The notes below the pieces were generated by a model. The model worked only from the letters and a program-made list of their open reading frames with translations. It was not told the DNA's origin and ran no database searches. Of a DNA stretch of 64,000 nucleotides, positions 1 to 64,000 are shown one piece after another. The position numbers and the translations under genes were made by a program. The DNA is from Phycisphaerae bacterium (lineage in GTDB: Bacteria > Planctomycetota > Phycisphaerae > Phycisphaerales > Phycisphaeraceae), in the NCBI GenBank assembly GCA_030425705.1, contig JAUHZU010000011.1:1-64000 (forward strand). The letters are read 5' to 3'. Position 1 is the stretch's first letter, and each line of letters opens with the position of its first letter.

Positions 1-182
1 CAACCCTCCCCACCCTCCCCCCCGCCCCCCAGGACCAGCCCCAACCCAACGAACCACCCCAACCCAACCCCAGACGATTCAACGCAAGAACGCGGTAGCA
101 GACGGGGCGGGATATGTGGGCTACGGCAAACCCCGCCTGCAAGAGGAAGTTCTCATGGCCTCTTGTAGGCCGCCGCAGCCGC
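1..182. other. Edge region without a recognised gene; C-rich tract and two stem-loops
   Basis: No convincing reading frame is seen. Bases 1-75 are a C/A-rich, almost G-free tract. Two stem-loops follow: GGCGGG at 106-111 can pair with CCCGCC at 132-137, and CAAGAGG at 140-146 pairs perfectly with CCTCTTG at 159-165. They sit just upstream of the tRNA promoter and could be the end of an upstream transcript or part of a small RNA. Neither is followed by a T-run, so they are not called terminators. Confidence 0.4.
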
Positions 183-211
183 TTGCCGTATCTAATGATG
201 ATGCGTATAAT
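183..211 (+). promoter_or_regulatory. Sigma-70-type promoter of tRNA-Ala
   Basis: A -35 hexamer TTGCCG (183-188), a 17-bp spacer and a perfect -10 TATAAT (206-211) stand 26 bp upstream of the tRNA. Hexamers and spacing match the vegetative consensus, and no other gene lies between the promoter and the tRNA. Confidence 0.75.
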
Positions 212-237
212 GCCCGGCTCGTTTGAGACCCATACAT

Positions 238-310
238 GGGGCTGTAGCTCAGTTGGGAGAGCGTCTGCATGGCATGCAGAAGGTCGCAGGTTCAATCCCT
301 GTCAGCTCCA
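238..310 (+). tRNA. tRNA-Ala(GGC)
   Basis: A 73-nt cloverleaf. The acceptor stem GGGGCTG (238-244) pairs with CAGCTCC (303-309), and the discriminator base is A (310). The stem contains the G3:U70 wobble pair that is the identity element for alanyl-tRNA synthetase. The anticodon stem TCTGC/GCAGA encloses a 7-nt loop with anticodon GGC. The T loop is the standard GGTTCAATCC type. CCA is not encoded and must be added after transcription. A promoter lies upstream and a rho-independent terminator 11 nt downstream, so this is a single-gene transcript. Confidence 0.97.
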
Positions 311-321
311 CTTCCGCATCG

Positions 322-350
322 ACCCGTGGTGACCGCCACGGGTTTTTTTT
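322..350 (+). terminator. Rho-independent terminator of tRNA-Ala
   Basis: CCCGTGG and CCACGGG form a perfect 7-bp stem around a 6-nt loop, followed at once by a run of eight T. It lies 11 nt after the tRNA. Confidence 0.9.
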
Positions 351-438
351 GCGGACCGCCCACCGGCTGGGCGAAGAAGTCTGAGCCCCGCCCACCGATC
401 TTCACCTTAGACCGCAACAGCCGGCACCGGACCCCTCA

Positions 439-1392
439 ATGACGATCAACTACAACCGCGGCATGTCAGAGCGCGGCGAGTTCGTCACACCTGAACTGGC
501 GACGGGCCTTGTGCGTCGGCACCTCGACCCTGAGGCGACGGTCACAGCCGTCCGCAAGCTGTACGGGGGCAGCATCAACCGCGTGCTCGAGTGGGTGCTG
601 GACCGCTCGCCGGGTACGGTCGTCGCCAAGGTCAACGACCGGGGCAGCGCCGGGCACTTTCGCAGCGAGCGTGGTGCGCTCGACTACTTCCGCAGCCACA
701 CCGCGTTGCCCGTCCCGACGCCGCTGGCCTGCATCGTGGACGACAAGCAGTTCGACGGCGCGGTGCTGGTCATGAGCAAAGTGCCGGGCACGACACTCGA
801 GTCGGCCAAGCTGACGCCCAAGGGCCGGCAGTACTTCGAGGCACAACTCGCGGAACATATCGCCCAACTCCACCGCCATACCGGCGAGCGTTTCGGTCCG
901 GCCGGTGCGGACCCGATCGATGAGTTCTACGACACCTGGCTGGATTTGTATCGGCCGATCGTCGAGCGCGAGGCCCACGGCGCAAGGGGCATGCTGGGCT
1001 CGGGCGCGCGCGATGTTGTGGACCACGTCGCCAAGCACCTGGACCACTGGGTCCGGCGCGAAGTCAAGCCCGCGCTGATCCACGGCGACCTCTGGGCCAA
1101 CAACATCCTCCTCGACGACGGGCACCCCGACCGGCCGAAGATCAACGCCTACATCGATGGCCACGCGAGTTTTGCCGACCCCGAGTACGAGCTCGCCTAC
1201 CTGCGGCTGTTCAGGACCGCCGGGCCCACGTTCTTTCAGGTCTACCAACAGACGCACCGCATCGACGCGGGCTTCGAGCGGCGCGCGCGGGTGTACTGGC
1301 TGGTCACGATGCTGCAGCACTGCCGTCTGTTCGGCGGGCAGTACGTATCACGCTGTGAGCAGGTGGTGCGCGAACTGCGGAAGATGAAGTAG
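439..1392 (+). CDS. Fructosamine-kinase/aminoglycoside-phosphotransferase family protein
   Basis: A 317-residue kinase-like protein of the fructosamine-3-kinase/APH fold. The catalytic loop HGDLWANN and the downstream metal-binding segment YIDGHASFADPEYEL match the family pattern (HGDLWSGN, then a D in the next strand). The N-terminal lobe has an LYGGSINRV glycine-containing turn and a V-A-K strand consistent with ATP binding. Family members phosphorylate ketoamines on glycated proteins as a repair step; the substrate here is inferred from family only. An in-frame ATG at 463 is an alternative start. The gene is alone on its strand, between tRNA-Ala and the convergent yidD. Confidence 0.8.
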   Translation: MTINYNRGMSERGEFVTPELATGLVRRHLDPEATVTAVRKLYGGSINRVLEWVLDRSPGTVVAKVNDRGSAGHFRSERGALDYFRSHTALPVPTPLACIVDDKQFDGAVLVMSKVPGTTLESAKLTPKGRQYFEAQLAEHIAQLHRHTGERFGPAGADPIDEFYDTWLDLYRPIVEREAHGARGMLGSGARDVVDHVAKHLDHWVRREVKPALIHGDLWANNILLDDGHPDRPKINAYIDGHASFADPEYELAYLRLFRTAGPTFFQVYQQTHRIDAGFERRARVYWLVTMLQHCRLFGGQYVSRCEQVVRELRKMK

Positions 1393-1401
1393 GCCGGTGG
1401 A

Positions 1402-1638
1402 TCAAGGCGGGTCGTAGCCCCCGCCGCCCCAGGGGTGGCATCGGCCGATGCGTTTCAGGCCCATCCACCCGCCACGCCACGGGCCGTGCTTCGCCACCGC
1501 GTCCAGCATGTACTGGCTGCAGGTCGGCTGGTACCGACAGTGCCCGCCCATCGCCCAGCCCAGCAGCACGCGGTAAAGCCAGACCCCCGTTACGAGGACG
1601 GCAGACGCAGCGGCGTTGGTCCATCGTGCTAGGATCAT
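1402..1638 (-). CDS. yidD: Membrane protein insertion efficiency factor YidD
   Basis: A 78-residue protein with the YidD signature: an amphipathic N-terminal helix, then [15 protein letters not shown], then [19 protein letters not shown]. The family assists YidC/SecYEG membrane insertion at the inner face of the cytoplasmic membrane. The start at 1638 is preferred over the upstream in-frame ATG at 1689 because a TATCAT hexamer lies exactly 6 bp before it, suggesting a leaderless message, and the 78-residue product has the usual family length. In this window it is not next to rpmH, rnpA or yidC, its common neighbours elsewhere. Confidence 0.9.
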
Positions 1639-1644
1639 GGGGCC

Positions 1645-1650
1645 ATGATA
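1645..1650 (-). promoter_or_regulatory. -10-like box 6 bp before yidD start
   Basis: On the minus strand TATCAT is followed by GGCCCC and then the ATG of yidD. No Shine-Dalgarno is present. The geometry predicts transcription starting at or next to the A of the ATG. Confidence 0.5.
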
Positions 1651-1673
1651 CCCCCGAGAGGCCCCGCGAACCC

Positions 1674-2975
1674 ATGACGACCTCCGCACTCTTCATCGTG
1701 TTGGCGCTGCTGATGGCGGGGCAGGGCTTCGCGTGGGTGATCCAGCCGAGCTACGACGAGTCGGCGGTGCCCGATGACGAGCTGCCCGGCCCGCTTGTTA
1801 TGGCGGACGGCACTCCGGTCTCGACCACCGAGCAGTGGCCTGCCCGGCGAGCGGAACTGGTTGAGCAGTTCACCGAACAGATGTTCGGTCGGCTCGAATT
1901 GTCGACGCCGGGGGAGGCGGTGGTTTCAGAATGGCTTGAATCGGATGGCAGGGCGCTCGATGGCCGAGCGACGCGCAGGCAGGTGCGCGTTTGTTTCACC
2001 GAAGACCCCGACGGCCCCGCGATGGAGCTGCTGGTCTACCTGCCCAACGGCACCGACGGCCCGGTGCCGGTGTTCTTCGGCATGAACTTCGATGGCAACC
2101 ACACGGTCCACGCGGACCCGGCGATCCGGATCACCCAGGCGTGGGTGCGCAACCGCGCGGAGGTGGGCGCGGTGGACCACCGGGCCTCGGAGGAGGGCCG
2201 TGGTGTGATGGCGTCGCGCTGGCCGGTCGAGGCCCTGATCGCACGCGGCTACGGCTTGGCGACGGCGTACTACGGCGACCTCGACCCGGACTTCGACGAC
2301 GGATTCCGCAACGGTCTGCACGCGCTGCTGGACGGGGCTGGGGACACACAGCGGCCCGGCGACGCGGGCGGGGCGATCGCTGCGTGGGCGTGGGGGTACC
2401 GCCTGGCGATGGACTACTTCGAGTCCGACCCGGCAGTGGATGCGCAGCGTGTCATCGCCATCGGCCACTCACGCCTCGGCAAGACCGCGCTGTGGGCCGG
2501 CGCGACCGACGAGCGATTTGCGATGGTGGTCTCCAACAACTCCGGGTGCGGGGGGGCGGCGCTGTCGCGCAGACGTTTCGGCGAGACGATCTATGCGATC
2601 AACACGCGATTCCCGCACTGGTTCTGCGCGAGTTTCCACACATACAACGACAACGAAAGCGCGTTGCCCTTCGACCAGCACGCGCTACTCGCGCTCATGG
2701 CTCCCCGGCCGGTCTACATCGCTAGTGCCGCAGACGACCGCTGGGCCGACCCGCGGGGCGAGTACCTCGCGGGGGTGCATGCGTCACCGGTGTACGCGTT
2801 GCTCGGTGATCCGGGGTTGGTCGGCGCAGGTGATCATCTGCCGGCGGTTGGTACTCCGCTGCAAGACGGGCGGATCGGGTACCACGTCCGCACCGGCGGA
2901 CACGACCTGACGCGCTACGACTGGGACCGGTACATGGACTTTGCCGACCGGCACCTCGGGGGTAGCGATGAGTGA
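1674..2975 (+). CDS. CE15-type glucuronoyl esterase, secreted
   Basis: A 433-residue alpha/beta hydrolase related to bacterial CE15 4-O-methyl-glucuronoyl methylesterases, which cleave ester bonds between lignin alcohols and glucuronoxylan. It begins with a signal peptide ([20 protein letters not shown]). The nucleophile elbow is [11 protein letters not shown] (serine in GHSRLGK), followed by the family-typical [11 protein letters not shown]. The catalytic histidine is likely in [12 protein letters not shown] near the C-terminus. The start at 1674 is chosen over 1626 because the signal peptide begins there. Its last bases overlap the VKOR-fusion gene (ATGAGTGA), so the two are translationally coupled. 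Confidence 0.85.
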
Positions 2976-4206
2976 TGGCGGAGAGGGTGCTCACCCGGAG
3001 TACGACCCCACACCGACGGGCACGCCATCGGGCGGGGCCGCGCGGCGTTGGGCGGCGATCACGCTCGCGGCCGTCGGCCTGTGTATCTCCGGCTACCTCG
3101 CGTGGCTGTCTCTGACCGGCCGGGTCGCGCCGGGCTGCGGGAGCGGCGCGGGCTGCGGCGAGGTTCTGGGCAGCCGGTGGTCGGCGATCGGGCCGATGCC
3201 GGTGAGTCTCGTTGCGGTGGGGACATACATTGCCGTATTGTCGCTGCTGGTTACGGCACCCTTAGACCAAGGCGTGCGGAACACGGTCCTGTGCACTGCC
3301 GGTGTCGCGCTGATCGGCGCGGCGGTGTGGTACATCGCGGTGCAGGCGGTGCTCATTGACGCGTGGTGCCTGTACTGCCTGGGGGGGCACGGTGTCGGTG
3401 TTACGCTCGGGGTGGTGCTGCTCGCCGCCCGGCCTGTGCGTGAGCTTGTGGTGCCGGTCCGGCTCGGTGTACCCGCGGTGCTGGTCCTCATCGGGCTGCA
3501 GGCCATGCTCCCCGCATCTGCGAAGCGGGTTGACCTGCCCGCCGGCCAGGACTTCGACCTCACCGACGCGACCGGCCGTCACCTCGGGCTACTCGGCGGT
3601 AAGCTCCAACTCGACGCGATCGACACGCCACACCATGGAGCGATCGATGGTGAATACGCCATCGTCGTTGTGCTGGACTACGCCTGCCCGCACTGCCGGG
3701 AAGCGCACGAGATGCTGGACGCCGCTCTCGTGGAGCGCGATGGGTTGGTCGTCTTTGCCCTGCCCGCCTCGCTGCACGAAGACCACAACCCGCACCTGCC
3801 ACTGGACCATGAACGCTTCGACCACAGCTACGAGCTCGCACTGTTGTCGCTTGCGGTGTGGCGGGTCGCGCCCGAGCAGTGGCCGGCGTTTGACCGCTGG
3901 CTGTTCGAGGGCAACGCACGGGTGTACGACGAGACGCGCTGGCCGCGCACCCTCGAAGCCGCCGAGTCCCGCGCGGCCGACCTCCTCGGCCGAGACGCCG
4001 TGGCCGGGGCCTACACCGACCCGGACCTGCGGGCCCTGGTCGAACGCAACATCCACGTGATCGGCGACGTGCTCGCCGCCTCCCCCCACGCGGCGACCGG
4101 CTTGCCGATCGTACTCGCGCCACACGCCGACGAGGCCATGTATGGACGGTTCGACGAACCTGTCCTGCTCGACGACCTGCTCGAAGCGGCACGCGCCAAC
4201 CGCTAG
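2968..4206 (+). CDS. VKOR-thioredoxin fusion, disulfide-forming membrane protein
   Basis: A 412-residue protein. An N-terminal vitamin K epoxide reductase domain has about five membrane helices, loop cysteines C57 and C63, and the active-site CLYC at 134-137. A periplasmic thioredoxin/DsbA-like domain follows, with CPHC at 240-243. Such fusions oxidise substrate cysteines and pass electrons to quinone, replacing DsbA/DsbB. The start ATG at 2968 overlaps the esterase stop by 8 nt. The secreted esterase upstream could be one client, which is inference. It converges with the epimerase gene; both stops lie in the palindrome CTAG at 4203-4206. Confidence 0.88.
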
Positions 4207-5168
4207 CCAAGCGTGATGCCGGGCCCGAACGGGTCGCCGGGGTCTACCACCAACGTCGCTTCCGCGGTGATGTATGCGCTTCCAGTGATCGCGGGGATGA
4301 TGCGGCCGATCGTGTCGCCGGCTTCGTAGCTCGCTTCAAAGACGCTGCCGATGATGCTTTGGTTGCGGTAGACCTTGCCCGGAGACAGTCTGCCGTCCGC
4401 GGCGAGGCAGGCCAGCTTCGCGCTCGTGCCCGTGCCGCAGGGCGACCGGTCGTACGCGCCGCCGGGGCAGAGGACAAAGGCCCGGCCGTCCGCCTCCGCA
4501 GGATCGGTGGGGGGGCCCAGTAGTTCGATATGGTCGATCACACCGCCCTCTCGGTCGCTGATGCCGTTGGCTTCGAGCGTATGGCGGATCGCCCACGACA
4601 CACGGATGAGCTCCGCGATGTTGCCCGGCTCGACGCGCTGGCCATGATCGGCGCAGAGGAAGAACCAGTTGCCGCCCCAGGCGATGTCGCCGTGCACTAT
4701 GCCGAGCCCGGGAACATCCACCGGCACGTGCTGTTGGTCGCGGTAGCTCGGGACGTTACGGACCGTCGCGCGGCGGCCATCCGCGTGAAGCGTGACATCC
4801 ACCGGGCCGACCGGGGTCTCGATCGCGTGGGTGCCCGGCTTGATCCGGCCGAGGTACGCGAGGGTCGCGGCGAGCCCGATCGTTCCGTGCCCGCACATGT
4901 TCAGATAGCCGACGTTGTTGAAGAACAGGACCCCGGCCGCGGCGGTTGGGTCGGCCGGCTCGCACAGCAGTGCGCCGACGACGGTGTCGCTCCCGCGTGG
5001 CTCGGTGCAGCAGACCCGCCGGACCCAGTCGTGTTCTTCCCGCAATATGCGCAGCCGGTCCGTCATCGAGCTGTTGCCCAGGTCCGGCGCACCACCGATG
5101 ACGACGCGCGTCGGCTCACCCGCCGTGTGGGAGTCGATCACTTGCAGGAACTGTCGCGGGTTTGCCAT
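4203..5168 (-). CDS. 4-hydroxyproline epimerase (proline racemase family)
   Basis: A 321-residue proline-racemase-fold enzyme. Both catalytic cysteines are present: C92 in MCGHGTIG and C244 in [11 protein letters not shown]. The two-Cys pair is typical of proline racemases and 4-hydroxyproline 2-epimerases, and differs from the Thr-containing 3-hydroxyproline dehydratases. Together with the DapA-family and semialdehyde dehydrogenase genes this favours epimerisation of trans-4-hydroxy-L-proline to cis-4-hydroxy-D-proline, the first catabolic step. It is the last gene of the minus-strand cluster, 41 bp after the enolase-superfamily gene. Confidence 0.88.
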
Positions 5169-5209
5169 GGCGCCACACCTTGCGGGACAGACAGGCCGGA
5201 TCGGCTGTC

Positions 5210-6313
5210 TTACCTGATCTCGATCACCGGCTCGCCAAGCACGTCTACCCGCGGCGTACAGCCCAGCCCCGGCGCGGTCGGTGCCGCCATCCGCCCGCCC
5301 CGACGCCGTGGTGCGTCGTCGGCCATCACCACCGGGCCATAGCTGTTGAAGTCGGTCGAGGTGAACTGCAGCTCGCGCGGACAGCTATGTGCGAGGTGCG
5401 CGATCGCGGCGGTGACCAAGTCACCGCCCCAGGTGTCTTCAAGCGTCATCGCGATCCCGTGCGTCACACACAGGTCCCGGGCCTGCCTGGCTTTTGTCAG
5501 GCCGCCGAGCTTGCTGATCTTCAGATTCACGATGTCGAACGCGCTGTCCGCCAACCCACGGCAGATCATCTGCACATCATCCACGCACTCGTCCATCACG
5601 AACGGCCGGTTCGTGTGCCTCCGAACCGACAGGCATTCCTCGTAGGTCAGGCACGGCTGCTCGATATAGACATCGACATCCTTGCACGCGTCCACAACGC
5701 GCATCGCCTCGTGCCGCAGCCACCCGGTGTTCGCGTCCGCGACGAGTTTTTCGCCCGGCTGCATCTCCGCCGCGACGGCGTGGATGCGCTCGATATCCAC
5801 GTCCGGGTCGCCGCCGACCTTGAGCTGGTATCGGGTATAGCCCTCGGCCCGGTAGCCGGCGACGTTGGCCGCCATGTCCTTGGGGGCCTGCTGCGAGATC
5901 GTGCGGTAGAGCACGAAGTCCTCCCCGAAGCGGCCGCCCAGCAGCTTGCAGATCGGCTGGCCCGTGACTTTTCCGAGCAGGTCCCAGCAGGCAACATCGA
6001 CCGGCGACTTGACGTAGGGGTGGCCGCGCAGGGCGTGGTCCATCACGCGATTGACGTGCAGGAGGTCGGTGGGGTCCAGCCCAAGCAGAGTCGGTCCGAG
6101 CTCTTGGATCCCCGCGCGCACACCTAACGCGTATGAAGGGAGGTAGGCCGGGCCCAGCGGGCACGACTCGCCGTAGCCGGTGATGCCTTCATCCGTCTCG
6201 ATCGCGACGACGGTGGAATCAAACACCTCAACAGACTTGCCGCCGGACCACTTGTAGCTGCCCTCGTGCAGCGGGAGGTCGATCTGGTAGGCCTTGATGC
6301 CGGTGATTCGCAT
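5210..6313 (-). CDS. Enolase-superfamily enzyme, probable cis-3-hydroxy-L-proline dehydratase
   Basis: A 367-residue mandelate racemase/muconate lactonising enzyme relative. Expected active-site residues: K165 in YQLKVGG, metal ligands D193 (VADANTGW), E218 (YIEQP) and D241 (VMDE), and second base K265 (NLKISKLGG). The N-terminal part ([26 protein letters not shown]) resembles the enolase-superfamily cis-3-hydroxyproline dehydratases as I recall them. A hydroxyproline-betaine epimerase or sugar-acid dehydratase is the alternative. The start at 6313 is chosen because the barrel-capping domain begins there; 21 in-frame upstream codons would overlap the end region of the next gene. Its neighbours make a hydroxyproline substrate likely. 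Confidence 0.72.
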
Positions 6314-6350
6314 GGGGCGTCTCGGTCGTTGCTTCGCCTGGGTGCTTGGC

Positions 6351-7943
6351 CTATGCGGTGGCCGCCGCCGCGACATCGTCGGCCGTCCACACCTGGTCGA
6401 TCATGCGCATCGTACCGGTCGGGTTGTCATCACGGAGCAGAGCGGGCAGGCGATGCGGCCGGACATTGTCGTAGCAGTGCAGCGCGGCGAAACGGCGCAA
6501 TGCACCGGGAAAGCCCACGGCCGTGAACCCCGGGTGCCCGGTCGCGGGATAGGGCCCACCGTGGTTCTGTGCCGCCACGACCGCGACGCCCGTCGGCATC
6601 TTGTCGTTGATCAGCCGGCCGACCCGCTGACGCAGTTCGGGCTCGAGCGCGTCGTAGGTGCCATCGTCTGAACCATCGGCCGACGAGTAGATGCTGCCGG
6701 TCAACTGGCCTTCGAGGGTATTGAGCACGGCCAACGCCTGCGCGGCGTCATCCACCACGACGACCAGCGAACTATTGCCGAAGCACTCGGCCTGGAGATG
6801 CTGTGCGTTGGTGAGGAACGTCGCGCCGTCCACGCGCATCAGCGTGTTCGATACGCTGCAGCCCGTGCCCGCTCCGGGCTTGCCTCCGGTCAGCAGCTCG
6901 GCCCCGGCGTCCTGCAACGATTGGATCCCGCGTGTAAGGGTCTGCTCGCCCGCCTCGTTGAGCAAGGTGCCAATCGGGCTGGATTCGAACTTCGCGACGA
7001 CACCCTGGATGAACGAATCGGTGTCTTGGCCATTGAGCGCGATCACCAGCCCGGGGTTTGTGCAGAACTGCCCGGCACCGAGCAGGCAGGAACCCACGAA
7101 CTCGTCCACGATCGCTTCACCACGCTCGGCCAACGCGCCGGGAAGCAGCACCACCGGGTTGACCGACGACATCTCCAGGTATGCGAGCTTGCCGTGGCCA
7201 TCACACGCCTTCTTGAGCGCGAGCCCGGCTCGACGCGAGCCGGTGTAGCCCAGTGCCGCGTTGCGCGGGTCGGCCATGAGCTTGAGCCCGTCGTCGTTGC
7301 TCATGTGGTAGACGAGCTGCACCGCCGCGTCGGGCAGCGCTGAGGCCTTGAGCGCTTCCAGGCACAGCTCGGCGAGGAGCTGCGTGGTCTTGGGGTGCGA
7401 CGGGTGTGCCTTGGCGATGACCGGATTGCCCGCCGCGATGGCGGAGGCGAAATCGCCGCCCGCGATCCCGTTGTAGGCGAATGGGAAGTTGTTGGGACCC
7501 AACACACAGACGACACCCAGCGGCCCCAGTTTGCTGCGGAGCCCGCTGCCTGTGTCGATCGTCGGCAACGACCAGCCGCCATCCCGCGCGGCCGCGGCGG
7601 CCTGCTGCAACTGGTTGACGGTACGCGGGATCTCACCGCCCACAAAGCGCGTCGGCACGGGCAGGGCGGTTTCGAGGTGTGCCGTCTCGGCGAGGGTCTC
7701 CGCGTGGGCTTCGATGCGCCCGGCGTAGTCCTCCAGGAACGCGGCGAGCGCCTCCGCTGGCAGTTGGCGCATCACCGCGTAGGCTTCGGACGCGGCGGAT
7801 AAGGCCGCGTCGAGATCCGCCCAGGCGCTGACGGGAAAGACGTCAGGGAGTGGCTCTCGCGTCGCGGGGTTCACCGCCCGGAACGTGTCGGCCGCGTCGG
7901 AAGACCGCCATGCACCGGCGAGCAGGACGGGTTGAACAGCCAT
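6351..7943 (-). CDS. 2-oxoglutarate semialdehyde dehydrogenase (2,5-dioxovalerate dehydrogenase)
   Basis: A 530-residue aldehyde dehydrogenase of the long KGSADH type, which oxidises alpha-ketoglutaric semialdehyde to 2-oxoglutarate with NAD(P)+. The catalytic cysteine is C294 in [10 protein letters not shown], and the general base is E257 in [10 protein letters not shown]. The cofactor and substrate segment [10 protein letters not shown] also fits this subfamily. A strong Shine-Dalgarno AAGGAGG 6 nt before the ATG at 7943 fixes the start and excludes a 20-codon upstream extension. This is the last step shared by hydroxyproline, pentose and glucarate routes; neighbours favour hydroxyproline. 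Confidence 0.9.
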
Positions 7944-8019
7944 GTCGGCCTCCTTCGGAATCACTTTGTCGGTTGGAAGACGCTGCACGATCGATGGCAT
8001 CAAGGCACCGACCGTGGTC

Positions 8020-8928
8020 TTACACCTTAGCGGGTATCTGCGGGCGCGTCTCGATCGCGTCGCGGATGATCTTGAGCGCCCATTCTCGCTCCTTGCCCTC
8101 GAGGTTCAGGCGCGGGGCACGGCACAACTCGCTGCCGAAACCGCACTCCTGTGACGCGAGCTTGATGTACTGCACCAGCTTCGGCATCGTGTCCAGGTGC
8201 AGCAGCGGGGTGTACCACTGGTAGACCTTGCGTGCTTCTTCGAGGCGGCCCGCCTCGCACAGGTCCCAGATCATCGCGTTCTCTGCCGGGAAGGCATTCA
8301 CCAGGCCGGAGATCCAGCCCTCCGCGCCGAGGACGTACGACTCCAGGAACAGGTCGTCGACCCCGCAGAAGAGCGTGAACCGGTCGCCGACCTCGTTACG
8401 GAGGTCCGTGATCCGTCGGGGGTCTTCGCTGCTCTCCTTGATCGCAACGATGTTGTCGATCCCGGTCAGCTTCTTGAACGTGGCCGGCAGGATGTCCACG
8501 CCATAGGAGACGGGGTTGTTGTAGATCATGATCGGCAGTGATGTAGCGGCCGCGACCTGGCGGAAGTGCTCCAGGGTCTCGCGCTCGTCGCTCTTGTAGA
8601 CCATGGCCGGGAGCACCATCAGCCCGTCGACACCCGCCTCCTCGGCGTCCTTAGCGAACCGGCAGGCGAGGGCGGTCGTGGTTTCGGCGACACCGGTCAG
8701 CACCGGCACCCGGCCGGCGACGTGGGCGACGGTGGCACGGAGGACCGCCAGCTTCTCGTCGTAGCTCAGCGAGCAGTTCTCACCAACCGTACCGAGCATG
8801 ACCATGCCGTGGACGCCGCTCTCTAGCATGGCGTCGAGGTGGCCCATCGTGCTGGGCAGGTCCAGGGACTGGTCCGGGTGGAACTGTGTGCAGGCGGCGG
8901 GGAAGACGCCTCTCCAATCGCATGGCAT
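8020..8928 (-). CDS. DapA-family lyase, probable pyrroline-4-hydroxy-2-carboxylate deaminase
   Basis: A 302-residue TIM-barrel protein of the dihydrodipicolinate synthase/N-acetylneuraminate lyase family. The Schiff-base lysine is K164 in VAIKESS, and the catalytic tyrosine is Y136 in IYNNP. GTVGEN holds the substrate-carboxylate loop. Next to a 4-hydroxyproline epimerase and KGSADH, the expected reaction is deamination of delta-1-pyrroline-4-hydroxy-2-carboxylate to 2-oxoglutarate semialdehyde. A keto-deoxy sugar acid dehydratase is the alternative. It is the first enzyme gene after the promoter/operator at 8961-8989, with an AGAGG ribosome site 6 nt before the ATG. Confidence 0.82.
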   Translation of the reverse strand: MPCDWRGVFPAACTQFHPDQSLDLPSTMGHLDAMLESGVHGMVMLGTVGENCSLSYDEKLAVLRATVAHVAGRVPVLTGVAETTTALACRFAKDAEEAGVDGLMVLPAMVYKSDERETLEHFRQVAAATSLPIMIYNNPVSYGVDILPATFKKLTGIDNIVAIKESSEDPRRITDLRNEVGDRFTLFCGVDDLFLESYVLGAEGWISGLVNAFPAENAMIWDLCEAGRLEEARKVYQWYTPLLHLDTMPKLVQYIKLASQECGFGSELCRAPRLNLEGKEREWALKIIRDAIETRPQIPAKV

Positions 8929-8960
8929 AGCGGGCCTCTCTTGGGGTGGGTGAGGCGGGC

Positions 8961-8989
8961 AGGATATTTGATTTTGCGTCCAATGTCAA
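8961..8989 (-). promoter_or_regulatory. Near-consensus promoter with embedded dyad, hydroxyproline operon
   Basis: Read on the minus strand: -35 TTGACA (8989-8984), 17-bp spacer, -10 TATCCT (8966-8961), then a short leader to the ATG at 8928. On the plus strand 8968-8989 is the symmetrical dyad TTGA-N2-TTG-N4-CAA-N2-TCAA. It covers the -35 box and most of the spacer, as expected for a repressor site of the adjacent GntR regulator. Promoter hexamers and dyad are seen directly; binding by that regulator is inferred. Confidence 0.75.
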
Positions 8990-8992
8990 TCC

Positions 8993-9877
8993 CTAGGCCA
9001 GGCCGGACTTTCGCGTCAACTGATCGATCAGTTTCACCAGGTTCGGCTGCTGCGATCGGATATGCCGCGACAGGGCCCGCCGGGCCGTGGGCTGATCCCC
9101 GGCCAGCAGGGCGTCGAGGATCTCGATGTGCTGCCGGGCCATCTCGCGGTTGGCGCTGGGCGCGAGCGCCGCGTAGTCGAACAGGGCGCTGTAGAAGTCG
9201 CCGTGCTGCGCGAAGAACTCCTGGATGTACCGGTTCTCCGACTGCTCGATCCAGTAGGCGTGCAGCCGGTTGTCCATGCGCACGGGCCGGCCGCGCCCGC
9301 CGGGGTCGTTGCGTTCGCGGAAGCCCTCGAGCACCGCCGGGTCCAATCGGTCCCGCGCGATCCGCAAGGCCTTGATCTCGAGAGTTTCGCGGACGTCGAG
9401 GTAGTCGAGCATATCCTTCTCGCGGTACGGCCGGACCAGCCAGCCGCAGCGGGGGACGTGCTTGAGCATGCCCTGGCCGGACAGGCGCCCGAAGACCCGC
9501 CGGATCACCGTGCGCCCGACGCCGAACTGCTCGGCCGTGGCCGCCTCGCGCAGGTAGTGCGCCTCCCGTGTCAGGCTGCGGAGGATCACCTCGTCGGTGA
9601 TCCGATCGCCGACCGGGTCCTGCCCGACGTCCTCCTCGCCCTGCAATTCGATCTGATCCAGCAGAGCGATCGCTTCGGGCACCGGCTCAAGACGGCCGTT
9701 GGTTCCTTTGCGCAGCAGCCCCTGGCCGATCAGCGCATCCACCGCCCGGCGGACCGGCATCGGGCTCACCCCGAAGTGACCGGAGATGCCCGACAGCGTC
9801 AGCTTGAACGCCAGCGGCGCGTCATCGGCCAGGAGCGCCACCATCTCGCGCTCGATCCGTTCGGCAAGGGTCATCAT
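8993..9877 (-). CDS. GntR-family regulator with two winged-helix regions and FCD-type C-terminus
   Basis: A 294-residue regulator. Two DNA-binding-like segments are visible: residues about 15-70 (LSGISGHFGVSPMPVRRAVDALIGQGLL) and about 85-145 (EAATAEQFGVGRTVIRRVFGRLSGQGML, then WLVRPY). An all-helical FCD-like effector domain follows (RETLEIKALRIARDRL, then QHIEILDALLAGD). It ends 3-4 bp from the dyad promoter of the hydroxyproline operon and is transcribed toward it, so it is the probable local repressor. The start at 9877 has GGAG 6 nt upstream, and a TAGGAT -10-like box lies at 9897-9902. A tandem wHTH architecture is less common than the usual single one. Confidence 0.85.
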   Translation of the reverse strand: MMTLAERIEREMVALLADDAPLAFKLTLSGISGHFGVSPMPVRRAVDALIGQGLLRKGTNGRLEPVPEAIALLDQIELQGEEDVGQDPVGDRITDEVILRSLTREAHYLREAATAEQFGVGRTVIRRVFGRLSGQGMLKHVPRCGWLVRPYREKDMLDYLDVRETLEIKALRIARDRLDPAVLEGFRERNDPGGRGRPVRMDNRLHAYWIEQSENRYIQEFFAQHGDFYSALFDYAALAPSANREMARQHIEILDALLAGDQPTARRALSRHIRSQQPNLVKLIDQLTRKSGLA

Positions 9878-9921
9878 GCGGTACTCCTTCACCCACATCC
9901 TACCCCACCCGCCGGCCCCGG

Positions 9922-9927
9922 TACCAT
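9922..9927 (+). promoter_or_regulatory. -10-like box 6 bp before recG start
   Basis: TACCAT is followed by CTTGGC and the ATG of recG. No ribosome-binding site exists, so a leaderless message is likely. Confidence 0.45.
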
Positions 9928-9933
9928 CTTGGC

Positions 9934-12105
9934 ATGGCTCAAGGCCCGCCCACCGCCGACGCGCCGCTGATGCCCGGCGCACCGGTTACCCGCCTGCCCG
10001 GGGTCGGGGCCGCGCGCGCGAAAGCCCTTGCCCGATTGGGCATCGTCACGCTCGCGGACCTGCTCCGGCACCGACCGATCCGCTACGAGCAGCTCAACGC
10101 CGAAGGCCTCATCCGCGACCTGCCGACCACCGGCGACGCGATCGCGACCGCCCGCGGTATCATCACCGCCGCACGCTGGGTGCCCGGCCAGGGCTACGGT
10201 AAGAAGGGCCGGTTCCAGGCCACGCTCCAGGACGATTCAGGGACACTCGCGCTCGCGTGGTTCAATGCGGGCTACCTCCGCGACACGCTGCATCCCGGTC
10301 AGCCACTGCGCGTCCAGGGCAAGGTCAAGCGATTCGACGGCTACCCCCAGATGGTCAACCCGAAGTGGGAGAAGCTCCCCGACGACGATGCAGACACCCC
10401 CGAGCAGGGCGACCGCCTCCGCCCGGTCTACCCCGCGACCGAGGGGCTGCCCAGCCACGCGATCGAGAAGCTGATCCTCGCGGCGCTCGACGCCGTGCTC
10501 CCGCAGGTGCAGGACCCGCTGCCCGCCGGGCTGACGCGTGCCCACAACCTGCTCCCTCTTGCCGAGGCGTTCGAGAATCTGCACCGGCCGAGCGAGCCCG
10601 ACGACCACCAGGAGGCCCGGCGTCGGCTCGCCTACAACGAGCTCCTCCTGCTTCAGCTCGGCATCGCCATGAAGCGGGCCTATGTATCCAAGCGGCAGCA
10701 GGCCCCGGCCCTGAAAGCCGGCGACGCCATCGACCGGCGCATCCGCGAACGCTTCCCGTTCCGACTGACGGCGGCGCAGGACCGCGTTGTCGCCGAGATC
10801 ACCGCCGACCTCGTGACAGACACACCGATGAACCGGCTGGTTCAGGGGGACGTCGGCTCGGGCAAGACCGTCGTCGCGCTGTACGCCATGCTGCTGGCGA
10901 TCAGCTCGCGCCGGCAGGCGGCGCTGATGGCACCGACCGAGCTCCTCGCGGAGCAGCACTTCCGCTCGATCACCGATCTGCTGAAGGGTTCGGATGTCCG
11001 TGTCCGGCTGCTCACGGGCGGGGCCTCCACCGCGGGCTCGGCGGGGCGCAAAAAGCTCCTCGCCGAGATCGCCGACGGCAGCGCGGACCTGGTCATCGGG
11101 ACGCAGGCACTCGTCTCGGACCGCGTGGTGTTCAAGGACCTGGGCGTCGCGGTCGTCGACGAGCAGCACCGCTTCGGTGTCATGCAGCGCGCCCGCCTGC
11201 GCTCGGCGGGGGAACACACCGGGGACGGCCGGCTGCGTGTGCCCCACCAGCTCGTGATGACCGCGACCCCGATCCCGCGTACGCTCTCGCTGACGATCTT
11301 CGGCGACCTGGACGTCTCGACAATTACGGGCAAGCCGCCGGGCCGAATACCCGTGGACAACCGGGTCGTCAGCGAGCATCAGGCCGACACCGTGTACGAA
11401 TACCTCGCAACCCGGCTGGGGCGCGGCGAACAGGCGTACGTCGTCGTCCCCGCGATCGACAGTGGGGACGACGACGGCGACAGCGAGTCAACGCTCAAGA
11501 GCGTCGCAGAGCACGCGCAGCGCCTGCGGGAGAAGCTCGGCGGGGCATACGAAGTCGCGGAGGTCCACGGCCGGCTCGCGCGGGACGAGCGCGAGCGGGT
11601 GATGCAGCGGTTCCGTGACGGGCTGGTACACGTGCTGGTGGCGACGACGGTGATTGAGGTCGGCGTGGACGTGCCCAACGCGAGCGTGATGGTCATCGAG
11701 CACGCCGAGCGCTTCGGGCTCGCACAGCTCCACCAGCTCCGCGGCCGGATCGGGCGCGGGGCCTCGACGCGTCGGCCGCTGTGTGTGTTTGTGGCAACCC
11801 CGACGACCGACGACGCGATCGACCGGATCAACGCGATCGCGGCAACCAACGACGGGTTCAAGATCGCCGAAGAAGACATGCGCATCCGGGGTATGGGCGA
11901 GTTTTTCGGCACGAAGCAGTCGGGCATGCCCCCGCTGCGCGTGGCCGACATCCCCGGCGACCTCGACCTCCTGCAACTCGCCAAGCGCGACGCGCAGCAG
12001 CTCATCAACGCGGACTGGCTGCTGGCCAGCGATGAGCACACGCTGCTCAAACGGGTGCTCATCCAGCAGTACGGCGAGTCGCTGGGGCTGGTCGACGTGG
12101 GCTGA
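9934..12105 (+). CDS. recG: ATP-dependent DNA helicase RecG
   Basis: A 723-residue superfamily 2 helicase that remodels stalled replication forks and branched DNA. An N-terminal wedge/OB domain (about 60-170) precedes the motor. Walker A is GDVGSGKT at 305-312, motif II is DEQHRFG, motif III is TATPIPRTL, and the C-terminal motor has VHGRLARDERERVM, ATTVIEVGVDVPNA and the QLHQLRGRIGRG motif VI. Slightly longer than E. coli RecG. The leaderless-type start at 9934 is 56 bp from the divergent gntR start. It ends 3 bp from the convergent tadA stop. Confidence 0.97.
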   Translation: MAQGPPTADAPLMPGAPVTRLPGVGAARAKALARLGIVTLADLLRHRPIRYEQLNAEGLIRDLPTTGDAIATARGIITAARWVPGQGYGKKGRFQATLQDDSGTLALAWFNAGYLRDTLHPGQPLRVQGKVKRFDGYPQMVNPKWEKLPDDDADTPEQGDRLRPVYPATEGLPSHAIEKLILAALDAVLPQVQDPLPAGLTRAHNLLPLAEAFENLHRPSEPDDHQEARRRLAYNELLLLQLGIAMKRAYVSKRQQAPALKAGDAIDRRIRERFPFRLTAAQDRVVAEITADLVTDTPMNRLVQGDVGSGKTVVALYAMLLAISSRRQAALMAPTELLAEQHFRSITDLLKGSDVRVRLLTGGASTAGSAGRKKLLAEIADGSADLVIGTQALVSDRVVFKDLGVAVVDEQHRFGVMQRARLRSAGEHTGDGRLRVPHQLVMTATPIPRTLSLTIFGDLDVSTITGKPPGRIPVDNRVVSEHQADTVYEYLATRLGRGEQAYVVVPAIDSGDDDGDSESTLKSVAEHAQRLREKLGGAYEVAEVHGRLARDERERVMQRFRDGLVHVLVATTVIEVGVDVPNASVMVIEHAERFGLAQLHQLRGRIGRGASTRRPLCVFVATPTTDDAIDRINAIAATNDGFKIAEEDMRIRGMGEFFGTKQSGMPPLRVADIPGDLDLLQLAKRDAQQLINADWLLASDEHTLLKRVLIQQYGESLGLVDVG

Positions 12106-12108
12106 GCG

Positions 12109-12609
12109 TTACGGCCGTGCCGGCCGCGGCTTGGGTGGGCGGTTGCCCGGGTCGCGCCTCGCTTGGAAGAACGCCTGCAGCACGGCGACACACTCGTCGG
12201 CCAGCACCCCGCCGACCCAGCCCACGCGGTGGTTGAACGCGTCGGTATCGAGCAGGTGGTGAAGCGTCGTGACACAGCCCATCTTCGGGTCGGCCGCGCC
12301 GAAGACCACCGCCTCCAGCCGGCTGTTGACCAGGGCCCCGGCACACATCGGGCAGGGCTCGAGCGTCACCGCCAGCCGGCAGCCGTCCAGCCGCCAGGTA
12401 CCGACCTTCTTCGCCGCCTCACGCAGCGCTAACACCTCGGCGTGGGCGGTCGGGTCGGCCTCGGTCTCGCGCAGGTTGTACGCCGACGCGAGCACCTCGT
12501 CCCCGCGGTACACCACCGCGCCCACGGGCACCTCGCCGCACGCCGCCGCGGCCCGGGCCTGCTCCAATGCCCGCCGCATCATCGCGGTGTCGGTCTCGGT
12601 CGCGTCCAT
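12109..12609 (-). CDS. tadA: tRNA-specific adenosine deaminase TadA
   Basis: A 166-residue zinc deaminase that converts the wobble adenosine of tRNA-Arg(ACG) to inosine. The zinc and proton-shuttle motif is HAEVLAL, and the second zinc motif is EPCPMCAGAL. The C-terminal GCVTTLHHLLD and FNHRVGWVGG segments are typical of TadA rather than CMP or guanine deaminases. The start at 12609 is supported by TACACT exactly 6 bp upstream and by family length; a much longer in-frame extension to 12822 would overlap the divergent gene and adds nothing recognisable. Confidence 0.93.
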   Translation of the reverse strand: MDATETDTAMMRRALEQARAAAACGEVPVGAVVYRGDEVLASAYNLRETEADPTAHAEVLALREAAKKVGTWRLDGCRLAVTLEPCPMCAGALVNSRLEAVVFGAADPKMGCVTTLHHLLDTDAFNHRVGWVGGVLADECVAVLQAFFQARRDPGNRPPKPRPARP

Positions 12610-12615
12610 GCGGGC

Positions 12616-12621
12616 AGTGTA
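12616..12621 (-). promoter_or_regulatory. -10-like box 6 bp before tadA start
   Basis: On the minus strand TACACT, then GCCCGC, then ATG. No Shine-Dalgarno is present. The intergenic space of 61 bp also carries TATGCT at 12656-12661 for the divergent gene, so two promoters are back to back. Confidence 0.45.
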
Positions 12622-12670
12622 GGGCATCCCGCACAGGTGATCGAAGCGTTTGCGATATGCTGTACCGACC

Positions 12671-14275
12671 ATGCGAGACCACATGCCCAAGATCGTGATC
12701 GTGCTGCTGCTGGTCGTCATCGTCGGGCTGCCAGTCCTGCTCCGGCCGGCGGGCGGCGCGGACGGCTCGCTGGCCTCGGCGGGGGACGGGGACCATAAGC
12801 TCATCGTATTCACCCCGCACAACGAGCAGATCCGCTTCGAGATCGCGCAGGCCTACAACCAGTGGCGCGTCGACCAGGGTAAGCCGCCGGTCAAGTTCGA
12901 CTGGCGCAGCCCCGGCGGCACCAGCGATATCCGCAAAAGCATCCTCAGCCAGTACCAGGCCCTCATCGACCGCGAGGACGATCTGGACGATGGCATCGGC
13001 GCGGACCTGTTCTTCGGCGGAGGCGACTACGACCACGGCAAGGTGGCCGGCGGTATCTCGGACAACGACGGCAACACCTACCGCATCGTCGACGACCCGC
13101 TGATCGACAAAACGCTCTTCGACTCGGCCTTTCCCAGCGACCGCATCGGCGGCGAGCGGCTCTACCGGCGGTACACGTTCAGCGAGGACGCGCAAGACAT
13201 CGAGGTAGTGGGGTGGACGGGTGTAACGCTGTCGAGCTTCGGCATCGTGTTCAACCGCGACCTGCTGGCGATGATCGGCGCCGACGAACCGACGACGTGG
13301 GCCGACCTGGCCGACCCGGGGTTCCGCGGGTGGATCGCGCTGGCCGACCCGGGGCACAGCGGCTCGATCGGGGCGACGTTTAACGCGATCCTCCGCCGGA
13401 TGGGCTGGACCGCGGGCTGGGCGACGCTGCGCCGGACCTTCGCCAACGCCCGCTACTTCACCAACAGCTCAAGCACGATCCCCAACGACGTCGCGCGGGG
13501 GGACGCGGCCGCGGGCATGTGCATCGACTTCTACGGCCGGTCGCAGGCCGGGCTCATCGGCAGCGACCGGCTGGGCTACGTCGACCCGATCGAGAACGGC
13601 AAGAGCATGACCGCGACCACCGCCGACCCGATCACACTGCTCCGCGGCGCACCGCGTGCCGACCTCGCCAAGGAGTTCATCGCCTGGCTGCTGACGCACG
13701 ACGCCCAGGGGCTCTGGCAGCGCGCGATCGGAGCCGGCACCGCCACCAACGGTCTGGTCCGACCCACGCGGTACGAGCTCCGTCGCAAGCCGATCCGGCA
13801 GGACATGTACACCGATAGCGAGCGTGCCTACTGGGTCGACCAGGGCCTCGCGCCATTCGACTCCGCGGTGCCGTTCCCCGACGGCACGCCGTTCTACTTC
13901 AGCATGGTCGCACCCATCACCGCGGCGATGGCGATCGATATCCACGGCGACCTTGGCGCCGCGTGGGACGCCATCAACCGCGCCCGCGACCCCGGTCACC
14001 CCCAGCACGCCCGGCTGGGCGAGATGCTCGAACGCTTCGACGCCATGCCCGAGGAGCTGACCCTGGCCTGGCCCGACGACGAACTGGCGCGAGACTGGCA
14101 CGCGATCCACCACGACCCGGACCACCCCCGCCACGCCGAGGTAGTCGCGGAGCTCACCGCGTTCGCCGACCGGCTCGGCCCGCTGGGTGCGGACGCCGAG
14201 GCCAACCGCATCCGCTGGCGTGCGTTCTTCCAGGAACAATACCGCGCGATCGTGCGGATGGAGCGTGGGGACTAG
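12671..14275 (+). CDS. ABC-type solute-binding protein (Fe3+/putrescine-like), membrane-anchored
   Basis: A 534-residue protein with an uncleaved-looking N-terminal helix (KIVIVLLLVVIVGLPVLL) and a periplasmic-binding fold. LIVFTPHNEQIRFEIAQAYN, a middle WTGVTLSSFGIVFNRDLL strand and RGWIALADPGHSGS are typical of family-1 iron/thiamine/polyamine binding proteins. A helical C-terminal extension of about 130 residues goes beyond the core. No permease or ATPase gene is adjacent, so the partner transporter is elsewhere or absent. The start at 12671 is the first ATG; a TTG at 12650 is also in frame. TATGCT lies 9 bp before the ATG. Confidence 0.75.
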   Translation: MRDHMPKIVIVLLLVVIVGLPVLLRPAGGADGSLASAGDGDHKLIVFTPHNEQIRFEIAQAYNQWRVDQGKPPVKFDWRSPGGTSDIRKSILSQYQALIDREDDLDDGIGADLFFGGGDYDHGKVAGGISDNDGNTYRIVDDPLIDKTLFDSAFPSDRIGGERLYRRYTFSEDAQDIEVVGWTGVTLSSFGIVFNRDLLAMIGADEPTTWADLADPGFRGWIALADPGHSGSIGATFNAILRRMGWTAGWATLRRTFANARYFTNSSSTIPNDVARGDAAAGMCIDFYGRSQAGLIGSDRLGYVDPIENGKSMTATTADPITLLRGAPRADLAKEFIAWLLTHDAQGLWQRAIGAGTATNGLVRPTRYELRRKPIRQDMYTDSERAYWVDQGLAPFDSAVPFPDGTPFYFSMVAPITAAMAIDIHGDLGAAWDAINRARDPGHPQHARLGEMLERFDAMPEELTLAWPDDELARDWHAIHHDPDHPRHAEVVAELTAFADRLGPLGADAEANRIRWRAFFQEQYRAIVRMERGD

Positions 14276-14307
14276 CGGCGGGCAGGGTGTGAATAACAGC
14301 GGTATCT

Positions 14308-14402
14308 GGCAGCGCCCCGCCGCGTGTGACGCGGCGGCTACTCCTGCACGCTTGTACGACACCGATCATTAGCCGCAGCGTCACACGCGGTGGGGCGCTG
14401 CC
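14308..14402. repeat. Family B palindromic repeat, outward pair (33-bp inverted arms)
   Basis: Arms 14308-14340 and 14370-14402 are inverted copies matching at 31 of 33 positions around a 29-nt centre. Each arm holds a 24-nt core (14317-14340 and 14370-14393). The left core is itself a hairpin, CCGCCGCG-TGTGA-CGCGGCGG. It lies between the convergent solute-binding protein gene and psd. The same core recurs at 33892-33915 and 38708-38777. Confidence 0.9.
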
Positions 14403-14452
14403 GAAGACCCGATCCCATCAAGACGAAACACGGGGCCCCACCCGGCCTCACC

Positions 14453-15211
14453 CTACGCCTCGACCTCGACCTGGTCCGCTTCAACCGCGGGCTCTGATTC
14501 AGCCGTCGGGGCCTGTGCCCCCTCGCGTTCGGGACGGGCGATGATGGCCGCGCCTTCCTTCGGCGTCACCTGCGCGAGCACGGTGAGGCCGCCGACGACC
14601 TTCTGCCCCTGCCGGACCCGGACCTGCGGCGCGAGGTCCTGGGCGATGTATAGCTCGGTCGTGGAGCCCAGCTTGATGAGCCCGATGCGTTGGCCGCGCT
14701 GCAGGACCTGGCCCTCTTCGACCGAGCAGACGATCGTCCGCGCGAGCATGCCCGCGACCTGCCGGACCGCCGCCATCGGGTAGCCGCGCGTGGGGTGGGT
14801 CAGCATGATCAGGTTCGACTCGTTGTCCTCGGCCGACTGCGGGTTGAGCGTGTTCAGGTGCTGGCCATCGGTATGGGTGACCGACGCCACCTCGGTGTGG
14901 TAGGGGCAGTAGTTGATGTGGACATCCAGCACGCTCATGAAGATGCGGACGCAGGTGGCCGGCCCGCCTAGCGGCTCGAAGTGCTCGACCTCGTGGATGG
15001 AGCTGATCCGGCCGCTGGAGGGCGCGACCATGACACCGCGCTGGGTCGGCGTCCGCCGGTCCGGGTCGCGGAAGAACGCGAGGAACGCCGCCGTCGCCGG
15101 CACCACGAGCACCAGCAGCCACCACGCCCCGAGCAGGACGACGGCGACCGACATCAGCAGCCCGATGGCCGCGATCGTGAGGGATTCCTGTTTGGCGAGC
15201 GGGCTGAGCAT
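14453..15211 (-). CDS. psd: Phosphatidylserine decarboxylase proenzyme
   Basis: A 252-residue enzyme that makes phosphatidylethanolamine from phosphatidylserine at the cytoplasmic membrane. Two N-terminal hydrophobic helices (about 11-48) anchor it. SVLDVHINYCPYH matches the conserved DVH motif. The self-cleavage motif is LGST at 181-184, where cleavage before serine 183 creates the pyruvoyl cofactor. The C-terminus after about residue 225 is an acidic low-complexity tail. No phosphatidylserine synthase gene (pssA) is adjacent. An AGGAG stands unusually far (13 nt) before the ATG. Confidence 0.93.
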   Translation of the reverse strand: MLSPLAKQESLTIAAIGLLMSVAVVLLGAWWLLVLVVPATAAFLAFFRDPDRRTPTQRGVMVAPSSGRISSIHEVEHFEPLGGPATCVRIFMSVLDVHINYCPYHTEVASVTHTDGQHLNTLNPQSAEDNESNLIMLTHPTRGYPMAAVRQVAGMLARTIVCSVEEGQVLQRGQRIGLIKLGSTTELYIAQDLAPQVRVRQGQKVVGGLTVLAQVTPKEGAAIIARPEREGAQAPTAESEPAVEADQVEVEA

Positions 15212-15330
15212 GCGTCCGTGCGCTCCTGGGCTTGGCGTTTGCGGGGGATGTGTCAGTGTAGCTTCGGCAGGCGGGCGTGTGGCGGGCCAGCGTCTTGAAC
15301 CGCACCGCGTTCGGCGGGAAACAGGCCGAA

Positions 15331-15357
15331 GAAAAAGCCGGCCCGTTCAGGCCGGCT
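15331..15357 (-). terminator. Rho-independent terminator of the membrane-HTH gene
   Basis: On the minus strand AGCCGGCC and GGCCGGCT form a perfect 8-bp stem with a 6-nt loop, followed by five T. It is 30 nt after the stop of the gene at 15387. Confidence 0.9.
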
Positions 15358-15386
15358 CGTTGGGTTTGCGGTAAAGGTGGGGCGGT

Positions 15387-16274
15387 TTACTTGTCGGTGG
15401 CCTTGCCCACAACCATGCCGATGACGCCGAAGACGATGCTGACGACCAGCAGGACGCCGCCGAGGATGTAGACGTTGTTGGGCTTGGCGAGCGGGTCGAT
15501 CATATCCATGAGGGCCCCGTCGACGCCGACGAGCGCGGGGATCATGACGACCAGGCCGATGACCATCGCGGCGATGACGCCGAAGAGCATGCCTGCGCCG
15601 AGCCCGCTGCCGGCCGGGTCGCTTTCTTCCACCTCATAGCTGACGGGCGCGGCCTGCGCACCGCCCGCGGCGGCGGGGCCGGCCGAGAGGTTCTCGAGGC
15701 CGGAGGGGCCGGACTGGCCCGTCTCCATGGAGATCGCGCCGTCGAAGACCCCCGAGGAGCCGACGGCCGAGTCCATCGCCATGCCCGTGCCCGTGCCCAT
15801 CCCGGTGTCGCCGCCGGGGTAGATCTCGTCGAGCAGCTCGGCACCCAAGGAGGTGTCGTCCGACTCGCGGGTGAGGTCGAGCAGGCCCGAACCGGAGCCG
15901 ACCGATTCGAGGGCGAGGTCTTCGTCGTCGATGACCGGCTGGGTCACCTGCGTCTGGGCCATGGGGTCGGCGAGGTCGACTTCGCCGGCGTCGAACACGC
16001 TGACGCCGGTCGCCTCACGGCTGTCTTCGGTGGAGGGCACGTTCGTATCGGCCCGCAGGTCGATCGCGTCGTTGATACCCGAATCCGCCAATGCGATCGG
16101 GCCGGACGACCCGCCGCTGGACGACTTGGCGTCGATCTGGTCGCGCTTGAACATCAGCTTGTCGCCGTCGCGGAACTGCTGCAGCTCGTTGCGGGCGGCC
16201 ATGTCTTTGACCGTCTGTTCATCCACCCCCAGCTTCTGGGCGGCTTCTTCGAGCGTGTAAAACATCTTCGCCAT
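15387..16274 (-). CDS. Membrane-anchored helix-turn-helix protein
   Basis: A 295-residue protein of unusual layout. Residues 1-50 form an excisionase/MerR-like helix-turn-helix (YTLEEAAQKLGVDEQTVKDM, then LQQFRDGDKLMFKRDQID). Residues about 52-215 are an acidic, Gly/Ser/Thr-rich linker with no recognised domain. Two hydrophobic helices follow near the C-terminus (GAGMLFGVIAAMVIGLVVMI and YILGGVLLVVSIVFGVIGMVVG). The DNA-binding head would thus be tethered on a long flexible arm to the cytoplasmic membrane. Ligand, target and function are unknown. It has AGGAG 10 nt before the ATG and its own terminator, so it is probably a single-gene transcript. Confidence 0.75.
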   Translation of the reverse strand: MAKMFYTLEEAAQKLGVDEQTVKDMAARNELQQFRDGDKLMFKRDQIDAKSSSGGSSGPIALADSGINDAIDLRADTNVPSTEDSREATGVSVFDAGEVDLADPMAQTQVTQPVIDDEDLALESVGSGSGLLDLTRESDDTSLGAELLDEIYPGGDTGMGTGTGMAMDSAVGSSGVFDGAISMETGQSGPSGLENLSAGPAAAGGAQAAPVSYEVEESDPAGSGLGAGMLFGVIAAMVIGLVVMIPALVGVDGALMDMIDPLAKPNNVYILGGVLLVVSIVFGVIGMVVGKATDK

Positions 16275-16421
16275 CGTCGGTTAGCTCCTGCGGGAGGGCG
16301 GGGGAGGGAGGACCCACGGCGTCCAGCGGGCCAGCTCGACAAGCCGACGCACCGGACCCGGCGTGGTCCGCAACCCCTACAAGATATGGACTTGCGGCAA
16401 TCCTGGCAAGGCCAGCGCCGC

Positions 16422-16427
16422 TATGAT
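16422..16427 (+). promoter_or_regulatory. -10-like box 7 bp before the phosphoesterase start
   Basis: TATGAT is followed by CCCCACC and the ATG at 16435. The alternative ATG at 16423 lies inside this hexamer, which argues for 16435 as the true start. Confidence 0.5.
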
Positions 16428-16434
16428 CCCCACC

Positions 16435-17328
16435 ATGCCCCTCGCCTACGGACTCACCGAATCCGTCGATCTCTGCCACCCCGCGGTCCCCACCGCCTTT
16501 CCCAGCACCCCACGCCCGATCCCTGCCGACAATCGCCGCTCCGCCCCCGCTAAACCCACCGGCGGCAGCGGCCTGCGGATCGCGCACCTCACCGACCTGC
16601 ACGTCCGGAAACCCACCCAACGCCTCGCCCGGCTCGTCTACCAACTCGCCAAGCTACGGCTGGACCTGGGCCTGCTCACCGGCGACTACATGCTGCGACA
16701 CCACGACCCGGCCCCCACGCTTCGCTACCTCAAAGAACTCACCCAGGCCGTCAAGCCCACCCATGGCTGGTTCGGGGTCTTCGGCAATCACGACACGCCC
16801 GCGTTCATTGAACAGGCCCAAGACCTGCCCGTCCGCTGGATGATTGACCGGGCCTTCCCACTCGACGGCCTACCGATCGACATCCTCGGGCTCGGCCGGC
16901 CCGGTGCCCGACAACGGCCGGATGGCACCGCCGCCGCGCTTGCTACCGCCGCGCTCCCCAAAGGCGACCCCGACAAACCCCCTCGCCTCCGGCTGGCCCT
17001 CACTCACCGGCCCGACGACCTGCCGCTTGCCGCCGACCTGGGGGCGCACCTCGCCTTTGCCGGACACACCCACGGCGGGCAGGTCCGCATCCTGCCGGGG
17101 GTACCGATCTATACCTCGACCGAGCTGCCGCTTTCGCTGTCGGCCGGGCTCATTCGGCATCAGGACACGCTCATGCTCATCCCCCGCGGCGTCGGATCGA
17201 CCGACCTGCTCAAGCTGCCGGTCTACCCCCGGCTGTTCTGCAAGCCGCACGCCCCGGTCGTGACGCTCCGCCACGGCCCGCTGCCCGCGACCCGCACCGG
17301 CGGTATCACATCGGTCTGGCGCTGGTAG
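16435..17328 (+). CDS. Calcineurin-like metallophosphoesterase
   Basis: A 297-residue member of the YkuE-type metallophosphoesterases. Metal-binding motifs in order: HLTDLHVRK (D-x-H), LGLLTGDYM (GD), VFGNHD (GNHD), and FAGHTHGGQVRI (GHTHGGQ). The family includes membrane-associated enzymes acting on UDP-diacylglucosamine or related lipids, but no membrane helix is seen here and the substrate is unknown. The N-terminal 45 residues are Pro/Ala-rich and not conserved-looking. The start at 16435 is preferred on promoter geometry; 16423 is possible. Confidence 0.82.
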   Translation: MPLAYGLTESVDLCHPAVPTAFPSTPRPIPADNRRSAPAKPTGGSGLRIAHLTDLHVRKPTQRLARLVYQLAKLRLDLGLLTGDYMLRHHDPAPTLRYLKELTQAVKPTHGWFGVFGNHDTPAFIEQAQDLPVRWMIDRAFPLDGLPIDILGLGRPGARQRPDGTAAALATAALPKGDPDKPPRLRLALTHRPDDLPLAADLGAHLAFAGHTHGGQVRILPGVPIYTSTELPLSLSAGLIRHQDTLMLIPRGVGSTDLLKLPVYPRLFCKPHAPVVTLRHGPLPATRTGGITSVWRW

Positions 17329-17456
17329 CGACATCATTGCTCTGATGTCCCAAAACCCTAAGCTGGTGATCCACCATCGCAGCCCGCACCGAAGTGTTCT
17401 TTGGAAGCGAATTGCACTACGTCAGCCCTCCCGTCGGACCTGCAGGAACCAGCGAC

Positions 17457-18857
17457 ATGACCACGACCCAAAACACGCCTAAGACCGTCGACGCAACCCT
17501 TGTCTCTACAGACCCGTTCACGGGGGAGGAAGTCGGCCGGGTGGACGTGACCCCGGCCGAAGCGATCGACGCGGTGATCGACAAGGCACGCGACGCGCAG
17601 CAGCGCTGGGCCGAGACCCCGCTGGCGCAACGGATCGAGACGCTGAAAGCCGCTGGCCCGCTCCTCGCGGAGCACGCTGAAGAACTTGGCGAACTCATCA
17701 GCCGTGAGCAGGGCAAGACCCTCGCGGAGGGTCAAGGCGAGGCCGCCGCGGTGGCCGGCGGGATCGCTGCCGAGTTGGACCGCATCGCCGAGGCCTTGTC
17801 CCCGGAGGCGCTGGAAGACGAACACACCCGGTCGGTCCTGCACTACGACCCGCTGGGCGTGTGCGTCGCGATCACGCCGTGGAACTTCCCCGTGCTCATG
17901 CCGCACTGGCTGGTGCTGCCGGCGCTCGCGGCGGGAAACGCCGTAATCCTCAAGCCCTCCGAGCTGACCCCGCTCACCGGCCAGCGCTACGCGGAACTGC
18001 TCAACCGGGTCCTGCCCGATGGGGTGCTGCAGGTCGTCCACGGGGCCGACGCGCAGGGCAAGGCGCTCGTCGCCGGCGCGGTCGATCTGATCGCGTTCAC
18101 CGGCTCGCGCGACGCGGGCCGGCACATCATGCAGGCCGCGGGCAAGGGGCTCAAACGCCTCATCCTTGAGCTGGGCAGCAAAGACCCGCTGATCGTGCTG
18201 GACGACGCGGATGTCGAGAAGGCCGCCGACTTCGCCGCCATGAACAGCTTCCGCAACTGTGGGCAGGTCTGCGTCAGCACCGAGCGGATCTATGTCCACG
18301 CCAAGGTCGCCGACGCGTTCATGGACCGCCTGCTCGCCAAGACCGCCGACATGAAGCCCGGCCACTACACCGATGCGGACGCCACGATGGGCCCGATGGT
18401 CGACGCCCGCCAGAAAGCGCACGTCCTCGCGCAGATCGAGGACGCAAAGGCGAAGGGCGCGAAGGTCCTCGCGGGCGGCAGCCCCGGCGAAGGCAACCTC
18501 ATGCCGCCGACCGTGTTGCTGGGGGTCACCCACGACATGGACGTCTGCCGAGAGGAGACGTTCGGCCCGATCGCCGCGGTGCAGGTCGTCAGCGACGACG
18601 AAGAGGCGCTCCGCCTGGCCAACGACAGCGACCTCGGGCTCGGGGGCGTCGTCTTCGGTGAACAGGCACACGCCGCGCAAATCGCACGCCGGCTCCAGGC
18701 CGGCATGATCGGCATCAACAAGGGCATCGGCGGCGCGACCGGCTCGCCCTGGGTCGGCGCACGCCAGTCCGGCTACGGCTACCACGGCTCGCGCGAAGGC
18801 CACCGGCAGTTCTGCCAGCTCCGCGTCGTCAGCGAAGCGAAAGCGTCACCCGACTAA
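17457..18857 (+). CDS. NAD(P)-dependent aldehyde dehydrogenase
   Basis: A 466-residue aldehyde dehydrogenase with the Rossmann segment ITPWNFP, nucleotide-binding FTGSRDAGR, general base E238 (LILELGSKDP) and catalytic C272 (NCGQVCVS). The overall pattern is closest to succinate-semialdehyde/acyl-aldehyde dehydrogenases, but the aldehyde cannot be told from sequence. The ATG at 17457 has AGGA 9 nt upstream; earlier in-frame codons from 17394 look non-coding. It converges with the SpoIIAA-like gene 16 bp away. Confidence 0.85.
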   Translation: MTTTQNTPKTVDATLVSTDPFTGEEVGRVDVTPAEAIDAVIDKARDAQQRWAETPLAQRIETLKAAGPLLAEHAEELGELISREQGKTLAEGQGEAAAVAGGIAAELDRIAEALSPEALEDEHTRSVLHYDPLGVCVAITPWNFPVLMPHWLVLPALAAGNAVILKPSELTPLTGQRYAELLNRVLPDGVLQVVHGADAQGKALVAGAVDLIAFTGSRDAGRHIMQAAGKGLKRLILELGSKDPLIVLDDADVEKAADFAAMNSFRNCGQVCVSTERIYVHAKVADAFMDRLLAKTADMKPGHYTDADATMGPMVDARQKAHVLAQIEDAKAKGAKVLAGGSPGEGNLMPPTVLLGVTHDMDVCREETFGPIAAVQVVSDDEEALRLANDSDLGLGGVVFGEQAHAAQIARRLQAGMIGINKGIGGATGSPWVGARQSGYGYHGSREGHRQFCQLRVVSEAKASPD

Positions 18858-18873
18858 CCGTGCCGCGTGTCCC

Positions 18874-19239
18874 CTACGCTGTGAGCCACGCCTCGGCCGC
18901 GTCGGCCTCGTCCAAGCCGAACGCCTTGATCTCCAGCCCCGGGATCAACGCGCCCTCGATCTCGCTGATCTTCTTCAGCCACCCCTGGTCCGCCAGCACC
19001 GCGGCCTTATCGAAACGGCCGACCAGCTTCAACAGCTTGGGCATCCGCATCAGTTCCACACCGATCGCCCCGAGCGACGGCAGGTGGAAATCGTCGATCC
19101 GGTACAACATCCGGCCGTGCTCGATCCCCTCGGCCTTTACCACCAGATCGTCCAGCGCCGCGGTCATCCCCTCACGGTCGAGCTTGCCCGACAGGGCGAT
19201 GTCCAGGCGGTTGGGCCCGTGCGGAGTGATCGTGAACAT
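18874..19239 (-). CDS. SpoIIAA-like (STAS-fold) protein
   Basis: A 121-residue cytoplasmic protein of the SpoIIAA-like family. Strand-helix alternation (RLDIALSGKLDREGMTAALDDL, then GRMLYRIDDFHLPSLGAIGV, then RFDKAAVLADQGWLKKISEI) fits the family, as does length. Members resemble anti-sigma-factor antagonists but usually lack the phosphorylated serine, and their roles are mostly unknown. AAAGG lies 6 nt before the ATG. No anti-sigma factor or phosphatase gene is next to it. Confidence 0.75.
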   Translation of the reverse strand: MFTITPHGPNRLDIALSGKLDREGMTAALDDLVVKAEGIEHGRMLYRIDDFHLPSLGAIGVELMRMPKLLKLVGRFDKAAVLADQGWLKKISEIEGALIPGLEIKAFGLDEADAAEAWLTA

Positions 19240-19293
19240 GGGGTGCCTTTCGGTAGGAATCCAGGGTTATGCGGACGGCTCATCCTAGGCCGG

Positions 19294-20271
19294 TCAGGGC
19301 GTCTCGTTCCACCCGCGCCAGAGCCACCGCATCGCGTCCGGGAAAACTGCCGCGCCGTGCTGCCCGTTGTGTCCGCCGTCGCCCGCGACAAAGCGGTAGT
19401 CGTAGCGATCCCCATAGGACAGCGCCCGCGCCATCTGCTGGTTTGCCAGCCACCAGTTGCCGTGCGCGTTGTCCAGGTCGTTCATCCCGTCCTGCAAGAA
19501 GACCCGGATCGGCCGGGCCTCTTCCTTGCGGAGGATCGCCGGGTAGATGTGCCCGCCGCGGATGTTGGTGAAGCTGCCGATCGTCGACAGGACCTTGCGG
19601 AACGCGTCGGGCCGGTGCCAGGCACACTTGAACGCGCAGATGCCGCCGGAACTGGTCCCGCAGATCGCGCGCATCTCCGGGTCGTCGGTGAGGCGGTATC
19701 GTCCGCCGACCAACGGCAGGACCTCGTCCATCAGGAATCGCGCGTAGGTGTCGTCGGGCGTGTCGTATTCGACGCTGCGGTTGTTGCGGTTGCCCCAGTA
19801 GCCGTCGGGCAGCGTCTCGCCACGGTGGCCCGGCTCGATAAAGATGCCGATCGTTACCGGCATCTCGCCCGCCGCGATGAGGTTGTCCATCACCACCGAC
19901 GCGCGGAACTCGCTGTCCGCGTGGGCGTAGGCGTGCCCGTCCTGGAACACCATCACCGCCGCTGGCTCGTCGCCGTCCGGGTCGTACTGCGCCGGGACAT
20001 AGACCCAGTACTCGTGGAGCGTGCCAGGATAGACCGTGCTGTCGCTGAACAAGTGGCGCGTCACCGTCCCGCGCGGCACACCGTCCCTCGGCCGGGAATC
20101 CTCCGTCAACGCGTAGGGCCCGGGCTGGTAGATCACCCGCTCGGACAGCGGCACCGACATGCCCGGCGGAGGCGCCGCCGCACCATCCTGTGCCCCGGCT
20201 GGCGTTGTGCCTTGGGCAAGCACCGATGCACCCAGCAGCACCCAATGGGTCAGACGTCGTGCAGCCATCAT
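19294..20271 (-). CDS. Secreted alpha/beta-hydrolase esterase, CE1/Fes-like
   Basis: A 325-residue esterase with a signal peptide (THWVLLGASVLAQGTTPAGA). The esterase D/enterochelin-esterase-like fold shows in HEYWVYVPAQYD and AVMVFQDGHAY. The nucleophile serine is in CGTSSGGICAF, and the acid and base probably lie in LQDGMNDLDN and GDGGHNGQHG. Planctomycete relatives are often annotated as feruloyl or acetyl-xylan esterases; the ester cleaved here is unknown. Its ATG overlaps the stop of the upstream membrane-protein gene (ATGA, 20268-20271), so both are made from one message. Confidence 0.82.
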   Translation of the reverse strand: MMAARRLTHWVLLGASVLAQGTTPAGAQDGAAAPPPGMSVPLSERVIYQPGPYALTEDSRPRDGVPRGTVTRHLFSDSTVYPGTLHEYWVYVPAQYDPDGDEPAAVMVFQDGHAYAHADSEFRASVVMDNLIAAGEMPVTIGIFIEPGHRGETLPDGYWGNRNNRSVEYDTPDDTYARFLMDEVLPLVGGRYRLTDDPEMRAICGTSSGGICAFKCAWHRPDAFRKVLSTIGSFTNIRGGHIYPAILRKEEARPIRVFLQDGMNDLDNAHGNWWLANQQMARALSYGDRYDYRFVAGDGGHNGQHGAAVFPDAMRWLWRGWNETP

Positions 20272-21146
20272 GATTCGCTCTCCGTGTGTGGATCGGTTTC
20301 TGTCGGGCTGATTGGCGGCGGCGTGTCGGCCGGGAGTGCTTTGCCCTCCACCGTCAGGCGGGCGGGGTGGCCGAACCAGGCGTTGGGCCTGCCCGTGTTG
20401 TCGACGTACTTCGATTCGAGCAGGGACCGGACCGCCGCGATGTCGGCCCCCTCATCGACCCAGCCGCCGTCGATGTCGGGGAAGTCGGTCTTGCAGTTGT
20501 CGCACTTCGCGGTGTTGCTGAAGCGGATCGGGCACCAGAAGCTCTCGACGTTGCGCAGCATCTCCCCGCCCAGCGACCACACGCCCGTCATCCAGTCGCA
20601 GTAGAGGCACCAGATCAGGTCGTAGCCGACCAGCCCATCAAACTTTGTCCGCGAGACGTTCACCCACTCGGCGTGCTTGTACTTCGGCAGCCGGACCAGC
20701 CAGGTCAGTGGCGGGTAAACGATGTATTCCGCCACACGGACGCAGATAAACAGCGGGGCGGCCAGGCACGTCCACCACACCGCGAGGTGGTTCCGCCACC
20801 CGCCGACCGCGCGGTCGAGCGTCCGGAAGATCGTCCGCCGGGTCCCGCGGTGCATGGGGTGCATCTCGTGCAGGAACGACCAGACCACGAGCGTCACCGA
20901 CTGCCCCGCCACCGCGGAGAGCAGCATCAACCACAGCCCCGGCCGGACGTAGCGATCCAGCCCCGCCCACAGCACCACCACCGCCACCGGGGGCGCGACG
21001 AGGAACGCGAACACCACGAGGTCCAGACCCGGTGCCTGCCGCAGCAGGCGGGCAAGCCCGGGGGCGTAGTTGCCGATTGCGTGCAGTAGCCCGGCCAGGG
21101 CAAGCAGGGCGACAACGGTCGAGAGGAACAAGAGGAGTAATGTCAT
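20268..21146 (-). CDS. Membrane protein with cytosolic cysteine cluster, unknown function
   Basis: A 292-residue protein. Four or five hydrophobic segments occupy about residues 1-165 (for example LLLFLSTVVALLALAGLLHA and LDLVVFAFLVAPPVAVVVLW). A soluble C-terminal half carries a dense cysteine group: CLYC, a single cysteine in FWCPI, and CDNC within about 45 residues. This spacing suggests a bound metal or disulfide site. I do not recognise the family. The gene is coupled by ATGA to the secreted esterase, so both may handle the same envelope substrate; that is inference. Confidence 0.6.
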   Translation of the reverse strand: MTLLLLFLSTVVALLALAGLLHAIGNYAPGLARLLRQAPGLDLVVFAFLVAPPVAVVVLWAGLDRYVRPGLWLMLLSAVAGQSVTLVVWSFLHEMHPMHRGTRRTIFRTLDRAVGGWRNHLAVWWTCLAAPLFICVRVAEYIVYPPLTWLVRLPKYKHAEWVNVSRTKFDGLVGYDLIWCLYCDWMTGVWSLGGEMLRNVESFWCPIRFSNTAKCDNCKTDFPDIDGGWVDEGADIAAVRSLLESKYVDNTGRPNAWFGHPARLTVEGKALPADTPPPISPTETDPHTESES

Positions 21147-21155
21147 CGGTCTACC

Positions 21156-21261
21156 GTAGGGTGGGTGGAACGAGTCCGTGAGTGATACCCACCGGGTGCT
21201 GCCGGCAGCGGTGGGTGGGCTCCGGTGGGTATCGGTCGCGGACTCCCTCCACCCACCCTAC
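21156..21261. repeat. Family A REP pair without a transposase
   Basis: Two 38-nt units in inverted orientation, 21156-21193 and 21224-21261, separated by 30 nt. They match each other at 33 of 38 positions. Each starts with the GTAG head followed by GGTGGGT and ends with ACCCACC, so each can fold with a 7-bp stem. They fill almost the whole 118-bp gap between the two flanking minus-strand genes. The family is the one flanking the RAYT at 47665. Confidence 0.92.
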
Positions 21262-21264
21262 ATG

Positions 21265-21702
21265 CTAAGGCGTGAGCAACTGTACATACACTATTGCACC
21301 GATCAGCAAGCCAAGCCCAACGACAACCAGGATGCCAATCAACCATTTGTCTGCTAGAGGTGTCCGGGCTGCGCTCAAGTGATCGCGCTCTGCGGTGATG
21401 TCACTCCAGTTAGGCCCGCTGACGTCCGGCGTTTTCCCTTCCTTGAACGACTGCATCAGGCCGACAGCCGCCTCCAGATCAAGGGCCTCTGCTTTGGCAT
21501 AAAACGATCCGTGCTTGTCTTTGAACTCAGCTCCGAAGTGACTCTCAAAGAACATCAGTTCGAGTGATTCTCCCGTGGTGGTGTTCTCCAAGTGCAACGG
21601 AACCTTCCATGTGTACTGCATGGCTCGAAGGCAACTGATGAGACAGTCTTGGTCAGGCTGAGCAACATCAATCTCAAGCATTCCTTCCAGCTTGTGGTTC
21701 AT
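21265..21702 (-). CDS. Hypothetical tail-anchored protein
   Basis: A 145-residue protein, unrecognised. A soluble domain (about 1-110) is rich in acidic and aromatic residues (QDCLISCLRAMQYTWKVPLH, MFFESHFGAEF). A single hydrophobic helix near the C-terminus (WLIGILVVVGLGLLIGAIVY) would anchor it to the membrane with the N-terminus in the cytoplasm. Base composition is clearly more AT-rich than its neighbours, suggesting recent acquisition or weak constraint. It lies between a REP pair and the comM-like gene, whose stop is 10 bp upstream of its own start side. Confidence 0.6.
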   Translation of the reverse strand: MNHKLEGMLEIDVAQPDQDCLISCLRAMQYTWKVPLHLENTTTGESLELMFFESHFGAEFKDKHGSFYAKAEALDLEAAVGLMQSFKEGKTPDVSGPNWSDITAERDHLSAARTPLADKWLIGILVVVGLGLLIGAIVYVQLLTP

Positions 21703-21712
21703 AGCAATCTCC

Positions 21713-23227
21713 TTACCGCCCGCGATCCAACAACCGGTAGCTGATCGCCTCCGCCGCGTGCTGCATGGTGATGCCAGCGCTCGCGTCGAGGTCGGCGAGG
21801 GTGCGGGCGACCCTTCGGATCTTGTCGTAGGCGCGGGCGCTGAGGTTCAGTTCGCTCATGGCCTGCTTGATGAGGTCCTTCGCGCCGTCGTCCATCGGGG
21901 CGTGTTTATCGAGCTCTCGGCCCGAGAGCAGGGCGTTGCGTTTGAGCGCGCCGCCGTTGCGTTGGTACTGGATTGCGCGGGCCTGTAGCACCTGCTCGCG
22001 GATGGTGGCGGAGCTGGTGCCGTTGGGTTGGCCGGTGAGCTGTTTGTAGGGGACTGGCGGGACCTCGACATGGATGTCGATGCGGTCGATCAGCGGGCCG
22101 GAGAGCTTGGAGAGGTAACGGTCCATCTGCTTCTGCGACTGCGCATCGGTGGGTTTGCTGCCCTGTTGGGTCGGATTCAAGGCAGCAACCAGCATGAACT
22201 GTGCGGGGAAGCGGATGGAGGAGTGGGCGCGGGCGATGGTGACGTGGCCGTCTTCGAGGGGCTGGCGGAGCGTTTCGAGCACGGGCCGGGGGAACTCGGG
22301 CATCTCGTCGAGGAAGAGGACGCCGTGGTGGGCAAGCGAGACTTCGCCGGGCCTCGGGACGGTTCCGCCGCCGATGACGGCCGCGCTGGACGCGGTGTGG
22401 TGGGGCGTGCGGACGGGGCGTGCGGTGATGAGCGACCGGCCGCGCGGGACCTGGCCGACCGCGGAGTAGATGCGGGTGACCTGCAGCGCTTCGTCGCGCG
22501 AGAGCGGCGGGAGGATGCCGGGCAGCGCGCGGGCGGCCATGGTCTTCCCCGTGCCGGCCGGGCCGATCATCATGATGTTGTGTCCCCCGGCGGCGGCGAC
22601 GGCCATGGCGCGTTTGACCGCCTCTTGGCCGCGGATGTCGGCGAAGTCGATGCCAGGCGTCTCGTTGCGCAGGGTCTCGTCCACGTCGATCGTCGCGACG
22701 GGCGTGATCTCGTGCTGGCCGTTCAGGAACGACACGACGCTGGCCAGCGAGTCGGCGGGGTAGACCTCGATGCCGTCCACCGCCGCGGCCTCGTGCGCGT
22801 TATCCGCCGGCACGACGACGCCTTCCATCCCCAGTTCCTTGCAGAGCAACGCGAGGTTGATGATGCCCGCGACGGGGCGGACCCGGCCGTCGAGCGCGAG
22901 TTCGCCGGCGAACATGAGGTTCTTGTGCCGCTCGGTCTGGATCACGCCCTCGGACAGCAGGATACCGATGGCGATGGGCAGGTCGTAGACCGGGCCTTCT
23001 TTGCGTTTGTCGGCCGGGGCGAGGTTGATGACCGTGCGTGCGAGGGCGAAGGGGTAGCCGGTGTTGGTGACGGCCGAGCGGACGCGTTCGACGGACTCTT
23101 TCACCGCCGCGTCGGGCAGGCCGACGATAAAGGTCCTGGGCATCGCGTCGTGGACGACGTCGACCTCGACCTCGCAGGCGATGGCGTCGATGCCCTGGAG
23201 CAGGAAGCTGTGGACCTGTGCGAGCAT
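21713..23227 (-). CDS. comM: ComM/YifB-family Mg-chelatase-like AAA+ ATPase
   Basis: A 504-residue ATPase. The N-terminal ChlI-type Lon-like domain (about 1-180) includes VGLPDAAVKESVERVRSA and NLAPADKRKEGPVYDLPIA. The AAA+ core has Walker A GPAGTGKT, Walker B VLFLDEMPEF and arginine-finger region SGPLIDRIDIHVEVP. A C-terminal helical domain (LNLSARAYDKIRRVARTLADL) ends it. The family includes ComM, a helicase that aids recombination during natural transformation. The usual cysteine-rich NPCPCG insert after the sensor is replaced here by NPTQQGSKPT without any cysteine. Confidence 0.9.
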   Translation of the reverse strand: MLAQVHSFLLQGIDAIACEVEVDVVHDAMPRTFIVGLPDAAVKESVERVRSAVTNTGYPFALARTVINLAPADKRKEGPVYDLPIAIGILLSEGVIQTERHKNLMFAGELALDGRVRPVAGIINLALLCKELGMEGVVVPADNAHEAAAVDGIEVYPADSLASVVSFLNGQHEITPVATIDVDETLRNETPGIDFADIRGQEAVKRAMAVAAAGGHNIMMIGPAGTGKTMAARALPGILPPLSRDEALQVTRIYSAVGQVPRGRSLITARPVRTPHHTASSAAVIGGGTVPRPGEVSLAHHGVLFLDEMPEFPRPVLETLRQPLEDGHVTIARAHSSIRFPAQFMLVAALNPTQQGSKPTDAQSQKQMDRYLSKLSGPLIDRIDIHVEVPPVPYKQLTGQPNGTSSATIREQVLQARAIQYQRNGGALKRNALLSGRELDKHAPMDDGAKDLIKQAMSELNLSARAYDKIRRVARTLADLDASAGITMQHAAEAISYRLLDRGR

Positions 23228-23408
23228 GGCCGGAGTGTATCAGCCGGGCGGTACGGGGCCGGTCCGGGGGTGACAGGGGGTGGCACGTCGGTGGGGCTGT
23301 GCCGGTTGCGCGGGTCCTGCCGGGCCGGGATAGCGCGTTTTTACAAAGAATTGGCACGGTTACTCGCATCCATTACCCGCGAGGGTCACGATGACGATGA
23401 GATAGTCC

Positions 23409-23807
23409 ATGGCCCTATCCCTGAACATCCATAAGCTGACGGACGCCTACATGAAGGGGGAAGAGGCGGCCAAGGAATCCCGCCGGGGCGGCCGCATGCC
23501 CATGGTCGGACTGAAGTCGAACCTCGGCCGGGTCCTGGACCTGTCGCACTGCGGCGTGCTCGTCCAGCGGGGCGGCCTGTTCCGCGGGCTGCGGATCAAT
23601 CAGCGGGTCGTAATCGTTCTGAAGTTCTGCGACGTGAAGGTCGCGGTGAAGGCCCGCGTGGCGCGCAAGGAAAAGAAGCGCGGCATCGGCCGGGTCTACG
23701 GGCTGGAGTTCCTGAACATCACCGACAAGCAGCGCCAACAGATCTGTCACATCGGCCAGAGCTGCTTCCCCAAGCAGACCCTGCCGGGGAACGAGGCCGC
23801 CGCCTGA
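23409..23807 (+). CDS. PilZ-like domain protein
   Basis: A 132-residue protein whose core resembles a PilZ domain: the strand and turn GRVLDLSHCGVLVQ fit the D-x-S-x-x-G motif, and basic residues before it (RRGGR, then KSNLGR) could supply the arginine motif for cyclic di-GMP. The later strands (VVIVLKFCDVKVAVKARVARKEK and YGLEFLNITDKQRQQI) fit the barrel. PilZ proteins often control type IV pili, and the pil genes begin 2.7 kb downstream. The domain call is moderate because the RxxxR part is imperfect. Confidence 0.65.
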   Translation: MALSLNIHKLTDAYMKGEEAAKESRRGGRMPMVGLKSNLGRVLDLSHCGVLVQRGGLFRGLRINQRVVIVLKFCDVKVAVKARVARKEKKRGIGRVYGLEFLNITDKQRQQICHIGQSCFPKQTLPGNEAAA

Positions 23808-23863
23808 AACGGCAGGTGCGCCCGATCAGTCATCAAGAACACACGCGGTTGAAGCCGGCCCGG

Positions 23864-24700
23864 CTAGCGGTCGCCGGTGTGGATCAGGTGCGCATCGGTG
23901 TCGCCCGACGCCTCGAAGAGGTTGTCCTGATTGTTCATCGGGCCGTTGTCGTACCGCGTCGGCAGGATGTGGGTCTGCTCGAAGGCGACGTGGTTATCGT
24001 TCCACAGGATGGACCCCTTCCACTGGCCGGGGCTGCCGGAGTGGACACTGTCGACGGCGCTGGTCGCGTTGGCCCCGGTGTTGCGGTCACTCATCACGAT
24101 GGACTGGGTGTTGAGCGTCTGGCTCCACTCGTGGACGCGGTGGGGGGTCTGTGGGTCGGCAACGACCTGCCCGGGCGTGCCGTCGGTCTGCAGCATCGCG
24201 TAGGAGTAGTTGTCGACGACGACCGCGCCGGAGAAGGCCCACTCGTAGCGGGCCTCGGTCTCGCTGGGGCTGATGGCGTACCCGGGGGTAAAGAAGCTCC
24301 CGTTGAGCATCAACCAGTAGCGGGCCTCCACCGTGTCGCCGTCGCCCGAGCCGCCGGTCGTCGTGAGGCCGTCGAGGAGGACCCGGCCCTGGCTGTCCAC
24401 GCCGACAAACCACGCCTTGTTGGAGTTCGCGTAGGTGACCAGCCCCTGGTGGATGCCGCGGAGCTGGGTGCTGTTCTGCATCCGTCTGGCGGTCCGGCGG
24501 GAGGCACCCAGCGCGGGCAGCAGGATGCCGATCGCCAGGAGCAGGATGAGCAGCAGGACCAGCGCCCCCGAGCAGCCGACGATGCCGAGGATCAGCCCGG
24601 TCGATACACCGCCCGAAGGCGGCGGGGGCGGCGGGGGGTACTGGGCGGGCGGCTGGTAGGGCTGCTGCGGCTGCGGGGGAGGGGGCGGGGACTGCGACAT
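23864..24700 (-). CDS. DUF1559-like envelope protein with proline-rich N-terminus
   Basis: A 278-residue protein. Residues 1-35 are almost only Pro, Gln and Tyr (cytoplasmic low-complexity segment). A membrane helix follows (GLILGIVGCSGALVLLLILLLAIGILL), leading into PALGASRRTARRMQNSTQLRGIHQG. This helix exit resembles the conserved stem of planctomycete DUF1559 pseudopilins. Near the end, SILWNDNHVAFEQ resembles the H-X9-DG motif region. Unlike true pseudopilins there is no GFTLIE prepilin cleavage site, so it is probably a membrane-anchored relative. The start at 24700 avoids an unlikely 17-codon extension. Confidence 0.62.
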   Translation of the reverse strand: MSQSPPPPPQPQQPYQPPAQYPPPPPPPSGGVSTGLILGIVGCSGALVLLLILLLAIGILLPALGASRRTARRMQNSTQLRGIHQGLVTYANSNKAWFVGVDSQGRVLLDGLTTTGGSGDGDTVEARYWLMLNGSFFTPGYAISPSETEARYEWAFSGAVVVDNYSYAMLQTDGTPGQVVADPQTPHRVHEWSQTLNTQSIVMSDRNTGANATSAVDSVHSGSPGQWKGSILWNDNHVAFEQTHILPTRYDNGPMNNQDNLFEASGDTDAHLIHTGDR

Positions 24701-24778
24701 GCGGGGCTCCGGAACGAGAGTGTGCTGCCGGATCATACCGCATGGCTGCACACGCCGATACCCCGAAGCCCACTCCCG

Positions 24779-26197
24779 TTACAGCACAAAGTTGGACAGA
24801 TCGGCATCCGCGACGACCGGGGCGACCTGCTCGCGGACGAAGGCGTCGGTGATGCGCAGCTCCGTCTCGCCGGCGGCGACGCGGTCGGGGGCGTCGAAGT
24901 TGATCTCGTCAAACACGGTCTCGACGATCGTCATCAGACGACGCGCACCGATGTTTTCGAGACGCTCGTTCGCGGCGGCGGCGAGCTCCGCCATCGCGTC
25001 GATCGCGCCGGGCTCGAAGACGACCCGCAGGCCCTCGACGCCGAGCAGCGCCTCCTGCTGCCGGGTCAGCGCGCCCTGCGGCTCGGTGAGGATGCGGACA
25101 AAGTCGTCCTTGGTCAGCGGTGCCAGCTCGACGCGGATCGGGAACCGGCCCTGCAGCTCGGGCATCAGGTCGCTGACCTTCGCGTAGTGGAACGCGCCGG
25201 CGGCGATGAAGAGGATGTGGTCGGTGTGGACCACGCCGTGCCGGGTGCTCACCGCCGACCCCTCGACGATCGGCAGCAGGTCGCGCTGCACGCCCTGGCG
25301 CGAGACGTCCGGTGAGCCCTTGCCCCCGGGGCCGTCGGCCGTGGCGATCTTATCGATCTCGTCGAGGAAGATGATGCCCGCGTCCTGGGTCCGGTCGATC
25401 GCTTCGCTGACGATCTTGTCCTCGTCCAGCAGTTTGTCGGTTTCTTCCTCGATCAGGATGCGGCGTGCGTCCTCGACGCGGACGCGCTTACGCTTGTTCT
25501 GCTCGGGGATAATCTTCTCGAACATGTCGGCCATGGACGGGTCCATCTGGTCCAGCCCCATGTTGGCGAACATCACCGACGTCTGCGGCCGGCGGGTGAT
25601 GTTCATCTCGACCTCCTTGTCGTCGAGCGCGCCGGCGGTAAGCTGCTCGCGCATCTTCTCGCGGAGGCGCTGCTTGCTCTCGATCGAGTCCGCGGTGGCG
25701 ACGAACCCGCCCTTTGCCGAGCTGTCGCCCTCGGCTGCAACCGATGCGGTGGCGTGTCGGCGTTTTGATGCCTCCGGATCGGAGCCGGGCAGCAGCAGCG
25801 TCACCAGCCGGTCCATCGCTGCGGCCTCGGCCTTCTCGTTCACCGCCTGGGCCTGCTCGGCCCGGACCATGGCGATCGCCTGGTCCAGCAGGTCGCGGAC
25901 CATCGACTCGACGTCCCGGCCGTGGTAGCCGACCTCGGTGAACTTGCTCGCCTCGACCTTGATGAACGGCGCGCCGGTCAGACGGGCCAGCCGGCGGGCG
26001 ATCTCCGTCTTCCCGCAGCCGGTGGGCCCGGCCATGATGATGTTGCGGGGGACGACCTCGCGCGCGATCTCGCCGTCGAGCTGCTGCCGCCGCCAACGGT
26101 TGCGGATGGCGACCGCGACGGCGCGTTTCGCGTCGTGCTGGCCGATAATGAAGCGGTCGAGCTGCTCGACGATAGCTTTTGGGGTCTGGTCTTGCAT
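24779..26197 (-). CDS. hslU: ATP-dependent protease ATPase subunit HslU
   Basis: A 472-residue AAA+ unfoldase of the HslUV protease. IIGQHDAKRAVAVAIRNRWRR opens the protein. Walker A is GPTGCGKT, and the conserved pore region is VGYHGRDVESMVRDL (GYVGRDV in E. coli, here GYHGRDV). Walker B is IIFLDEIDKIA and sensor 2 is IGARRLMTI. The I-domain spans about 115-230 and includes a non-conserved Ser/Ala-rich insert. The hslV protease gene, normally next door, is absent from the window. The first in-family methionine is at 26197; the open frame continues upstream without similarity. Confidence 0.95.
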   Translation of the reverse strand: MQDQTPKAIVEQLDRFIIGQHDAKRAVAVAIRNRWRRQQLDGEIAREVVPRNIIMAGPTGCGKTEIARRLARLTGAPFIKVEASKFTEVGYHGRDVESMVRDLLDQAIAMVRAEQAQAVNEKAEAAAMDRLVTLLLPGSDPEASKRRHATASVAAEGDSSAKGGFVATADSIESKQRLREKMREQLTAGALDDKEVEMNITRRPQTSVMFANMGLDQMDPSMADMFEKIIPEQNKRKRVRVEDARRILIEEETDKLLDEDKIVSEAIDRTQDAGIIFLDEIDKIATADGPGGKGSPDVSRQGVQRDLLPIVEGSAVSTRHGVVHTDHILFIAAGAFHYAKVSDLMPELQGRFPIRVELAPLTKDDFVRILTEPQGALTRQQEALLGVEGLRVVFEPGAIDAMAELAAAANERLENIGARRLMTIVETVFDEINFDAPDRVAAGETELRITDAFVREQVAPVVADADLSNFVL

Positions 26198-26489
26198 GGG
26201 GGCTAACGGGGCGGGGGCGGGGGGATCCAATCCATTCGCAACGCGACATCCTAGCGGGCGGCGGGGCCCGCGTCTGCGGATGCAGGCGGCGCGATCGTCA
26301 CCACCGGTACATCCGGACACGCGGGGTGACACGGCGCGGCCTGCGCGTTCTGTGCGGGTCGGCGAAGTCGGGCGGGCCCTAAACCGTCCCCCCCGGAACG
26401 TCGATGCACAGACAGACGCGCACCGCGCCGGCTCTACGTGTTGTGAGCCGGGACGCGGGCACCCTCCTGCAAGGGGGCAGATCCAGCCC

Positions 26490-27746
26490 ATGGCCTTCGG
26501 TATCACCAAAACCCGTCTCTCGCCGATCTCGATCGACTTCGGGACCGACACGATCAAGATGATGCAGGTGTCGGCCGGCGGCGCAACCACACAGCTCATC
26601 GCGGCCGGCGCGATGACCGTGCCCGAGCACGCCCGCAGCGACGCCGCGGCACGCTACACCTTCGCCGGGGAAGCGATCAAGGAGATCCTCCGGCAGCAGC
26701 CGTTCAAGGGCCGCCGCGCGATGCTCGCCATCCCCGCGCACCAGACGTTGGTCAGCGTCGTCGAGCTGCCCGGCAGCGACGCGAACGACATCGATGCCCA
26801 GATCAACCTGCACCTGCAGACCGTCCTCGAAAAAGACCCGTCCCGGATGGTCGTCCGCAACTACCACCTGGGCCAGATCATGCGTGACGGCTCGGCACGC
26901 CAACGCGTGCTGATGCTCGCCGCCCCGCGCTCGACCGTGATGCGCTACATCGAGCTGGCCACCGCCGCGAAGCTCGAGGTCGTCGGCATGCACAGCGAGC
27001 CGATGTGCATCGCCAAACCCTTCATCGAGCTCTACAACCGCCGCGAGATCGACAAGACCGGCACGCGCTGCTTCGTCGATGTCGGCGCGGCGATGACGAA
27101 GATCGTCATCCTGCACAACGGCCAGGTCCTTATGGCACGGACCCTGCACTCGGCCGGCGAAGAAATGACCCGCCGACACGCCAAGGAGCACGGGCTGGAC
27201 TTCACCGAGGCCCGCCTCGCGCGCATCCGCGAAGCCAGCAACCCGCTCGCCGCCCGGCCGTTCCCCAGCCAGGCCGAGCTGAAGAAGAAAGAAGACCTGC
27301 GCCGTGCCCTGGTCGGTGCGCCGCTGCTGCGTGACAACGCGGCCGACCCCGATGGCTTGGCACAGGCGGAAGCCGACGGCATGACCGCCGTCGAGACCGC
27401 CGAGGACCGCCGCGGGCTCGCCGCCGCGCAGCCCGCGATGGCGCTCGAAGACCTGGACGAGACACTCGATGCGATGGTCGACGGCCTGCGTATGACGATC
27501 CGTTACCACGACTCGGTCTGCCCCGCCCACCCGGTGGACCAGGTCATCATGCTCGGCGGCGAGGCCGGCCAACGCTCGGTCAACGAAGCCGTCGCCTTCG
27601 CCCTCGGCCTGCCCACGTTTGTCGGCCACCCGCTGGCCCGCGTGATGCGGACCCCGGGCATGCAGCCGCTCGGGCTGGACATGACCAAACCCCAGCCCGG
27701 ATGGGCCGTCCCCCTGGGGCTGTGCCTCAGCGACGCGAACCTCTAA
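26490..27746 (+). CDS. pilM: Type IV pilus assembly protein PilM
   Basis: A 418-residue actin-like ATPase of the pilus alignment complex. SIDFGTDTIKMMQVSAGG is the phosphate-1-like loop; CFVDVGAAMTKIVILHNGQV and the C-terminal VIMLGGEAGQRSVNEAVA are the later nucleotide-binding motifs. PilM sits on the cytoplasmic face and binds the N-terminal tail of PilN. A Lys/Glu-rich insert near residue 260 and an acidic segment near 310 extend the core. It is the first gene of pilM-N-O-P-B; the 42-bp gap to pilN supports one transcript. Confidence 0.92.
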   Translation: MAFGITKTRLSPISIDFGTDTIKMMQVSAGGATTQLIAAGAMTVPEHARSDAAARYTFAGEAIKEILRQQPFKGRRAMLAIPAHQTLVSVVELPGSDANDIDAQINLHLQTVLEKDPSRMVVRNYHLGQIMRDGSARQRVLMLAAPRSTVMRYIELATAAKLEVVGMHSEPMCIAKPFIELYNRREIDKTGTRCFVDVGAAMTKIVILHNGQVLMARTLHSAGEEMTRRHAKEHGLDFTEARLARIREASNPLAARPFPSQAELKKKEDLRRALVGAPLLRDNAADPDGLAQAEADGMTAVETAEDRRGLAAAQPAMALEDLDETLDAMVDGLRMTIRYHDSVCPAHPVDQVIMLGGEAGQRSVNEAVAFALGLPTFVGHPLARVMRTPGMQPLGLDMTKPQPGWAVPLGLCLSDANL

Positions 27747-27788
27747 CCGATCCCTAGGACCCGGCACGACGCCGGACGGAGCCACACC

Positions 27789-28580
27789 ATGGCCAAGAAC
27801 AGCAGCTTCCTCCCCGAAGACTACCTGGACCGCAAGATCGCGCGGCGGACGAACCTGATATGCATCGCGTTGTTCGTCGTGATGATCGGTGCGATCAGCG
27901 CGGCCTTCTACGTGCAGAAGCGCCAGGACCACAGCACCCGCGCCGAGCTGCAACGCGTCGACGCGATGTTCAGCGAACGCGCCCAGCAGCTCCGCCAGAT
28001 CGAGCAGCTCCAGGAACGCAAGCAGCAGATGATCGGCAAGGCCAAGATCGTCCAGCAGCTGGTCGAGCGCGTCCCCCGGTCCATCATCCTCGCCGAGATG
28101 ATCAACCACATGCCCAGCACGATGAGCCTGCTGGAGCTGAACCTCGAGACCAAGATCGTCAAGCCCGACAGCCGGCCGCAGACCGCCATCGAGCGCGAAC
28201 GCCTGGAACGCAGCGAGGCACAGGCCGAGGAAGAGGGCGAGGTCACCATCGAGCCCCGCGAGATCCTGCTGGAGATCGTCGGCGTCGCGCCCAGCGACAC
28301 GGATGTCTCCGAGTTCATGCAGAGCCTGACCGTGCACCCGCTGTACGTCGGCGTCGGGCTCGAGTACACCGAGCGGTTCCTCATCGAGGGCATCGAGATG
28401 CGGCGTTTCCGGATCGTCATGCAGCTCAATACCGAGCTGAGCTTCGACCGCGATGTCGACAGCGACCTGCTCCGCGAGCTCAACCAGGACCCGATGGCCG
28501 AGGACCGCGAGTTCCGCGGCGCCAACGGCGAGGGCGCGCCCGGCGAGGGCTTCGCCGACGTGAACACCCAGACCGACTAA
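27789..28580 (+). CDS. pilN: Type IV pilus assembly protein PilN
   Basis: A 263-residue inner-membrane protein. The short cytoplasmic N-terminus (SSFLPEDYLDRKIARR) corresponds to the PilM-binding INLLP-like segment, here NSSFLPEDY. One membrane helix (LICIALFVVMIGAISAAFYV) is followed by a coiled coil (about 45-100) and a ferredoxin-like periplasmic domain. GGAG 7 nt before the ATG. The C-terminal 30 residues are acidic and Gly-rich. Confidence 0.88.
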   Translation: MAKNSSFLPEDYLDRKIARRTNLICIALFVVMIGAISAAFYVQKRQDHSTRAELQRVDAMFSERAQQLRQIEQLQERKQQMIGKAKIVQQLVERVPRSIILAEMINHMPSTMSLLELNLETKIVKPDSRPQTAIERERLERSEAQAEEEGEVTIEPREILLEIVGVAPSDTDVSEFMQSLTVHPLYVGVGLEYTERFLIEGIEMRRFRIVMQLNTELSFDRDVDSDLLRELNQDPMAEDREFRGANGEGAPGEGFADVNTQTD

Positions 28581-28641
28581 GCCCGATCCCACGACCCAGG
28601 GCCGCCCACGCGGCACCCCGGCACTCCCCGGAGACCGACCC

Positions 28642-29181
28642 ATGCGATTTGGACTACGCGAAATCCTCTTCATCCTCGTGCTGCTGGCGATGCCGGCCGT
28701 GGCCTACTTCTTCGTCTTCCAGGCGAACAACAAGCTGCAGCAGGAGGCCCGCACCGAGATCCAGGCCAAGCAGGCCAAGCTCCAGGCCCTCGACCAGGCG
28801 ACCGCCCGGTACATCGACCTGGACGGCGAGATCGAGCGGCTGAAGAACACCATCGAGTTGATCGAGCAGAAGCTGCCCCAAGGCCGCGAAGAGTACGCGG
28901 TCGTCCGCAACATCACGGACCTCGCGCTCAGCCACGGGCTGACCATCCGCTCGATCAAGCCGGACAAGGTCGTCTCCGCGGCGCAGTACATGGAGCTGCC
29001 CGTCCGCCTGGAGATCGAGGGCGACTTCAACGGTTTCTACGCCTTCCTGCTGGAGGTTGAACGGCTGCCGCGGATCACGCAGCTGCCGATGATGCGCCTG
29101 ACCAAGCTCGAGGGCGGCGACAATACCGAGGGCACGATGGTCGCCGAGATCACCCTCAGCATCTTCTTCGAGAACGAGTAA
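28642..29181 (+). CDS. pilO: Type IV pilus assembly protein PilO
   Basis: A 179-residue inner-membrane protein: short N-terminus, one membrane helix (ILFILVLLAMPAVAYFFVF), coiled coil (about 30-75) and a periplasmic ferredoxin-like domain (LPVRLEIEGDFNGFYAFLLEVERLPRITQ). This last segment matches the PilO family well. PilO pairs with PilN to form the alignment complex linking the cytoplasmic motor to the outer-membrane secretin. GGAG is 8 nt before the start. Confidence 0.9.
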   Translation: MRFGLREILFILVLLAMPAVAYFFVFQANNKLQQEARTEIQAKQAKLQALDQATARYIDLDGEIERLKNTIELIEQKLPQGREEYAVVRNITDLALSHGLTIRSIKPDKVVSAAQYMELPVRLEIEGDFNGFYAFLLEVERLPRITQLPMMRLTKLEGGDNTEGTMVAEITLSIFFENE

Positions 29182-29249
29182 GCCACCCCGACCCAACCGC
29201 CCGGCATCGACACGGCCGGCCACGCGCCTGCGGCGCCTAGGAGACCGCG

Positions 29250-29990
29250 ATGGATATCAGCGACAACGACATCAACCCGAACCTCCCGCGGGAGGCCCCG
29301 GCCGAGGAAGAGAACTCCATGGCCGTACTAGGCGCCTTCGGCGGCGGTGACGTCGACCCGGAGGGCCAGCCGCTCGGGCTCGACCCGGACGCCGGCAAGG
29401 CCAAGCTTTCGGGCAGCACCCTGGCCGTCGCGGTCGTGGTGGTGGTGGGCATCGGCGCGCTGGCGGCGATGAAGATGACCCTCAAGGCCGTCGCCAGCGA
29501 CTCGGGCACCGCCGAGGCGATCCAACTCGTCGAGGACTTCATGATCAAGATCGACGCGGCCGAGGCCGCGGGTGTGCAGGGCCCGATCGAGCCGGTCAAC
29601 GGCGACAGCTCGCGCATCATCAGCGAACTCGAGGCCGACCCCACCGAGTACCAGGTGCCCTCCGACGAGGTGCAGAAGAACCCGTTCGAGATGGTCGGGC
29701 TGCCCGAGGCCCCGGCGGCCACGCAGGCCGAGAACAACGGCCCGACACCCGAGGAACTCGAAGCCGCGGAGCTGGAACGCCTCAAGTCGATCGTCCGCGG
29801 GTTCACCGTGGACTCGATCACGGGCACCGGCGAGCGGGCGGTCGTCTTCATCGACGGCAACATGTACCGCATCGGCCAGGAGATCGGCGACACCGGCTTC
29901 ACCATCGCCGAGGTCGACGGGCTGGACGTGATCATCCGCGCCCCGCTCAACGCCCCGAAGCCCTGGGCGTTCCGCATCCGGTACGAGTAG
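29250..29990 (+). CDS. PilP-like component of the pilus alignment complex
   Basis: A 246-residue protein in the position of pilP. Residues 50-75 form one membrane helix (LAVAVVVVVGIGALAAM). A long acidic linker contains QKNPFEMVGL, like the N-P-F motif of PilP/GspC linkers. A small C-terminal beta domain (TGTGERAVVFIDGNMYRIGQEI) resembles the homology-region domain of PilP/GspC. PilP is usually a lipoprotein; this one has a transmembrane anchor and no lipobox, so it may be closer to GspC. AGGAG stands 6 nt before the ATG. Confidence 0.7.
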   Translation: MDISDNDINPNLPREAPAEEENSMAVLGAFGGGDVDPEGQPLGLDPDAGKAKLSGSTLAVAVVVVVGIGALAAMKMTLKAVASDSGTAEAIQLVEDFMIKIDAAEAAGVQGPIEPVNGDSSRIISELEADPTEYQVPSDEVQKNPFEMVGLPEAPAATQAENNGPTPEELEAAELERLKSIVRGFTVDSITGTGERAVVFIDGNMYRIGQEIGDTGFTIAEVDGLDVIIRAPLNAPKPWAFRIRYE

Positions 29991-30070
29991 ACCCGACCCC
30001 GACCGGCGTCGGTCACAGACGCCGAACACACAGCGCCGCAGCGCGCTTTTCCGACAGCGGAGGCAGATTC

Positions 30071-31888
30071 GTGGACCAGCAAGCGAGGGGCAGCGACACC
30101 GGCAGCGGGACCTTCGGCGGCTTCAGCGGCGCCGACCCGTACCTGCCGGTCTGCGTGGCGGAGGGAGAAGACCCGCAGACCGCCCTGGTCCGTGCGCGCA
30201 CGGACCTGGGCGACCTGCTGCTGGCCGAGAAGGTGATCACGCCCGAGCAGCTCACGAGCGCGCGCAACGTCGTCTCCAAGTCGCCGGGCAAGCGGATCGC
30301 CGACGTCCTGCTCGAACTGGACATTGATCAGGAGAAGATGCAGTCCTGCGTCGCCGGCCTGGCGGGCATGGGCTTTGAGCGGGTCACCTACGACGACATC
30401 GAGGCGCTCAAGCAGCTCGAGATGCTCGGCGGGGACTACTGCCTGAAGCACGGCGTGCTGCCGATCCGGCCGAAGGGCTCACGTCTGCTGCTGGGGCTCG
30501 TGCATACCGAAGACCTGATCGTCATCGACGAGGTACAGAATAAGCTCGGGCTGACCGTGAAGGCCGTCGTGGTCACACCCGACGATATCGCCGCGGTCGT
30601 CGAGGCCCACCGCGAGCAGGGCTCGGACGCCGACGAGATCGCTGTTGACGAGATCATCGCCAGCATCGATGAAGACGACGTCGCGCTCGTCGAGAACGAC
30701 GAGGAGGAGCTGGATCTTGAGAAGATGGCGGGCGAGTCGCCGGTCATCCGCTTTGTGAACTACCTGATCTTCAACGCGGTCAAGGAAGGCGCATCGGACA
30801 TCCACATCGAGCCGCAGGAGAAGAAGCTGCAGGTGCGTTACCGCATCGACGGTGTGCTGTTCGACGCGATGAACCCGCCGGCCCACATGAAGGCCGCGAT
30901 CGTCTCCCGCCTCAAGATCATGGCGAACCTGGACATCTCCGAGCGCCGCATCCCGCAGGACGGCCGGATCCGCGCGATGGTCCACGGCCGGAAGCTGGAC
31001 CTGCGTATGTCCACGCTGCCGATGGTTTCCGGCGAGAAGGTCGTGCTGCGTATCCTCGATACCCGGTCGATCCAGGTCGACCTGGACGACCTGGGCATGT
31101 CCGAGGACATGCTCATGATGTGGAAGAAGCAGATCGCCCAGCCGCACGGCATCGTGCTTGTCACCGGGCCCACCGGCTCGGGTAAGACCACGACGCTGTA
31201 CTCCTCACTGGCGCAGATGGATAAGAAGAAGCAGAACATCTCGACCGTCGAAGACCCGGTCGAGTACCACCTCAACGGTATCAACCAGACGCAGACGCAC
31301 GAGAGCATCGGTATGTCCTTCGCCTCCGCGCTCCGCGCGCTGCTGCGTCAGGACCCGGACGTCGTCATGGTCGGCGAGATCCGCGACGGCGAGACCGCCA
31401 AGACCGCGATCCAGGCGTCGCTCACCGGCCACCTGGTGCTCTCGACCCTGCACACCAACGACGCGCCCTCGGCCGTGACCCGGCTGATCAACATCGGCGT
31501 CGAGCCCTACCTGATCGGCTCGGCGCTCAACGCCGTCGTCGCCCAGCGGCTGGTCCGCAAGATCTGCCAGCACTGCAAGACCATGGCGACGCCCGACGAC
31601 CACATCGCCGAGCACCTGGCGATGCAAGGCATCTCGGTCGACCAACTCGCGATGGGCGAGGGCTGCGACAAGTGCCGCAACACCGGGTACTCCGGCCGTG
31701 TCGGGCTCTACGAGATGCTGATCCTCAACGACACGCTGCGCGACCGGATCGCCGGGAGCCCGAACGTCACCGAGTTCCGTCGGATGTGTGTCGAAGGCGG
31801 CATGGTGACACTCCGCCAGGACGGCTTCGCGAAGGTCGGCCGCGGCGAGACGACGGTCGACGAGGTCCTGCGGGTCACCGAGTCTTAG
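30071..31888 (+). CDS. pilB: Type IV pilus/type II secretion ATPase PilB/GspE
   Basis: A 605-residue hexameric motor. An N-terminal MshEN-like domain (about 35-190; DLGDLLLAEKVITPEQL) could bind cyclic di-GMP. The motor domain has Walker A GPTGSGKT, the Asp box, Walker B-region VVMVGEIRDGETA and the His box LVLSTLHTNDAPSA. A tetracysteine zinc module is present (CQHCK and CDKCRNTGYSGR). It uses a GTG start at 30071 with GGAGG 7 nt upstream. It is the last gene of the pil operon and is followed by a terminator. Confidence 0.94.
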   Translation: MDQQARGSDTGSGTFGGFSGADPYLPVCVAEGEDPQTALVRARTDLGDLLLAEKVITPEQLTSARNVVSKSPGKRIADVLLELDIDQEKMQSCVAGLAGMGFERVTYDDIEALKQLEMLGGDYCLKHGVLPIRPKGSRLLLGLVHTEDLIVIDEVQNKLGLTVKAVVVTPDDIAAVVEAHREQGSDADEIAVDEIIASIDEDDVALVENDEEELDLEKMAGESPVIRFVNYLIFNAVKEGASDIHIEPQEKKLQVRYRIDGVLFDAMNPPAHMKAAIVSRLKIMANLDISERRIPQDGRIRAMVHGRKLDLRMSTLPMVSGEKVVLRILDTRSIQVDLDDLGMSEDMLMMWKKQIAQPHGIVLVTGPTGSGKTTTLYSSLAQMDKKKQNISTVEDPVEYHLNGINQTQTHESIGMSFASALRALLRQDPDVVMVGEIRDGETAKTAIQASLTGHLVLSTLHTNDAPSAVTRLINIGVEPYLIGSALNAVVAQRLVRKICQHCKTMATPDDHIAEHLAMQGISVDQLAMGEGCDKCRNTGYSGRVGLYEMLILNDTLRDRIAGSPNVTEFRRMCVEGGMVTLRQDGFAKVGRGETTVDEVLRVTES

Positions 31889-31920
31889 GTACGCCGGTCA
31901 GGAACATCGAACCGATCGAG

Positions 31921-31950
31921 GGACGGGCTGCATCTGCGGCCCGTCCTGTT
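31921..31950 (+). terminator. Terminator-like hairpin after the pil operon
   Basis: GGACGGGC (31921-31928) and GCCCGTCC (31939-31946) form a perfect 8-bp stem with a 10-nt loop, followed by TGTTA. The T-run is weak, but the hairpin is strong and lies 32 nt after the pilB stop. Confidence 0.65.
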
Positions 31951-31979
31951 ACATGCTGTGCTTGAGGATCGACAACCGC

Positions 31980-32807
31980 TCAGCGCGTGACCATGACCAC
32001 GACCACGACGATCGAGATCAGGATAATGTTGAGGGCGACCAGGACCCAGACGACCGGGCTGATCCCGCCGGCCTCGGGCAGGGGGCCGGTGGGTGCGATG
32101 TCATCGAAGGCCGAGGTGCCGCGCGCGGGTGGCGCGCCGGGCTTCTTACTGATGGCGTCGGCCGACGGGCGGGGGGCCTGGGTCACCGCGGGCGCGGCGG
32201 GCATGTCCGCGCCGCTATCGCCGCCGGTCAGGTTCATCACCTCCGCGAGCAGGTCGCTGGAGGGCGCCGTCGGCATGGGCTCCGCACTCATCCAGGACCC
32301 GGAGGACGAGGCCTCGTCGACCTTCTCACCGCGCAGCTCGGCGTCCAGCTCGCGCTGGGCCCGCTGGGCGTCGGCCTCGGTCTTGTAGCTGATGCCCAGT
32401 TCGTTGCGGTTGCGCGGCTCGCCGAACATCGCCCCGCAGTCCGGGCACTTGGGCTCGTTGGGGCTGACGTGCGCGCTGCACGCGTGGCAGTAGCCCACCA
32501 GGTGCGCGACGCCCGGTACGTTGCGCGCGATCGACCAGAACTGCTTGGTTGTCGGGCCCCGCATGACCGTGGTCGGCTTGATCCGCCCGGTCTCCGCCAG
32601 CCGCTTGACGATGTCGTAGCAGCAGCCGGGCTTGAACGGACGCTGCTTGTCGCGGATGTACCACGGGCCCATCGCGATCTGCGTCGCCCGCCGGCTCAGG
32701 GGCTCGAACAGCCCGCCGCAGTCCTGGCAGCGGTCCCCACCCTGCTGCGCATGCCCGCAATAGGGGCACAGCACCAGCTTCTCGGATACGCCTGTCGGTT
32801 CAGCCAT
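31980..32807 (-). CDS. Tail-anchored zinc-ribbon/GYF_2-like protein
   Basis: A 275-residue protein. A four-cysteine zinc ribbon opens it (LCPYCGHAQQ, then CQDCGGLFE). A GYF_2/DUF4339-like domain follows (GPWYIRDKQRPFKPG, then ARNVPGVAHLVG). A second zinc ribbon (CHACSA, then CPDCGAMFG), an Ala/Pro/Ser linker and a single C-terminal helix (VVWVLVALNIILISIVVVVVMV) complete it. The layout predicts a cytoplasmic head tethered to the membrane. GYF_2 domains are common in planctomycete membrane proteins and bind proline-rich peptides in other contexts. The start at 32807 has GGGAG 6 nt upstream; ATGs at 32810, 32822 and 32852 are also in frame. Confidence 0.72.
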   Translation of the reverse strand: MAEPTGVSEKLVLCPYCGHAQQGGDRCQDCGGLFEPLSRRATQIAMGPWYIRDKQRPFKPGCCYDIVKRLAETGRIKPTTVMRGPTTKQFWSIARNVPGVAHLVGYCHACSAHVSPNEPKCPDCGAMFGEPRNRNELGISYKTEADAQRAQRELDAELRGEKVDEASSSGSWMSAEPMPTAPSSDLLAEVMNLTGGDSGADMPAAPAVTQAPRPSADAISKKPGAPPARGTSAFDDIAPTGPLPEAGGISPVVWVLVALNIILISIVVVVVMVTR

Positions 32808-32830
32808 CATCGACTCCCGCATGGCACGCG

Positions 32831-32859
32831 TTGACAGCGGCAGACCCGCCACCTAGCGT
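32831..32859 (+). promoter_or_regulatory. Consensus promoter ending 6 bp before the parvulin gene
   Basis: A perfect -35 TTGACA (32831-32836), a 17-bp spacer and -10 TAGCGT (32854-32859) are followed by GCGCCC and the ATG at 32866. This is the clearest leaderless-type promoter of the window, because -35, spacer and -10 are all well placed and no ribosome-binding site can fit. Confidence 0.8.
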
Positions 32860-32865
32860 GCGCCC

Positions 32866-33852
32866 ATGCCAGCCACACGCCTCGCCCCCATGCTTATCTT
32901 CGCCGCAATAGCCCTGGGGTGCCAGTCCGGGCCCGGCCCCAGCCCCAGCGGCACCGCCGGGAACGCCCCGTCGCCCGCACACACCCAGCCCGATCGGCCG
33001 ATCGCCTACCTCAACGGCCGGGCCCTGACACAGGCCGAGCTCTTCGCGGTCCTCGCCGAGATGGACGGCGGGCTGGCGCTTTCCGAGGTGCTGCTGGACC
33101 GCGCGATCGCCGACCGCCTGGCCGACCAGGCGCTGTCGCTGACCGAGACCGACCTGCAGCAGGAGCAGGCCGTGATCCTCGGCACACTCTCCGACAACGC
33201 CGACGAGGCGGCCCGGCTGCTCCGCACGATGCGTGAGCGTCGTGGGCTGGGCGACCGCCGGTACCAGGCCCTGCTCCGACGCAACGCCGGGCTCCGCAAG
33301 CTCATCGAGCCGGTCGCCGAGGTCGGCGAGCCCGCGATCCGGCAGGCCTACGACCTGCGGTACGGCACGCGCTACGTGGTGCGTCTCATCCTCACCGACA
33401 ACGCCGCCCAGGCCCAGGAGGTCCGCCGGCAGGCGCTCGGCGGCGCGTCGTTCATCGACCTCGCGGTGCAGTTCTCGACCGACCCGAGCGCCGCTCAGGG
33501 CGGGCTGCTCTCGCCCATCAGCCCGGCCGACGCCACCTACCCGCTCGCGCTCCGCGAGCAGCTCCCCAAGCTCCGGATCGACAGCGAGGCGTCACGCCTC
33601 AGCCCGGTTCTCACCCTCGGCACGGGGTACGCCGTGGTCCGGCTCGAGGAGGTCTACGCCGCCCGGGGCCCCGCCTACGAGACCGTCCGCGGCGAGCTCG
33701 AGGCCCAGGTCCGCCTCCGCCTGCAGCGGCTGCGGATGGAGCAGCTCGCCCGCACGCTGGTGGACGGCGCGACGGTCGTCGTCCTCGACCCGACCCTCAA
33801 GCAGAGCTGGGAACAGCACCGCGGCGCGATCGACCAGGCCGACCAGCCCTAA
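32866..33852 (+). CDS. Peptidyl-prolyl isomerase (parvulin/SurA-like) lipoprotein
   Basis: A 328-residue lipoprotein: signal peptide with lipobox IALGC near residue 19, a Pro/Ser linker, a helical SurA-N-like chaperone domain (about 45-150), and a parvulin domain (about 165-270; TRYVVRLILTDNAAQAQEV, FIDLAVQFSTDPSAAQGGLL, GYAVVRLEEV). It would help fold proteins in the periplasm. Several parvulin catalytic positions look changed, so chaperone activity is more certain than isomerase activity. It is transcribed from a consensus promoter at 32831-32859. Confidence 0.8.
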   Translation: MPATRLAPMLIFAAIALGCQSGPGPSPSGTAGNAPSPAHTQPDRPIAYLNGRALTQAELFAVLAEMDGGLALSEVLLDRAIADRLADQALSLTETDLQQEQAVILGTLSDNADEAARLLRTMRERRGLGDRRYQALLRRNAGLRKLIEPVAEVGEPAIRQAYDLRYGTRYVVRLILTDNAAQAQEVRRQALGGASFIDLAVQFSTDPSAAQGGLLSPISPADATYPLALREQLPKLRIDSEASRLSPVLTLGTGYAVVRLEEVYAARGPAYETVRGELEAQVRLRLQRLRMEQLARTLVDGATVVVLDPTLKQSWEQHRGAIDQADQP

Positions 33853-33891
33853 GCCCGGTCGGCTGCTGCCATGTTCTGCACCGCGGCACGA

Positions 33892-33915
33892 TAGCCGCCG
33901 CGTCACACGCGGCGG
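33892..33915. repeat. Family B palindromic repeat, single copy
   Basis: A 24-nt core, TAGCCGCCGCG then TCACACGCGGCGG, identical to the left core at 14317-14340 in opposite orientation. It folds as an 8-bp GC hairpin with a 5-nt loop. It lies in the 171-bp gap between the parvulin and SOUL genes; no partner arm is seen within 100 bp. Confidence 0.85.
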
Positions 33916-34023
33916 ACACCCGCTGTGGTCGTTCGGAGTACCGTTTCACCTCGCTGCATCCACCCGCGCGGATTCTGCGAATTCGGTTGTGGTCACACCA
34001 GACATCACCTTGCGAGTAAACCC

Positions 34024-34752
34024 ATGCCTACCTTGAACCGCATTCTGCGATACACCTCCAAGCCACGCCTGACCAAACCCCTGCGCATCTCTGCGGGACG
34101 CCTCGCCGTGCTGCTGCCGCTGCTGGCGTTGCTGATCTTCCCGCAGGCCGGCTGCTCGCTGTTCGGCGTCCATGGCGTCGAGGAATGGCCCAGCACGACC
34201 GTGATCGAAGACGGCCGATACGAGGTCCGCCGATACGAGCCCGCCGCCGTCGCGACCACCGTCGTCGAGCCGGGCGTCAGCAACGTCGGCAACGAGGGCT
34301 TCCGCCGGCTCGCGGGCTACATCTTCGGCGGCAACGAAGGCGACACCGACATCGCCATGACCGCGCCCGTCGTCATGCAGCAGGACCGCGGCACCGGCGA
34401 AGGCACGGACATCGCCATGACCGCCCCGGTCGTGATGGAGCAGACCGACGCCGGCTGGGTCATGGCCTTCGTCCTGCCCAAGGGGTACACCGCCGAGAAC
34501 GCGCCGACACCCAACGACGACCGCGTCACCATCACCACCGACCCCGGCGGGCTCTACGCCATCTACTGCTTCTCGGGCTTCTTCGACAAGGACGATCTTG
34601 CCGTCTACACCCCCCGGCTGATGGACTGGCTACAGGCGAACGGCTACCGCGCGATCGGGCAGCCGCACATCGCCGGCTACGACCCGCCGTGGACCCTGCC
34701 CTGGTTCCGCCGCAACGAGGTCATGGTCGAGGTGGAGGCGGTCGCCGATTAG
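34024..34752 (+). CDS. SOUL-family heme-binding-like lipoprotein
   Basis: A 242-residue protein. An N-terminal hydrophobic stretch (RLAVLLPLLALLIFPQAGC) ends in a lipobox AGC. The SOUL/HEBP fold follows: DGRYEVRRYEPAAVATTVV, then GGNEGDTDIAMTAPVV, a second DIAMTAPVVMEQ, then WVMAFVLPKGYTAEN. The IAMTAPV block occurs twice 21 residues apart, which is seen in other bacterial SOUL proteins. Family members bind heme or porphyrins loosely; no axial ligand can be named here. The start at 34024 is chosen because the signal sequence follows. Confidence 0.82.
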   Translation: MPTLNRILRYTSKPRLTKPLRISAGRLAVLLPLLALLIFPQAGCSLFGVHGVEEWPSTTVIEDGRYEVRRYEPAAVATTVVEPGVSNVGNEGFRRLAGYIFGGNEGDTDIAMTAPVVMQQDRGTGEGTDIAMTAPVVMEQTDAGWVMAFVLPKGYTAENAPTPNDDRVTITTDPGGLYAIYCFSGFFDKDDLAVYTPRLMDWLQANGYRAIGQPHIAGYDPPWTLPWFRRNEVMVEVEAVAD

Positions 34753-34756
34753 GTGC

Positions 34757-35056
34757 TCACCACGCCGAGGCGATCCAGGCCTGCGCCGCCTCGACATCGT
34801 CGCACACGAGGAACACCTCCTGCCACGAGCCCGCGTGGGTGTAGAGACACTTCAGACCGGTCGCCGGGTCGTTGGTGGGGTACTGCACCTTGAACTGCTG
34901 CGCGGTCTTCCCACGCTTCCGGCCCATGCGGCCGGGCACAATCTTCGTCACGCCCGGGCACTCGGCGATCAGCCGGTCCAGCAAGGCGTCGAGCCCCGCG
35001 ACACGGCCGTGCTGCCGCTTGACCGCGCCGAACTTGCCCTTCTCCTTGCGTCCCAT
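34757..35056 (-). CDS. DUF2103-like small protein
   Basis: A 99-residue basic protein: MGRKEKGKFGAVKRQHGRV, then LLDRLIAECPGVTKIVPGRM, then GLKCLYTHAGSWQEVFLVC. The pattern fits DUF2103, described as predicted metal-binding proteins; function is unknown. The ATG shares its A with the TGA of the upstream dppA gene (TGATG), so the two are translationally coupled. It ends 4 bp from the convergent SOUL gene. Confidence 0.72.
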   Translation of the reverse strand: MGRKEKGKFGAVKRQHGRVAGLDALLDRLIAECPGVTKIVPGRMGRKRGKTAQQFKVQYPTNDPATGLKCLYTHAGSWQEVFLVCDDVEAAQAWIASAW

Positions 35057-35868
35057 CACCAGCCCCAGACCTGGTCCCAGGCCTGCATCCATGTGTCCGC
35101 CCGGCTCGCGACCTTCAGCGGCTCGACCACCTCGACGCCCGGCCGGCCACGGAAGTGGGGCACCTTGTCGACCGTGTCCACCTCGATCGTGATCGTCACC
35201 GGGTCGGCGGGGACATAGGGCTTGACCTTCGACAGGTCGGCGAGCGAGGCCTTCGCGCCGTCCTCGATCATCTGCCGTGCCCGCACCGGCGGGATGTTCC
35301 GGGCCGAGTACCGCGACAGCCCGCGCTTGACGCTGACGGTGGTCAGCCCGGGCCCGAGCAGGGCGGTCGACTCGCGGGCGGTCGCCTCGTCGCCGGTGAC
35401 TAGGACGCACGGCACGCCGTAGTGCCCGCACAGCGCCGCGTTGATGCCGACCTCGCCGACCAGGTCGTCGTTGAACCAGAGGTTCCGCCAGCGGGTCGTC
35501 GAGATGGTGTGGCACATGACCCCGTCGGGCGTGCCGGCCCGGGCGTGCATCCCGACCAGCAGGCACGCGTCGCAGCCGTCTTCGAGCAGCTCGGTGTAGC
35601 GCGACCAGGGGTGGTGCGCGACCCAGTCGCAGCCGGGGTCCAGGAGCTCGGGGTCCAGCGAGTTGAAGCTGCGGTCGCCGCCCGCGCCGTGGCAGTCGAC
35701 GACGACGACCTCCGTCGCCCCCGCCGCGCGTGCCCCGCGGACCGCGGCGTTGATCTCCTCGGTGTACAGCCGACGCCCCTCGGCATACCCCGCGCCGTCC
35801 GCGTCCACCTGCGACCAGGTCACGATCCCGCTGACGCCTTCCATGTCGGACATGATGAGGATTTTCAT
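35056..35868 (-). CDS. dppA: M55-family D-aminopeptidase (DppA-like)
   Basis: A 270-residue zinc peptidase. The N-terminus MKILIMSDMEGVSGI contains the D-x-E-G metal ligands. Other conserved elements are VVVVDCHGAGGDRSFN, DACLLVGMHARAG, and LVTGDEATARES. Family members release N-terminal D-amino acids from peptides such as D-Ala-D-Ala, useful for peptidoglycan-derived or foreign peptides. The start at 35868 has AGGAG 9 nt upstream. Coupled to the DUF2103 gene. Confidence 0.85.
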   Translation of the reverse strand: MKILIMSDMEGVSGIVTWSQVDADGAGYAEGRRLYTEEINAAVRGARAAGATEVVVVDCHGAGGDRSFNSLDPELLDPGCDWVAHHPWSRYTELLEDGCDACLLVGMHARAGTPDGVMCHTISTTRWRNLWFNDDLVGEVGINAALCGHYGVPCVLVTGDEATARESTALLGPGLTTVSVKRGLSRYSARNIPPVRARQMIEDGAKASLADLSKVKPYVPADPVTITIEVDTVDKVPHFRGRPGVEVVEPLKVASRADTWMQAWDQVWGW

Positions 35869-35989
35869 GCACAACTCTCCTAAGGGTAGACAGATCGTAC
35901 AACAAACCATAAGCACTTTGATTGCTCAATGGCTAGAAGGATAAGCGATGACTGCACCCGCCTCTGAGGTCGATATTGAATCTCGCCGA

Positions 35990-36829
35990 TCAGTCATCTT
36001 CACCACGAAACACACCACCGCGAATACGCTGAATGAGCGCGCAGGTTGTCGGCTCGGGGGCTTGCCCGGCTTCGATTTCCCTGGCATTGTGAAAGGATAC
36101 AAGGTCTTGCCAGGCACTTTGGTATCTGACCGGAAGACCCGCCGGGATCTCGATGGCATCAATTGAGAGTGACTGGACGGGGATGAGTAGAGCCATCGCC
36201 CAACGATACTCCGCGGGGTCGTAATCGAAGTACATCTCAGACTTGTCTAACACGGAGAGAACATACTCTGCAGCAAACTCGTTGTGCATCCGCAATCCAC
36301 CATAGACTTCGCGGTCAGTAAAAACGACTTTGAGTTCCGGAAACTCGCTGGATGCAATGACGCGAAGCAGGTCGTTGATTGTTTTTCCATCATGTAGCGT
36401 AAAACCGACGAACCCGAAGCCTCTTGCCCAATCTTCTCCCTCAAGATCACCAACCGACCAAAGCGCCTGGTAATCGTCTCCAAAGCTGTAAGTTTCGAAG
36501 GACCGAGACTCATCGTTGTCGGCCACCATTTGATGGTAGATCAAATGATCCTGAAACGAGATAATGCTATAGCTGGATTGCTTAGGGGAATCGCCCTTGA
36601 AGGTGAAAGCCATATCAGCTTCGATGTAGTAGTACACGGTTTCCGTTGCCTGCCACGGTGGAACCGCTGGGGCACTCCCTAGGTAAAACCGTGCCATATC
36701 GCCGGCTTGCTCGCAAGTCATGTCTGGCAGGCCATGCCTGTCGATCACGGATTGTTTCGTGATGCTCGTAGAGCACGCGCAAAGAAAGACGCAGCACGCC
36801 ACGCATGCGAGTCTGATGGAATCAGCCAT
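35990..36829 (-). CDS. Hypothetical lipoprotein, AT-rich
   Basis: A 279-residue unrecognised protein. The N-terminus (SIRLACVACCVFLCACST) ends in a lipobox-like CAC, predicting a lipid-anchored envelope protein. The rest is mixed alpha/beta with many Tyr and Asp/Glu residues (VYYYIEADMAF, MYFDYDPAEYRW). Base composition is near 50% GC, well below the neighbours, and codon choice is correspondingly atypical, as is the gap before dppA (35869-35989). This suggests foreign origin. It is 20 bp from the accD stop, on the same strand. Confidence 0.62.
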   Translation of the reverse strand: MADSIRLACVACCVFLCACSTSITKQSVIDRHGLPDMTCEQAGDMARFYLGSAPAVPPWQATETVYYYIEADMAFTFKGDSPKQSSYSIISFQDHLIYHQMVADNDESRSFETYSFGDDYQALWSVGDLEGEDWARGFGFVGFTLHDGKTINDLLRVIASSEFPELKVVFTDREVYGGLRMHNEFAAEYVLSVLDKSEMYFDYDPAEYRWAMALLIPVQSLSIDAIEIPAGLPVRYQSAWQDLVSFHNAREIEAGQAPEPTTCALIQRIRGGVFRGEDD

Positions 36830-36849
36830 GGTAGCTTCCCGGTGTGGTG

Positions 36850-37725
36850 TTACTTCCCCGCGTAGTCGATCAGCCGGGCGATCTCGTTGCGGAGGTCTTT
36901 GCGGTGGACGACGCGGTCAACGAAGCCCTTTTCCTGAAGGAACTCCGCGCGCTGGAAGCCGTCGGGCAGTTCCTGGCGGACGGTGTTGGCGATCACGCGG
37001 GGGCCGGCGAAGCCGATGAGGGCCTTGGGCTCGGCCAGAATGAGGTCGCCGAGCATCGCGAACGACGCGGTGACCCCGCCGGTCGTCGGGTCGGTGAGGA
37101 CGGAGATGAACAGCCCCCCGGCGTCGTCGAGGCGCGCGAGCGCGGCCGAGGTCTTGGCCATCTGCGCCAGCGAGAGGGAGGACTCCTGCATGCGCGCGCC
37201 CCCGGACGCGCTGACGACGATGACCGGCCGGTCTTCCTTGGTGCCCAGCTCGATCGCGCGGGTGATCTTCTCGCCGACGACCGAGCCCATCGACGCCATC
37301 ATGAACCGCGTGTCCATCACCGCGAGCACGACGCCGCGGGCCTTGATGAACGCCCGGCCGGCGTGGAGCGCGTCCTTGTGGCCGGTCTTCTTCTGCTCCT
37401 TGACGATGCGGTCCTTGTAGGGCACGCGGTCGACAAAGCCCAGCGTGTCCGTCGGCCCGAGGTCTTCCCACAGCGGTTCGAAGCTGCCGGGGTCGACGAG
37501 CTGGTCGATGCGGTCCTCCGCGTGGATGCGGTAGTGGTGCTCGCACTCGGGGCAGACGTGCAGGTTCTGCTCGACGGCCTTCTTGTAGAGCATCGCCTCG
37601 CAGGACGGGCAACGCATCCAGAGCCCTTCGGGCACGGCCTGCTTCTTCTCGGGCGGGGTCTGCCAGTTCGCGGGGCCGTTGATCGGCCGCGTCGCGGGGC
37701 TCGGTGTGGTTTTGGCGTCGGTCAA
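36850..37725 (-). CDS. accD: Acetyl-CoA carboxylase carboxyltransferase subunit beta
   Basis: A 291-residue subunit that, with AccA, transfers carboxyl from biotin to acetyl-CoA in fatty acid synthesis. The N-terminal zinc ribbon is CPSC...CPEC. The crotonase-like core includes VSASGGARMQESSLSL, LTDPTTGGVTASFAMLGDLI and GFAGPRVIANTVRQELP. I place the start at a TTG (37725) with GGAG 7 nt upstream. The in-frame ATG at 37830 lies upstream of a TATAAT box (37810-37815, minus strand), which would then be inside the gene; the ATG at 37617 would leave almost nothing before the zinc ribbon. Confidence 0.9.
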   Translation of the reverse strand: MTDAKTTPSPATRPINGPANWQTPPEKKQAVPEGLWMRCPSCEAMLYKKAVEQNLHVCPECEHHYRIHAEDRIDQLVDPGSFEPLWEDLGPTDTLGFVDRVPYKDRIVKEQKKTGHKDALHAGRAFIKARGVVLAVMDTRFMMASMGSVVGEKITRAIELGTKEDRPVIVVSASGGARMQESSLSLAQMAKTSAALARLDDAGGLFISVLTDPTTGGVTASFAMLGDLILAEPKALIGFAGPRVIANTVRQELPDGFQRAEFLQEKGFVDRVVHRKDLRNEIARLIDYAGK

Positions 37726-37809
37726 GGGGGTGCTCCGTGTCGTCTGACGCAGCCGGGGGCGCGTGGCGTGCAGCCCGGCGGCTGTTTCGGATATCGTCAC
37801 GCAGGACGG

Positions 37810-37815
37810 ATTATA
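37810..37815 (-). promoter_or_regulatory. TATAAT -10 box for accD
   Basis: Read on the minus strand, TTGGC is followed by TATAAT. It lies about 85 bp before the proposed TTG start of accD and inside the longer in-frame reading from 37830. No good -35 is present. Confidence 0.4.
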
Positions 37816-37841
37816 GCCAACCCCGGCCAAGGGAGCGACGG

Positions 37842-38690
37842 ATGCGGGTCACGCGGTTCGAGGACGAAAACGGGCAAGTGCTTTACGGGCAAGACCTTGG
37901 AGGCGGCAGGGCGGACGTCTTGGACGGGACGCCGCTGTCGGCCTTCCCCGCATTGCCCCGACCGACGGGGCGGGTGGTCACCATCGCGCGTCGGCTGTCG
38001 CCGGTGGACCCGCCGAACCTCTTCGGCATCGGGCTAAACTACCGGGCCCACGCCGCGGAAACGGGGGCGGCGGTGCCCGAGCGCCCGGTCGTGTTCATGA
38101 AGCCCACTAGCAGCGTGCAGCACCCCGGCGGACCGGTGGTCGTGCCCGGCTGCGAGTTCGACGGGCCGGAGACGGATCAGGAAGCGGAACTGGCGGTCGT
38201 GATCGGCAAGGCGGCGCGCAACGTCAGCGCGGCGGACGCATTGGACCATGTGCTGGGCTACACGGGCGCGAACGATGTCAGTGCGCGTTGGTGGCAGAAG
38301 AAAGGCAGCGGCGGGCAGTTCATCCGCGGCAAGGGGTTCGACACCTTCTGCCCGCTGGGCCCGGTGCTGGTGACGCCGGCCCGCGCGGGCGAGGCAGAAA
38401 ACGACGGCACGATCGCCGACCCGCAGCGGCTGCGCATCGTCGGCAAAGTGGACGGCCAGACACTGCAGGACGGCAGCACCTCGGACATGATCTTCACGGT
38501 CGCGCAGCTCATCGCGCACCTCAGCCGGGACACCACGCTCCTGCCGGGCACGGTGATCCTGACCGGGACGCCCGCGGGGGTCGGCGTCGCACGCGACCCG
38601 CAGGTCTGGCTCCGCCCCGGCGGGACGGCGCACGTCGAGATCGAGGGCATCGGCGTCCTGAGCAACCCTGTTGTCGCCGCGGAACCGTAA
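37842..38690 (+). CDS. Fumarylacetoacetate-hydrolase-family protein
   Basis: A 282-residue FAH-fold enzyme. Metal-binding and catalytic motifs: FGIGLNYRAHAAETG, FMKPTSSVQHPGGP, DQEAELAVVIGKAARNV, GYTGANDVSAR, GKGFDTFCPLGPVL, and VILTGTPAGVGV. Members cleave C-C bonds or hydrate/decarboxylate 2-oxo-acids from aromatic or sugar-acid breakdown; substrate unknown. The start at 37842 has GGGAG about 6 nt upstream. Divergent from accD. Confidence 0.88.
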   Translation: MRVTRFEDENGQVLYGQDLGGGRADVLDGTPLSAFPALPRPTGRVVTIARRLSPVDPPNLFGIGLNYRAHAAETGAAVPERPVVFMKPTSSVQHPGGPVVVPGCEFDGPETDQEAELAVVIGKAARNVSAADALDHVLGYTGANDVSARWWQKKGSGGQFIRGKGFDTFCPLGPVLVTPARAGEAENDGTIADPQRLRIVGKVDGQTLQDGSTSDMIFTVAQLIAHLSRDTTLLPGTVILTGTPAGVGVARDPQVWLRPGGTAHVEIEGIGVLSNPVVAAEP

Positions 38691-38707
38691 ACAGTATGCC
38701 GTGTGTT

Positions 38708-38777
38708 TAGCCGCGGCGTCACACGCGGCGGGGCTTGCGTGCGCCGGTGCAAACCGCCGCGTGTGACGCGGGGGCTA
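38708..38777. repeat. Family B palindromic repeat, inward pair
   Basis: Two 24-nt cores in inverted orientation, 38708-38731 and 38754-38777, separated by 22 nt. Each differs from the consensus core at one position and keeps the invariant GCGTCACACGCGG. Here the TAG ends point outward, the reverse of the arrangement at 14308-14402. The pair fills the gap between the FAH gene and the convergent membrane-protein gene. Confidence 0.9.
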
Positions 38778-38805
38778 TCCCAATGCGCTTGGGCTTGTGT
38801 AGTGT

Positions 38806-39153
38806 CTACATGCCCAGCGCGCGGGTAAAGATATCCGCGGTGTCATACACCCAGCGCAGGCACCCCCCCGGGCCGAAGAGCAGGCAGGCCTGGAGCGTCG
38901 GCAGCGCGAGCAGGCACAGCAGCAACGCGACCGCCGACCGCGTTCGGCCGACGACCAGGAACGTCAGGATGCCCGCGATCTCGGGCAGGTGGTACTGGTG
39001 GGCCAGCACGCCCCGGCTGTTGTCGGGGATCATCACCAGGCACAGCGCGAGCACGAGCACCCCGCCGAAGAACCCGACGAACGGCCAGGGGCTGATCATC
39101 GGCTGGGGGTGCTTGGGCTTGTGCTTCTCGGCGCGGGCGGTTGCGAACAGCAT
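38806..39153 (-). CDS. Small membrane protein, unknown
   Basis: A 115-residue protein with a short charged cytoplasmic start (ATARAEKHKPKHPQP) and three hydrophobic segments (WPFVGFFGGVLVLALCLVMI, IAGILTFLVVG, VALLLCLLALPTLQACLLF). A C-terminal pair of cysteines (LQACLLFGPGGCLRW) is notable. GGAGAG stands 7 nt before the ATG at 39153. It follows the FimT-like pseudopilin gene on the same strand by 73 bp, so it may belong to the pilin locus. Family not recognised. Confidence 0.6.
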   Translation of the reverse strand: MLFATARAEKHKPKHPQPMISPWPFVGFFGGVLVLALCLVMIPDNSRGVLAHQYHLPEIAGILTFLVVGRTRSAVALLLCLLALPTLQACLLFGPGGCLRWVYDTADIFTRALGM

Positions 39154-39226
39154 GCGGTCTCTCCACGCCTCCGTGGTGTCCTCCGTCTGTGTCCTGGCCC
39201 TGGGTTGTTGTCGCTGGGTCGGCGGG

Positions 39227-39751
39227 CTACTGCAGGTCGCCGATGGTGACTTCGCCGGTCGGCGCGTCGAGGGTGAGGGTGATCGTCGCTCCTCCGGACG
39301 CGAGGGTGATCGTCGCGTCGGTCGCCTGGTCGAGTTGGCCGTAGATCCCAAAGCCCAACTGGTCGTCGCCGCCCACCGCGATGGACTGGAACGTGACGCC
39401 GCTGAGCTGGGCTGTGTCGGTCGTGCCGAAGCGGACGGTGTAGTCGCCGCCGCCGGCGGGGTGGGCGATAGGGGTCTCGGGGTCGGAGCTTGCCGCGACG
39501 TGGTACGCGTGCGCGGTCGTATCAAACACGATGAGGCGCGGGTCCTCGCCATGGGCGACGGCCTCGGCACGGCAGGCGTCGAGGTCCGCGGCGAGCAGCG
39601 ACGCGGCGGCGCGGAGCTTGGCGTCGTGGTTCGGCCGGAGCATGGGCATGACCATCGCGCCGGCGATCCCCAGGATGGTGACCGTGATCATCATCTCGAC
39701 CAGCGAGAAGCCGGCCGAGCGTCGCGGGGCGGGCGGAGCGGTCCACGTCAT
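39227..39751 (-). CDS. GspH/FimT-type pseudopilin
   Basis: A 174-residue minor pilin. The prepilin leader ends at G before FSLVEMMITVTILGIAGAMVM, the type III signal with the +5 glutamate, so PilD-type peptidase would cut there. A globular beta domain follows with alternating Thr/Gly-rich strands, typical of GspH/FimT. It is divergent from the three plus-strand minor-pilin genes, with 113 bp between starts. The start at 39751 is chosen because the leader PPAPRRSAG has normal length. Confidence 0.85.
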   Translation of the reverse strand: MTWTAPPAPRRSAGFSLVEMMITVTILGIAGAMVMPMLRPNHDAKLRAAASLLAADLDACRAEAVAHGEDPRLIVFDTTAHAYHVAASSDPETPIAHPAGGGDYTVRFGTTDTAQLSGVTFQSIAVGGDDQLGFGIYGQLDQATDATITLASGGATITLTLDAPTGEVTIGDLQ

Positions 39752-39864
39752 AGTGCTGTTATCGAAGCGAACGGTGGACCGCTTGAGGGGCCGGGCGGCC
39801 CGCATCTGTAGAAGGGCCCTGGGGGCCGCTTAACCCCCGTCCCGATGCCGCCGATGACCTCTGT

Positions 39865-40401
39865 ATGGAAAAAGCCGCGCCAAAGGTGCGTAAGAGACGA
39901 TCCCCCGGTGGGTTCACCTTGCTCGAGGTATTGATCGCGTCGGCGATCCTGTCGTTCGCGACGCTCGGGCTGGTGCAGGCGGTCTCGTCCGGCCAATCGC
40001 AGACACTCGACGCCCTCCGCCGGGCCCGCGCGACCGCTCTGGCGGACGCCATGCTCGAAGAGGTGCTGTCCAAGCCCGACGCGGACCCCGAAGGCGCGAC
40101 CGGCTTCGGGCCGGACACCGGCGAAGTCACCCGCGCGGCGTTCGACAACCGCGACGACTACCACGGCTACACCCAGGCCGCCGGCGAACTGACCGGGCCC
40201 GACGGCACCGCCTACCCCACGCCGTACCAGCGGTTCGAGGTCGGCGTCACCGTCGCCACCGAGACGATGGACATCGCCGCGCTGGGTGGGGAGCAGGCGG
40301 GACTACGCATCACCGTGACCGTCACCGAGCCGGGCACGACTCCGGGCTCAGGCGATGGCCGGACCTGGACGGTGACACGCTTCGTGCCGGAGAGCGAGTA
40401 G
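39865..40401 (+). CDS. PilV/GspI-type minor pilin
   Basis: A 178-residue prepilin with basic leader MEKAAPKVRKRRSPGG and cleavage before FTLLEVLIASAILSFATLGLVQ. A coiled stem (ALRRARATALADAMLEEVL) and small C-terminal beta domain follow. The LADAMLEEVL segment is characteristic of GspI/PilV-like proteins. First gene of the plus-strand minor-pilin operon; only 2 bp separate it from the next gene. Confidence 0.87.
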   Translation: MEKAAPKVRKRRSPGGFTLLEVLIASAILSFATLGLVQAVSSGQSQTLDALRRARATALADAMLEEVLSKPDADPEGATGFGPDTGEVTRAAFDNRDDYHGYTQAAGELTGPDGTAYPTPYQRFEVGVTVATETMDIAALGGEQAGLRITVTVTEPGTTPGSGDGRTWTVTRFVPESE

Positions 40402-40403
40402 CC

Positions 40404-41033
40404 ATGACCGCATTGCACCGACACACAACGATGCCGCGCCGCCGGGCTCGCGCTCGGAGGCAGCGCGGCCTGACGCTGATCGAGCTGCTGCTCGCGCTGA
40501 GCGGGACGGCGCTGATCGGCTCGGCGATCGTATCGATGCTGTTCGCCGTGTCCTACGGCACGAAGGCCGACAAAGACCTGCGCTCGCTCGTTACCAAGCA
40601 GATGACCCTGCGGGCCCGAATCGGTGCCATGATCCGCGAGTCGAGCATGGTCCTTGAGCAGGGCGACGGCTACTTGTTCCTGTGGCAGCATGATGCCGAC
40701 GAGAGCGGCCAGCCCAACCTCGACGAGATCGCGCTGCTCGAGTTTGATGCGGCAGAGCAGACCCTCACCGTGTACCGCGCCCCGGCCTCGCCATCGAGCA
40801 ACCCCGAGTACGACGCGGCGGGTGACTTTGTCTCACAGACCGCCGGCGTGAAAGGCGGGGCCAACTTCCCGGCCGAGCGATGGGCCTCGGGGGTCACGGC
40901 GTTCACGATCTCGCTGGATGACGCCGACGCGCAGTCGGCCCGGCTGGTGAGTTTCCGCCTGACGCTGGCGGCGGGGGAAGAGCGGGATACCGCGATCGGC
41001 GCGGCGGCGCTACGCAACGTGGGGGACGAGTAA
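40404..41033 (+). CDS. PilW/GspJ-type minor pilin
   Basis: A 209-residue prepilin. A long basic leader (RRRARARRQRG) precedes LTLIELLLALSGTALIGSAIV, with cleavage after the glycine. The globular part (DGYLFLWQHDADESGQPNLDEI, then ALLEFDAAEQTLTVYRAP) matches the PilW/GspJ pattern of short strands. Two-bp gaps on both sides show tight operon packing. Confidence 0.85.
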   Translation: MTALHRHTTMPRRRARARRQRGLTLIELLLALSGTALIGSAIVSMLFAVSYGTKADKDLRSLVTKQMTLRARIGAMIRESSMVLEQGDGYLFLWQHDADESGQPNLDEIALLEFDAAEQTLTVYRAPASPSSNPEYDAAGDFVSQTAGVKGGANFPAERWASGVTAFTISLDDADAQSARLVSFRLTLAAGEERDTAIGAAALRNVGDE

Positions 41034-41035
41034 TC

Positions 41036-44000
41036 ATGGCTGGCGAGACACCCCTGGACCCAGCACGGCGTGCATACCGCTCCTCCCGCCGACACACCGG
41101 CGCCGCGATGCTGCTGGTCGTGATCGCGTTGGCGGTCGCGGCGATCCTGTCGCTGACGTTCCTGCGCAGCAGCGGCCCGACGATGGCGATCGCCAGCAAC
41201 AACGACCGCAAGGCTCGGGCCCGCGCGATCGCGGAGTCGGGGCTCTCCATGGCGGTCAAGCACGTCCAGTCGTCCGCGGACTGGCGCACCGAGCACACCT
41301 CCGGCCAGTGGATGGCGGACATCCCTATCGACGGCGGGACGATCGCGGTCTACGGCGTAGACGAGGACGGCGACCTGACCGACGACAACACCGACCCGGT
41401 CCTGCTCTCGGTCGTCGCCACCTTCGAGGGGGTCACCCACCGCGTATCCGCGCGCGTGACCGCCGCGACCGGCGAATCGAAGAACCTGCTGCTGATCGCT
41501 GGCAACGGCAACTCCCCCTCTGCGACCGACCGAGAGAAGCGCGACCTGTTCGAATCCTGGGGCTACACGGTCACGGTGCTGGATGATCGCGCATCACAAT
41601 CGGCCTATGACGCCGCCTTAGTTGGCCAGAATGTGGTTTACGTGTCGGAGGAAGTCAGTTCAGGGAACGTCAACTCGAAGCTGCGGTCCACGTCGGTTGG
41701 GGTGGTGAATGATGAGCCCTTCCTGCACGACGACTTCCGCGTCTCGACCGGCCATGCAAGGCGGGACAATCGTACGACATCGATCGATATTGGCGACAAC
41801 AGCCACTACATCACCAGCGTGTTTTCTGTCGGGGTCCTGGAGATCTACACGTCCTCTGACCGTATCCGGAGCAACAGCTACACGCAGTGTGCCGGGGCCC
41901 AGACCCTCGGCGATGCCCCGGGCGGCTCGACCGAGCCGGTGCTGACGGCGGTGGAGACCGGGGCGGCACTGACCAGTGGTACCGCGGCGGGGCGGCGGGT
42001 GATGTTCCCGGCCGGTGATGGGTTCCGTGTCACCAACCTGACCGAGGACGGACTGACCCTGCTTCAGCGCGCGCTGGAGTGGGCCGCCGCCGGCACAGAC
42101 CCCGATTCCGACGAGCCGGTGCTCGTCGCGCACTACGAGTTCGACCCGGTCATGCTTGAGCCGATCCTCATCGGCCACTGGCGGCTCGACGACACGGCCA
42201 CCGGCACCGGCGGGGCGGTCCGCATCGGCGACGACCTGACCCTGGACAACAACAGCTACATCGACGCCTACAACTCCGACAACGGCGACTACGGCCCGGG
42301 GAACCGACACCTCCATGCGGACATCACCTCCAACACCACCAGCAGCAACAACATCACCATCGATGGTGGGACGGTGTACGCCGATATCCGCGTCGGCAGC
42401 GGGGCGAACCCCAATGATGTCATCCAGTACCAGAGCGGCGGGAGCATCACCGGCTCCGCGTCCGCCCAGTCCGTCAACGCCGAGATTATCAACTACGGCA
42501 CGCCGTCAGGGTTCGGCAATCACACCGGGCACGAAACCTACGATGGCGTAACGACGACATGGTCCTCCGACAAGCACTTCAACAACCTTACGCTGGAAAA
42601 CGGGGCACAAGTCCGTGTGTCCGGCGATGTCAGCGTCCGCGTCTCTGGCAACCTCACCCTCGAGGACGGCGACATCATCCTAAATCCCGGCGCTACGCTC
42701 ACTCTGTGGGTTAACAAGAACATCACGCTCGACAATGGGTCCACGATCAACGACGACACTTCTCGCCCTGGCGACCTCACGATCCTTCAGTACGGCAACA
42801 ACCGGAACCTGACGATCGATGACGGCACGATCGTCGGCGCGGTCCATGTCGCCAGCGACCTGACGATCAACAACGGCTCGGCGATCTACGGCAGCGTCAT
42901 CGCGGGCGACGACATCATCATCAACGACGGCGCGATCCATGCCGACACCGCCACCAACCCGCCCTCCGACGGTAGCTCGCTATCCCCGCCGCTCGCACGG
43001 GACGAGACCGTCCACAACAACGACGGCACGGTCAACGGCGCGCTCGGAGCGCAGGCCGGCCCGATCGGCAACGCCTTCTTCTTCGACGGCGACGACGACT
43101 ACGTCGAGTTCCCCCACCTGCCCGAGTACGCGCTCGACGGCGGGACTTTCGCCTGCTGGTTCAACACCGACACGCTCTCGGGCAGGCAGGGCTTGTTCTC
43201 CAAGGACTCGACCGATTTCGATACCGGCGGGCACTTCTCGGTGTTTGTCGAGAACAGCCGGGTCCGCGTCCGTATGCAGAGCACCTCCGCCAGCTACTGG
43301 GTCGAGTCGGGCACGATCCAGACCAACCGCTGGTACCACATCATGTTCGCCTGGGGGCCCGGCGGCATGGTCCTCTACCTCGACGGCGTCGAGGTCGATA
43401 CCCACCCGTACGTCGGCGGGCTCAGCACCAGCTCCGGCGGCACCGGCAACTTCGAGCCCATCGTGCTCGGCGGCAACGCCTGGCAGAGCGGCAACCTCGT
43501 CGCGACGCCCGTCAAAGACTTCTTCAGCGGCTACCTCGATGACCTGCGCATCTACAGCGAACGCCTTACCGCCGAGCAGGCCATCGACCTCTACAACGGG
43601 CTGGAGCCCAGCCCCCAGGCCTCCAAAGCGATCATCACCGACTCCAGCGGCTTCGGCGACCCGCTCGACCTTGGCGTCGCGGACACCTCACACGTCACCT
43701 GGGCCGACGGCGAGATGACGTTCACCGGCGAGACCATCGCCCAGTCCCTCGAGCCCGCGACCAAGATCACCGACGCCCTCCAGGCGACCGGTGAGTTCAC
43801 GGCCGTCATTCGTTTCACACCCGCCAACCCCGGCACGACCTCGATCCCGTCACGCATCTTCGGCATCGCCTCCTCTTCCGCGCAGCGCAACCTCATGCTC
43901 GGCCAGGACGGCAGCGCCTACACCGCACGACTCCGCACGACCTCCACCGGCAGCAGCGGGACCATCAACCCCGAGTTCGCGTCTGGTGATGTCCTCAGCC

Positions 44001-44287
44001 CCGCCGAGCCGGTTGTGCTGGTCATCACCTACGACGGCGCGAACCTCAAGACCTACCGCAACGCGGTCGCCGAGCTAAACCAGGCCGTTACCGGCTTATT
44101 GGACAACTGGGCTGACACGATGCCCCTGTTCCTGGGCAACGCGCTCGACGCCAGCCACCCCTGGCTCGGCACGATCGACGAACTGGCGATCTACAACCGT
44201 GCGTTCACCGCCGCACAGGCCGGATCGGTCACCGGCGACGGGACCGTCGTCACCCCCGGCAGCGTGGTCTGGGACGAACTCGACTAG
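41036..44287 (+). CDS. Giant PilX/GspK-like minor pilin with beta-solenoid and LamG domains
   Basis: A 1083-residue protein, last of the minor-pilin operon. Residues 20-45 are a PilX/GspK-like membrane helix (TGAAMLLVVIALAVAAILSL) without a classical GFTLIE site. About 60-145 is a stem with small beta part. About 149-350 is an alpha/beta domain (LLLIAGNGNSPSATDREKRD, then WGYTVTVLDD). About 400-640 holds short repeats (LTLDNGS, LTINNGS, IIINDGA) like a polymer-forming beta-solenoid. LamG/concanavalin-like folds occupy about 655-860 and 880-1060. The first LamG strand HWRLDDTATG seems to lie before the solenoid. It is a plausible pilus-tip adhesin. Confidence 0.8.
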   Translation: MAGETPLDPARRAYRSSRRHTGAAMLLVVIALAVAAILSLTFLRSSGPTMAIASNNDRKARARAIAESGLSMAVKHVQSSADWRTEHTSGQWMADIPIDGGTIAVYGVDEDGDLTDDNTDPVLLSVVATFEGVTHRVSARVTAATGESKNLLLIAGNGNSPSATDREKRDLFESWGYTVTVLDDRASQSAYDAALVGQNVVYVSEEVSSGNVNSKLRSTSVGVVNDEPFLHDDFRVSTGHARRDNRTTSIDIGDNSHYITSVFSVGVLEIYTSSDRIRSNSYTQCAGAQTLGDAPGGSTEPVLTAVETGAALTSGTAAGRRVMFPAGDGFRVTNLTEDGLTLLQRALEWAAAGTDPDSDEPVLVAHYEFDPVMLEPILIGHWRLDDTATGTGGAVRIGDDLTLDNNSYIDAYNSDNGDYGPGNRHLHADITSNTTSSNNITIDGGTVYADIRVGSGANPNDVIQYQSGGSITGSASAQSVNAEIINYGTPSGFGNHTGHETYDGVTTTWSSDKHFNNLTLENGAQVRVSGDVSVRVSGNLTLEDGDIILNPGATLTLWVNKNITLDNGSTINDDTSRPGDLTILQYGNNRNLTIDDGTIVGAVHVASDLTINNGSAIYGSVIAGDDIIINDGAIHADTATNPPSDGSSLSPPLARDETVHNNDGTVNGALGAQAGPIGNAFFFDGDDDYVEFPHLPEYALDGGTFACWFNTDTLSGRQGLFSKDSTDFDTGGHFSVFVENSRVRVRMQSTSASYWVESGTIQTNRWYHIMFAWGPGGMVLYLDGVEVDTHPYVGGLSTSSGGTGNFEPIVLGGNAWQSGNLVATPVKDFFSGYLDDLRIYSERLTAEQAIDLYNGLEPSPQASKAIITDSSGFGDPLDLGVADTSHVTWADGEMTFTGETIAQSLEPATKITDALQATGEFTAVIRFTPANPGTTSIPSRIFGIASSSAQRNLMLGQDGSAYTARLRTTSTGSSGTINPEFASGDVLSPAEPVVLVITYDGANLKTYRNAVAELNQAVTGLLDNWADTMPLFLGNALDASHPWLGTIDELAIYNRAFTAAQAGSVTGDGTVVTPGSVVWDELD

Positions 44288-44317
44288 CCCGGCCCGCTAC
44301 AACACCCGCCGCTCGCG

Positions 44318-44323
44318 TATGCT
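44318..44323 (+). promoter_or_regulatory. -10-like box 6 bp before the PfkB kinase start
   Basis: TATGCT, then GTGGCC, then the ATG at 44330; no ribosome-binding site. A GTG at 44324 directly after the hexamer is also in frame but would be upstream of the expected transcript start. Confidence 0.5.
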
Positions 44324-44329
44324 GTGGCC

Positions 44330-45274
44330 ATGCCCGGACCCGACGCCATCGTCTGTGGTTCATGCGTCATGGACCTGCTCTGCACGCCGGTCGCGCTCAA
44401 TACGCCTATTGGCGCGGGGGCGCTGCACGCGGTCCGGCCGCCCCTCGCCGTGCCCGGCGGCATCACCAGCAACGCCGGCATCGCCATGCGCCGGCTCGGG
44501 CTCCGCGTGGGCGTGGCGTCCTACGTCGGCGACGACCCGTGGGGCCGGCTGCTCCGCGAGACGCTCCAACGCGAGGGCGTCGACACCGCGCGGCTGGTCA
44601 CACACCCCGACGCGCCCACCAGCACCACTATCGTCCTGATCGATGACGCCGGCGAACGCAGCTTCCTCCACGCCCAGGGCGCACCGAAGGCGATCGACGC
44701 CGGCTTCTTCCTCGATGACCCGGGCCGGTGGCGCGGGGCCGGCTGGGTGCTGCTCGGCTACTACCCGCTGCTGCCCAACCTCATCGACGACCTGCCCGAG
44801 GCCATGCGCGGGCTGCAGGCGCTCGGCTGCAAGACCGCGCTCGACAGCGCCGGCGGCGGCACGCGGGGTGGTACCCTGGCCGGCCTCGCGCCGACCCTGC
44901 CGTACCTGGACCTCTACATCCCCTCGCGCGACGAGGCCCACACCCAGACCGGTGAGGACGACCCCGAACGCATGCTCCGGCGCTACCGCGAGGCCGGGGC
45001 CGCCGGGCTGCTGGGCATCAAGCTCGGCGGGGCGGACGGCGTCCTGCTCAGCCCCGCATCGGACCAGTTCCACCATGCGCCAAGCGACACGCCGCCCGGG
45101 CCTGTCGTCGATACCACCGGCGCGGGCGACTGCTTCCTCGCCGGCCTCATCGCCGGGCTGTCGCAAGGCATGCTGCTGCCGAATGCCGCCGCGTTGGGAT
45201 GCACCACCGCCGCGCAGTCCGTCACCGCGATGGGCGGCTGGGCCGGCGTGGAGGTTGCAGACACAGCGCAGTAA
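44330..45274 (+). CDS. PfkB-family carbohydrate kinase
   Basis: A 314-residue ribokinase-fold sugar kinase. N-terminal GGITSNAGIAMRRLG (GG dipeptide and substrate loop), lid region SYVGDDPWGRLLRETL and the anion-hole/catalytic motif VVDTTGAGDCFLAGLIAG (catalytic Asp in GAGD) are all intact. The substrate could be ribose, fructose, a nucleoside or 2-keto-3-deoxygluconate. The gene has its own leaderless-type promoter although it follows the pilin operon by 42 bp. Confidence 0.9.
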   Translation: MPGPDAIVCGSCVMDLLCTPVALNTPIGAGALHAVRPPLAVPGGITSNAGIAMRRLGLRVGVASYVGDDPWGRLLRETLQREGVDTARLVTHPDAPTSTTIVLIDDAGERSFLHAQGAPKAIDAGFFLDDPGRWRGAGWVLLGYYPLLPNLIDDLPEAMRGLQALGCKTALDSAGGGTRGGTLAGLAPTLPYLDLYIPSRDEAHTQTGEDDPERMLRRYREAGAAGLLGIKLGGADGVLLSPASDQFHHAPSDTPPGPVVDTTGAGDCFLAGLIAGLSQGMLLPNAAALGCTTAAQSVTAMGGWAGVEVADTAQ

Positions 45275-45303
45275 AGCACGGCCGAGGTAACGGCCGCGCT
45301 TTA
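45272..45303. terminator. Bidirectional terminator between PfkB kinase and ndk
   Basis: TAAAGCACGGCC (45272-45283) and GGCCGCGCTTTA (45292-45303) pair at 11 of 12 positions around an 8-nt loop. The A-rich and T-rich ends serve convergent transcripts on both strands. It includes the TAA stop of the kinase gene. Confidence 0.75.
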
Positions 45304-45341
45304 GAGACTCAACATGCTTGAGCGCGAATTCGCGCCGCTGT

Positions 45342-45803
45342 TTAGAGGTCCGACGGGTCGTAGACCCACTGGTTGACCGTGCGGTCGTAGTCGCACAACT
45401 CGCCGTCCTTGAACCAAAGCTTCAGCTCGCGTTCGGCCGAGGACTCGCTGTCGCTGCCGTGGATCAGGTTGTTGCCGCCGGACATCCCGAAGTCGCCGCG
45501 GATGGTGCCCGCGTCCGCCTTCTGCCCGTTGGTCGCGCCGATCAGGTTCCGGCAGACCGCGATCGCGTTCACACCCTTCACCGCCAGCACCAGCACCGGC
45601 GAGCTGGTCACAAAGCCCAGCAGCCCCTCGAAGAACGGCTTCTCCTTGTGCTCCGCGTAGTGCTGCTCGGCCACGTCGCGCGGGACCATCATCATCTTCG
45701 CGCCGACCACGGTCAGCCCCTTCCGCTCGATCCGAGCGAGCACCTCGCCCATGAGCCCACGCTGCACGGCATCGGGTTTCAGAAACAATAGGGTGGTCTG
45801 CAT
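45342..45803 (-). CDS. ndk: Nucleoside diphosphate kinase
   Basis: A 153-residue enzyme equilibrating NTPs and NDPs. It has TLLFLKPDAVQRGLMGEVLA, the G-x-x-N-x-x-H-G-S-D signature GNNLIHGSDSESSAERE with the phosphorylated histidine, and the Kpn-loop region FFEGLLGFVTSSPV. Slightly longer than the E. coli enzyme at the C-terminus. GAGG 7 nt before the ATG. The GATNGQKADAGTIRGDFG segment is also standard. Confidence 0.97.
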   Translation of the reverse strand: MQTTLLFLKPDAVQRGLMGEVLARIERKGLTVVGAKMMMVPRDVAEQHYAEHKEKPFFEGLLGFVTSSPVLVLAVKGVNAIAVCRNLIGATNGQKADAGTIRGDFGMSGGNNLIHGSDSESSAERELKLWFKDGELCDYDRTVNQWVYDPSDL

Positions 45804-45867
45804 CGGTCGCCTCGTTTCGTAGGAAAGAACAGGTCAAAATCGGGGCGGGGAGTATAGCGTTTCTCCG

Positions 45868-46689
45868 CTAGGGCCGGGGGCCTGCGCCCCGATCGACCGG
45901 CGTGACCCGGACGAGCATGAATACTTCGTGGTACTGCTGGGGGTCGCCCGCCTGCGCCCGCCACTGCGTTAGTCCGCCGACGACGTAGTCCCGGCCCGTC
46001 TCGATCGTCGCGGTGTAGGCCGCCTGATCGTCCTCCGCGATCGCCTCCCAGGCCGGCGGCCCGAGGTAGGCTTCCACGCCTGGGACGTCCTGCGCATCGG
46101 CCTCTGCATAGCCCGCTCGGATCAGCGGTGTCACCTCAAGCGTGATGCCGCCGGCCGGCGAGGACGAGGCGCGGAACTGGGCCATCTCGGTCAGCGGCGG
46201 GACGCACCCGTGCTCGCTCACGTAGCCGTAAGACTCACCCGCTCGGTAGACGGCCATGGAAAAAATCCACCCCTGTCCGTCCTCGACCTCGATGCGGTTT
46301 GAGCTGTAGAGCATGGTGTCGCAGAGGTGGTCCAGCCCGCGGATGAACAGCGCCGGGTCGTCGGTTGCGAGAAGCGCGACACGCATGTTTTCAGCCTGAT
46401 GGTCGTTCGCCATCGGCACCGGCTTCCCGGTGATCAGGTCATCGATGGCGTCCAGCGACACCACTTCGGTGACGGGGGCGATGACCGCCACCCAGAAATC
46501 CTGCGGGCGGAGGATCACGTGGTCGCGTTCGTCGTAGAAGCAGCCGAGGGTGACGGTTTCGATGGCATAGCGCTGCGCCATGGTGGATCCGGTCTCGGCG
46601 GCTTCGGTGGCGATGCCCTCCGGTGATCGGCAGCCCGTCAGCAGCAGCGTGGCCCCAATGAAACCAGCCAGAATGAATCGCGTTCGCAT
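45868..46689 (-). CDS. Hypothetical lipoprotein
   Basis: A 273-residue protein with signal peptide and lipobox LLLTGC at about residue 20. The mature part is alpha/beta with no domain I recognise; segments such as VTLGCFYDERDHVILRPQDF and RDYVVGGLTQWRAQAG are distinctive. It has three further cysteines that could form disulfides. GGGAG lies 7 nt before the ATG. Probably a single gene. Confidence 0.65.
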   Translation of the reverse strand: MRTRFILAGFIGATLLLTGCRSPEGIATEAAETGSTMAQRYAIETVTLGCFYDERDHVILRPQDFWVAVIAPVTEVVSLDAIDDLITGKPVPMANDHQAENMRVALLATDDPALFIRGLDHLCDTMLYSSNRIEVEDGQGWIFSMAVYRAGESYGYVSEHGCVPPLTEMAQFRASSSPAGGITLEVTPLIRAGYAEADAQDVPGVEAYLGPPAWEAIAEDDQAAYTATIETGRDYVVGGLTQWRAQAGDPQQYHEVFMLVRVTPVDRGAGPRP

Positions 46690-46826
46690 CGCGGAGCTCC
46701 CTGGTGGCCATAGAACGTATTTTTATCGCTTAGGCCCGGGTCCTGCCTTGAAAAATTGCCACGAATCCGGCCGGTTCCGCATGGGCCGTTATCCTATGGT
46801 TCATTCAACCCCTCACCGGACCCGCC

Positions 46827-47588
46827 ATGCCGCCGGCCGACGAACCTGCAACCCCAACGCCCAGCCAAGCGCCCGACGTGCCGCTTCGTGTCCGCGCCGG
46901 GCGGGTGGTGTTCGCCACGGGCGCGGTGGTGTTTGCGGGTGTGTTGGGCTGGACGACTTGGCAGTCGTTCGAACGCGACTCCGACCCGCCCGCGCTGGCT
47001 GCGCTCGAAGCGGTAGACGCCACGGCAGGCATCGTGCACGACGCGCAAGCCCCGGCCGGCACTCTGCCTGCGGTGTCGTGGCCGACGCTGCCCGCGGTCG
47101 GCAGCACTACCTCGACGTCCAGCACGGCACTACCTACGCAGGCCATGCTCAACGCCTCGGTCTTGTTGGCGACGTCACCCGCGCACCCCAGCCAGACCCG
47201 CGCCGCTGACCTCATCGTCGATGGCCAACCCTGGACTGGGCCGACGTTCGACGGCCGACCCATCCGCCCGGTCCGCACCGTCACGATGCGCACCACTGCC
47301 TACAGCCCCGACGCGCGCTCCTGCGGCAAGTGGGCCGACGGCATCACCGCCTCGGGCATGAGCGTCTGGACCAACGGCATGAAACTCGCCGCCGCCGACC
47401 CGTCCCTCCCCTTCGGCACGATCCTTACCGTGCCCGGCTACAACGACGGCCAACCCATCCCCGTCCTCGACCGCGGCGGCGCGATCAAGGGCAACCGCCT
47501 GGACCTCCTCTACCCCACCCACGACATCGCACTGCAGTGGGGCGTGCAGGACCTGGAAGTCGTCGTGTGGGAGTTCGCGGACGAGTAG
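46827..47588 (+). CDS. Membrane-anchored 3D-domain protein
   Basis: A 253-residue protein. One membrane helix near residues 26-47 (VVFATGAVVFAGVLGWTTW) and a Thr/Ser/Ala-rich linker precede the C-terminal 3D domain (about 150-253). The domain carries TAYSPDARSCGKWADG, the conserved aspartates in AAADPSLPFGT, VLDRGGAI and RLDLLYP, and ends near the C-terminus. The 3D domain is the double-psi-barrel catalytic part of MltA-like and Rpf-like murein enzymes, so a peptidoglycan-linked role is inferred. It ends 22 bp before a family A REP. Confidence 0.82.
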   Translation: MPPADEPATPTPSQAPDVPLRVRAGRVVFATGAVVFAGVLGWTTWQSFERDSDPPALAALEAVDATAGIVHDAQAPAGTLPAVSWPTLPAVGSTTSTSSTALPTQAMLNASVLLATSPAHPSQTRAADLIVDGQPWTGPTFDGRPIRPVRTVTMRTTAYSPDARSCGKWADGITASGMSVWTNGMKLAAADPSLPFGTILTVPGYNDGQPIPVLDRGGAIKGNRLDLLYPTHDIALQWGVQDLEVVVWEFADE

Positions 47589-47609
47589 GGTGGTGTCGAT
47601 GGCTCGGCC

Positions 47610-47647
47610 GTAGGGTGGGTGGAGCGAGTCCGCGAGCGATACCCACC
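47610..47647 (+). repeat. Family A REP, single unit downstream of the RAYT
   Basis: A 38-nt unit with GTAG head, GGTGGGT and ACCCACC arms (7-bp stem), and a loop holding the direct repeat GCGAG-TCC-GCGAG. It is identical, in inverted orientation, to 48275-48312, so the transposase gene lies between perfect 38-bp inverted repeats. Confidence 0.95.
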
Positions 47648-47664
47648 GCGACCAAGCAACACGG

Positions 47665-48192
47665 TCAATCGAGACCAAGCCTGCATTCTCGCGCAACAAC
47701 CTCCCAATCCGGCATCCGCCAACCTTCTTCAAGAAAACGATGGATCGATGAGTGCGGCCAATCCGTCACGCGTTTCACATGGCCGTGCTTGACCGGATTG
47801 TAATGGATGTAGTTGACGTGCTGTTCCAGATCGTCTTCGTCACGGATCAGGTGTTCCCAGAAGCGGCGCTGCCAGATGCCGCGCTCACCTTTCGATTTGC
47901 GGCTAGAAGATACCTGCTCGCCCTTTGGTAGAGACCGGCTGAACGCGGATTTGAGTTGTTGGATGATCGTTGAGAACTTGTTGCTGCCTGGCGGGAGCGA
48001 CAGGATACAGTGTAGGTGGTCGGGCAGGATGACGATGGCGGGCAGATCGAAGGTGTGCCTGTCGCGGACATGGTCGATGGCGTTGCGCAGTTCGTCGATG
48101 TGGTCCGTCAGCAGTGTTTGTCTGCGGTCCAGCAGGCATAGCGTCAGGAAGTACATCCCGCCCGTGCGGTAAAGACGTCGGTAGTTAGGCAT
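47665..48192 (-). CDS. REP-associated tyrosine transposase (RAYT), IS200-like
   Basis: A 175-residue Y1 single-strand transposase. MPNYRRLYRTGGMYFLTLCL opens the fold. The metal-binding H-x-H is in ILPDHLHCILSLPPGSN, and the catalytic tyrosine is in HVNYIHYNPVKHGHV. WQRRFWEHLIRDEDD is the usual RAYT segment. RAYTs bind and cut their cognate REP hairpins and are normally single-copy domesticated elements. Both sides carry family A REPs. The start at 48192 is the family start; the frame stays open upstream through the REP pair to 48366. Confidence 0.93.
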   Translation of the reverse strand: MPNYRRLYRTGGMYFLTLCLLDRRQTLLTDHIDELRNAIDHVRDRHTFDLPAIVILPDHLHCILSLPPGSNKFSTIIQQLKSAFSRSLPKGEQVSSSRKSKGERGIWQRRFWEHLIRDEDDLEQHVNYIHYNPVKHGHVKRVTDWPHSSIHRFLEEGWRMPDWEVVARECRLGLD

Positions 48193-48205
48193 GTCTAATC
48201 CGGTC

Positions 48206-48312
48206 GTCAGGGTGGGTGGAGGCCGTCCTCGGCCGATACCCACCGCGATGAAACGAATATGTTTGGAAGCGTCCGGTGGGTATCGCTCGCGGACTCGCTC
48301 CACCCACCCTAC
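48206..48312. repeat. Family A REP pair upstream of the RAYT
   Basis: Two inverted units: 48206-48244 (diverged, 39 nt, head GTCAG and a changed loop) and 48275-48312 (38 nt, perfect copy of 47610-47647). The flanking GGTGGGT/ACCCACC arms are kept in both. The pair lies directly in front of the transposase gene, within 14 bp of its ATG, where a hairpin or bound transposase could affect its expression. Confidence 0.93.
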
Positions 48313-48368
48313 GCGATTGCTATGTTTTAGTAGTACGTAGTTTTGCACGTACTGGTTATGTTTCAAGA

Positions 48369-48593
48369 TTAATCTGAATGATCATCAGCCAACTTGCTGA
48401 TGATGGCGTTGACGTACTTACTTCCGATACGTTCTTGAAAATCCGCTATCGCGAAAAGAAGCACTGGAACAATTATCAGATAGCTCCACAAAGGAGGAGT
48501 ACAGAGCAGCGCGAACCTAATCATAAGGATCGCAAACAGTAACAACAAGCAGGTGAGGTTTGCGATCTCATACTTTGTCGTGGGATTTTGCAT
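48369..48593 (-). CDS. Small AT-rich membrane protein coupled to TetR
   Basis: A 74-residue protein with two hydrophobic segments (LTCLLLLFAILMIRFALLC and LWSYLIIVPVLLFAIADF) and a charged C-terminus. No family is recognised. Its ATG is one base after the TGA of the TetR gene (TGAGATG), so it is probably translated by reinitiation and co-expressed with the regulator. Composition is AT-rich compared with TetR. It could be an accessory to the divergent RND pump or an unrelated passenger. Confidence 0.6.
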   Translation of the reverse strand: MQNPTTKYEIANLTCLLLLFAILMIRFALLCTPPLWSYLIIVPVLLFAIADFQERIGSKYVNAIISKLADDHSD

Positions 48594-48594
48594 C

Positions 48595-49317
48595 TCACCC
48601 CTTCGTCGGCGCGACGGCTTCCAGCAGGTGCAAGAGGATGTCGTCGAGGGTACCGTGGAGGATCTGCATGCGGCCGGCGATGGCGAGGGTGGCCAGGCCG
48701 TGTAGGGCGATCCAGTACCGGCCGGCGAGCTGGCGGGTCTCGGTTTCGAGCCGGTCGCCGGTCAGGCCGTGGGCCTGGAGGCGTTCGCGGACGACGCCGT
48801 GCAGGCACTGGAACCCGCCGTGCATGATGGCGTCGAAGCGGTCGTCGTCGGCCTCGACGGGGGTGTCAAACATGAGGCGGTAGAGGTTGGGGTGTTCGAC
48901 CGCGAACTGGACGTAGGCGCGAGCCCCGCCGAACCAGTGCTCGGGACACCGGCCGATGTCGCTGTCGGGCAGGTCGCGGGTGGCGGGGGACTGCTCGCGG
49001 TGGGCGTGGCAGGCGGCGGAGCAGGTTTCGTGGATGATCTCGAATCCCTTGGCGACCATCGCGCGCTGGAGGCCGGGCTGTCCGTCGATGTAGGTGTAGA
49101 GGGTCATCGCGCCGACGCCGAGCTCACGGGCGACGCGCCGCATGGTGAGGGCGTCGGGCCCTTCCTCGCGGAGCAGGTGCATGGCCAGGCCGATGATCAT
49201 GGCCCGCCGCTGGTCGCGGTCGGCGTCCTTCCAGTCCTCGGGGCTGGGGATCATCCCTAGCACGGGGGGCGGGGCGGGCTCGTTGCCTGGGGCGGGATGG
49301 TGGGTGATCTGGGCCAT
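48595..49317 (-). CDS. TetR-family transcriptional regulator
   Basis: A 240-residue repressor. A 35-residue disordered N-terminus precedes the helix-turn-helix (ALTMRRVARELGVGAMTLYTYIDG). The C-terminal ligand domain (ARAYVQFAVEHPNLYRLMFDTP) resembles WHG/TetR_C_13-type domains. It is divergent from the RND efflux pair with two operator-like palindromes between, so it is likely the local efflux repressor. The start at 49317 has no ribosome site; TACAAT lies 10 bp upstream, so it may be nearly leaderless. A longer frame reaches 49419 but would include the operators. Confidence 0.88.
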   Translation of the reverse strand: MAQITHHPAPGNEPAPPPVLGMIPSPEDWKDADRDQRRAMIIGLAMHLLREEGPDALTMRRVARELGVGAMTLYTYIDGQPGLQRAMVAKGFEIIHETCSAACHAHREQSPATRDLPDSDIGRCPEHWFGGARAYVQFAVEHPNLYRLMFDTPVEADDDRFDAIMHGGFQCLHGVVRERLQAHGLTGDRLETETRQLAGRYWIALHGLATLAIAGRMQILHGTLDDILLHLLEAVAPTKG

Positions 49318-49364
49318 GTGTGTGTGGATTGTATCGGGCGGCTTGACCGGGGAGTTGGGGGTTC

Positions 49365-49401
49365 GTACAGTGTACCACTTCGTATCGTACGGCGTACGAT
49401 A
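49365..49401. promoter_or_regulatory. Tandem TetR-type operators
   Basis: Two dyads share the core GTAC-N3-GTAC: 49365-49375 (GTACAGTGTAC) and 49387-49397. The second extends to the perfect 19-nt palindrome TATCGTACGGCGTACGATA (49383-49401). Their centres are 22 bp apart, two helical turns, so two repressor dimers could bind on one face of the DNA. The sites lie between the TetR start and the efflux operon start. Confidence 0.8.
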
Positions 49402-49450
49402 TTTTTTGAACCCTACCACCTACAGGTGACCCCGGGAACGAGGCGGCGCA

Positions 49451-50764
49451 ATGGCGGACTCCAAGCTGGCAAAACTATGGGCCTCGACGGCCTGGCTCGG
49501 CGCGTTGGCCGGGGCCCTGGTCCTGGCGCTGACGGCAGCGGGGGCGGTGTACCTGGTGATGAGCCGGCAGTACGGCGAGCGCTTCGACAAGGCCGTGCAG
49601 GTGTCGGTGGACGAGCAGGTCGCCGCGATGGCGCAGGCCCCGCAGGGCGCGCCGCCGACGGCGGTGGTGACGGCGGAGGTCCGGCTGGAGACGGTGCAGA
49701 ACCGGGTCCGCGTGATCGGCCGGCTTCGGCCGGTTCGGCGGGCGACGGTGGCGTCGCAGGTCGAGGGCCGGGTGCAGGAGGTGCGGGTCGATGTCGGGGC
49801 GGAACTCGTAGGCGGGGAGACGGTGATTGCGGTGGTGGACGACGTGTGGGCCAAGCTCGCGGTCGAGCAGGCCGAGGCAGACCTGTCGGCCGCGGAGGCG
49901 CGTGCCGCGCAGAGCGCCCGCGAGTTGGCGCACCTGGAGACACTCGCACAACGCAACGCGTCGGACCAGCGCGCGATCGACGACGCCCGCGCCGCGGCCG
50001 AGGCGGACGCGGCGGAAGTCCTGGCCTACAGCGCCGCACTGCACCGGGCCGAGGAAACGGCAGACCGCGTGACGATTGTCGCGCCGTTTGACGGCGTGGT
50101 GACCGCGAAGGTGGCCGAGGTCGGGCAGTGGCTCGAGCCCGGCGGCGCCGTGGTCGAGATGCTGTCGACCGGCGAGATCGACGCGGTGGTCGATGTGCCC
50201 GAACTGCGGATCGGCGCGGTGCGGACCGGGATGCCCATCGATGTCGAGGTCGAGGCGCTCGGCCAAACGCTGACGGGTACGGTCGTCGCGCTGAACCCAG
50301 ACGGCAACAACGCGGCCCGGACGTTCCCCGTAAAGGTGCGTCTGGACAACCCCGACGGGGCGCTGAAGGTGGGCATGAGCGCGGTCGCGCTGGTGCCGGT
50401 GACCGAACGGGTGGAGCATGTGCTGGTCCCGCGGGACGCGGTGAGCTTCACGCCGCAGGGGGCGCAGGTATGGGTCACGATGGTGATGCCCGGCTCGCCG
50501 GCGGACGCGCTGCCGGTGGCGATGCCGATCGATGTGAACGTCCTGTTCGGGCAGGGGAGCGACTTCGCCGTCGAGCCCCTGCCGAAGATGGAGGGCATGT
50601 CGCTGAGGGCGGGCATGTCCGTCGTGGTCGAGGGGGCCGAGCAGCTCTGGCCGACACGCCCGGTGATCATCGGGATGCCGCCGACGAACCTGCGTGCCGG
50701 CGGGGGGGCCCCGGTCGCTCAGGAAAACCCCGACACCGACCCCGTCGTCGAGGCGGGCAGCTAA
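49451..50764 (+). CDS. RND efflux periplasmic adaptor (membrane fusion protein)
   Basis: A 437-residue HlyD/AcrA-like protein. One N-terminal membrane helix (LGALAGALVLALTAAGAVYLVM) rather than a lipobox. The lipoyl half-motifs TVASQVEGRVQEVRVDVGAEL and RVTIVAPFDGVVTAKVAEVG flank a coiled-coil hairpin (about 130-190). Beta-barrel and membrane-proximal parts follow. It links the RND pump to an outer-membrane channel, which is not encoded here. GAGG 8 nt before the ATG. First gene after the TetR operators. Confidence 0.92.
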   Translation: MADSKLAKLWASTAWLGALAGALVLALTAAGAVYLVMSRQYGERFDKAVQVSVDEQVAAMAQAPQGAPPTAVVTAEVRLETVQNRVRVIGRLRPVRRATVASQVEGRVQEVRVDVGAELVGGETVIAVVDDVWAKLAVEQAEADLSAAEARAAQSARELAHLETLAQRNASDQRAIDDARAAAEADAAEVLAYSAALHRAEETADRVTIVAPFDGVVTAKVAEVGQWLEPGGAVVEMLSTGEIDAVVDVPELRIGAVRTGMPIDVEVEALGQTLTGTVVALNPDGNNAARTFPVKVRLDNPDGALKVGMSAVALVPVTERVEHVLVPRDAVSFTPQGAQVWVTMVMPGSPADALPVAMPIDVNVLFGQGSDFAVEPLPKMEGMSLRAGMSVVVEGAEQLWPTRPVIIGMPPTNLRAGGGAPVAQENPDTDPVVEAGS

Positions 50765-50857
50765 GCCCACGCACGGGTGCGTCCTATCCGGTGCACCGCC
50801 GAACCCTGTTTGATTCCGGAATCCCCCAACCGCATCAGCCCCGCGAGCGACACGCCC

Positions 50858-53800
50858 ATGGACCCGATCCGTTTTGCCATCGATAACCCGGTCAAGGTCC
50901 TGGTCGGCGTGATCCTGCTGCTCCTGTTCGGGGTGCTGGCGGTCGTGTCGATCCCGATCCAACTCACCCCCAACGTCGACCCGACCATCATCACGGTGCA
51001 GACCAGCTGGACCGGCAAGAGCCCCGAGGAGGTCGAAAAGGAGATCATCGAGCAGCAGGAGGATGTGTTCAAGAACCTGTCGGGCCTGCAGAAGATGACG
51101 GCGACGGCGTCGCAGGGGTCGGCCGAGATTGAGCTGGAATTCGGCGTCGGCGTCGACCTGCAGGAGGCGCGGGCGCTGGTCAGCGACGCGCTGCGCGAGG
51201 TGCCCTCGTACCAGGAAGACGTGGACGAGCCGGTCGTGACCACCGGCGAGGCCGGGCCGGGCAGCCCGATCGCGTGGCTGCTCTTGACCAGCGAGGACGA
51301 GGGGTTTGATGTGCAGTCGCTGGGCGGCCTGGCGAACGACTTCATCAAGCCGTACCTGGAGCGGACCGACGGCGTGAGCGAGGTCCGGCTGTACGGCGGG
51401 CGTGAGCGGGAGGTCCACATCGAGTTTGACCCGCTGCGTGTTGCACAGCGGCAGCTGACGATCGGCGACCTGGGCAACGCGCTGCGGGGTGAGAACGTCA
51501 ATGTGTCGGCGGGCAACGTCGACGAAGGCCGGTACGACGTGCGCGTGCGGACGGTAGGGCAGTACGACACGCTGGACGCGATCCGCAAGACGGTCGTGGC
51601 GTACGACGACGACGGCGGGCCGATCCTGGTCGAGGACGTGGCGACGGTCCGGCTGACGTACGAGAAGCGGCGGTCGTTTGTCCGTTCGCGCGGGGAGCTG
51701 GCGATGGCGATGCCGGTGTACCGCGAGAGCGGGTCGAACGTGATCGAGGTGATGGAGGGGCTCAACGAGCGGATTGCCGAGGTCAACCGGGATGTACTGC
51801 CCAACGTCGCGCTGCGGGTTCAGCAGGAGCAGGGGCTCGATGCGCCGCCGCAGCTGTCGATCCGCAAGGTGTATGACGAGACGGGCTACATCTACGACGC
51901 GCTCACCCTGGTGCAGAACAACCTGATCATCGGCGGGGTCCTGGCGGTGCTGGCGCTCCTGTTGTTCCTGGAGATGGGGCGCCGTCCGCTGCTGGTGCTG
52001 GTCGCGACACCGCTGCTGGTCTTCGTGATGCTCGGGCTGCTTTACAGCGCCGAGTTTTCGCTGGGCTGGTGGGTGTTCGCGGGGCTGCTGGCGGGGATCG
52101 GCATCGTGGTGCTGTTTTTCGCCCGGCCGACGGCCGTGGTCGGCGCGGCGATCCCGATCTCCATCGTGGGCACGTTCGTCATCATGTTCGGCTCGGGGCG
52201 GAACCTGAACGTGATCTCGCTGGCGGGCCTGGCGTTCGCGGTCGGGATGGTCGTCGACAACGCGATCGTCGTGCTCGAAAACATCGACCGCCACCTGGCG
52301 ATGGGCAAGAAGCGCATGCAGGCCGCCTACGACGCGGGCCGGGAGGTCTGGGGCGCGATCTTCGCCTCCACGCTCACGACGCTCGCGGTGTTTTTGCCCA
52401 TCCTGTTCATCGAGGAGGAGGCGGGCCAGCTCTTCCGCGACATCGCGCTGGCACTGTGCGCGGCCGTCTCGCTGTCGCTCATCGTCTCGATCACCGTGAT
52501 CCCCACGCTCTCCGCACGGATGCTGCGCGAACGCCACGACCACGGCGGGCGGCACGCGCTCTCCGACTTGATCGACCGCGTCAACCCCTCGCGGCTCTTT
52601 GCATGGCTAACCACGGCGTACGCCGGGCTGATCTACAAGCTGACCAGCCGGCACCCCTCGGGCGTCGTCGGGCGGGTCGCCCTGGTGTCGGTGCTGACGG
52701 TCGCGTCGTTGCTGGGCGCGTGGATGCTGATGCCCCCGACCGACTACCTGCCCCGCGGCAACCAGAACCTGGTGTTCGGCATCATGATCAACCCGCCGGG
52801 CTACAACATCACGACCGACGAAGAGATCGCGCAGGTCGTCGAGTCGCAGATCCGCCCGTACTGGGAAGCGAACAGCCAGGACCAGCTCGCCGGGCTGCCC
52901 AAGCCCGAGCTGCCGTTTGGCGGGGGTCCGGTGGACAACGTCCCGCCCGTCGACAACTACTTCATTGTCTCGTTCAACGGCACGATGTTCAACGGCGCGA
53001 CCAGCCAGGACAAGCAGAACATCAAGCCGCTCGAAGGCCTGCTGGGCTCGGCGACCAGCTCGCTGCCGGGATCAATCGGGTTCGCGCAGCAGTCGTCCTT
53101 GTTCGGCCGGGGCGCTGCGGGTTCTCGCTCCATCGACGTCGAGGTCCGCGGCGACAACCTCGATGAGGTGCGCGACGCCGCGACCGTGCTGCTCGGCGAG
53201 CTGCGCGGGGCGTACGGCTACGGCGGGGTGCAGCCGACACCGCTGACGTTCGACAAGCCCCGCCGGGAGGTCGTCTTCCGCATCGACCGGGTGCGTGCCG
53301 CGGACCTGGGTATCGATGTCGAAGCGCTCGGCCGGGCGGTCTCGGCGATGGTGGACGGCCTGATCATCGGCGACTACCGCTTCCAGGGCGACTCCATCGA
53401 CATCGTCGCCAAGAGCGCCGGGGGTGTGGGCTACCAGCCCGAAGACCTCGCGACACTCCCGGTGGCCTACCGCACCGCCGACGGCGCATCCGGTACGATC
53501 CCGCTGTCGGAGATCGCGACGCTCGAGCGGAGTGATGCGCCCCAGCAGATCACACGCATCGAGGAAAGCCGTTCGGTGACGCTGAGCGTAACCCCGCCCG
53601 ACGACCTGCCGCTCGAGCAGGCCGAGCAGGAGATCCGCGCAATCGAGGCGCACCTGCGTTCCGAGGCAGGCGGCTTTGCGATCCCGCGCACGGTCACCGT
53701 CGCCTACGCCGGGTCGGCCAGCAAGCTTGAGCAGGTCCGCACGGCGATGCTCGGGCAGTGGACCGGCTTCAACGCCAGCTCGGTCCGGTCGCTGGGCGTG

Positions 53801-54373
53801 AGCCGGCTGTTTATCGCGCTGCTGGTGACCTACCTGCTCATGGCCGCGCTCTTCGAGAGCTTCCTCTACCCGCTGGTCATCATGTTCAGCGTCCCGCTCG
53901 CCGCGGTCGGCGGGTTCCTCGGCCTGGCCGCGGTCCGCTACGCCAACCCGACCCAGCAGCTCGACACCCTCACCATGCTCGGGTTCATCATCCTGATCGG
54001 CGTGGTCGTGAACAACGCCATCCTCATCGTCCACCAGGCGCTCAACTTCATGCGCGGCCTGGGCGAGGGCGAGGGCGACACCACCGGCAAGCTGCCGCCC
54101 CGCGAGGCGCTGCGTGCCTCGGTTCGATCGCGTATCCGACCGATCTTCATGACCACCGCCACCAGCGTCGCCGGCATGCTGCCCCTGGTCCTCATGCCCG
54201 GGTCCGGCAGCGAGCTGTACCGCGGACTCGGGAGTGTCGTCGTCGGCGGGCTGGTCGTCTCGACGCTGTTCACCCTCGTCGTCGTGCCCCTGCTCTTCTC
54301 TATCGCGATGGACCTGAAGCTCGGGTTCTACCGCCTGGTGTATGGCGACCAGCCCGAGACCACGATCGCTTGA
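50858..54373 (+). CDS. RND efflux transporter (HAE1 family) with two extra membrane helices
   Basis: A 1171-residue inner-membrane pump with the AcrB plan: TM1 (VLVGVILLLLFGVLAVVSIP), a large periplasmic porter loop, TM2-6, a second loop and TM7-12 (ASVRSRIRPIFMTTATSVAGM). Proton relay in TM4 is VVDNAIVVLEN, with D467 but asparagine at the second position. Between TM2 and TM3, residues about 374-422 form two added hydrophobic segments (PLLVLVATPLLVFVMLGLLY and GWWVFAGLLAGIGIVVLFF) absent from AcrB. The start at 50858 gives the standard MDPIRFAIDNPVKV opening; a GTG frame reaches 50777. Confidence 0.92.
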   Translation: MDPIRFAIDNPVKVLVGVILLLLFGVLAVVSIPIQLTPNVDPTIITVQTSWTGKSPEEVEKEIIEQQEDVFKNLSGLQKMTATASQGSAEIELEFGVGVDLQEARALVSDALREVPSYQEDVDEPVVTTGEAGPGSPIAWLLLTSEDEGFDVQSLGGLANDFIKPYLERTDGVSEVRLYGGREREVHIEFDPLRVAQRQLTIGDLGNALRGENVNVSAGNVDEGRYDVRVRTVGQYDTLDAIRKTVVAYDDDGGPILVEDVATVRLTYEKRRSFVRSRGELAMAMPVYRESGSNVIEVMEGLNERIAEVNRDVLPNVALRVQQEQGLDAPPQLSIRKVYDETGYIYDALTLVQNNLIIGGVLAVLALLLFLEMGRRPLLVLVATPLLVFVMLGLLYSAEFSLGWWVFAGLLAGIGIVVLFFARPTAVVGAAIPISIVGTFVIMFGSGRNLNVISLAGLAFAVGMVVDNAIVVLENIDRHLAMGKKRMQAAYDAGREVWGAIFASTLTTLAVFLPILFIEEEAGQLFRDIALALCAAVSLSLIVSITVIPTLSARMLRERHDHGGRHALSDLIDRVNPSRLFAWLTTAYAGLIYKLTSRHPSGVVGRVALVSVLTVASLLGAWMLMPPTDYLPRGNQNLVFGIMINPPGYNITTDEEIAQVVESQIRPYWEANSQDQLAGLPKPELPFGGGPVDNVPPVDNYFIVSFNGTMFNGATSQDKQNIKPLEGLLGSATSSLPGSIGFAQQSSLFGRGAAGSRSIDVEVRGDNLDEVRDAATVLLGELRGAYGYGGVQPTPLTFDKPRREVVFRIDRVRAADLGIDVEALGRAVSAMVDGLIIGDYRFQGDSIDIVAKSAGGVGYQPEDLATLPVAYRTADGASGTIPLSEIATLERSDAPQQITRIEESRSVTLSVTPPDDLPLEQAEQEIRAIEAHLRSEAGGFAIPRTVTVAYAGSASKLEQVRTAMLGQWTGFNASSVRSLGVSRLFIALLVTYLLMAALFESFLYPLVIMFSVPLAAVGGFLGLAAVRYANPTQQLDTLTMLGFIILIGVVVNNAILIVHQALNFMRGLGEGEGDTTGKLPPREALRASVRSRIRPIFMTTATSVAGMLPLVLMPGSGSELYRGLGSVVVGGLVVSTLFTLVVVPLLFSIAMDLKLGFYRLVYGDQPETTIA

Positions 54374-54544
54374 GGCGTGCAGCCGACACGTCACTTGAGC
54401 GCTCCCCGCACGCGCTGCGCAAATTCTGCTGACCCCCGGCCGGCCGTAACGCCTGCGGACATCGTTCAGGTCCGATTAGGTGTCGGCGGTGTCTTGACGC
54501 GTCTGCCGTGTGCAGTGTCCGCGCTGCGCAACCGATAGAGCTTT

Positions 54545-54564
54545 GGCGGGCAAACACCCGCCTT
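54545..54564 (+). other. Stem-loop in the leader of the DUF2203 gene
   Basis: GGCGGG (54545-54550) and CCCGCC (54557-54562) pair perfectly around CAAACA, 24 nt before the start at 54586. It sits at the end of a 212-bp gap (54374-54585) with no gene or convincing promoter. It may be a leader element or only a local hairpin. Confidence 0.4.
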
Positions 54565-54585
54565 CACGGCTCAGGAGCAACCGGC

Positions 54586-55023
54586 ATGATGCACCCCACG
54601 ACCCAGACCACCGCCGCCGCGCCCCGTCAGGCTGACCGCCGAACCTTCTGTGTCGACGAGGCCAACCGCGCGCTGCCCTACGTCTCACGGGTCGTCGCCG
54701 ATGTCGTGGACCTCCACGACGAGGTCGTGCACATCCGGCGGACGATGGAACGTGTCGAGCTGGGCCTGCACGGCGCCGACGCGAATGCGCTGGAGCGGGA
54801 CTACCGCGGCGCGATGGAACGCCTCCGCCTGCTCGTCCGTGAACTGGACCTGGTCGGCGTCGACCTGCAGGACTTTGAACGCGGCATCATCACCTTCCCG
54901 ACGCTGCACGCCGGCACCCACGCCGCGCTGTCCTGGAAACTCGGCGAGGACGAAGTCCGCTTCTGGCACGAGCCCGACGCCGGCTTTGATGCACGCCTGC
55001 CCATCGCCGAGTTGATCCAGTAG
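54586..55023 (+). CDS. DUF2203-like protein
   Basis: A 145-residue, mostly helical cytoplasmic protein. FCVDEANRALPYVSRVVADV and VGVDLQDFERGIITFPTLH match the DUF2203 pattern, as does the C-terminal LSWKLGEDEVRFWHEPDAGF. Function unknown. Start at the first of two consecutive ATGs, with AGGAG 9 nt before it. It converges with the SGNH esterase gene, 12 bp away. Confidence 0.85.
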   Translation: MMHPTTQTTAAAPRQADRRTFCVDEANRALPYVSRVVADVVDLHDEVVHIRRTMERVELGLHGADANALERDYRGAMERLRLLVRELDLVGVDLQDFERGIITFPTLHAGTHAALSWKLGEDEVRFWHEPDAGFDARLPIAELIQ

Positions 55024-55035
55024 CGACACCCCGCG

Positions 55036-55980
55036 CTACTCGGCCGGGTCCGGCTCCGCTGCCTCTTCCAACACGTGCTGCGCCTGCAGCATGGCCAAGC
55101 CGAAGGCACTGCCCAGCAGCATCTGCCCCTCGGTGTTGTAGTGCACGGTATCCGCGTGCAGCGGCATCCCCTCGGTCGGTACCATCCACACCCCCGCGAT
55201 CGACCGCGCGTCGCCCGAGCGCATGTCGGCCTGCGCCATGCGCTCACGCAGCAGACCCCGGTGCGTGAACCGTGGGAGGGCGGGCTCGTGGGGCAGCACC
55301 TGGCCGAAGACGAACGGGACCGGCCCACTCTCCAGGTCTTCCTCCAAACGGCGCTTGAGCATCGCCAGGGAGTCTGCATACGCCTCGGCCGACTCACCGT
55401 GCTTCGCATCCGCCTCGCCCTGCATCCAGACGATGCCGCGCAGCACGGGCTCGACCCCCTCGCCCCGCAGGTGGTCCACCGCCGCGCGGGCCATCGCCAG
55501 CATGTCGCGGTAGTGCACGCCCACACCCGGGTCGCCGTCGGCTTCGCCTGGGTAGAAGTTCCGCCGGCCTGCGGCCGGGTCGCCCCCGACCCATCGGCCG
55601 CCGTCCCAGCCGTGGTGCAGCGGCTGGCCGCTGCGGTGGAACTTGATGAGGTAGACCCGTCGGCCCGGGCGGAGCAGGCGCATCGCACGCGCGAAACCCA
55701 ACTCGGGGCCGAATTCGCCAGCCCGCGTGGAGAGGCGTGTCGCACCGGGGTCCAGCAACTCGAAGGCGTCACCGTTCCAGAAGAACACCCCCTCGGCCGC
55801 CTCACGCCAGGGCCCGGGGGTCTTTGCCACATGGCCGAGCCCCTGCATGTTTGACTGGCCCGCCAGCAGGTAGACATCCACCTGTTGCGGTGCCACAGGC
55901 GCCTGCCCCGCTGCCTGGCCGGTGAGCAACACCCCCAGCAGGCCGGCGAGTACGATAAGACGGTGGGCTCGCTTGATCAT
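55036..55980 (-). CDS. SGNH/SASA-family carbohydrate esterase, secreted
   Basis: A 314-residue esterase of the sialate O-acetylesterase-like family. A signal peptide (RLIVLAGLLGVLLTGQAAGQ) precedes the catalytic block I serine in YLLAGQSNMQG. Block III is GIVWMQGEADAK and block V, with the Asp-His pair, is LHADTVHYN. These enzymes remove acetyl groups from polysaccharides. The start at 55980 is supported by TATCTT 7 bp upstream; a longer frame to 56118 would overlap the divergent metF. Confidence 0.85.
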   Translation of the reverse strand: MIKRAHRLIVLAGLLGVLLTGQAAGQAPVAPQQVDVYLLAGQSNMQGLGHVAKTPGPWREAAEGVFFWNGDAFELLDPGATRLSTRAGEFGPELGFARAMRLLRPGRRVYLIKFHRSGQPLHHGWDGGRWVGGDPAAGRRNFYPGEADGDPGVGVHYRDMLAMARAAVDHLRGEGVEPVLRGIVWMQGEADAKHGESAEAYADSLAMLKRRLEEDLESGPVPFVFGQVLPHEPALPRFTHRGLLRERMAQADMRSGDARSIAGVWMVPTEGMPLHADTVHYNTEGQMLLGSAFGLAMLQAQHVLEEAAEPDPAE

Positions 55981-55987
55981 GCCCGCC

Positions 55988-55993
55988 AAGATA
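55988..55993 (-). promoter_or_regulatory. -10-like box 7 bp before the SGNH esterase start
   Basis: On the minus strand TATCTT, then GGCGGGC, then ATG. No ribosome-binding site. It is back to back with the metF -10 box at 56042-56047. Confidence 0.45.
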
Positions 55994-56041
55994 CCGGCCG
56001 GGACGCCCGCCTGAAACCATCCGCTCATCCGGATATTCGGA

Positions 56042-56047
56042 TATAAT
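56042..56047 (+). promoter_or_regulatory. Perfect TATAAT box 6 bp before metF start
   Basis: TATAAT, then GCCGCC, then the ATG of metF at 56054. No Shine-Dalgarno. The -35 region is weak. A strong example of the leaderless pattern. Confidence 0.65.
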
Positions 56048-56053
56048 GCCGCC

Positions 56054-56986
56054 ATGCACATCCGAGACGTCTTCGACCGCAACCCGACCACCTTCTCCTT
56101 CGAGTTCTTCCCGCCCAAGTCCGAGGCCGGGGCCCAGAAGCTCTACGAGAACGTCGCGGAGCTGGCCCCGCTTAAGCCCTCGTTCGTCTCGGTCACCTAC
56201 GGGGCGGGCGGGTCGACGCGCGAGCTGACGCACGGGCTGGTCCTGCGGATCCGGTGGGAACTCGGCGTTACAGCCGTGCCGCACCTGACGTGCGTGTGCC
56301 ACAGCGAGCAGGAGATCGCCGACATCCTCCAGCGGTACGCGGGGGAGGGCGTGTGCAACGTGCTCGCGCTGCGTGGTGACCCACCGCGCGAGAAGTCGGG
56401 CTGGGACCGGTCGCAGGACGCCTTCCAATACGCGGCGGACCTGGTGGCCTACATCCGCGCCCGAGAGGGCTCGCTGTTTCCGTCTCCTGGCCACGCGCCG
56501 CGGCGCGGCTTCGGCATCGGCGTGGCGGGCTTCCCCGAGGGCCACCCCGCGACGCCCAACCGCTTGCTGGAGATGGACTACCTCAAGCAGAAGATCGACG
56601 CCGGGGCCGATTACATCTGCACGCAGTTGTTCTTCAACAACGAGGACTTCTACGACTTCCGCGAGCGTTGCGAGCTGGCGGGGATCGACGTGCCGATCAT
56701 CGCGGGCATCATGCCGATCACCTCGGGCAAGGGGATGAAGCGGATGGCCGAGCTGGCGGCGGGGGCGCGGTACCCGGCCAAGCTGCTCCGGGCGATCGCA
56801 CGCTGCGCGGACGACGAGGAAGCGATCCAGCGCGTCGGCATCCACTGGGCCACCGAGCAGTGCCGGGACCTCCTGGACCACAAAGTCCGTGGTATCCACT
56901 TCTACACGCTCAACCAGTCCGGCGCGACCCGTGAGATCTACCGCAACCTCGGTGTCAGCGACAGTGTCGCGCTCGGCGGGGGCTAA
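56054..56986 (+). CDS. metF: 5,10-methylenetetrahydrofolate reductase
   Basis: A 310-residue FAD-dependent reductase supplying methyl-tetrahydrofolate for methionine synthesis. TFSFEFFPPKSEAGAQKLYE opens the barrel; VSVTYGAGGSTRELT, NVLALRGDPP, YICTQLFFNNEDFYDF and PIIAGIMPITS are all family-typical. MetF length is usual. Start at 56054 with TATAAT directly upstream. Methionine-synthesis partners are not adjacent. Confidence 0.96.
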   Translation: MHIRDVFDRNPTTFSFEFFPPKSEAGAQKLYENVAELAPLKPSFVSVTYGAGGSTRELTHGLVLRIRWELGVTAVPHLTCVCHSEQEIADILQRYAGEGVCNVLALRGDPPREKSGWDRSQDAFQYAADLVAYIRAREGSLFPSPGHAPRRGFGIGVAGFPEGHPATPNRLLEMDYLKQKIDAGADYICTQLFFNNEDFYDFRERCELAGIDVPIIAGIMPITSGKGMKRMAELAAGARYPAKLLRAIARCADDEEAIQRVGIHWATEQCRDLLDHKVRGIHFYTLNQSGATREIYRNLGVSDSVALGGG

Positions 56987-57063
56987 ACACGTCCCCCGGT
57001 CGCGGGGCGGGCATCCCACCGCACCGCATCGAACACCGGTCCCATGGGTTTGCCTAGGAGGGG

Positions 57064-58749
57064 CTAAGGCCGTTCATCCGGGAACGGACCCTGCGCGGGC
57101 GCGGCTTTCGCCCAATCCTCTATCCCGATCAGCGGCAGGGCGAAGGCGAAGGCCTCTGGCTGCCGATCCGTGCCCGCGGCCGCAAACACATCGAACATCA
57201 GGCGCGTGTGTGTCGGGTGACCCTGCGCATCGCAGGCACGCACCCCCAGGCGAAGCCCTCCCTCGTGCGGGTGGTCGGTGTGGCGGTGGAGGATATGGGC
57301 GTGGATCCCATCGAGCTGCGACAGCTTGACATGGGCCAGCGCATAGGCCGCGGCCTGCAACTCCTCACCGTGTTCACCTTCGCCGGCATGGAAGCCCTGC
57401 TCCGAAAGGATGATCGGCCGCGGCTCACCGCGGAAGCACATCGCCGGCCGCCGCATATAGTCCACGAGCAGTTCGATGTTGTGGTAGGTGATCCTCGGCG
57501 TGTCGTGCGCGAGCCAGGCCGTCTGGTCCTCCCAGAAGGCGGGGTCGAACAGGTTTTCCGGGTAGGGGTGATGCGCCAACTGCCAGGGCAGGTCACCGGT
57601 CCGGCGGGTCTCCGCGGCGAACCGTTCGAGGAGTTCGCGACCGGGCATGGCGTGCGTCGGATCGTCACCGTGCCGGGCGTTCCAGAAGTGGTCCAGCGAG
57701 ACGAAGATCCGCGGCGCGGGGTCGTGCAGACGGGCCGCGTAGTACGACAGGCGGACCTGCAGCGCATACTGGCGGGCGACCTGCTCGGGCTCGGCCGGCC
57801 CCATGTGGTGCCAGACCCAGTGCGAGTTCACCTCGTTGCCGATGATGTAGCCGCCCAGCCGGCCGTAGCGGTTGTCTTCACGGGAGTATCGGCGGGCGAG
57901 GAAACCCACCACGGCGCGGTAGGCGCGTTGGCCGGCTTCGGTATCAAGGTTTACAGCAGTGATCCGCTGGACCATCTGGTCGTAGGCCGCGTCGCGGTGG
58001 TACAACGGACTACTGGTGGGTCGACCATCACCCGGGAATTGTGGGCTGTAACGGCTGTCGGGCATCGCGCGGTAGCAGAGGATGATGCCGATGACGTTGA
58101 TGCCCTGCGCGTGCATCGTGCGGTACAGTTCATCTTTGCGTTGAACGGCTTCCGGGCGAAAGGCGTAGGCGACGCCGTCAACGGTGTAGGTGTATTGCGG
58201 GTCATCGCCGGGCTGCGCGTAGCCGGCGATCAGCGTGGCGATCGAGATGTTGTCGGTGATGTGCGCGACGCCCAGTTCTGCCATGTCATCCAAAACGAGG
58301 GGTGCCTGGATCCCCTTGATGCTCGTCGGCCATGCGGCATGCGTGCCTGTCGCGGCAAGTCCGTCGAGGTCATCGGCAAACCGGCCCACGCCGAGCGGGA
58401 TGGACGTGGGATCACCGGCCTGCCGCATTAGAAAACGCTGGAAGAGCCGGTCTTGCCCGTCATCGTCGATCCGTGGCAACTCGATCCGTTGCCCCGCGAG
58501 GGTGCCAGCCCAGAGCACGGCCGCGTCCGCATCCAGTGGCTCATGCACCCCCAACGCGACCAACTCGAGCCGTCCCTGCCCCGTGTCGGCCAGGGTCACC
58601 GTGACCGCCTGTTGATGGACCGCCACCGACGCGATGCCCGACCCCGCCGCGGCGTCCTGCGCTTGCGCGGTCAGCGTGCATGCGACCAGCCACAGCGCCC
58701 CCAGCAACCGCACCGCGATCATGCTCCGGCCTGATGTTCGATCCGTCAT
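57064..58749 (-). CDS. DUF5722-like putative glycoside hydrolase, secreted
   Basis: A 561-residue secreted protein. A signal peptide (IAVRLLGALWLVACTLTAQA) is followed by a small beta domain and a TIM-barrel-like domain (about 200-560). YIIGNEVNSHWVWHHMG and PIILSEQGFH place glutamates where clan A glycosidases have acid/base and nucleophile. Overall it resembles DUF5722 proteins from planctomycetes and Bacteroidetes. The glycan cleaved is unknown. GGAGA 7 nt before the ATG at 58749; an inner ATG at 58722 is the alternative. Confidence 0.75.
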   Translation of the reverse strand: MTDRTSGRSMIAVRLLGALWLVACTLTAQAQDAAAGSGIASVAVHQQAVTVTLADTGQGRLELVALGVHEPLDADAAVLWAGTLAGQRIELPRIDDDGQDRLFQRFLMRQAGDPTSIPLGVGRFADDLDGLAATGTHAAWPTSIKGIQAPLVLDDMAELGVAHITDNISIATLIAGYAQPGDDPQYTYTVDGVAYAFRPEAVQRKDELYRTMHAQGINVIGIILCYRAMPDSRYSPQFPGDGRPTSSPLYHRDAAYDQMVQRITAVNLDTEAGQRAYRAVVGFLARRYSREDNRYGRLGGYIIGNEVNSHWVWHHMGPAEPEQVARQYALQVRLSYYAARLHDPAPRIFVSLDHFWNARHGDDPTHAMPGRELLERFAAETRRTGDLPWQLAHHPYPENLFDPAFWEDQTAWLAHDTPRITYHNIELLVDYMRRPAMCFRGEPRPIILSEQGFHAGEGEHGEELQAAAYALAHVKLSQLDGIHAHILHRHTDHPHEGGLRLGVRACDAQGHPTHTRLMFDVFAAAGTDRQPEAFAFALPLIGIEDWAKAAPAQGPFPDERP

Positions 58750-58915
58750 CGCGCGTCTCCATCGCCTACCCACGGTAGACCCCCAGCGTACGCGCTGTAT
58801 TACGGGCCCGCACCGCTGCGTGACGGCACAAGGTCGTAGGCCCCGGGGCCGATGTGATAAACTGCCTACGCGCCGCACCGCTTGTGTTGCCCCGCGGCCG
58901 ACCACGGAGCCCCTT

Positions 58916-60301
58916 ATGCCAGGCACGATTGTCCCGCTTCCGGTCATGCTGGAAGAAGAGGACCAGAAGATCTACGACCAGCTCGAGCCGCCCAAGACGA
59001 TCGTGCTGCGCTACGGCTACGAGCGGAAGATCGCGGAGCTGCCTTACAACGGCGACGCGAAGCCCGGCTGCGGCTCCAAGCTCGTCGCCGTCACCCCCCG
59101 CGGCACCGAGGTCGCGGAGATGCTCACCACCACCTGCTCCAACTCCGGCTGCGGCAAGAGCGTCTCCCGCAAGGAGATGCTGCAGTACATCGAAAACTCA
59201 GGCGGCCGAGACTACCCCTTCACGACCCGGGGCAAGGTCCTCCGCGTCGCGACGATCGACGACCTCAACGAGCAGGCCCGGCTGGACACCCGCAAGCCCG
59301 CCGTGATCCGCGGGTGCAAGGCGATCATCGAAGAGCTCAAGCTGCCCATGAAGCTGGTCGAGGTCGAGTTCATCCTCGGGGATGAACAGATCTCGTTCTA
59401 CTACACGGCCGAGAACCGGGTCGATTTCCGCGAGCTGGTACGGCGGCTTGCGGCCGACCTGCAGACGCGGATCGAGATGGTGCATGTCAGCGACCGCGAC
59501 GAGGCCCGGCTGGTCGCCGACTACGAGAAGTGCGGCCAGCACTGCTGCTGCCGGCAGTTCCTCAAGGTGCTCAAGCCCGTGTCGATGCGGTCGGCGAAGG
59601 TGCAGAAGAACACGCTGGACCCGCAGAAGATCAGCGGGCGCTGCGGCCGGCTGATGTGCTGCCTGCGCTACGAGGACAAGACCTACAGCGAGTTGAAGAA
59701 GAAGCTGCCTCACCGCAAATCGCTCGTGGAGACCGAGGACGGCGTCGGCGTGGTGCTCAGCTCGCAGATCCTCACGCAGCTCGCGCTCGTGAAGGTCGGC
59801 GTGAGCCCGCCCGCGGCCTACCCGGTCGAGCACCTGCGCGTCCTCAACAAGGAAGAGGCCGCCGCCTGGCGCGAGGAGTTCGGCGACCCCGGTCAGGTCC
59901 GCGACGACGGCCGGCGTCGGCCCGCGCCCCGGCCGCAGTCACAAAGCAAACCGCAGGGCAAGCCCCGTTCCGGCGGAGACGAGAAGAATACCGACGGCGA
60001 CAAGCCAGGCGGCTACACCAATGCGAAGACCGGCCAGTCCGCTCCGCCCCGCAGGCCCAAGCCCGGCAAACCGCTCAAGGACCACGAGGTCCAGTCCCGC
60101 GAGGGCAACAACAGCGCCACCCTGCCCGACGAGAACGCCCCCCCGAAACCGCCGAAGGAAAGCCGCGGGCCTCAGGACGGGGCGAACACCGGCGACGGGG
60201 ACGCCCCGAAGAAGAAACGCCGGCGTCGCCGCCGACGCAAGCGTAAGGGCGGCGGAGGCGGGGACAGCCGTCCGTCTGGCGACGGGCCCACGAGCAATTA
60301 G
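58916..60301 (+). CDS. PSP1-domain (RicT/YaaT-like) protein with basic tail
   Basis: A 461-residue protein. The PSP1 core (about 60-300) carries a cluster of cysteines: CGQHCCCRQFLK and GRCGRLMCCLRYED, as in RicT, which with RicA/RicF binds Fe-S clusters and affects RNase Y. A preceding cysteine pair (TTTCSNSGCGKS) is extra. After residue about 330 the chain is low-complexity, Pro/Gln/Lys-rich, ending in a run of Arg/Lys (KKKRRRRRRRKRKGG), suggesting RNA binding. GGAG about 6 nt before the ATG at 58916. Single gene. Confidence 0.85.
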   Translation: MPGTIVPLPVMLEEEDQKIYDQLEPPKTIVLRYGYERKIAELPYNGDAKPGCGSKLVAVTPRGTEVAEMLTTTCSNSGCGKSVSRKEMLQYIENSGGRDYPFTTRGKVLRVATIDDLNEQARLDTRKPAVIRGCKAIIEELKLPMKLVEVEFILGDEQISFYYTAENRVDFRELVRRLAADLQTRIEMVHVSDRDEARLVADYEKCGQHCCCRQFLKVLKPVSMRSAKVQKNTLDPQKISGRCGRLMCCLRYEDKTYSELKKKLPHRKSLVETEDGVGVVLSSQILTQLALVKVGVSPPAAYPVEHLRVLNKEEAAAWREEFGDPGQVRDDGRRRPAPRPQSQSKPQGKPRSGGDEKNTDGDKPGGYTNAKTGQSAPPRRPKPGKPLKDHEVQSREGNNSATLPDENAPPKPPKESRGPQDGANTGDGDAPKKKRRRRRRRKRKGGGGGDSRPSGDGPTSN

Positions 60302-60347
60302 CCCTTGACTGTATCGCTACGCTTTCCTGCCCTGCATCGGATCCCGC

Positions 60348-61139
60348 ATGCCGACCGAGTCAGACCCTCCGCATGACGCCCAGCCCGCTACGGGTGGCGT
60401 CTACCTGGCGGACCTGACGTGGATCGAGGCAGAACGCCGGCTCGGCCCCGAGTGCGTAGTCGTCCTGCCGCTGGGTGCCGCCGCGAAGGAGCACGGCCCA
60501 CACCTCCGGCTGGACAACGACCTGCGGATGGCCGACTACCTCGCCGAGCGCGTGCGGCAGGCAGTGGATGTCGTCGTTGCCCCCACACTCAACTACCACT
60601 ACTACCCGGCGTTCCTGGAGTACCCCGGCTCGACCCACCTGCGTCACGAGACAGCCCGCGACCTGGTGGTCGATATCGTCCGCTCGATCGCGCTGCACGG
60701 CCCCCGGCGTTTCTACATCCTCAACACCGGCGTCTCGACCCGCCGGCCGCTGATGGATGCCGTAGAAATCCTGCACACCGACGGCACACTGGTGCGGTTC
60801 ACCGACATCCTCCGCGTCGCTCAGGCCGAGGAAGAACAACTCCGCGAGCAGCGGTGGGGGACCCACGCGGACGAGTTGGAGACCTCGATGATGCTCTACC
60901 TTGCGCCCGACCGGGTGGACCTGAGCCGGGCCGTCCGCGACGACAGCCCCAACGCCCCGGGCGGCCTGACGCGCAACCCCGATGGGAATGGCACATACTC
61001 TGCGAGCGGGGTATGGGGGGACCCGACCCTCGCAACCGCCGAGAAGGGCCGCATCCTTGTCGAGGCCACCGTGCGGGATCTCCTCGCCGAGATCCAGGCC
61101 CTCCGCGACGCAGCCCTCCCCGACCCGGCCAACAGCTAG
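60348..61139 (+). CDS. Creatininase-family amidohydrolase
   Basis: A 263-residue metal-dependent hydrolase. VVVLPLGAAAKEHGPHLRLDND supplies the first ligands (E, H, D), and GTHADELETSMMLYLAPDRV supplies later ones (H, D, E). FYILNTGVSTRRPL replaces the usual N-G-H-G-G-N loop (here TGVSTR), so substrate handling may differ. The family includes creatinine amidohydrolase, MftE and formamide-pyrimidine hydrolases. No ribosome site is obvious upstream. It is convergent with the Y-family polymerase gene. Confidence 0.85.
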   Translation: MPTESDPPHDAQPATGGVYLADLTWIEAERRLGPECVVVLPLGAAAKEHGPHLRLDNDLRMADYLAERVRQAVDVVVAPTLNYHYYPAFLEYPGSTHLRHETARDLVVDIVRSIALHGPRRFYILNTGVSTRRPLMDAVEILHTDGTLVRFTDILRVAQAEEEQLREQRWGTHADELETSMMLYLAPDRVDLSRAVRDDSPNAPGGLTRNPDGNGTYSASGVWGDPTLATAEKGRILVEATVRDLLAEIQALRDAALPDPANS

Positions 61140-61152
61140 TCGTTTGGCCCAG

Positions 61153-62382
61153 CTACATCGCCACCGCCTCGTCCGGGATGCGTCCGAACGCGATCTTGTC
61201 GGGCATGTGGGCCTTCGCGACCGCGTGCATCCCGCCGAGGTACACCGCATGCCCGCCGTACCGCTGGTTGATGGCGTCGATCGCGTGGCCCAGCCCCGTG
61301 CGGGCGTTGGGGGCATCAAACAGCAGCCCGGCCGTCGCGCCCGCCGGTGTCAGCCCGCCGAGCGTGATACCCACCTTCTTGGGCGCTTCCCGTCCGGCCC
61401 CAGGCCGTCGCGCCCACAGCCGCTCGAAGTGCTCCACGATCGTCAGCGTGTCCTGGCACGTCGGCAGGGCGATCGCGTCCCGCCAGCGCGCCCCCGACTC
61501 GTACCGCAGCGACGCGCCGAGCGTGCTCGCGAAGTAGCCGTGGTACCGCAGGCGCGTCCCGGCCTTGTGCAACAGGCGCGTCATCACCGCGTGAGCCCCG
61601 TCGGGTGTGCGCAGCTCCGGGGCCAGCACGTTCGCATGCGTGATCATCCGCCTTCGCTCCGCGTGCAGCGCGGGCTCCTGCCCGTGCAGCGCCATCCAGT
61701 AGCGTCGGCCCTCGACCGACCCCCAGGCCGCCTGCGCCTGCGCCGCGCTCATCGCCCACAGGTCCTCGACCGTGCAGATGTCATGCTTGTGCAGCCGGGC
61801 GCGCACACCGATGTTGATGCCAGGCAGATCGACCAGCGACAGGTGCGCGATCCGGCCGGGCAACTCCTCGAGCGTCAGCGCGGTCAGCCCGTCGGGCTTG
61901 CCCAGCTCACTGGCGATCTTGGCGAGCAGCCGGGTCGGCGCGAGCCCGACGCTGCAGGACAGCATCTCGCCGACGCCCGGGCACACCGCCCGCTTCGCCC
62001 GGGCGCCGAGTTCCAGCGCCGTGTTGACCTCGCACTCGGCCCCCATCAGCCGACACGCCACCTCGTCGATCGACCAGACCTTGTCGATCGGCAGAACGGT
62101 CTCGATCGCGTCCTTGATCTGATGATGCAACTGCACGTAGTACGCGGGCCGGGCCTCGACCAGTGCGATCCCCGGGCAGCGTTGACGCGCCTCGCGCACG
62201 CCTGTTCCCGTCTTGACGCCCTGCGCCTTGGCCTCCCGGCTGGCGGCGATGCAGCACGTCCCCTCGCTCACGACCGGGATCACGCCGACCGCCCGGCCAC
62301 GCAGCTCGGGCCGGGACTGCTGCTCCGCCGCGGCGAAGTAGCTGTCCATGTCCAGGAACATCCAGCGGATCGGGCCGACCAT
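61153..62382 (-). CDS. Y-family DNA polymerase (DinB/ImuB-like)
   Basis: A 409-residue translesion polymerase relative. The first catalytic motif is FLDMDSYFAAAEQQ and the second is VWSIDEVACRL (acidic pair SIDE), so metal-binding residues are kept. SCSVGLAPTRLLAKIASELGKPDG is the usual helix-hairpin region. The little-finger domain is divergent. Start at 62382 with a -10/-35 7 bp upstream; the frame continues upstream without similarity. The SOS cassette partners (imuA, dnaE2) and lexA are not in the window. Confidence 0.88.
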   Translation of the reverse strand: MVGPIRWMFLDMDSYFAAAEQQSRPELRGRAVGVIPVVSEGTCCIAASREAKAQGVKTGTGVREARQRCPGIALVEARPAYYVQLHHQIKDAIETVLPIDKVWSIDEVACRLMGAECEVNTALELGARAKRAVCPGVGEMLSCSVGLAPTRLLAKIASELGKPDGLTALTLEELPGRIAHLSLVDLPGINIGVRARLHKHDICTVEDLWAMSAAQAQAAWGSVEGRRYWMALHGQEPALHAERRRMITHANVLAPELRTPDGAHAVMTRLLHKAGTRLRYHGYFASTLGASLRYESGARWRDAIALPTCQDTLTIVEHFERLWARRPGAGREAPKKVGITLGGLTPAGATAGLLFDAPNARTGLGHAIDAINQRYGGHAVYLGGMHAVAKAHMPDKIAFGRIPDEAVAM

Positions 62383-62389
62383 AACCGTA

Positions 62390-62418
62390 CAAATACCATA
62401 CTTTGATGCCGCGATCAA
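62390..62418 (-). promoter_or_regulatory. Promoter ending 7 bp before the Y-family polymerase start
   Basis: On the minus strand -35 TTGATC (62418-62413), a 17-bp spacer, -10 TATTTG (62395-62390), TACGGTT, then ATG. No ribosome site. It lies in the 32-bp gap after the dehydrogenase gene. No LexA-type palindrome was recognised. Confidence 0.55.
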
Positions 62419-63389
62419 GCATCCATCAGGACGTAGAGCACGCCCGGCTTCGCCGCCATCTCCAGCGCTGCCGCGCCGTCCGCCAGCTTCATCCGCCGGC
62501 TGATCAGGGAGACGACATCGACCTCGTCCGCGGACAAGGCCTCGAGCGCCCCGGCGACCGGGCCGCGTCGGCTGCCGACCACGTTGATCTCTTTCGTCAC
62601 GACCGCCGACAACGCCGAGCCCTGGGCCCCGGCCTCGCCGGGCGGTGCGTCGACCGTCTTGAGCACGACCGTCCCGCGCGGCCGGACCATCGCCACCGCC
62701 GTCGCCAGGCCGTCGGCCCGGCCGGTGCAATCGACCACGATGTCCTGGTCCTGCCTCAGCCCGACATCGCGGAGCAGGCGGTGCTTCACCCCCCATTTCT
62801 CGCAGAGCGCGAGCTTGGCTTCGTGTCGGCCGATGCAGCGCACGGTCGCGTTGAGCTTGCTGAGCACCTGAGCACACAATAGGCCCAGCCGGCCATCCCC
62901 CAGCACGGTCAGGTACGGCCGGCCCTCGATCGTGAGCTGCCGCATGATCTGGTACGCCGCTGCCAGCGGCTCGGCGAAGACCGCGCGGTCGTCGTCCACG
63001 TTGTCCGGCACCGTGTGCAGGTTCGCGGCGGGCAGCGTGAACCGCTCGGCAAAACAGCCGTCCCGATCAGTCGTGCCCAGTTCGGTGCGCTGGCGGCAGT
63101 GCGCCTTCAGCCCCGCACGGCAGAGGTCGCACGCGCCGCAGACCACGCCGACCTCGCCGACCACGCGTCGGCCGACCCACGCCTTGTCTGTGTCTTTGCC
63201 GACCGCCTCGACCACGCCGACAAACGCCTGGCCCGGCACACCCGCGCCGCCACCGTGCACCCGCGCCAGGTCGGCCGAGCCGATCGCCAAACGTGTCGGA
63301 CGGATCAACGCCGCGCCCGCGGCCGGCTTGGGCTCCGCCGCGCACGGGTCGACCCGGACCGTCCCGTTTTCAACCACCCATGCCCGCAT
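62415..63389 (-). CDS. Medium-chain dehydrogenase/reductase with altered catalytic zinc site
   Basis: A 324-residue MDR protein. The structural zinc lobe is intact: CGACDLCRAGLKAHC. The Rossmann motif is VLGDGRLGLLCAQVL. The catalytic zinc site is unusual: the cysteine normally in CGTD is serine (AIGSADLARVHGG), and the GHE motif is GQAFVG. The later EPLAAA is kept. It therefore may act without catalytic zinc or on a different substrate; glucose- and alcohol-dehydrogenase activity should not be assumed. AGGAG 6 nt before the ATG at 63389. Confidence 0.82.
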   Translation of the reverse strand: MRAWVVENGTVRVDPCAAEPKPAAGAALIRPTRLAIGSADLARVHGGGAGVPGQAFVGVVEAVGKDTDKAWVGRRVVGEVGVVCGACDLCRAGLKAHCRQRTELGTTDRDGCFAERFTLPAANLHTVPDNVDDDRAVFAEPLAAAYQIMRQLTIEGRPYLTVLGDGRLGLLCAQVLSKLNATVRCIGRHEAKLALCEKWGVKHRLLRDVGLRQDQDIVVDCTGRADGLATAVAMVRPRGTVVLKTVDAPPGEAGAQGSALSAVVTKEINVVGSRRGPVAGALEALSADEVDVVSLISRRMKLADGAAALEMAAKPGVLYVLMDA

Positions 63390-63517
63390 ACACCGCTCCT
63401 GTGGGCTCAACATCGGCGATTCGCGCAGCACCCCTTGACCCCGCCCCAGCCCACGCGCCCGACTACAATCCCCGGCAACCCGTACACCCCACACACGACC
63501 CAGACCCCACGACCCCT

Positions 63518-63805
63518 ATGGCACACGACCACGACCACGGCGACGAGAACCCCCTCCAGGGCTACTTCGATTGGCAGGTCACCACGCTCATGCTCGCACG
63601 CGACCTGGACGAGCCGATCGCCGGCAGCGACGAGCAGGCCCACCACCAACGCCGGCACGAGACCGAGGACCTCGTCCGCGAGCTGACCCTCGGCGTGCTG
63701 CCCGAGCAGTACAAGCACGACGCCTCGCTGGCCTGGCCCCCGGAGCTGATGATGACCATCACCCGCGAGACCCTGCGCCGCGCCGCGAAGATCGCAGGGG
63801 TGTAG
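63518..63805 (+). CDS. Small His/Asp-rich hypothetical protein
   Basis: A 95-residue cytoplasmic protein, probably all helical (WQVTTLMLARDLDEPIAG, then RHETEDLVRELTLGVLPEQY). The N-terminus MAHDHDHGDE is metal-binding-like but short. Codon usage matches neighbours and the frame is clean, so it is likely real; no family is recognised. A longer in-frame reading upstream overlaps the divergent dehydrogenase gene and is not favoured. Confidence 0.6.
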   Translation: MAHDHDHGDENPLQGYFDWQVTTLMLARDLDEPIAGSDEQAHHQRRHETEDLVRELTLGVLPEQYKHDASLAWPPELMMTITRETLRRAAKIAGV

Positions 63806-63843
63806 GAACACCACCCACGACGCCTCGCTCAACCGCTTGCGGC

Positions 63844-64000
63844 TCAGGTCGTCGGCCCTCGCCTCAGGTGCAGGCGGATGCAGTAGTACGCGATCTGCCG
63901 TTCACCGAACCGGCCCACGACAAACAGGCCGACCCCGGCGAGAACCATCACAACACCGAGCACCAGCGCGCGGTAGTCCACCGGCCCGGACGACGCGGTC
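63844..64000 (-). CDS. C-terminal end of a membrane protein (partial)
   Basis: About 52 codons of an open frame run from the window edge to TGA at 63844-63846. The translated end contains one hydrophobic helix (ALVLGVVMVLAGVGLFVVG) followed by a basic tail (RIAYY-like then RLHLRRGPTT). Composition and codon use agree with coding sequence. The rest of the gene lies beyond the window, so no family can be assigned. It converges with the preceding small gene. Confidence 0.5.
   Translation of the reverse strand, partial: TASSGPVDYRALVLGVVMVLAGVGLFVVGRFGERQIAYYCIRLHLRRGPTT

Follow-up and report, generated by a model that had tools for sequence, protein, structure and literature searches.

Type IV filaments are capped by H-I-J-K complexes in which K is topmost; a lectin-bearing modular pilin is known to bind glycans, and the solenoid inserted in ComZ of Thermus thermophilus is thought to bind DNA (PMC9934059, PMC8179133). 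The protein analyzed here, P0001, is a K-type giant minor pilin of 1083 aa encoded in a 64,000-nucleotide stretch of DNA (the window). Its closest described counterparts differ from it in several respects. S. sanguinis PilC, carrying a ConA-like lectin, and PilB, carrying a vWA domain, likewise join a pilin stem to a module in a tip complex (PMC9934059, PMC8179133), and the PilC lectin module belongs to the same superfamily as the LamG domains of P0001 (PF13385 type). The module is appended by a short linker in S. sanguinis, whereas in P0001 the LamG domains are nested, the solenoid lies inside, and an alpha/beta domain is present in addition. The minor pilin ComZ has a large beta-solenoid insert as well (PMC8179133); there it resides in the pilin sheet, and in P0001 in a LamG within another LamG.

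GspK and other K-type pilins share with P0001 the place as last gene of the cassette, the lack of Glu5 and a large extra domain; yet P0001 scores below the equivalog cut-off of GspK, and its ectodomain is made up of LamG and solenoid, not of the GspK alpha-domain. PilX/PilY1 and the MSHA MshQ-type systems also feature a large protein by minor pilins, with a strand-like tail at the C-terminus. PilY1 and MshQ-type proteins are separate non-pilin proteins, while stem, modules and tail are in one chain in P0001.

In the published modular pilins encountered, the modules are fused in line or inserted once, whereas the family of P0001 is doubly nested. The new type announced in the preliminary description is nevertheless too strong a term, modular pilins with ConA-like lectins and the solenoid-inserted pilin ComZ being already published (PMC8179133, PMC9934059). 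No mention of DUF7305, nor of LamG together with a minor pilin and an adhesin, was found in the literature searched. By analogy with the H-I-J-K, PilC and ComZ precedents a tip adhesin is most likely, and the probability that P0001, with its double nesting, is the K subunit in the H-I-J-K complex at the tip of a T4P or T2SS-like type IV filament is set at about three in four.

The K gene, its cassette and the stem

P0001 is encoded by a single ORF (41036..44287, + strand). As judged from the sequence, the ORF is the K gene in a minor-pilin cassette of divergent H/I-J-K layout, which relatives share. Directly upstream lies the gene for a J-type minor pilin (40404..41033, +), preceded by that for an I-type, PilV/GspI-like pilin (39865..40401, +; TIGR02523 1e-6, TIGR01707 2e-6) and by the divergent gene for an H-type, GspH-like pilin (39227..39805, − strand; TIGR01708 3.2e-9). 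The divergent H and the I-J-K order are kept at most related loci with enough sequence. Encoded behind I and J in a cassette that also has H, and lacking Glu at mature position 5, P0001 holds the K position.

The prepilin leader (residues 1-22; 41036..41101, +) has a predicted cleavage site between G22 and A23 and reads RRHTG/AAMLL; mature position 5 is Leu27. The cleavage context, G22/AAMLLVVIALAVAAIL, is conserved across 14 aligned sequences, G22 and A24 being conserved residues in the leader alignment. Leader and hydrophobic helix are those of a modular type IV pilin. In the AlphaFold2 model of the stem (residues 1-364), a pilin module formed by a helix (21-79) and four strands (90-141; 41096..41458, +) precedes an alpha/beta domain (149-351; 41480..42088, +) predicted to adopt a class-I glutamine-amidotransferase-like fold. 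The domain matches the anthranilate synthase amidotransferase chain 1i1q_B (E=3.9e-6) and thus resembles class-I glutamine amidotransferases, a likeness of fold from which no function is deduced. A PDB sequence search with the N-terminal part gave no match above chance. At another locus, L206, two other prepilin-type proteins carry a LamG1 domain and the alpha/beta domain, so that modules appear to move between pilins of one cassette.

The best N-terminal match is the GspK profile, which covers residues 21-96 weakly (E=1.2e-4) and scores 21.8 bits vs the 130 bits of the NF037980 equivalog cut-off. This match speaks for the main rival to the tip adhesin, according to which a protein of the same architecture would sit, as GspK, at the tip of a T2SS pseudopilus, its ectodomain capturing or pushing secreted substrates and not acting as an external adhesin. 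The neighbouring genes match GspH and GspI as well as PilV, the genome contains several ATPase, platform and secretin genes (14 T2SSE ATPase matches above cut-off, 16 T2SSF domain matches, 4 secretins), and a pseudopilus need not reach the cell exterior. However, the GspK match is far under its cut-off, glycan binding has been demonstrated elsewhere for a minor pilin with a lectin-like ectodomain, and the size and modular variation of the protein suit surface display, so that the secretion role, to be taken seriously, is regarded as unlikely. The presence of T4P/T2SS machinery in the genome counts equally in favour of a K pilin of a type IV filament. A GspE/PilB-type assembly ATPase is encoded in the same window (30071..31888, +), ~8 kb from the pilin cassette; its MshEN domain is of the c-di-GMP-binding type.

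Order of nesting in the ectodomain

Five elements, all on the + strand, follow the stem: strand 1 of LamG2 (residues 362-369, VLVAHYEF; 42119..42142), strand 1 of LamG1 (377-387, ILIGHWRLDDT; 42164..42196), a beta-solenoid (392-640; 42209..42955) whose second half is DUF7305, the LamG1 body (652-855; 42989..43600), assigned by Pfam Laminin_G_3, and the LamG2 body (862-1066; 43619..44233), assigned by profile comparison. HYEFD stands at residue 366, HWRLDDTATG at 381-390 and DETVHNNDGTVNG at 656. Laminin_G_3 (684-848 plus one more stretch; E=1.1e-35 over 2 stretches) and DUF7305 (514-639) both exceed their gathering cut-offs, and the ectodomain reaches the profile cut-off of LamG/ConA-like domains (PF13385).

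Structure prediction, a check proposed in the preliminary description, agrees with this layout. The AlphaFold2 model of residues 355-1083 (16-sequence alignment, mean pLDDT 81, pTM 0.57) has one strand at 363-368 and another at 378-382, many short strands in close succession from 394 to 637 and LamG strands from ~664, with low-confidence linkers (386-393 and 641-651) bordering the solenoid on both sides. The top Foldseek matches in the PDB are tandem LamG structures (laminin LG4-5, neurexin). PDB sequence searches with the ectodomain gave LamG-type matches only, and the best PDB sequence match of the solenoid is a short fibre match. Foldseek also matches clostridial neurotoxins in their receptor-binding parts, but solely through the common LamG/jelly-roll fold, which tells nothing of function; a match to TafC is due to the LamG part and far below cut-off.

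Both strand phrases recur in proteins in which nothing separates them from a LamG body. Sixty homologous LamG1 domains of other proteins, chosen by motif, open with a strand of the form aromatic-x-hydrophobic, as a rule YWxL or HWxL, ~45 residues ahead of a FDGxNDY motif. Uninterrupted LamG2 domains occur in unrelated planctomycete proteins (L150, TDLIALYEFTEAKGDTVRDRSRAGTPIDL; also L153-L158, L160 and L174), with LIALYEF directly ahead of the body; the last domain of P0001 (862-1066) is without a local first strand. Where an insert is absent the host is contiguous: LamG1 strand 1 adjoins its body in four relatives (L083, L087, L201, L203), and LamG2 strand 1 does so in the free-standing copies of L150 and L153-L158. 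In P0001 the contiguous LamG1 match begins at profile position 15-16, the missing strand being 263 residues upstream, and the native LamG2 match at position 13; hence no contiguous sequence supplies strand 1 to either body.

These observations bear on a reading without any insertion, in which the two phrases would cap the solenoid as a beta-hairpin, with a complete LamG starting past residue 650. The phrases are short strands set 7-8 residues apart, as a hairpin would have them. Yet they are kept in relatives with no solenoid at that place, stand directly ahead of LamG bodies in unrelated proteins, and are not seen, by reading, in the solenoid-only proteins L052 and L057, and the late start of both profile matches is at odds with complete domains. 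This reading is considered very improbable.

The strands were assigned to the bodies by a splice test, in which each 14-residue window of P0001 was joined to a LamG body and scored against a profile derived from 51 uninterrupted LamG1 domains, none from pilin cassettes, or from eight uninterrupted LamG2 copies of other proteins. Against these profiles, to be read with the caveat that the domain sets were picked by presence of the strand-1 motif, the best of ~635 windows for LamG1 is 374-387 (+15.0 bits, z 11.3), and the best of ~846 for LamG2 is 357-370, ending VLVAHYEFD (+12.2 bits, z 13.8). The first phrase is the top LamG2 window in 24/24 family members. For LamG1 the second phrase comes first in 20 of them, and strand 1 of a further upstream LamG in the remaining four (L037, one L040 protein, L041, L044). 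The windows chosen for the two bodies therefore give a last-in-first-out order, LamG2{LamG1{solenoid}}, the nesting being shown by homology.

HYEFD and HWRLDD are alike and side by side, and the former might be a degenerate duplicate of the latter, with the solenoid as a single insertion in LamG1 and LamG2 as a strand-less tandem domain. This is hardly tenable, as the LamG2 profile, made from other proteins, chooses the first phrase and not the second in all relatives scored, the LamG1 profile prefers the second, and both phrases are conserved, with the Y of the first and the W of the second invariant in 18 sequences.

The double nesting confirms, and extends, what had been noticed earlier. 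Insertion of the solenoid in a LamG on a pilin stem is borne out by the splice test and by empty-slot relatives, with HWRLDDTATG as strand 1 of LamG1 and 263 residues of DUF7305-type solenoid ahead of the point, at 652-656, where the LamG1 body takes up again. HYEFD had been recorded at its correct place as a similar phrase, but its role as strand 1 of the C-terminal LamG2 was missed, and with it the nesting of the solenoid's host in a second LamG.

Slot contents and distribution

The insert between LamG1 strand 1 and the LamG1 body measures ~263 residues in P0001 and is nearly constant in length (257-286 in 18 sequences). It is among the least conserved parts, with a mean pairwise identity of 0.29-0.32 vs 0.43 and 0.37 for the LamG bodies. 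The four relatives named above retain LamG2 strand 1, LamG1 strand 1, LamG1 body and LamG2 body, in the absence of the solenoid. In two more the place is taken by other sequences, a YWTD/DUF5050 propeller-like region in L049 (720-871) and a DUF7483 region in L062 (680-862), and the solenoid is found elsewhere in the chain. Cassette proteins with solenoid but no LamG (L052, L057), and with LamG but no solenoid (L050, L051, L128), were also encountered. Mapped on a tree built from both LamG bodies, the five states of the slot require 5 changes (minimum possible 4); the empty state needs two changes on the best tree, only one being forced by strongly supported branches.

The architecture of P0001 illustrates a way in which bacteria may equip pili with new binding modules, and the natural empty-slot and swapped-slot relatives provide a ready series for testing how insertions in a conserved host domain diversify pilus tips. 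The length-setting or polymer-forming scaffold suggested in the preliminary description is unsupported and very improbable, since the bactofilin similarity of the solenoid is weak (E=0.18) and under any cut-off (12.5 vs 27.9 bits for the polymer-forming cytoskeletal profile PF04519), the insert hardly varies in length, and relatives leave the slot empty or fill it with something else. The tip adhesin proposed alongside the scaffold fares better, a tip protein being most likely and an adhesin probable by analogy.

The same domain order, sought in other planctomycetes as had been advised, was found in H/I-J-K loci of relatives and in other Planctomycetota. Some match is present in 50 of the 61 genomes of the genus, family and order of the window (its own genome included). 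At class level, 17/298 genomes have an ectodomain match at E<=1e-40; in nine of these the match spans the frame with the solenoid, and in three it is a frame whose slot is empty. Among the contigs of named genomes scanned, the full frame was detected in Phycisphaeraceae, Phycisphaerae and other Planctomycetota.

Further variation was observed at single loci. In L036 and L082 an extra beta-rich domain lies beside the solenoid in the slot or replaces it, both proteins being cut by contig ends. A further upstream LamG bears Asp/His/Gly-rich low-complexity inserts in L042:3520-7929 and L081:4033-8211. K-type giant pilins occur as directly adjoining tandem duplicates in L040, L042 and L204.

Proposed tip arrangement and the C-terminal tail

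P0001 is probably a K-type modular tip pilin and likely an adhesin, acting like S. sanguinis PilC, Thermus ComZ or a fused PilX/PilY1. The pilin helix would dock the protein atop the I-J pair at the filament tip. Each domain is set into its outer neighbour, in the loop that follows the neighbour's strand 1. The two LamG sandwiches, each tied to its insert by two chain crossings and not one, may form a stiff collar, from which the solenoid would jut as a presentation or contact surface; the concave LamG faces may recognise glycans or other ligands on surfaces. The loop behind strand 1 of LamG1 is a slot of exchangeable content: solenoid, propeller, DUF7483 or nothing. The sequences show the domain order, the slot variation, the cassette synteny and, by homology, the nesting; tip position, adhesion and stiffness are what we infer for the protein.

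The chain ends with a WxE tail, GSVVWDELD (residues 1075-1083; 44258..44284, +). A WxE/D tail is found in the last 12 residues of 39/48 K-type pilins, i.e. proteins with this N-terminus, regardless of the modules between. Of 2794 ORFs of at least 150 residues, 109 have such a tail, duplicate loci and the K proteins themselves being counted in. Of 61 proteins that bear LamG1 but fall outside the K set as detected, 12 have the tail, and several of these are truncated K proteins. The last eight residues of PilY1 (LQNVYELP in M. xanthus PilY1.3) have been modelled as a strand that joins PilX (PMC11046646, PMC13190605). The spread of the tail across K pilins and the PilY1-PilX model lead to the proposal, a speculative one, that the tail supplies the pilin sheet of the same chain with a further strand and closes it, as the PilY1 C-terminus would do with PilX. 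In an extended form, possible but somewhat doubtful, P0001 would have three levels, pilin{LamG2{LamG1{solenoid}}}, and, with the tail closing the pilin sheet, would be a self-complemented fusion of PilX-PilY1 type licensing assembly, the loop after LamG1 strand 1 being a dedicated evolutionary plug-in slot. The tie between WxE tail and pilin module offers a sequence test for a recent proposal, in which the assembly of type IV filaments is licensed by beta-strand complementation.

VVWDELD of P0001 and LQNVYELP may be compared with a third tail, IHWREV, which ends LamG-rich proteins encoded after five prepilin genes in Alteromonadaceae (L110, L116, L123), at loci that we take to be of MSHA/MshQ type.
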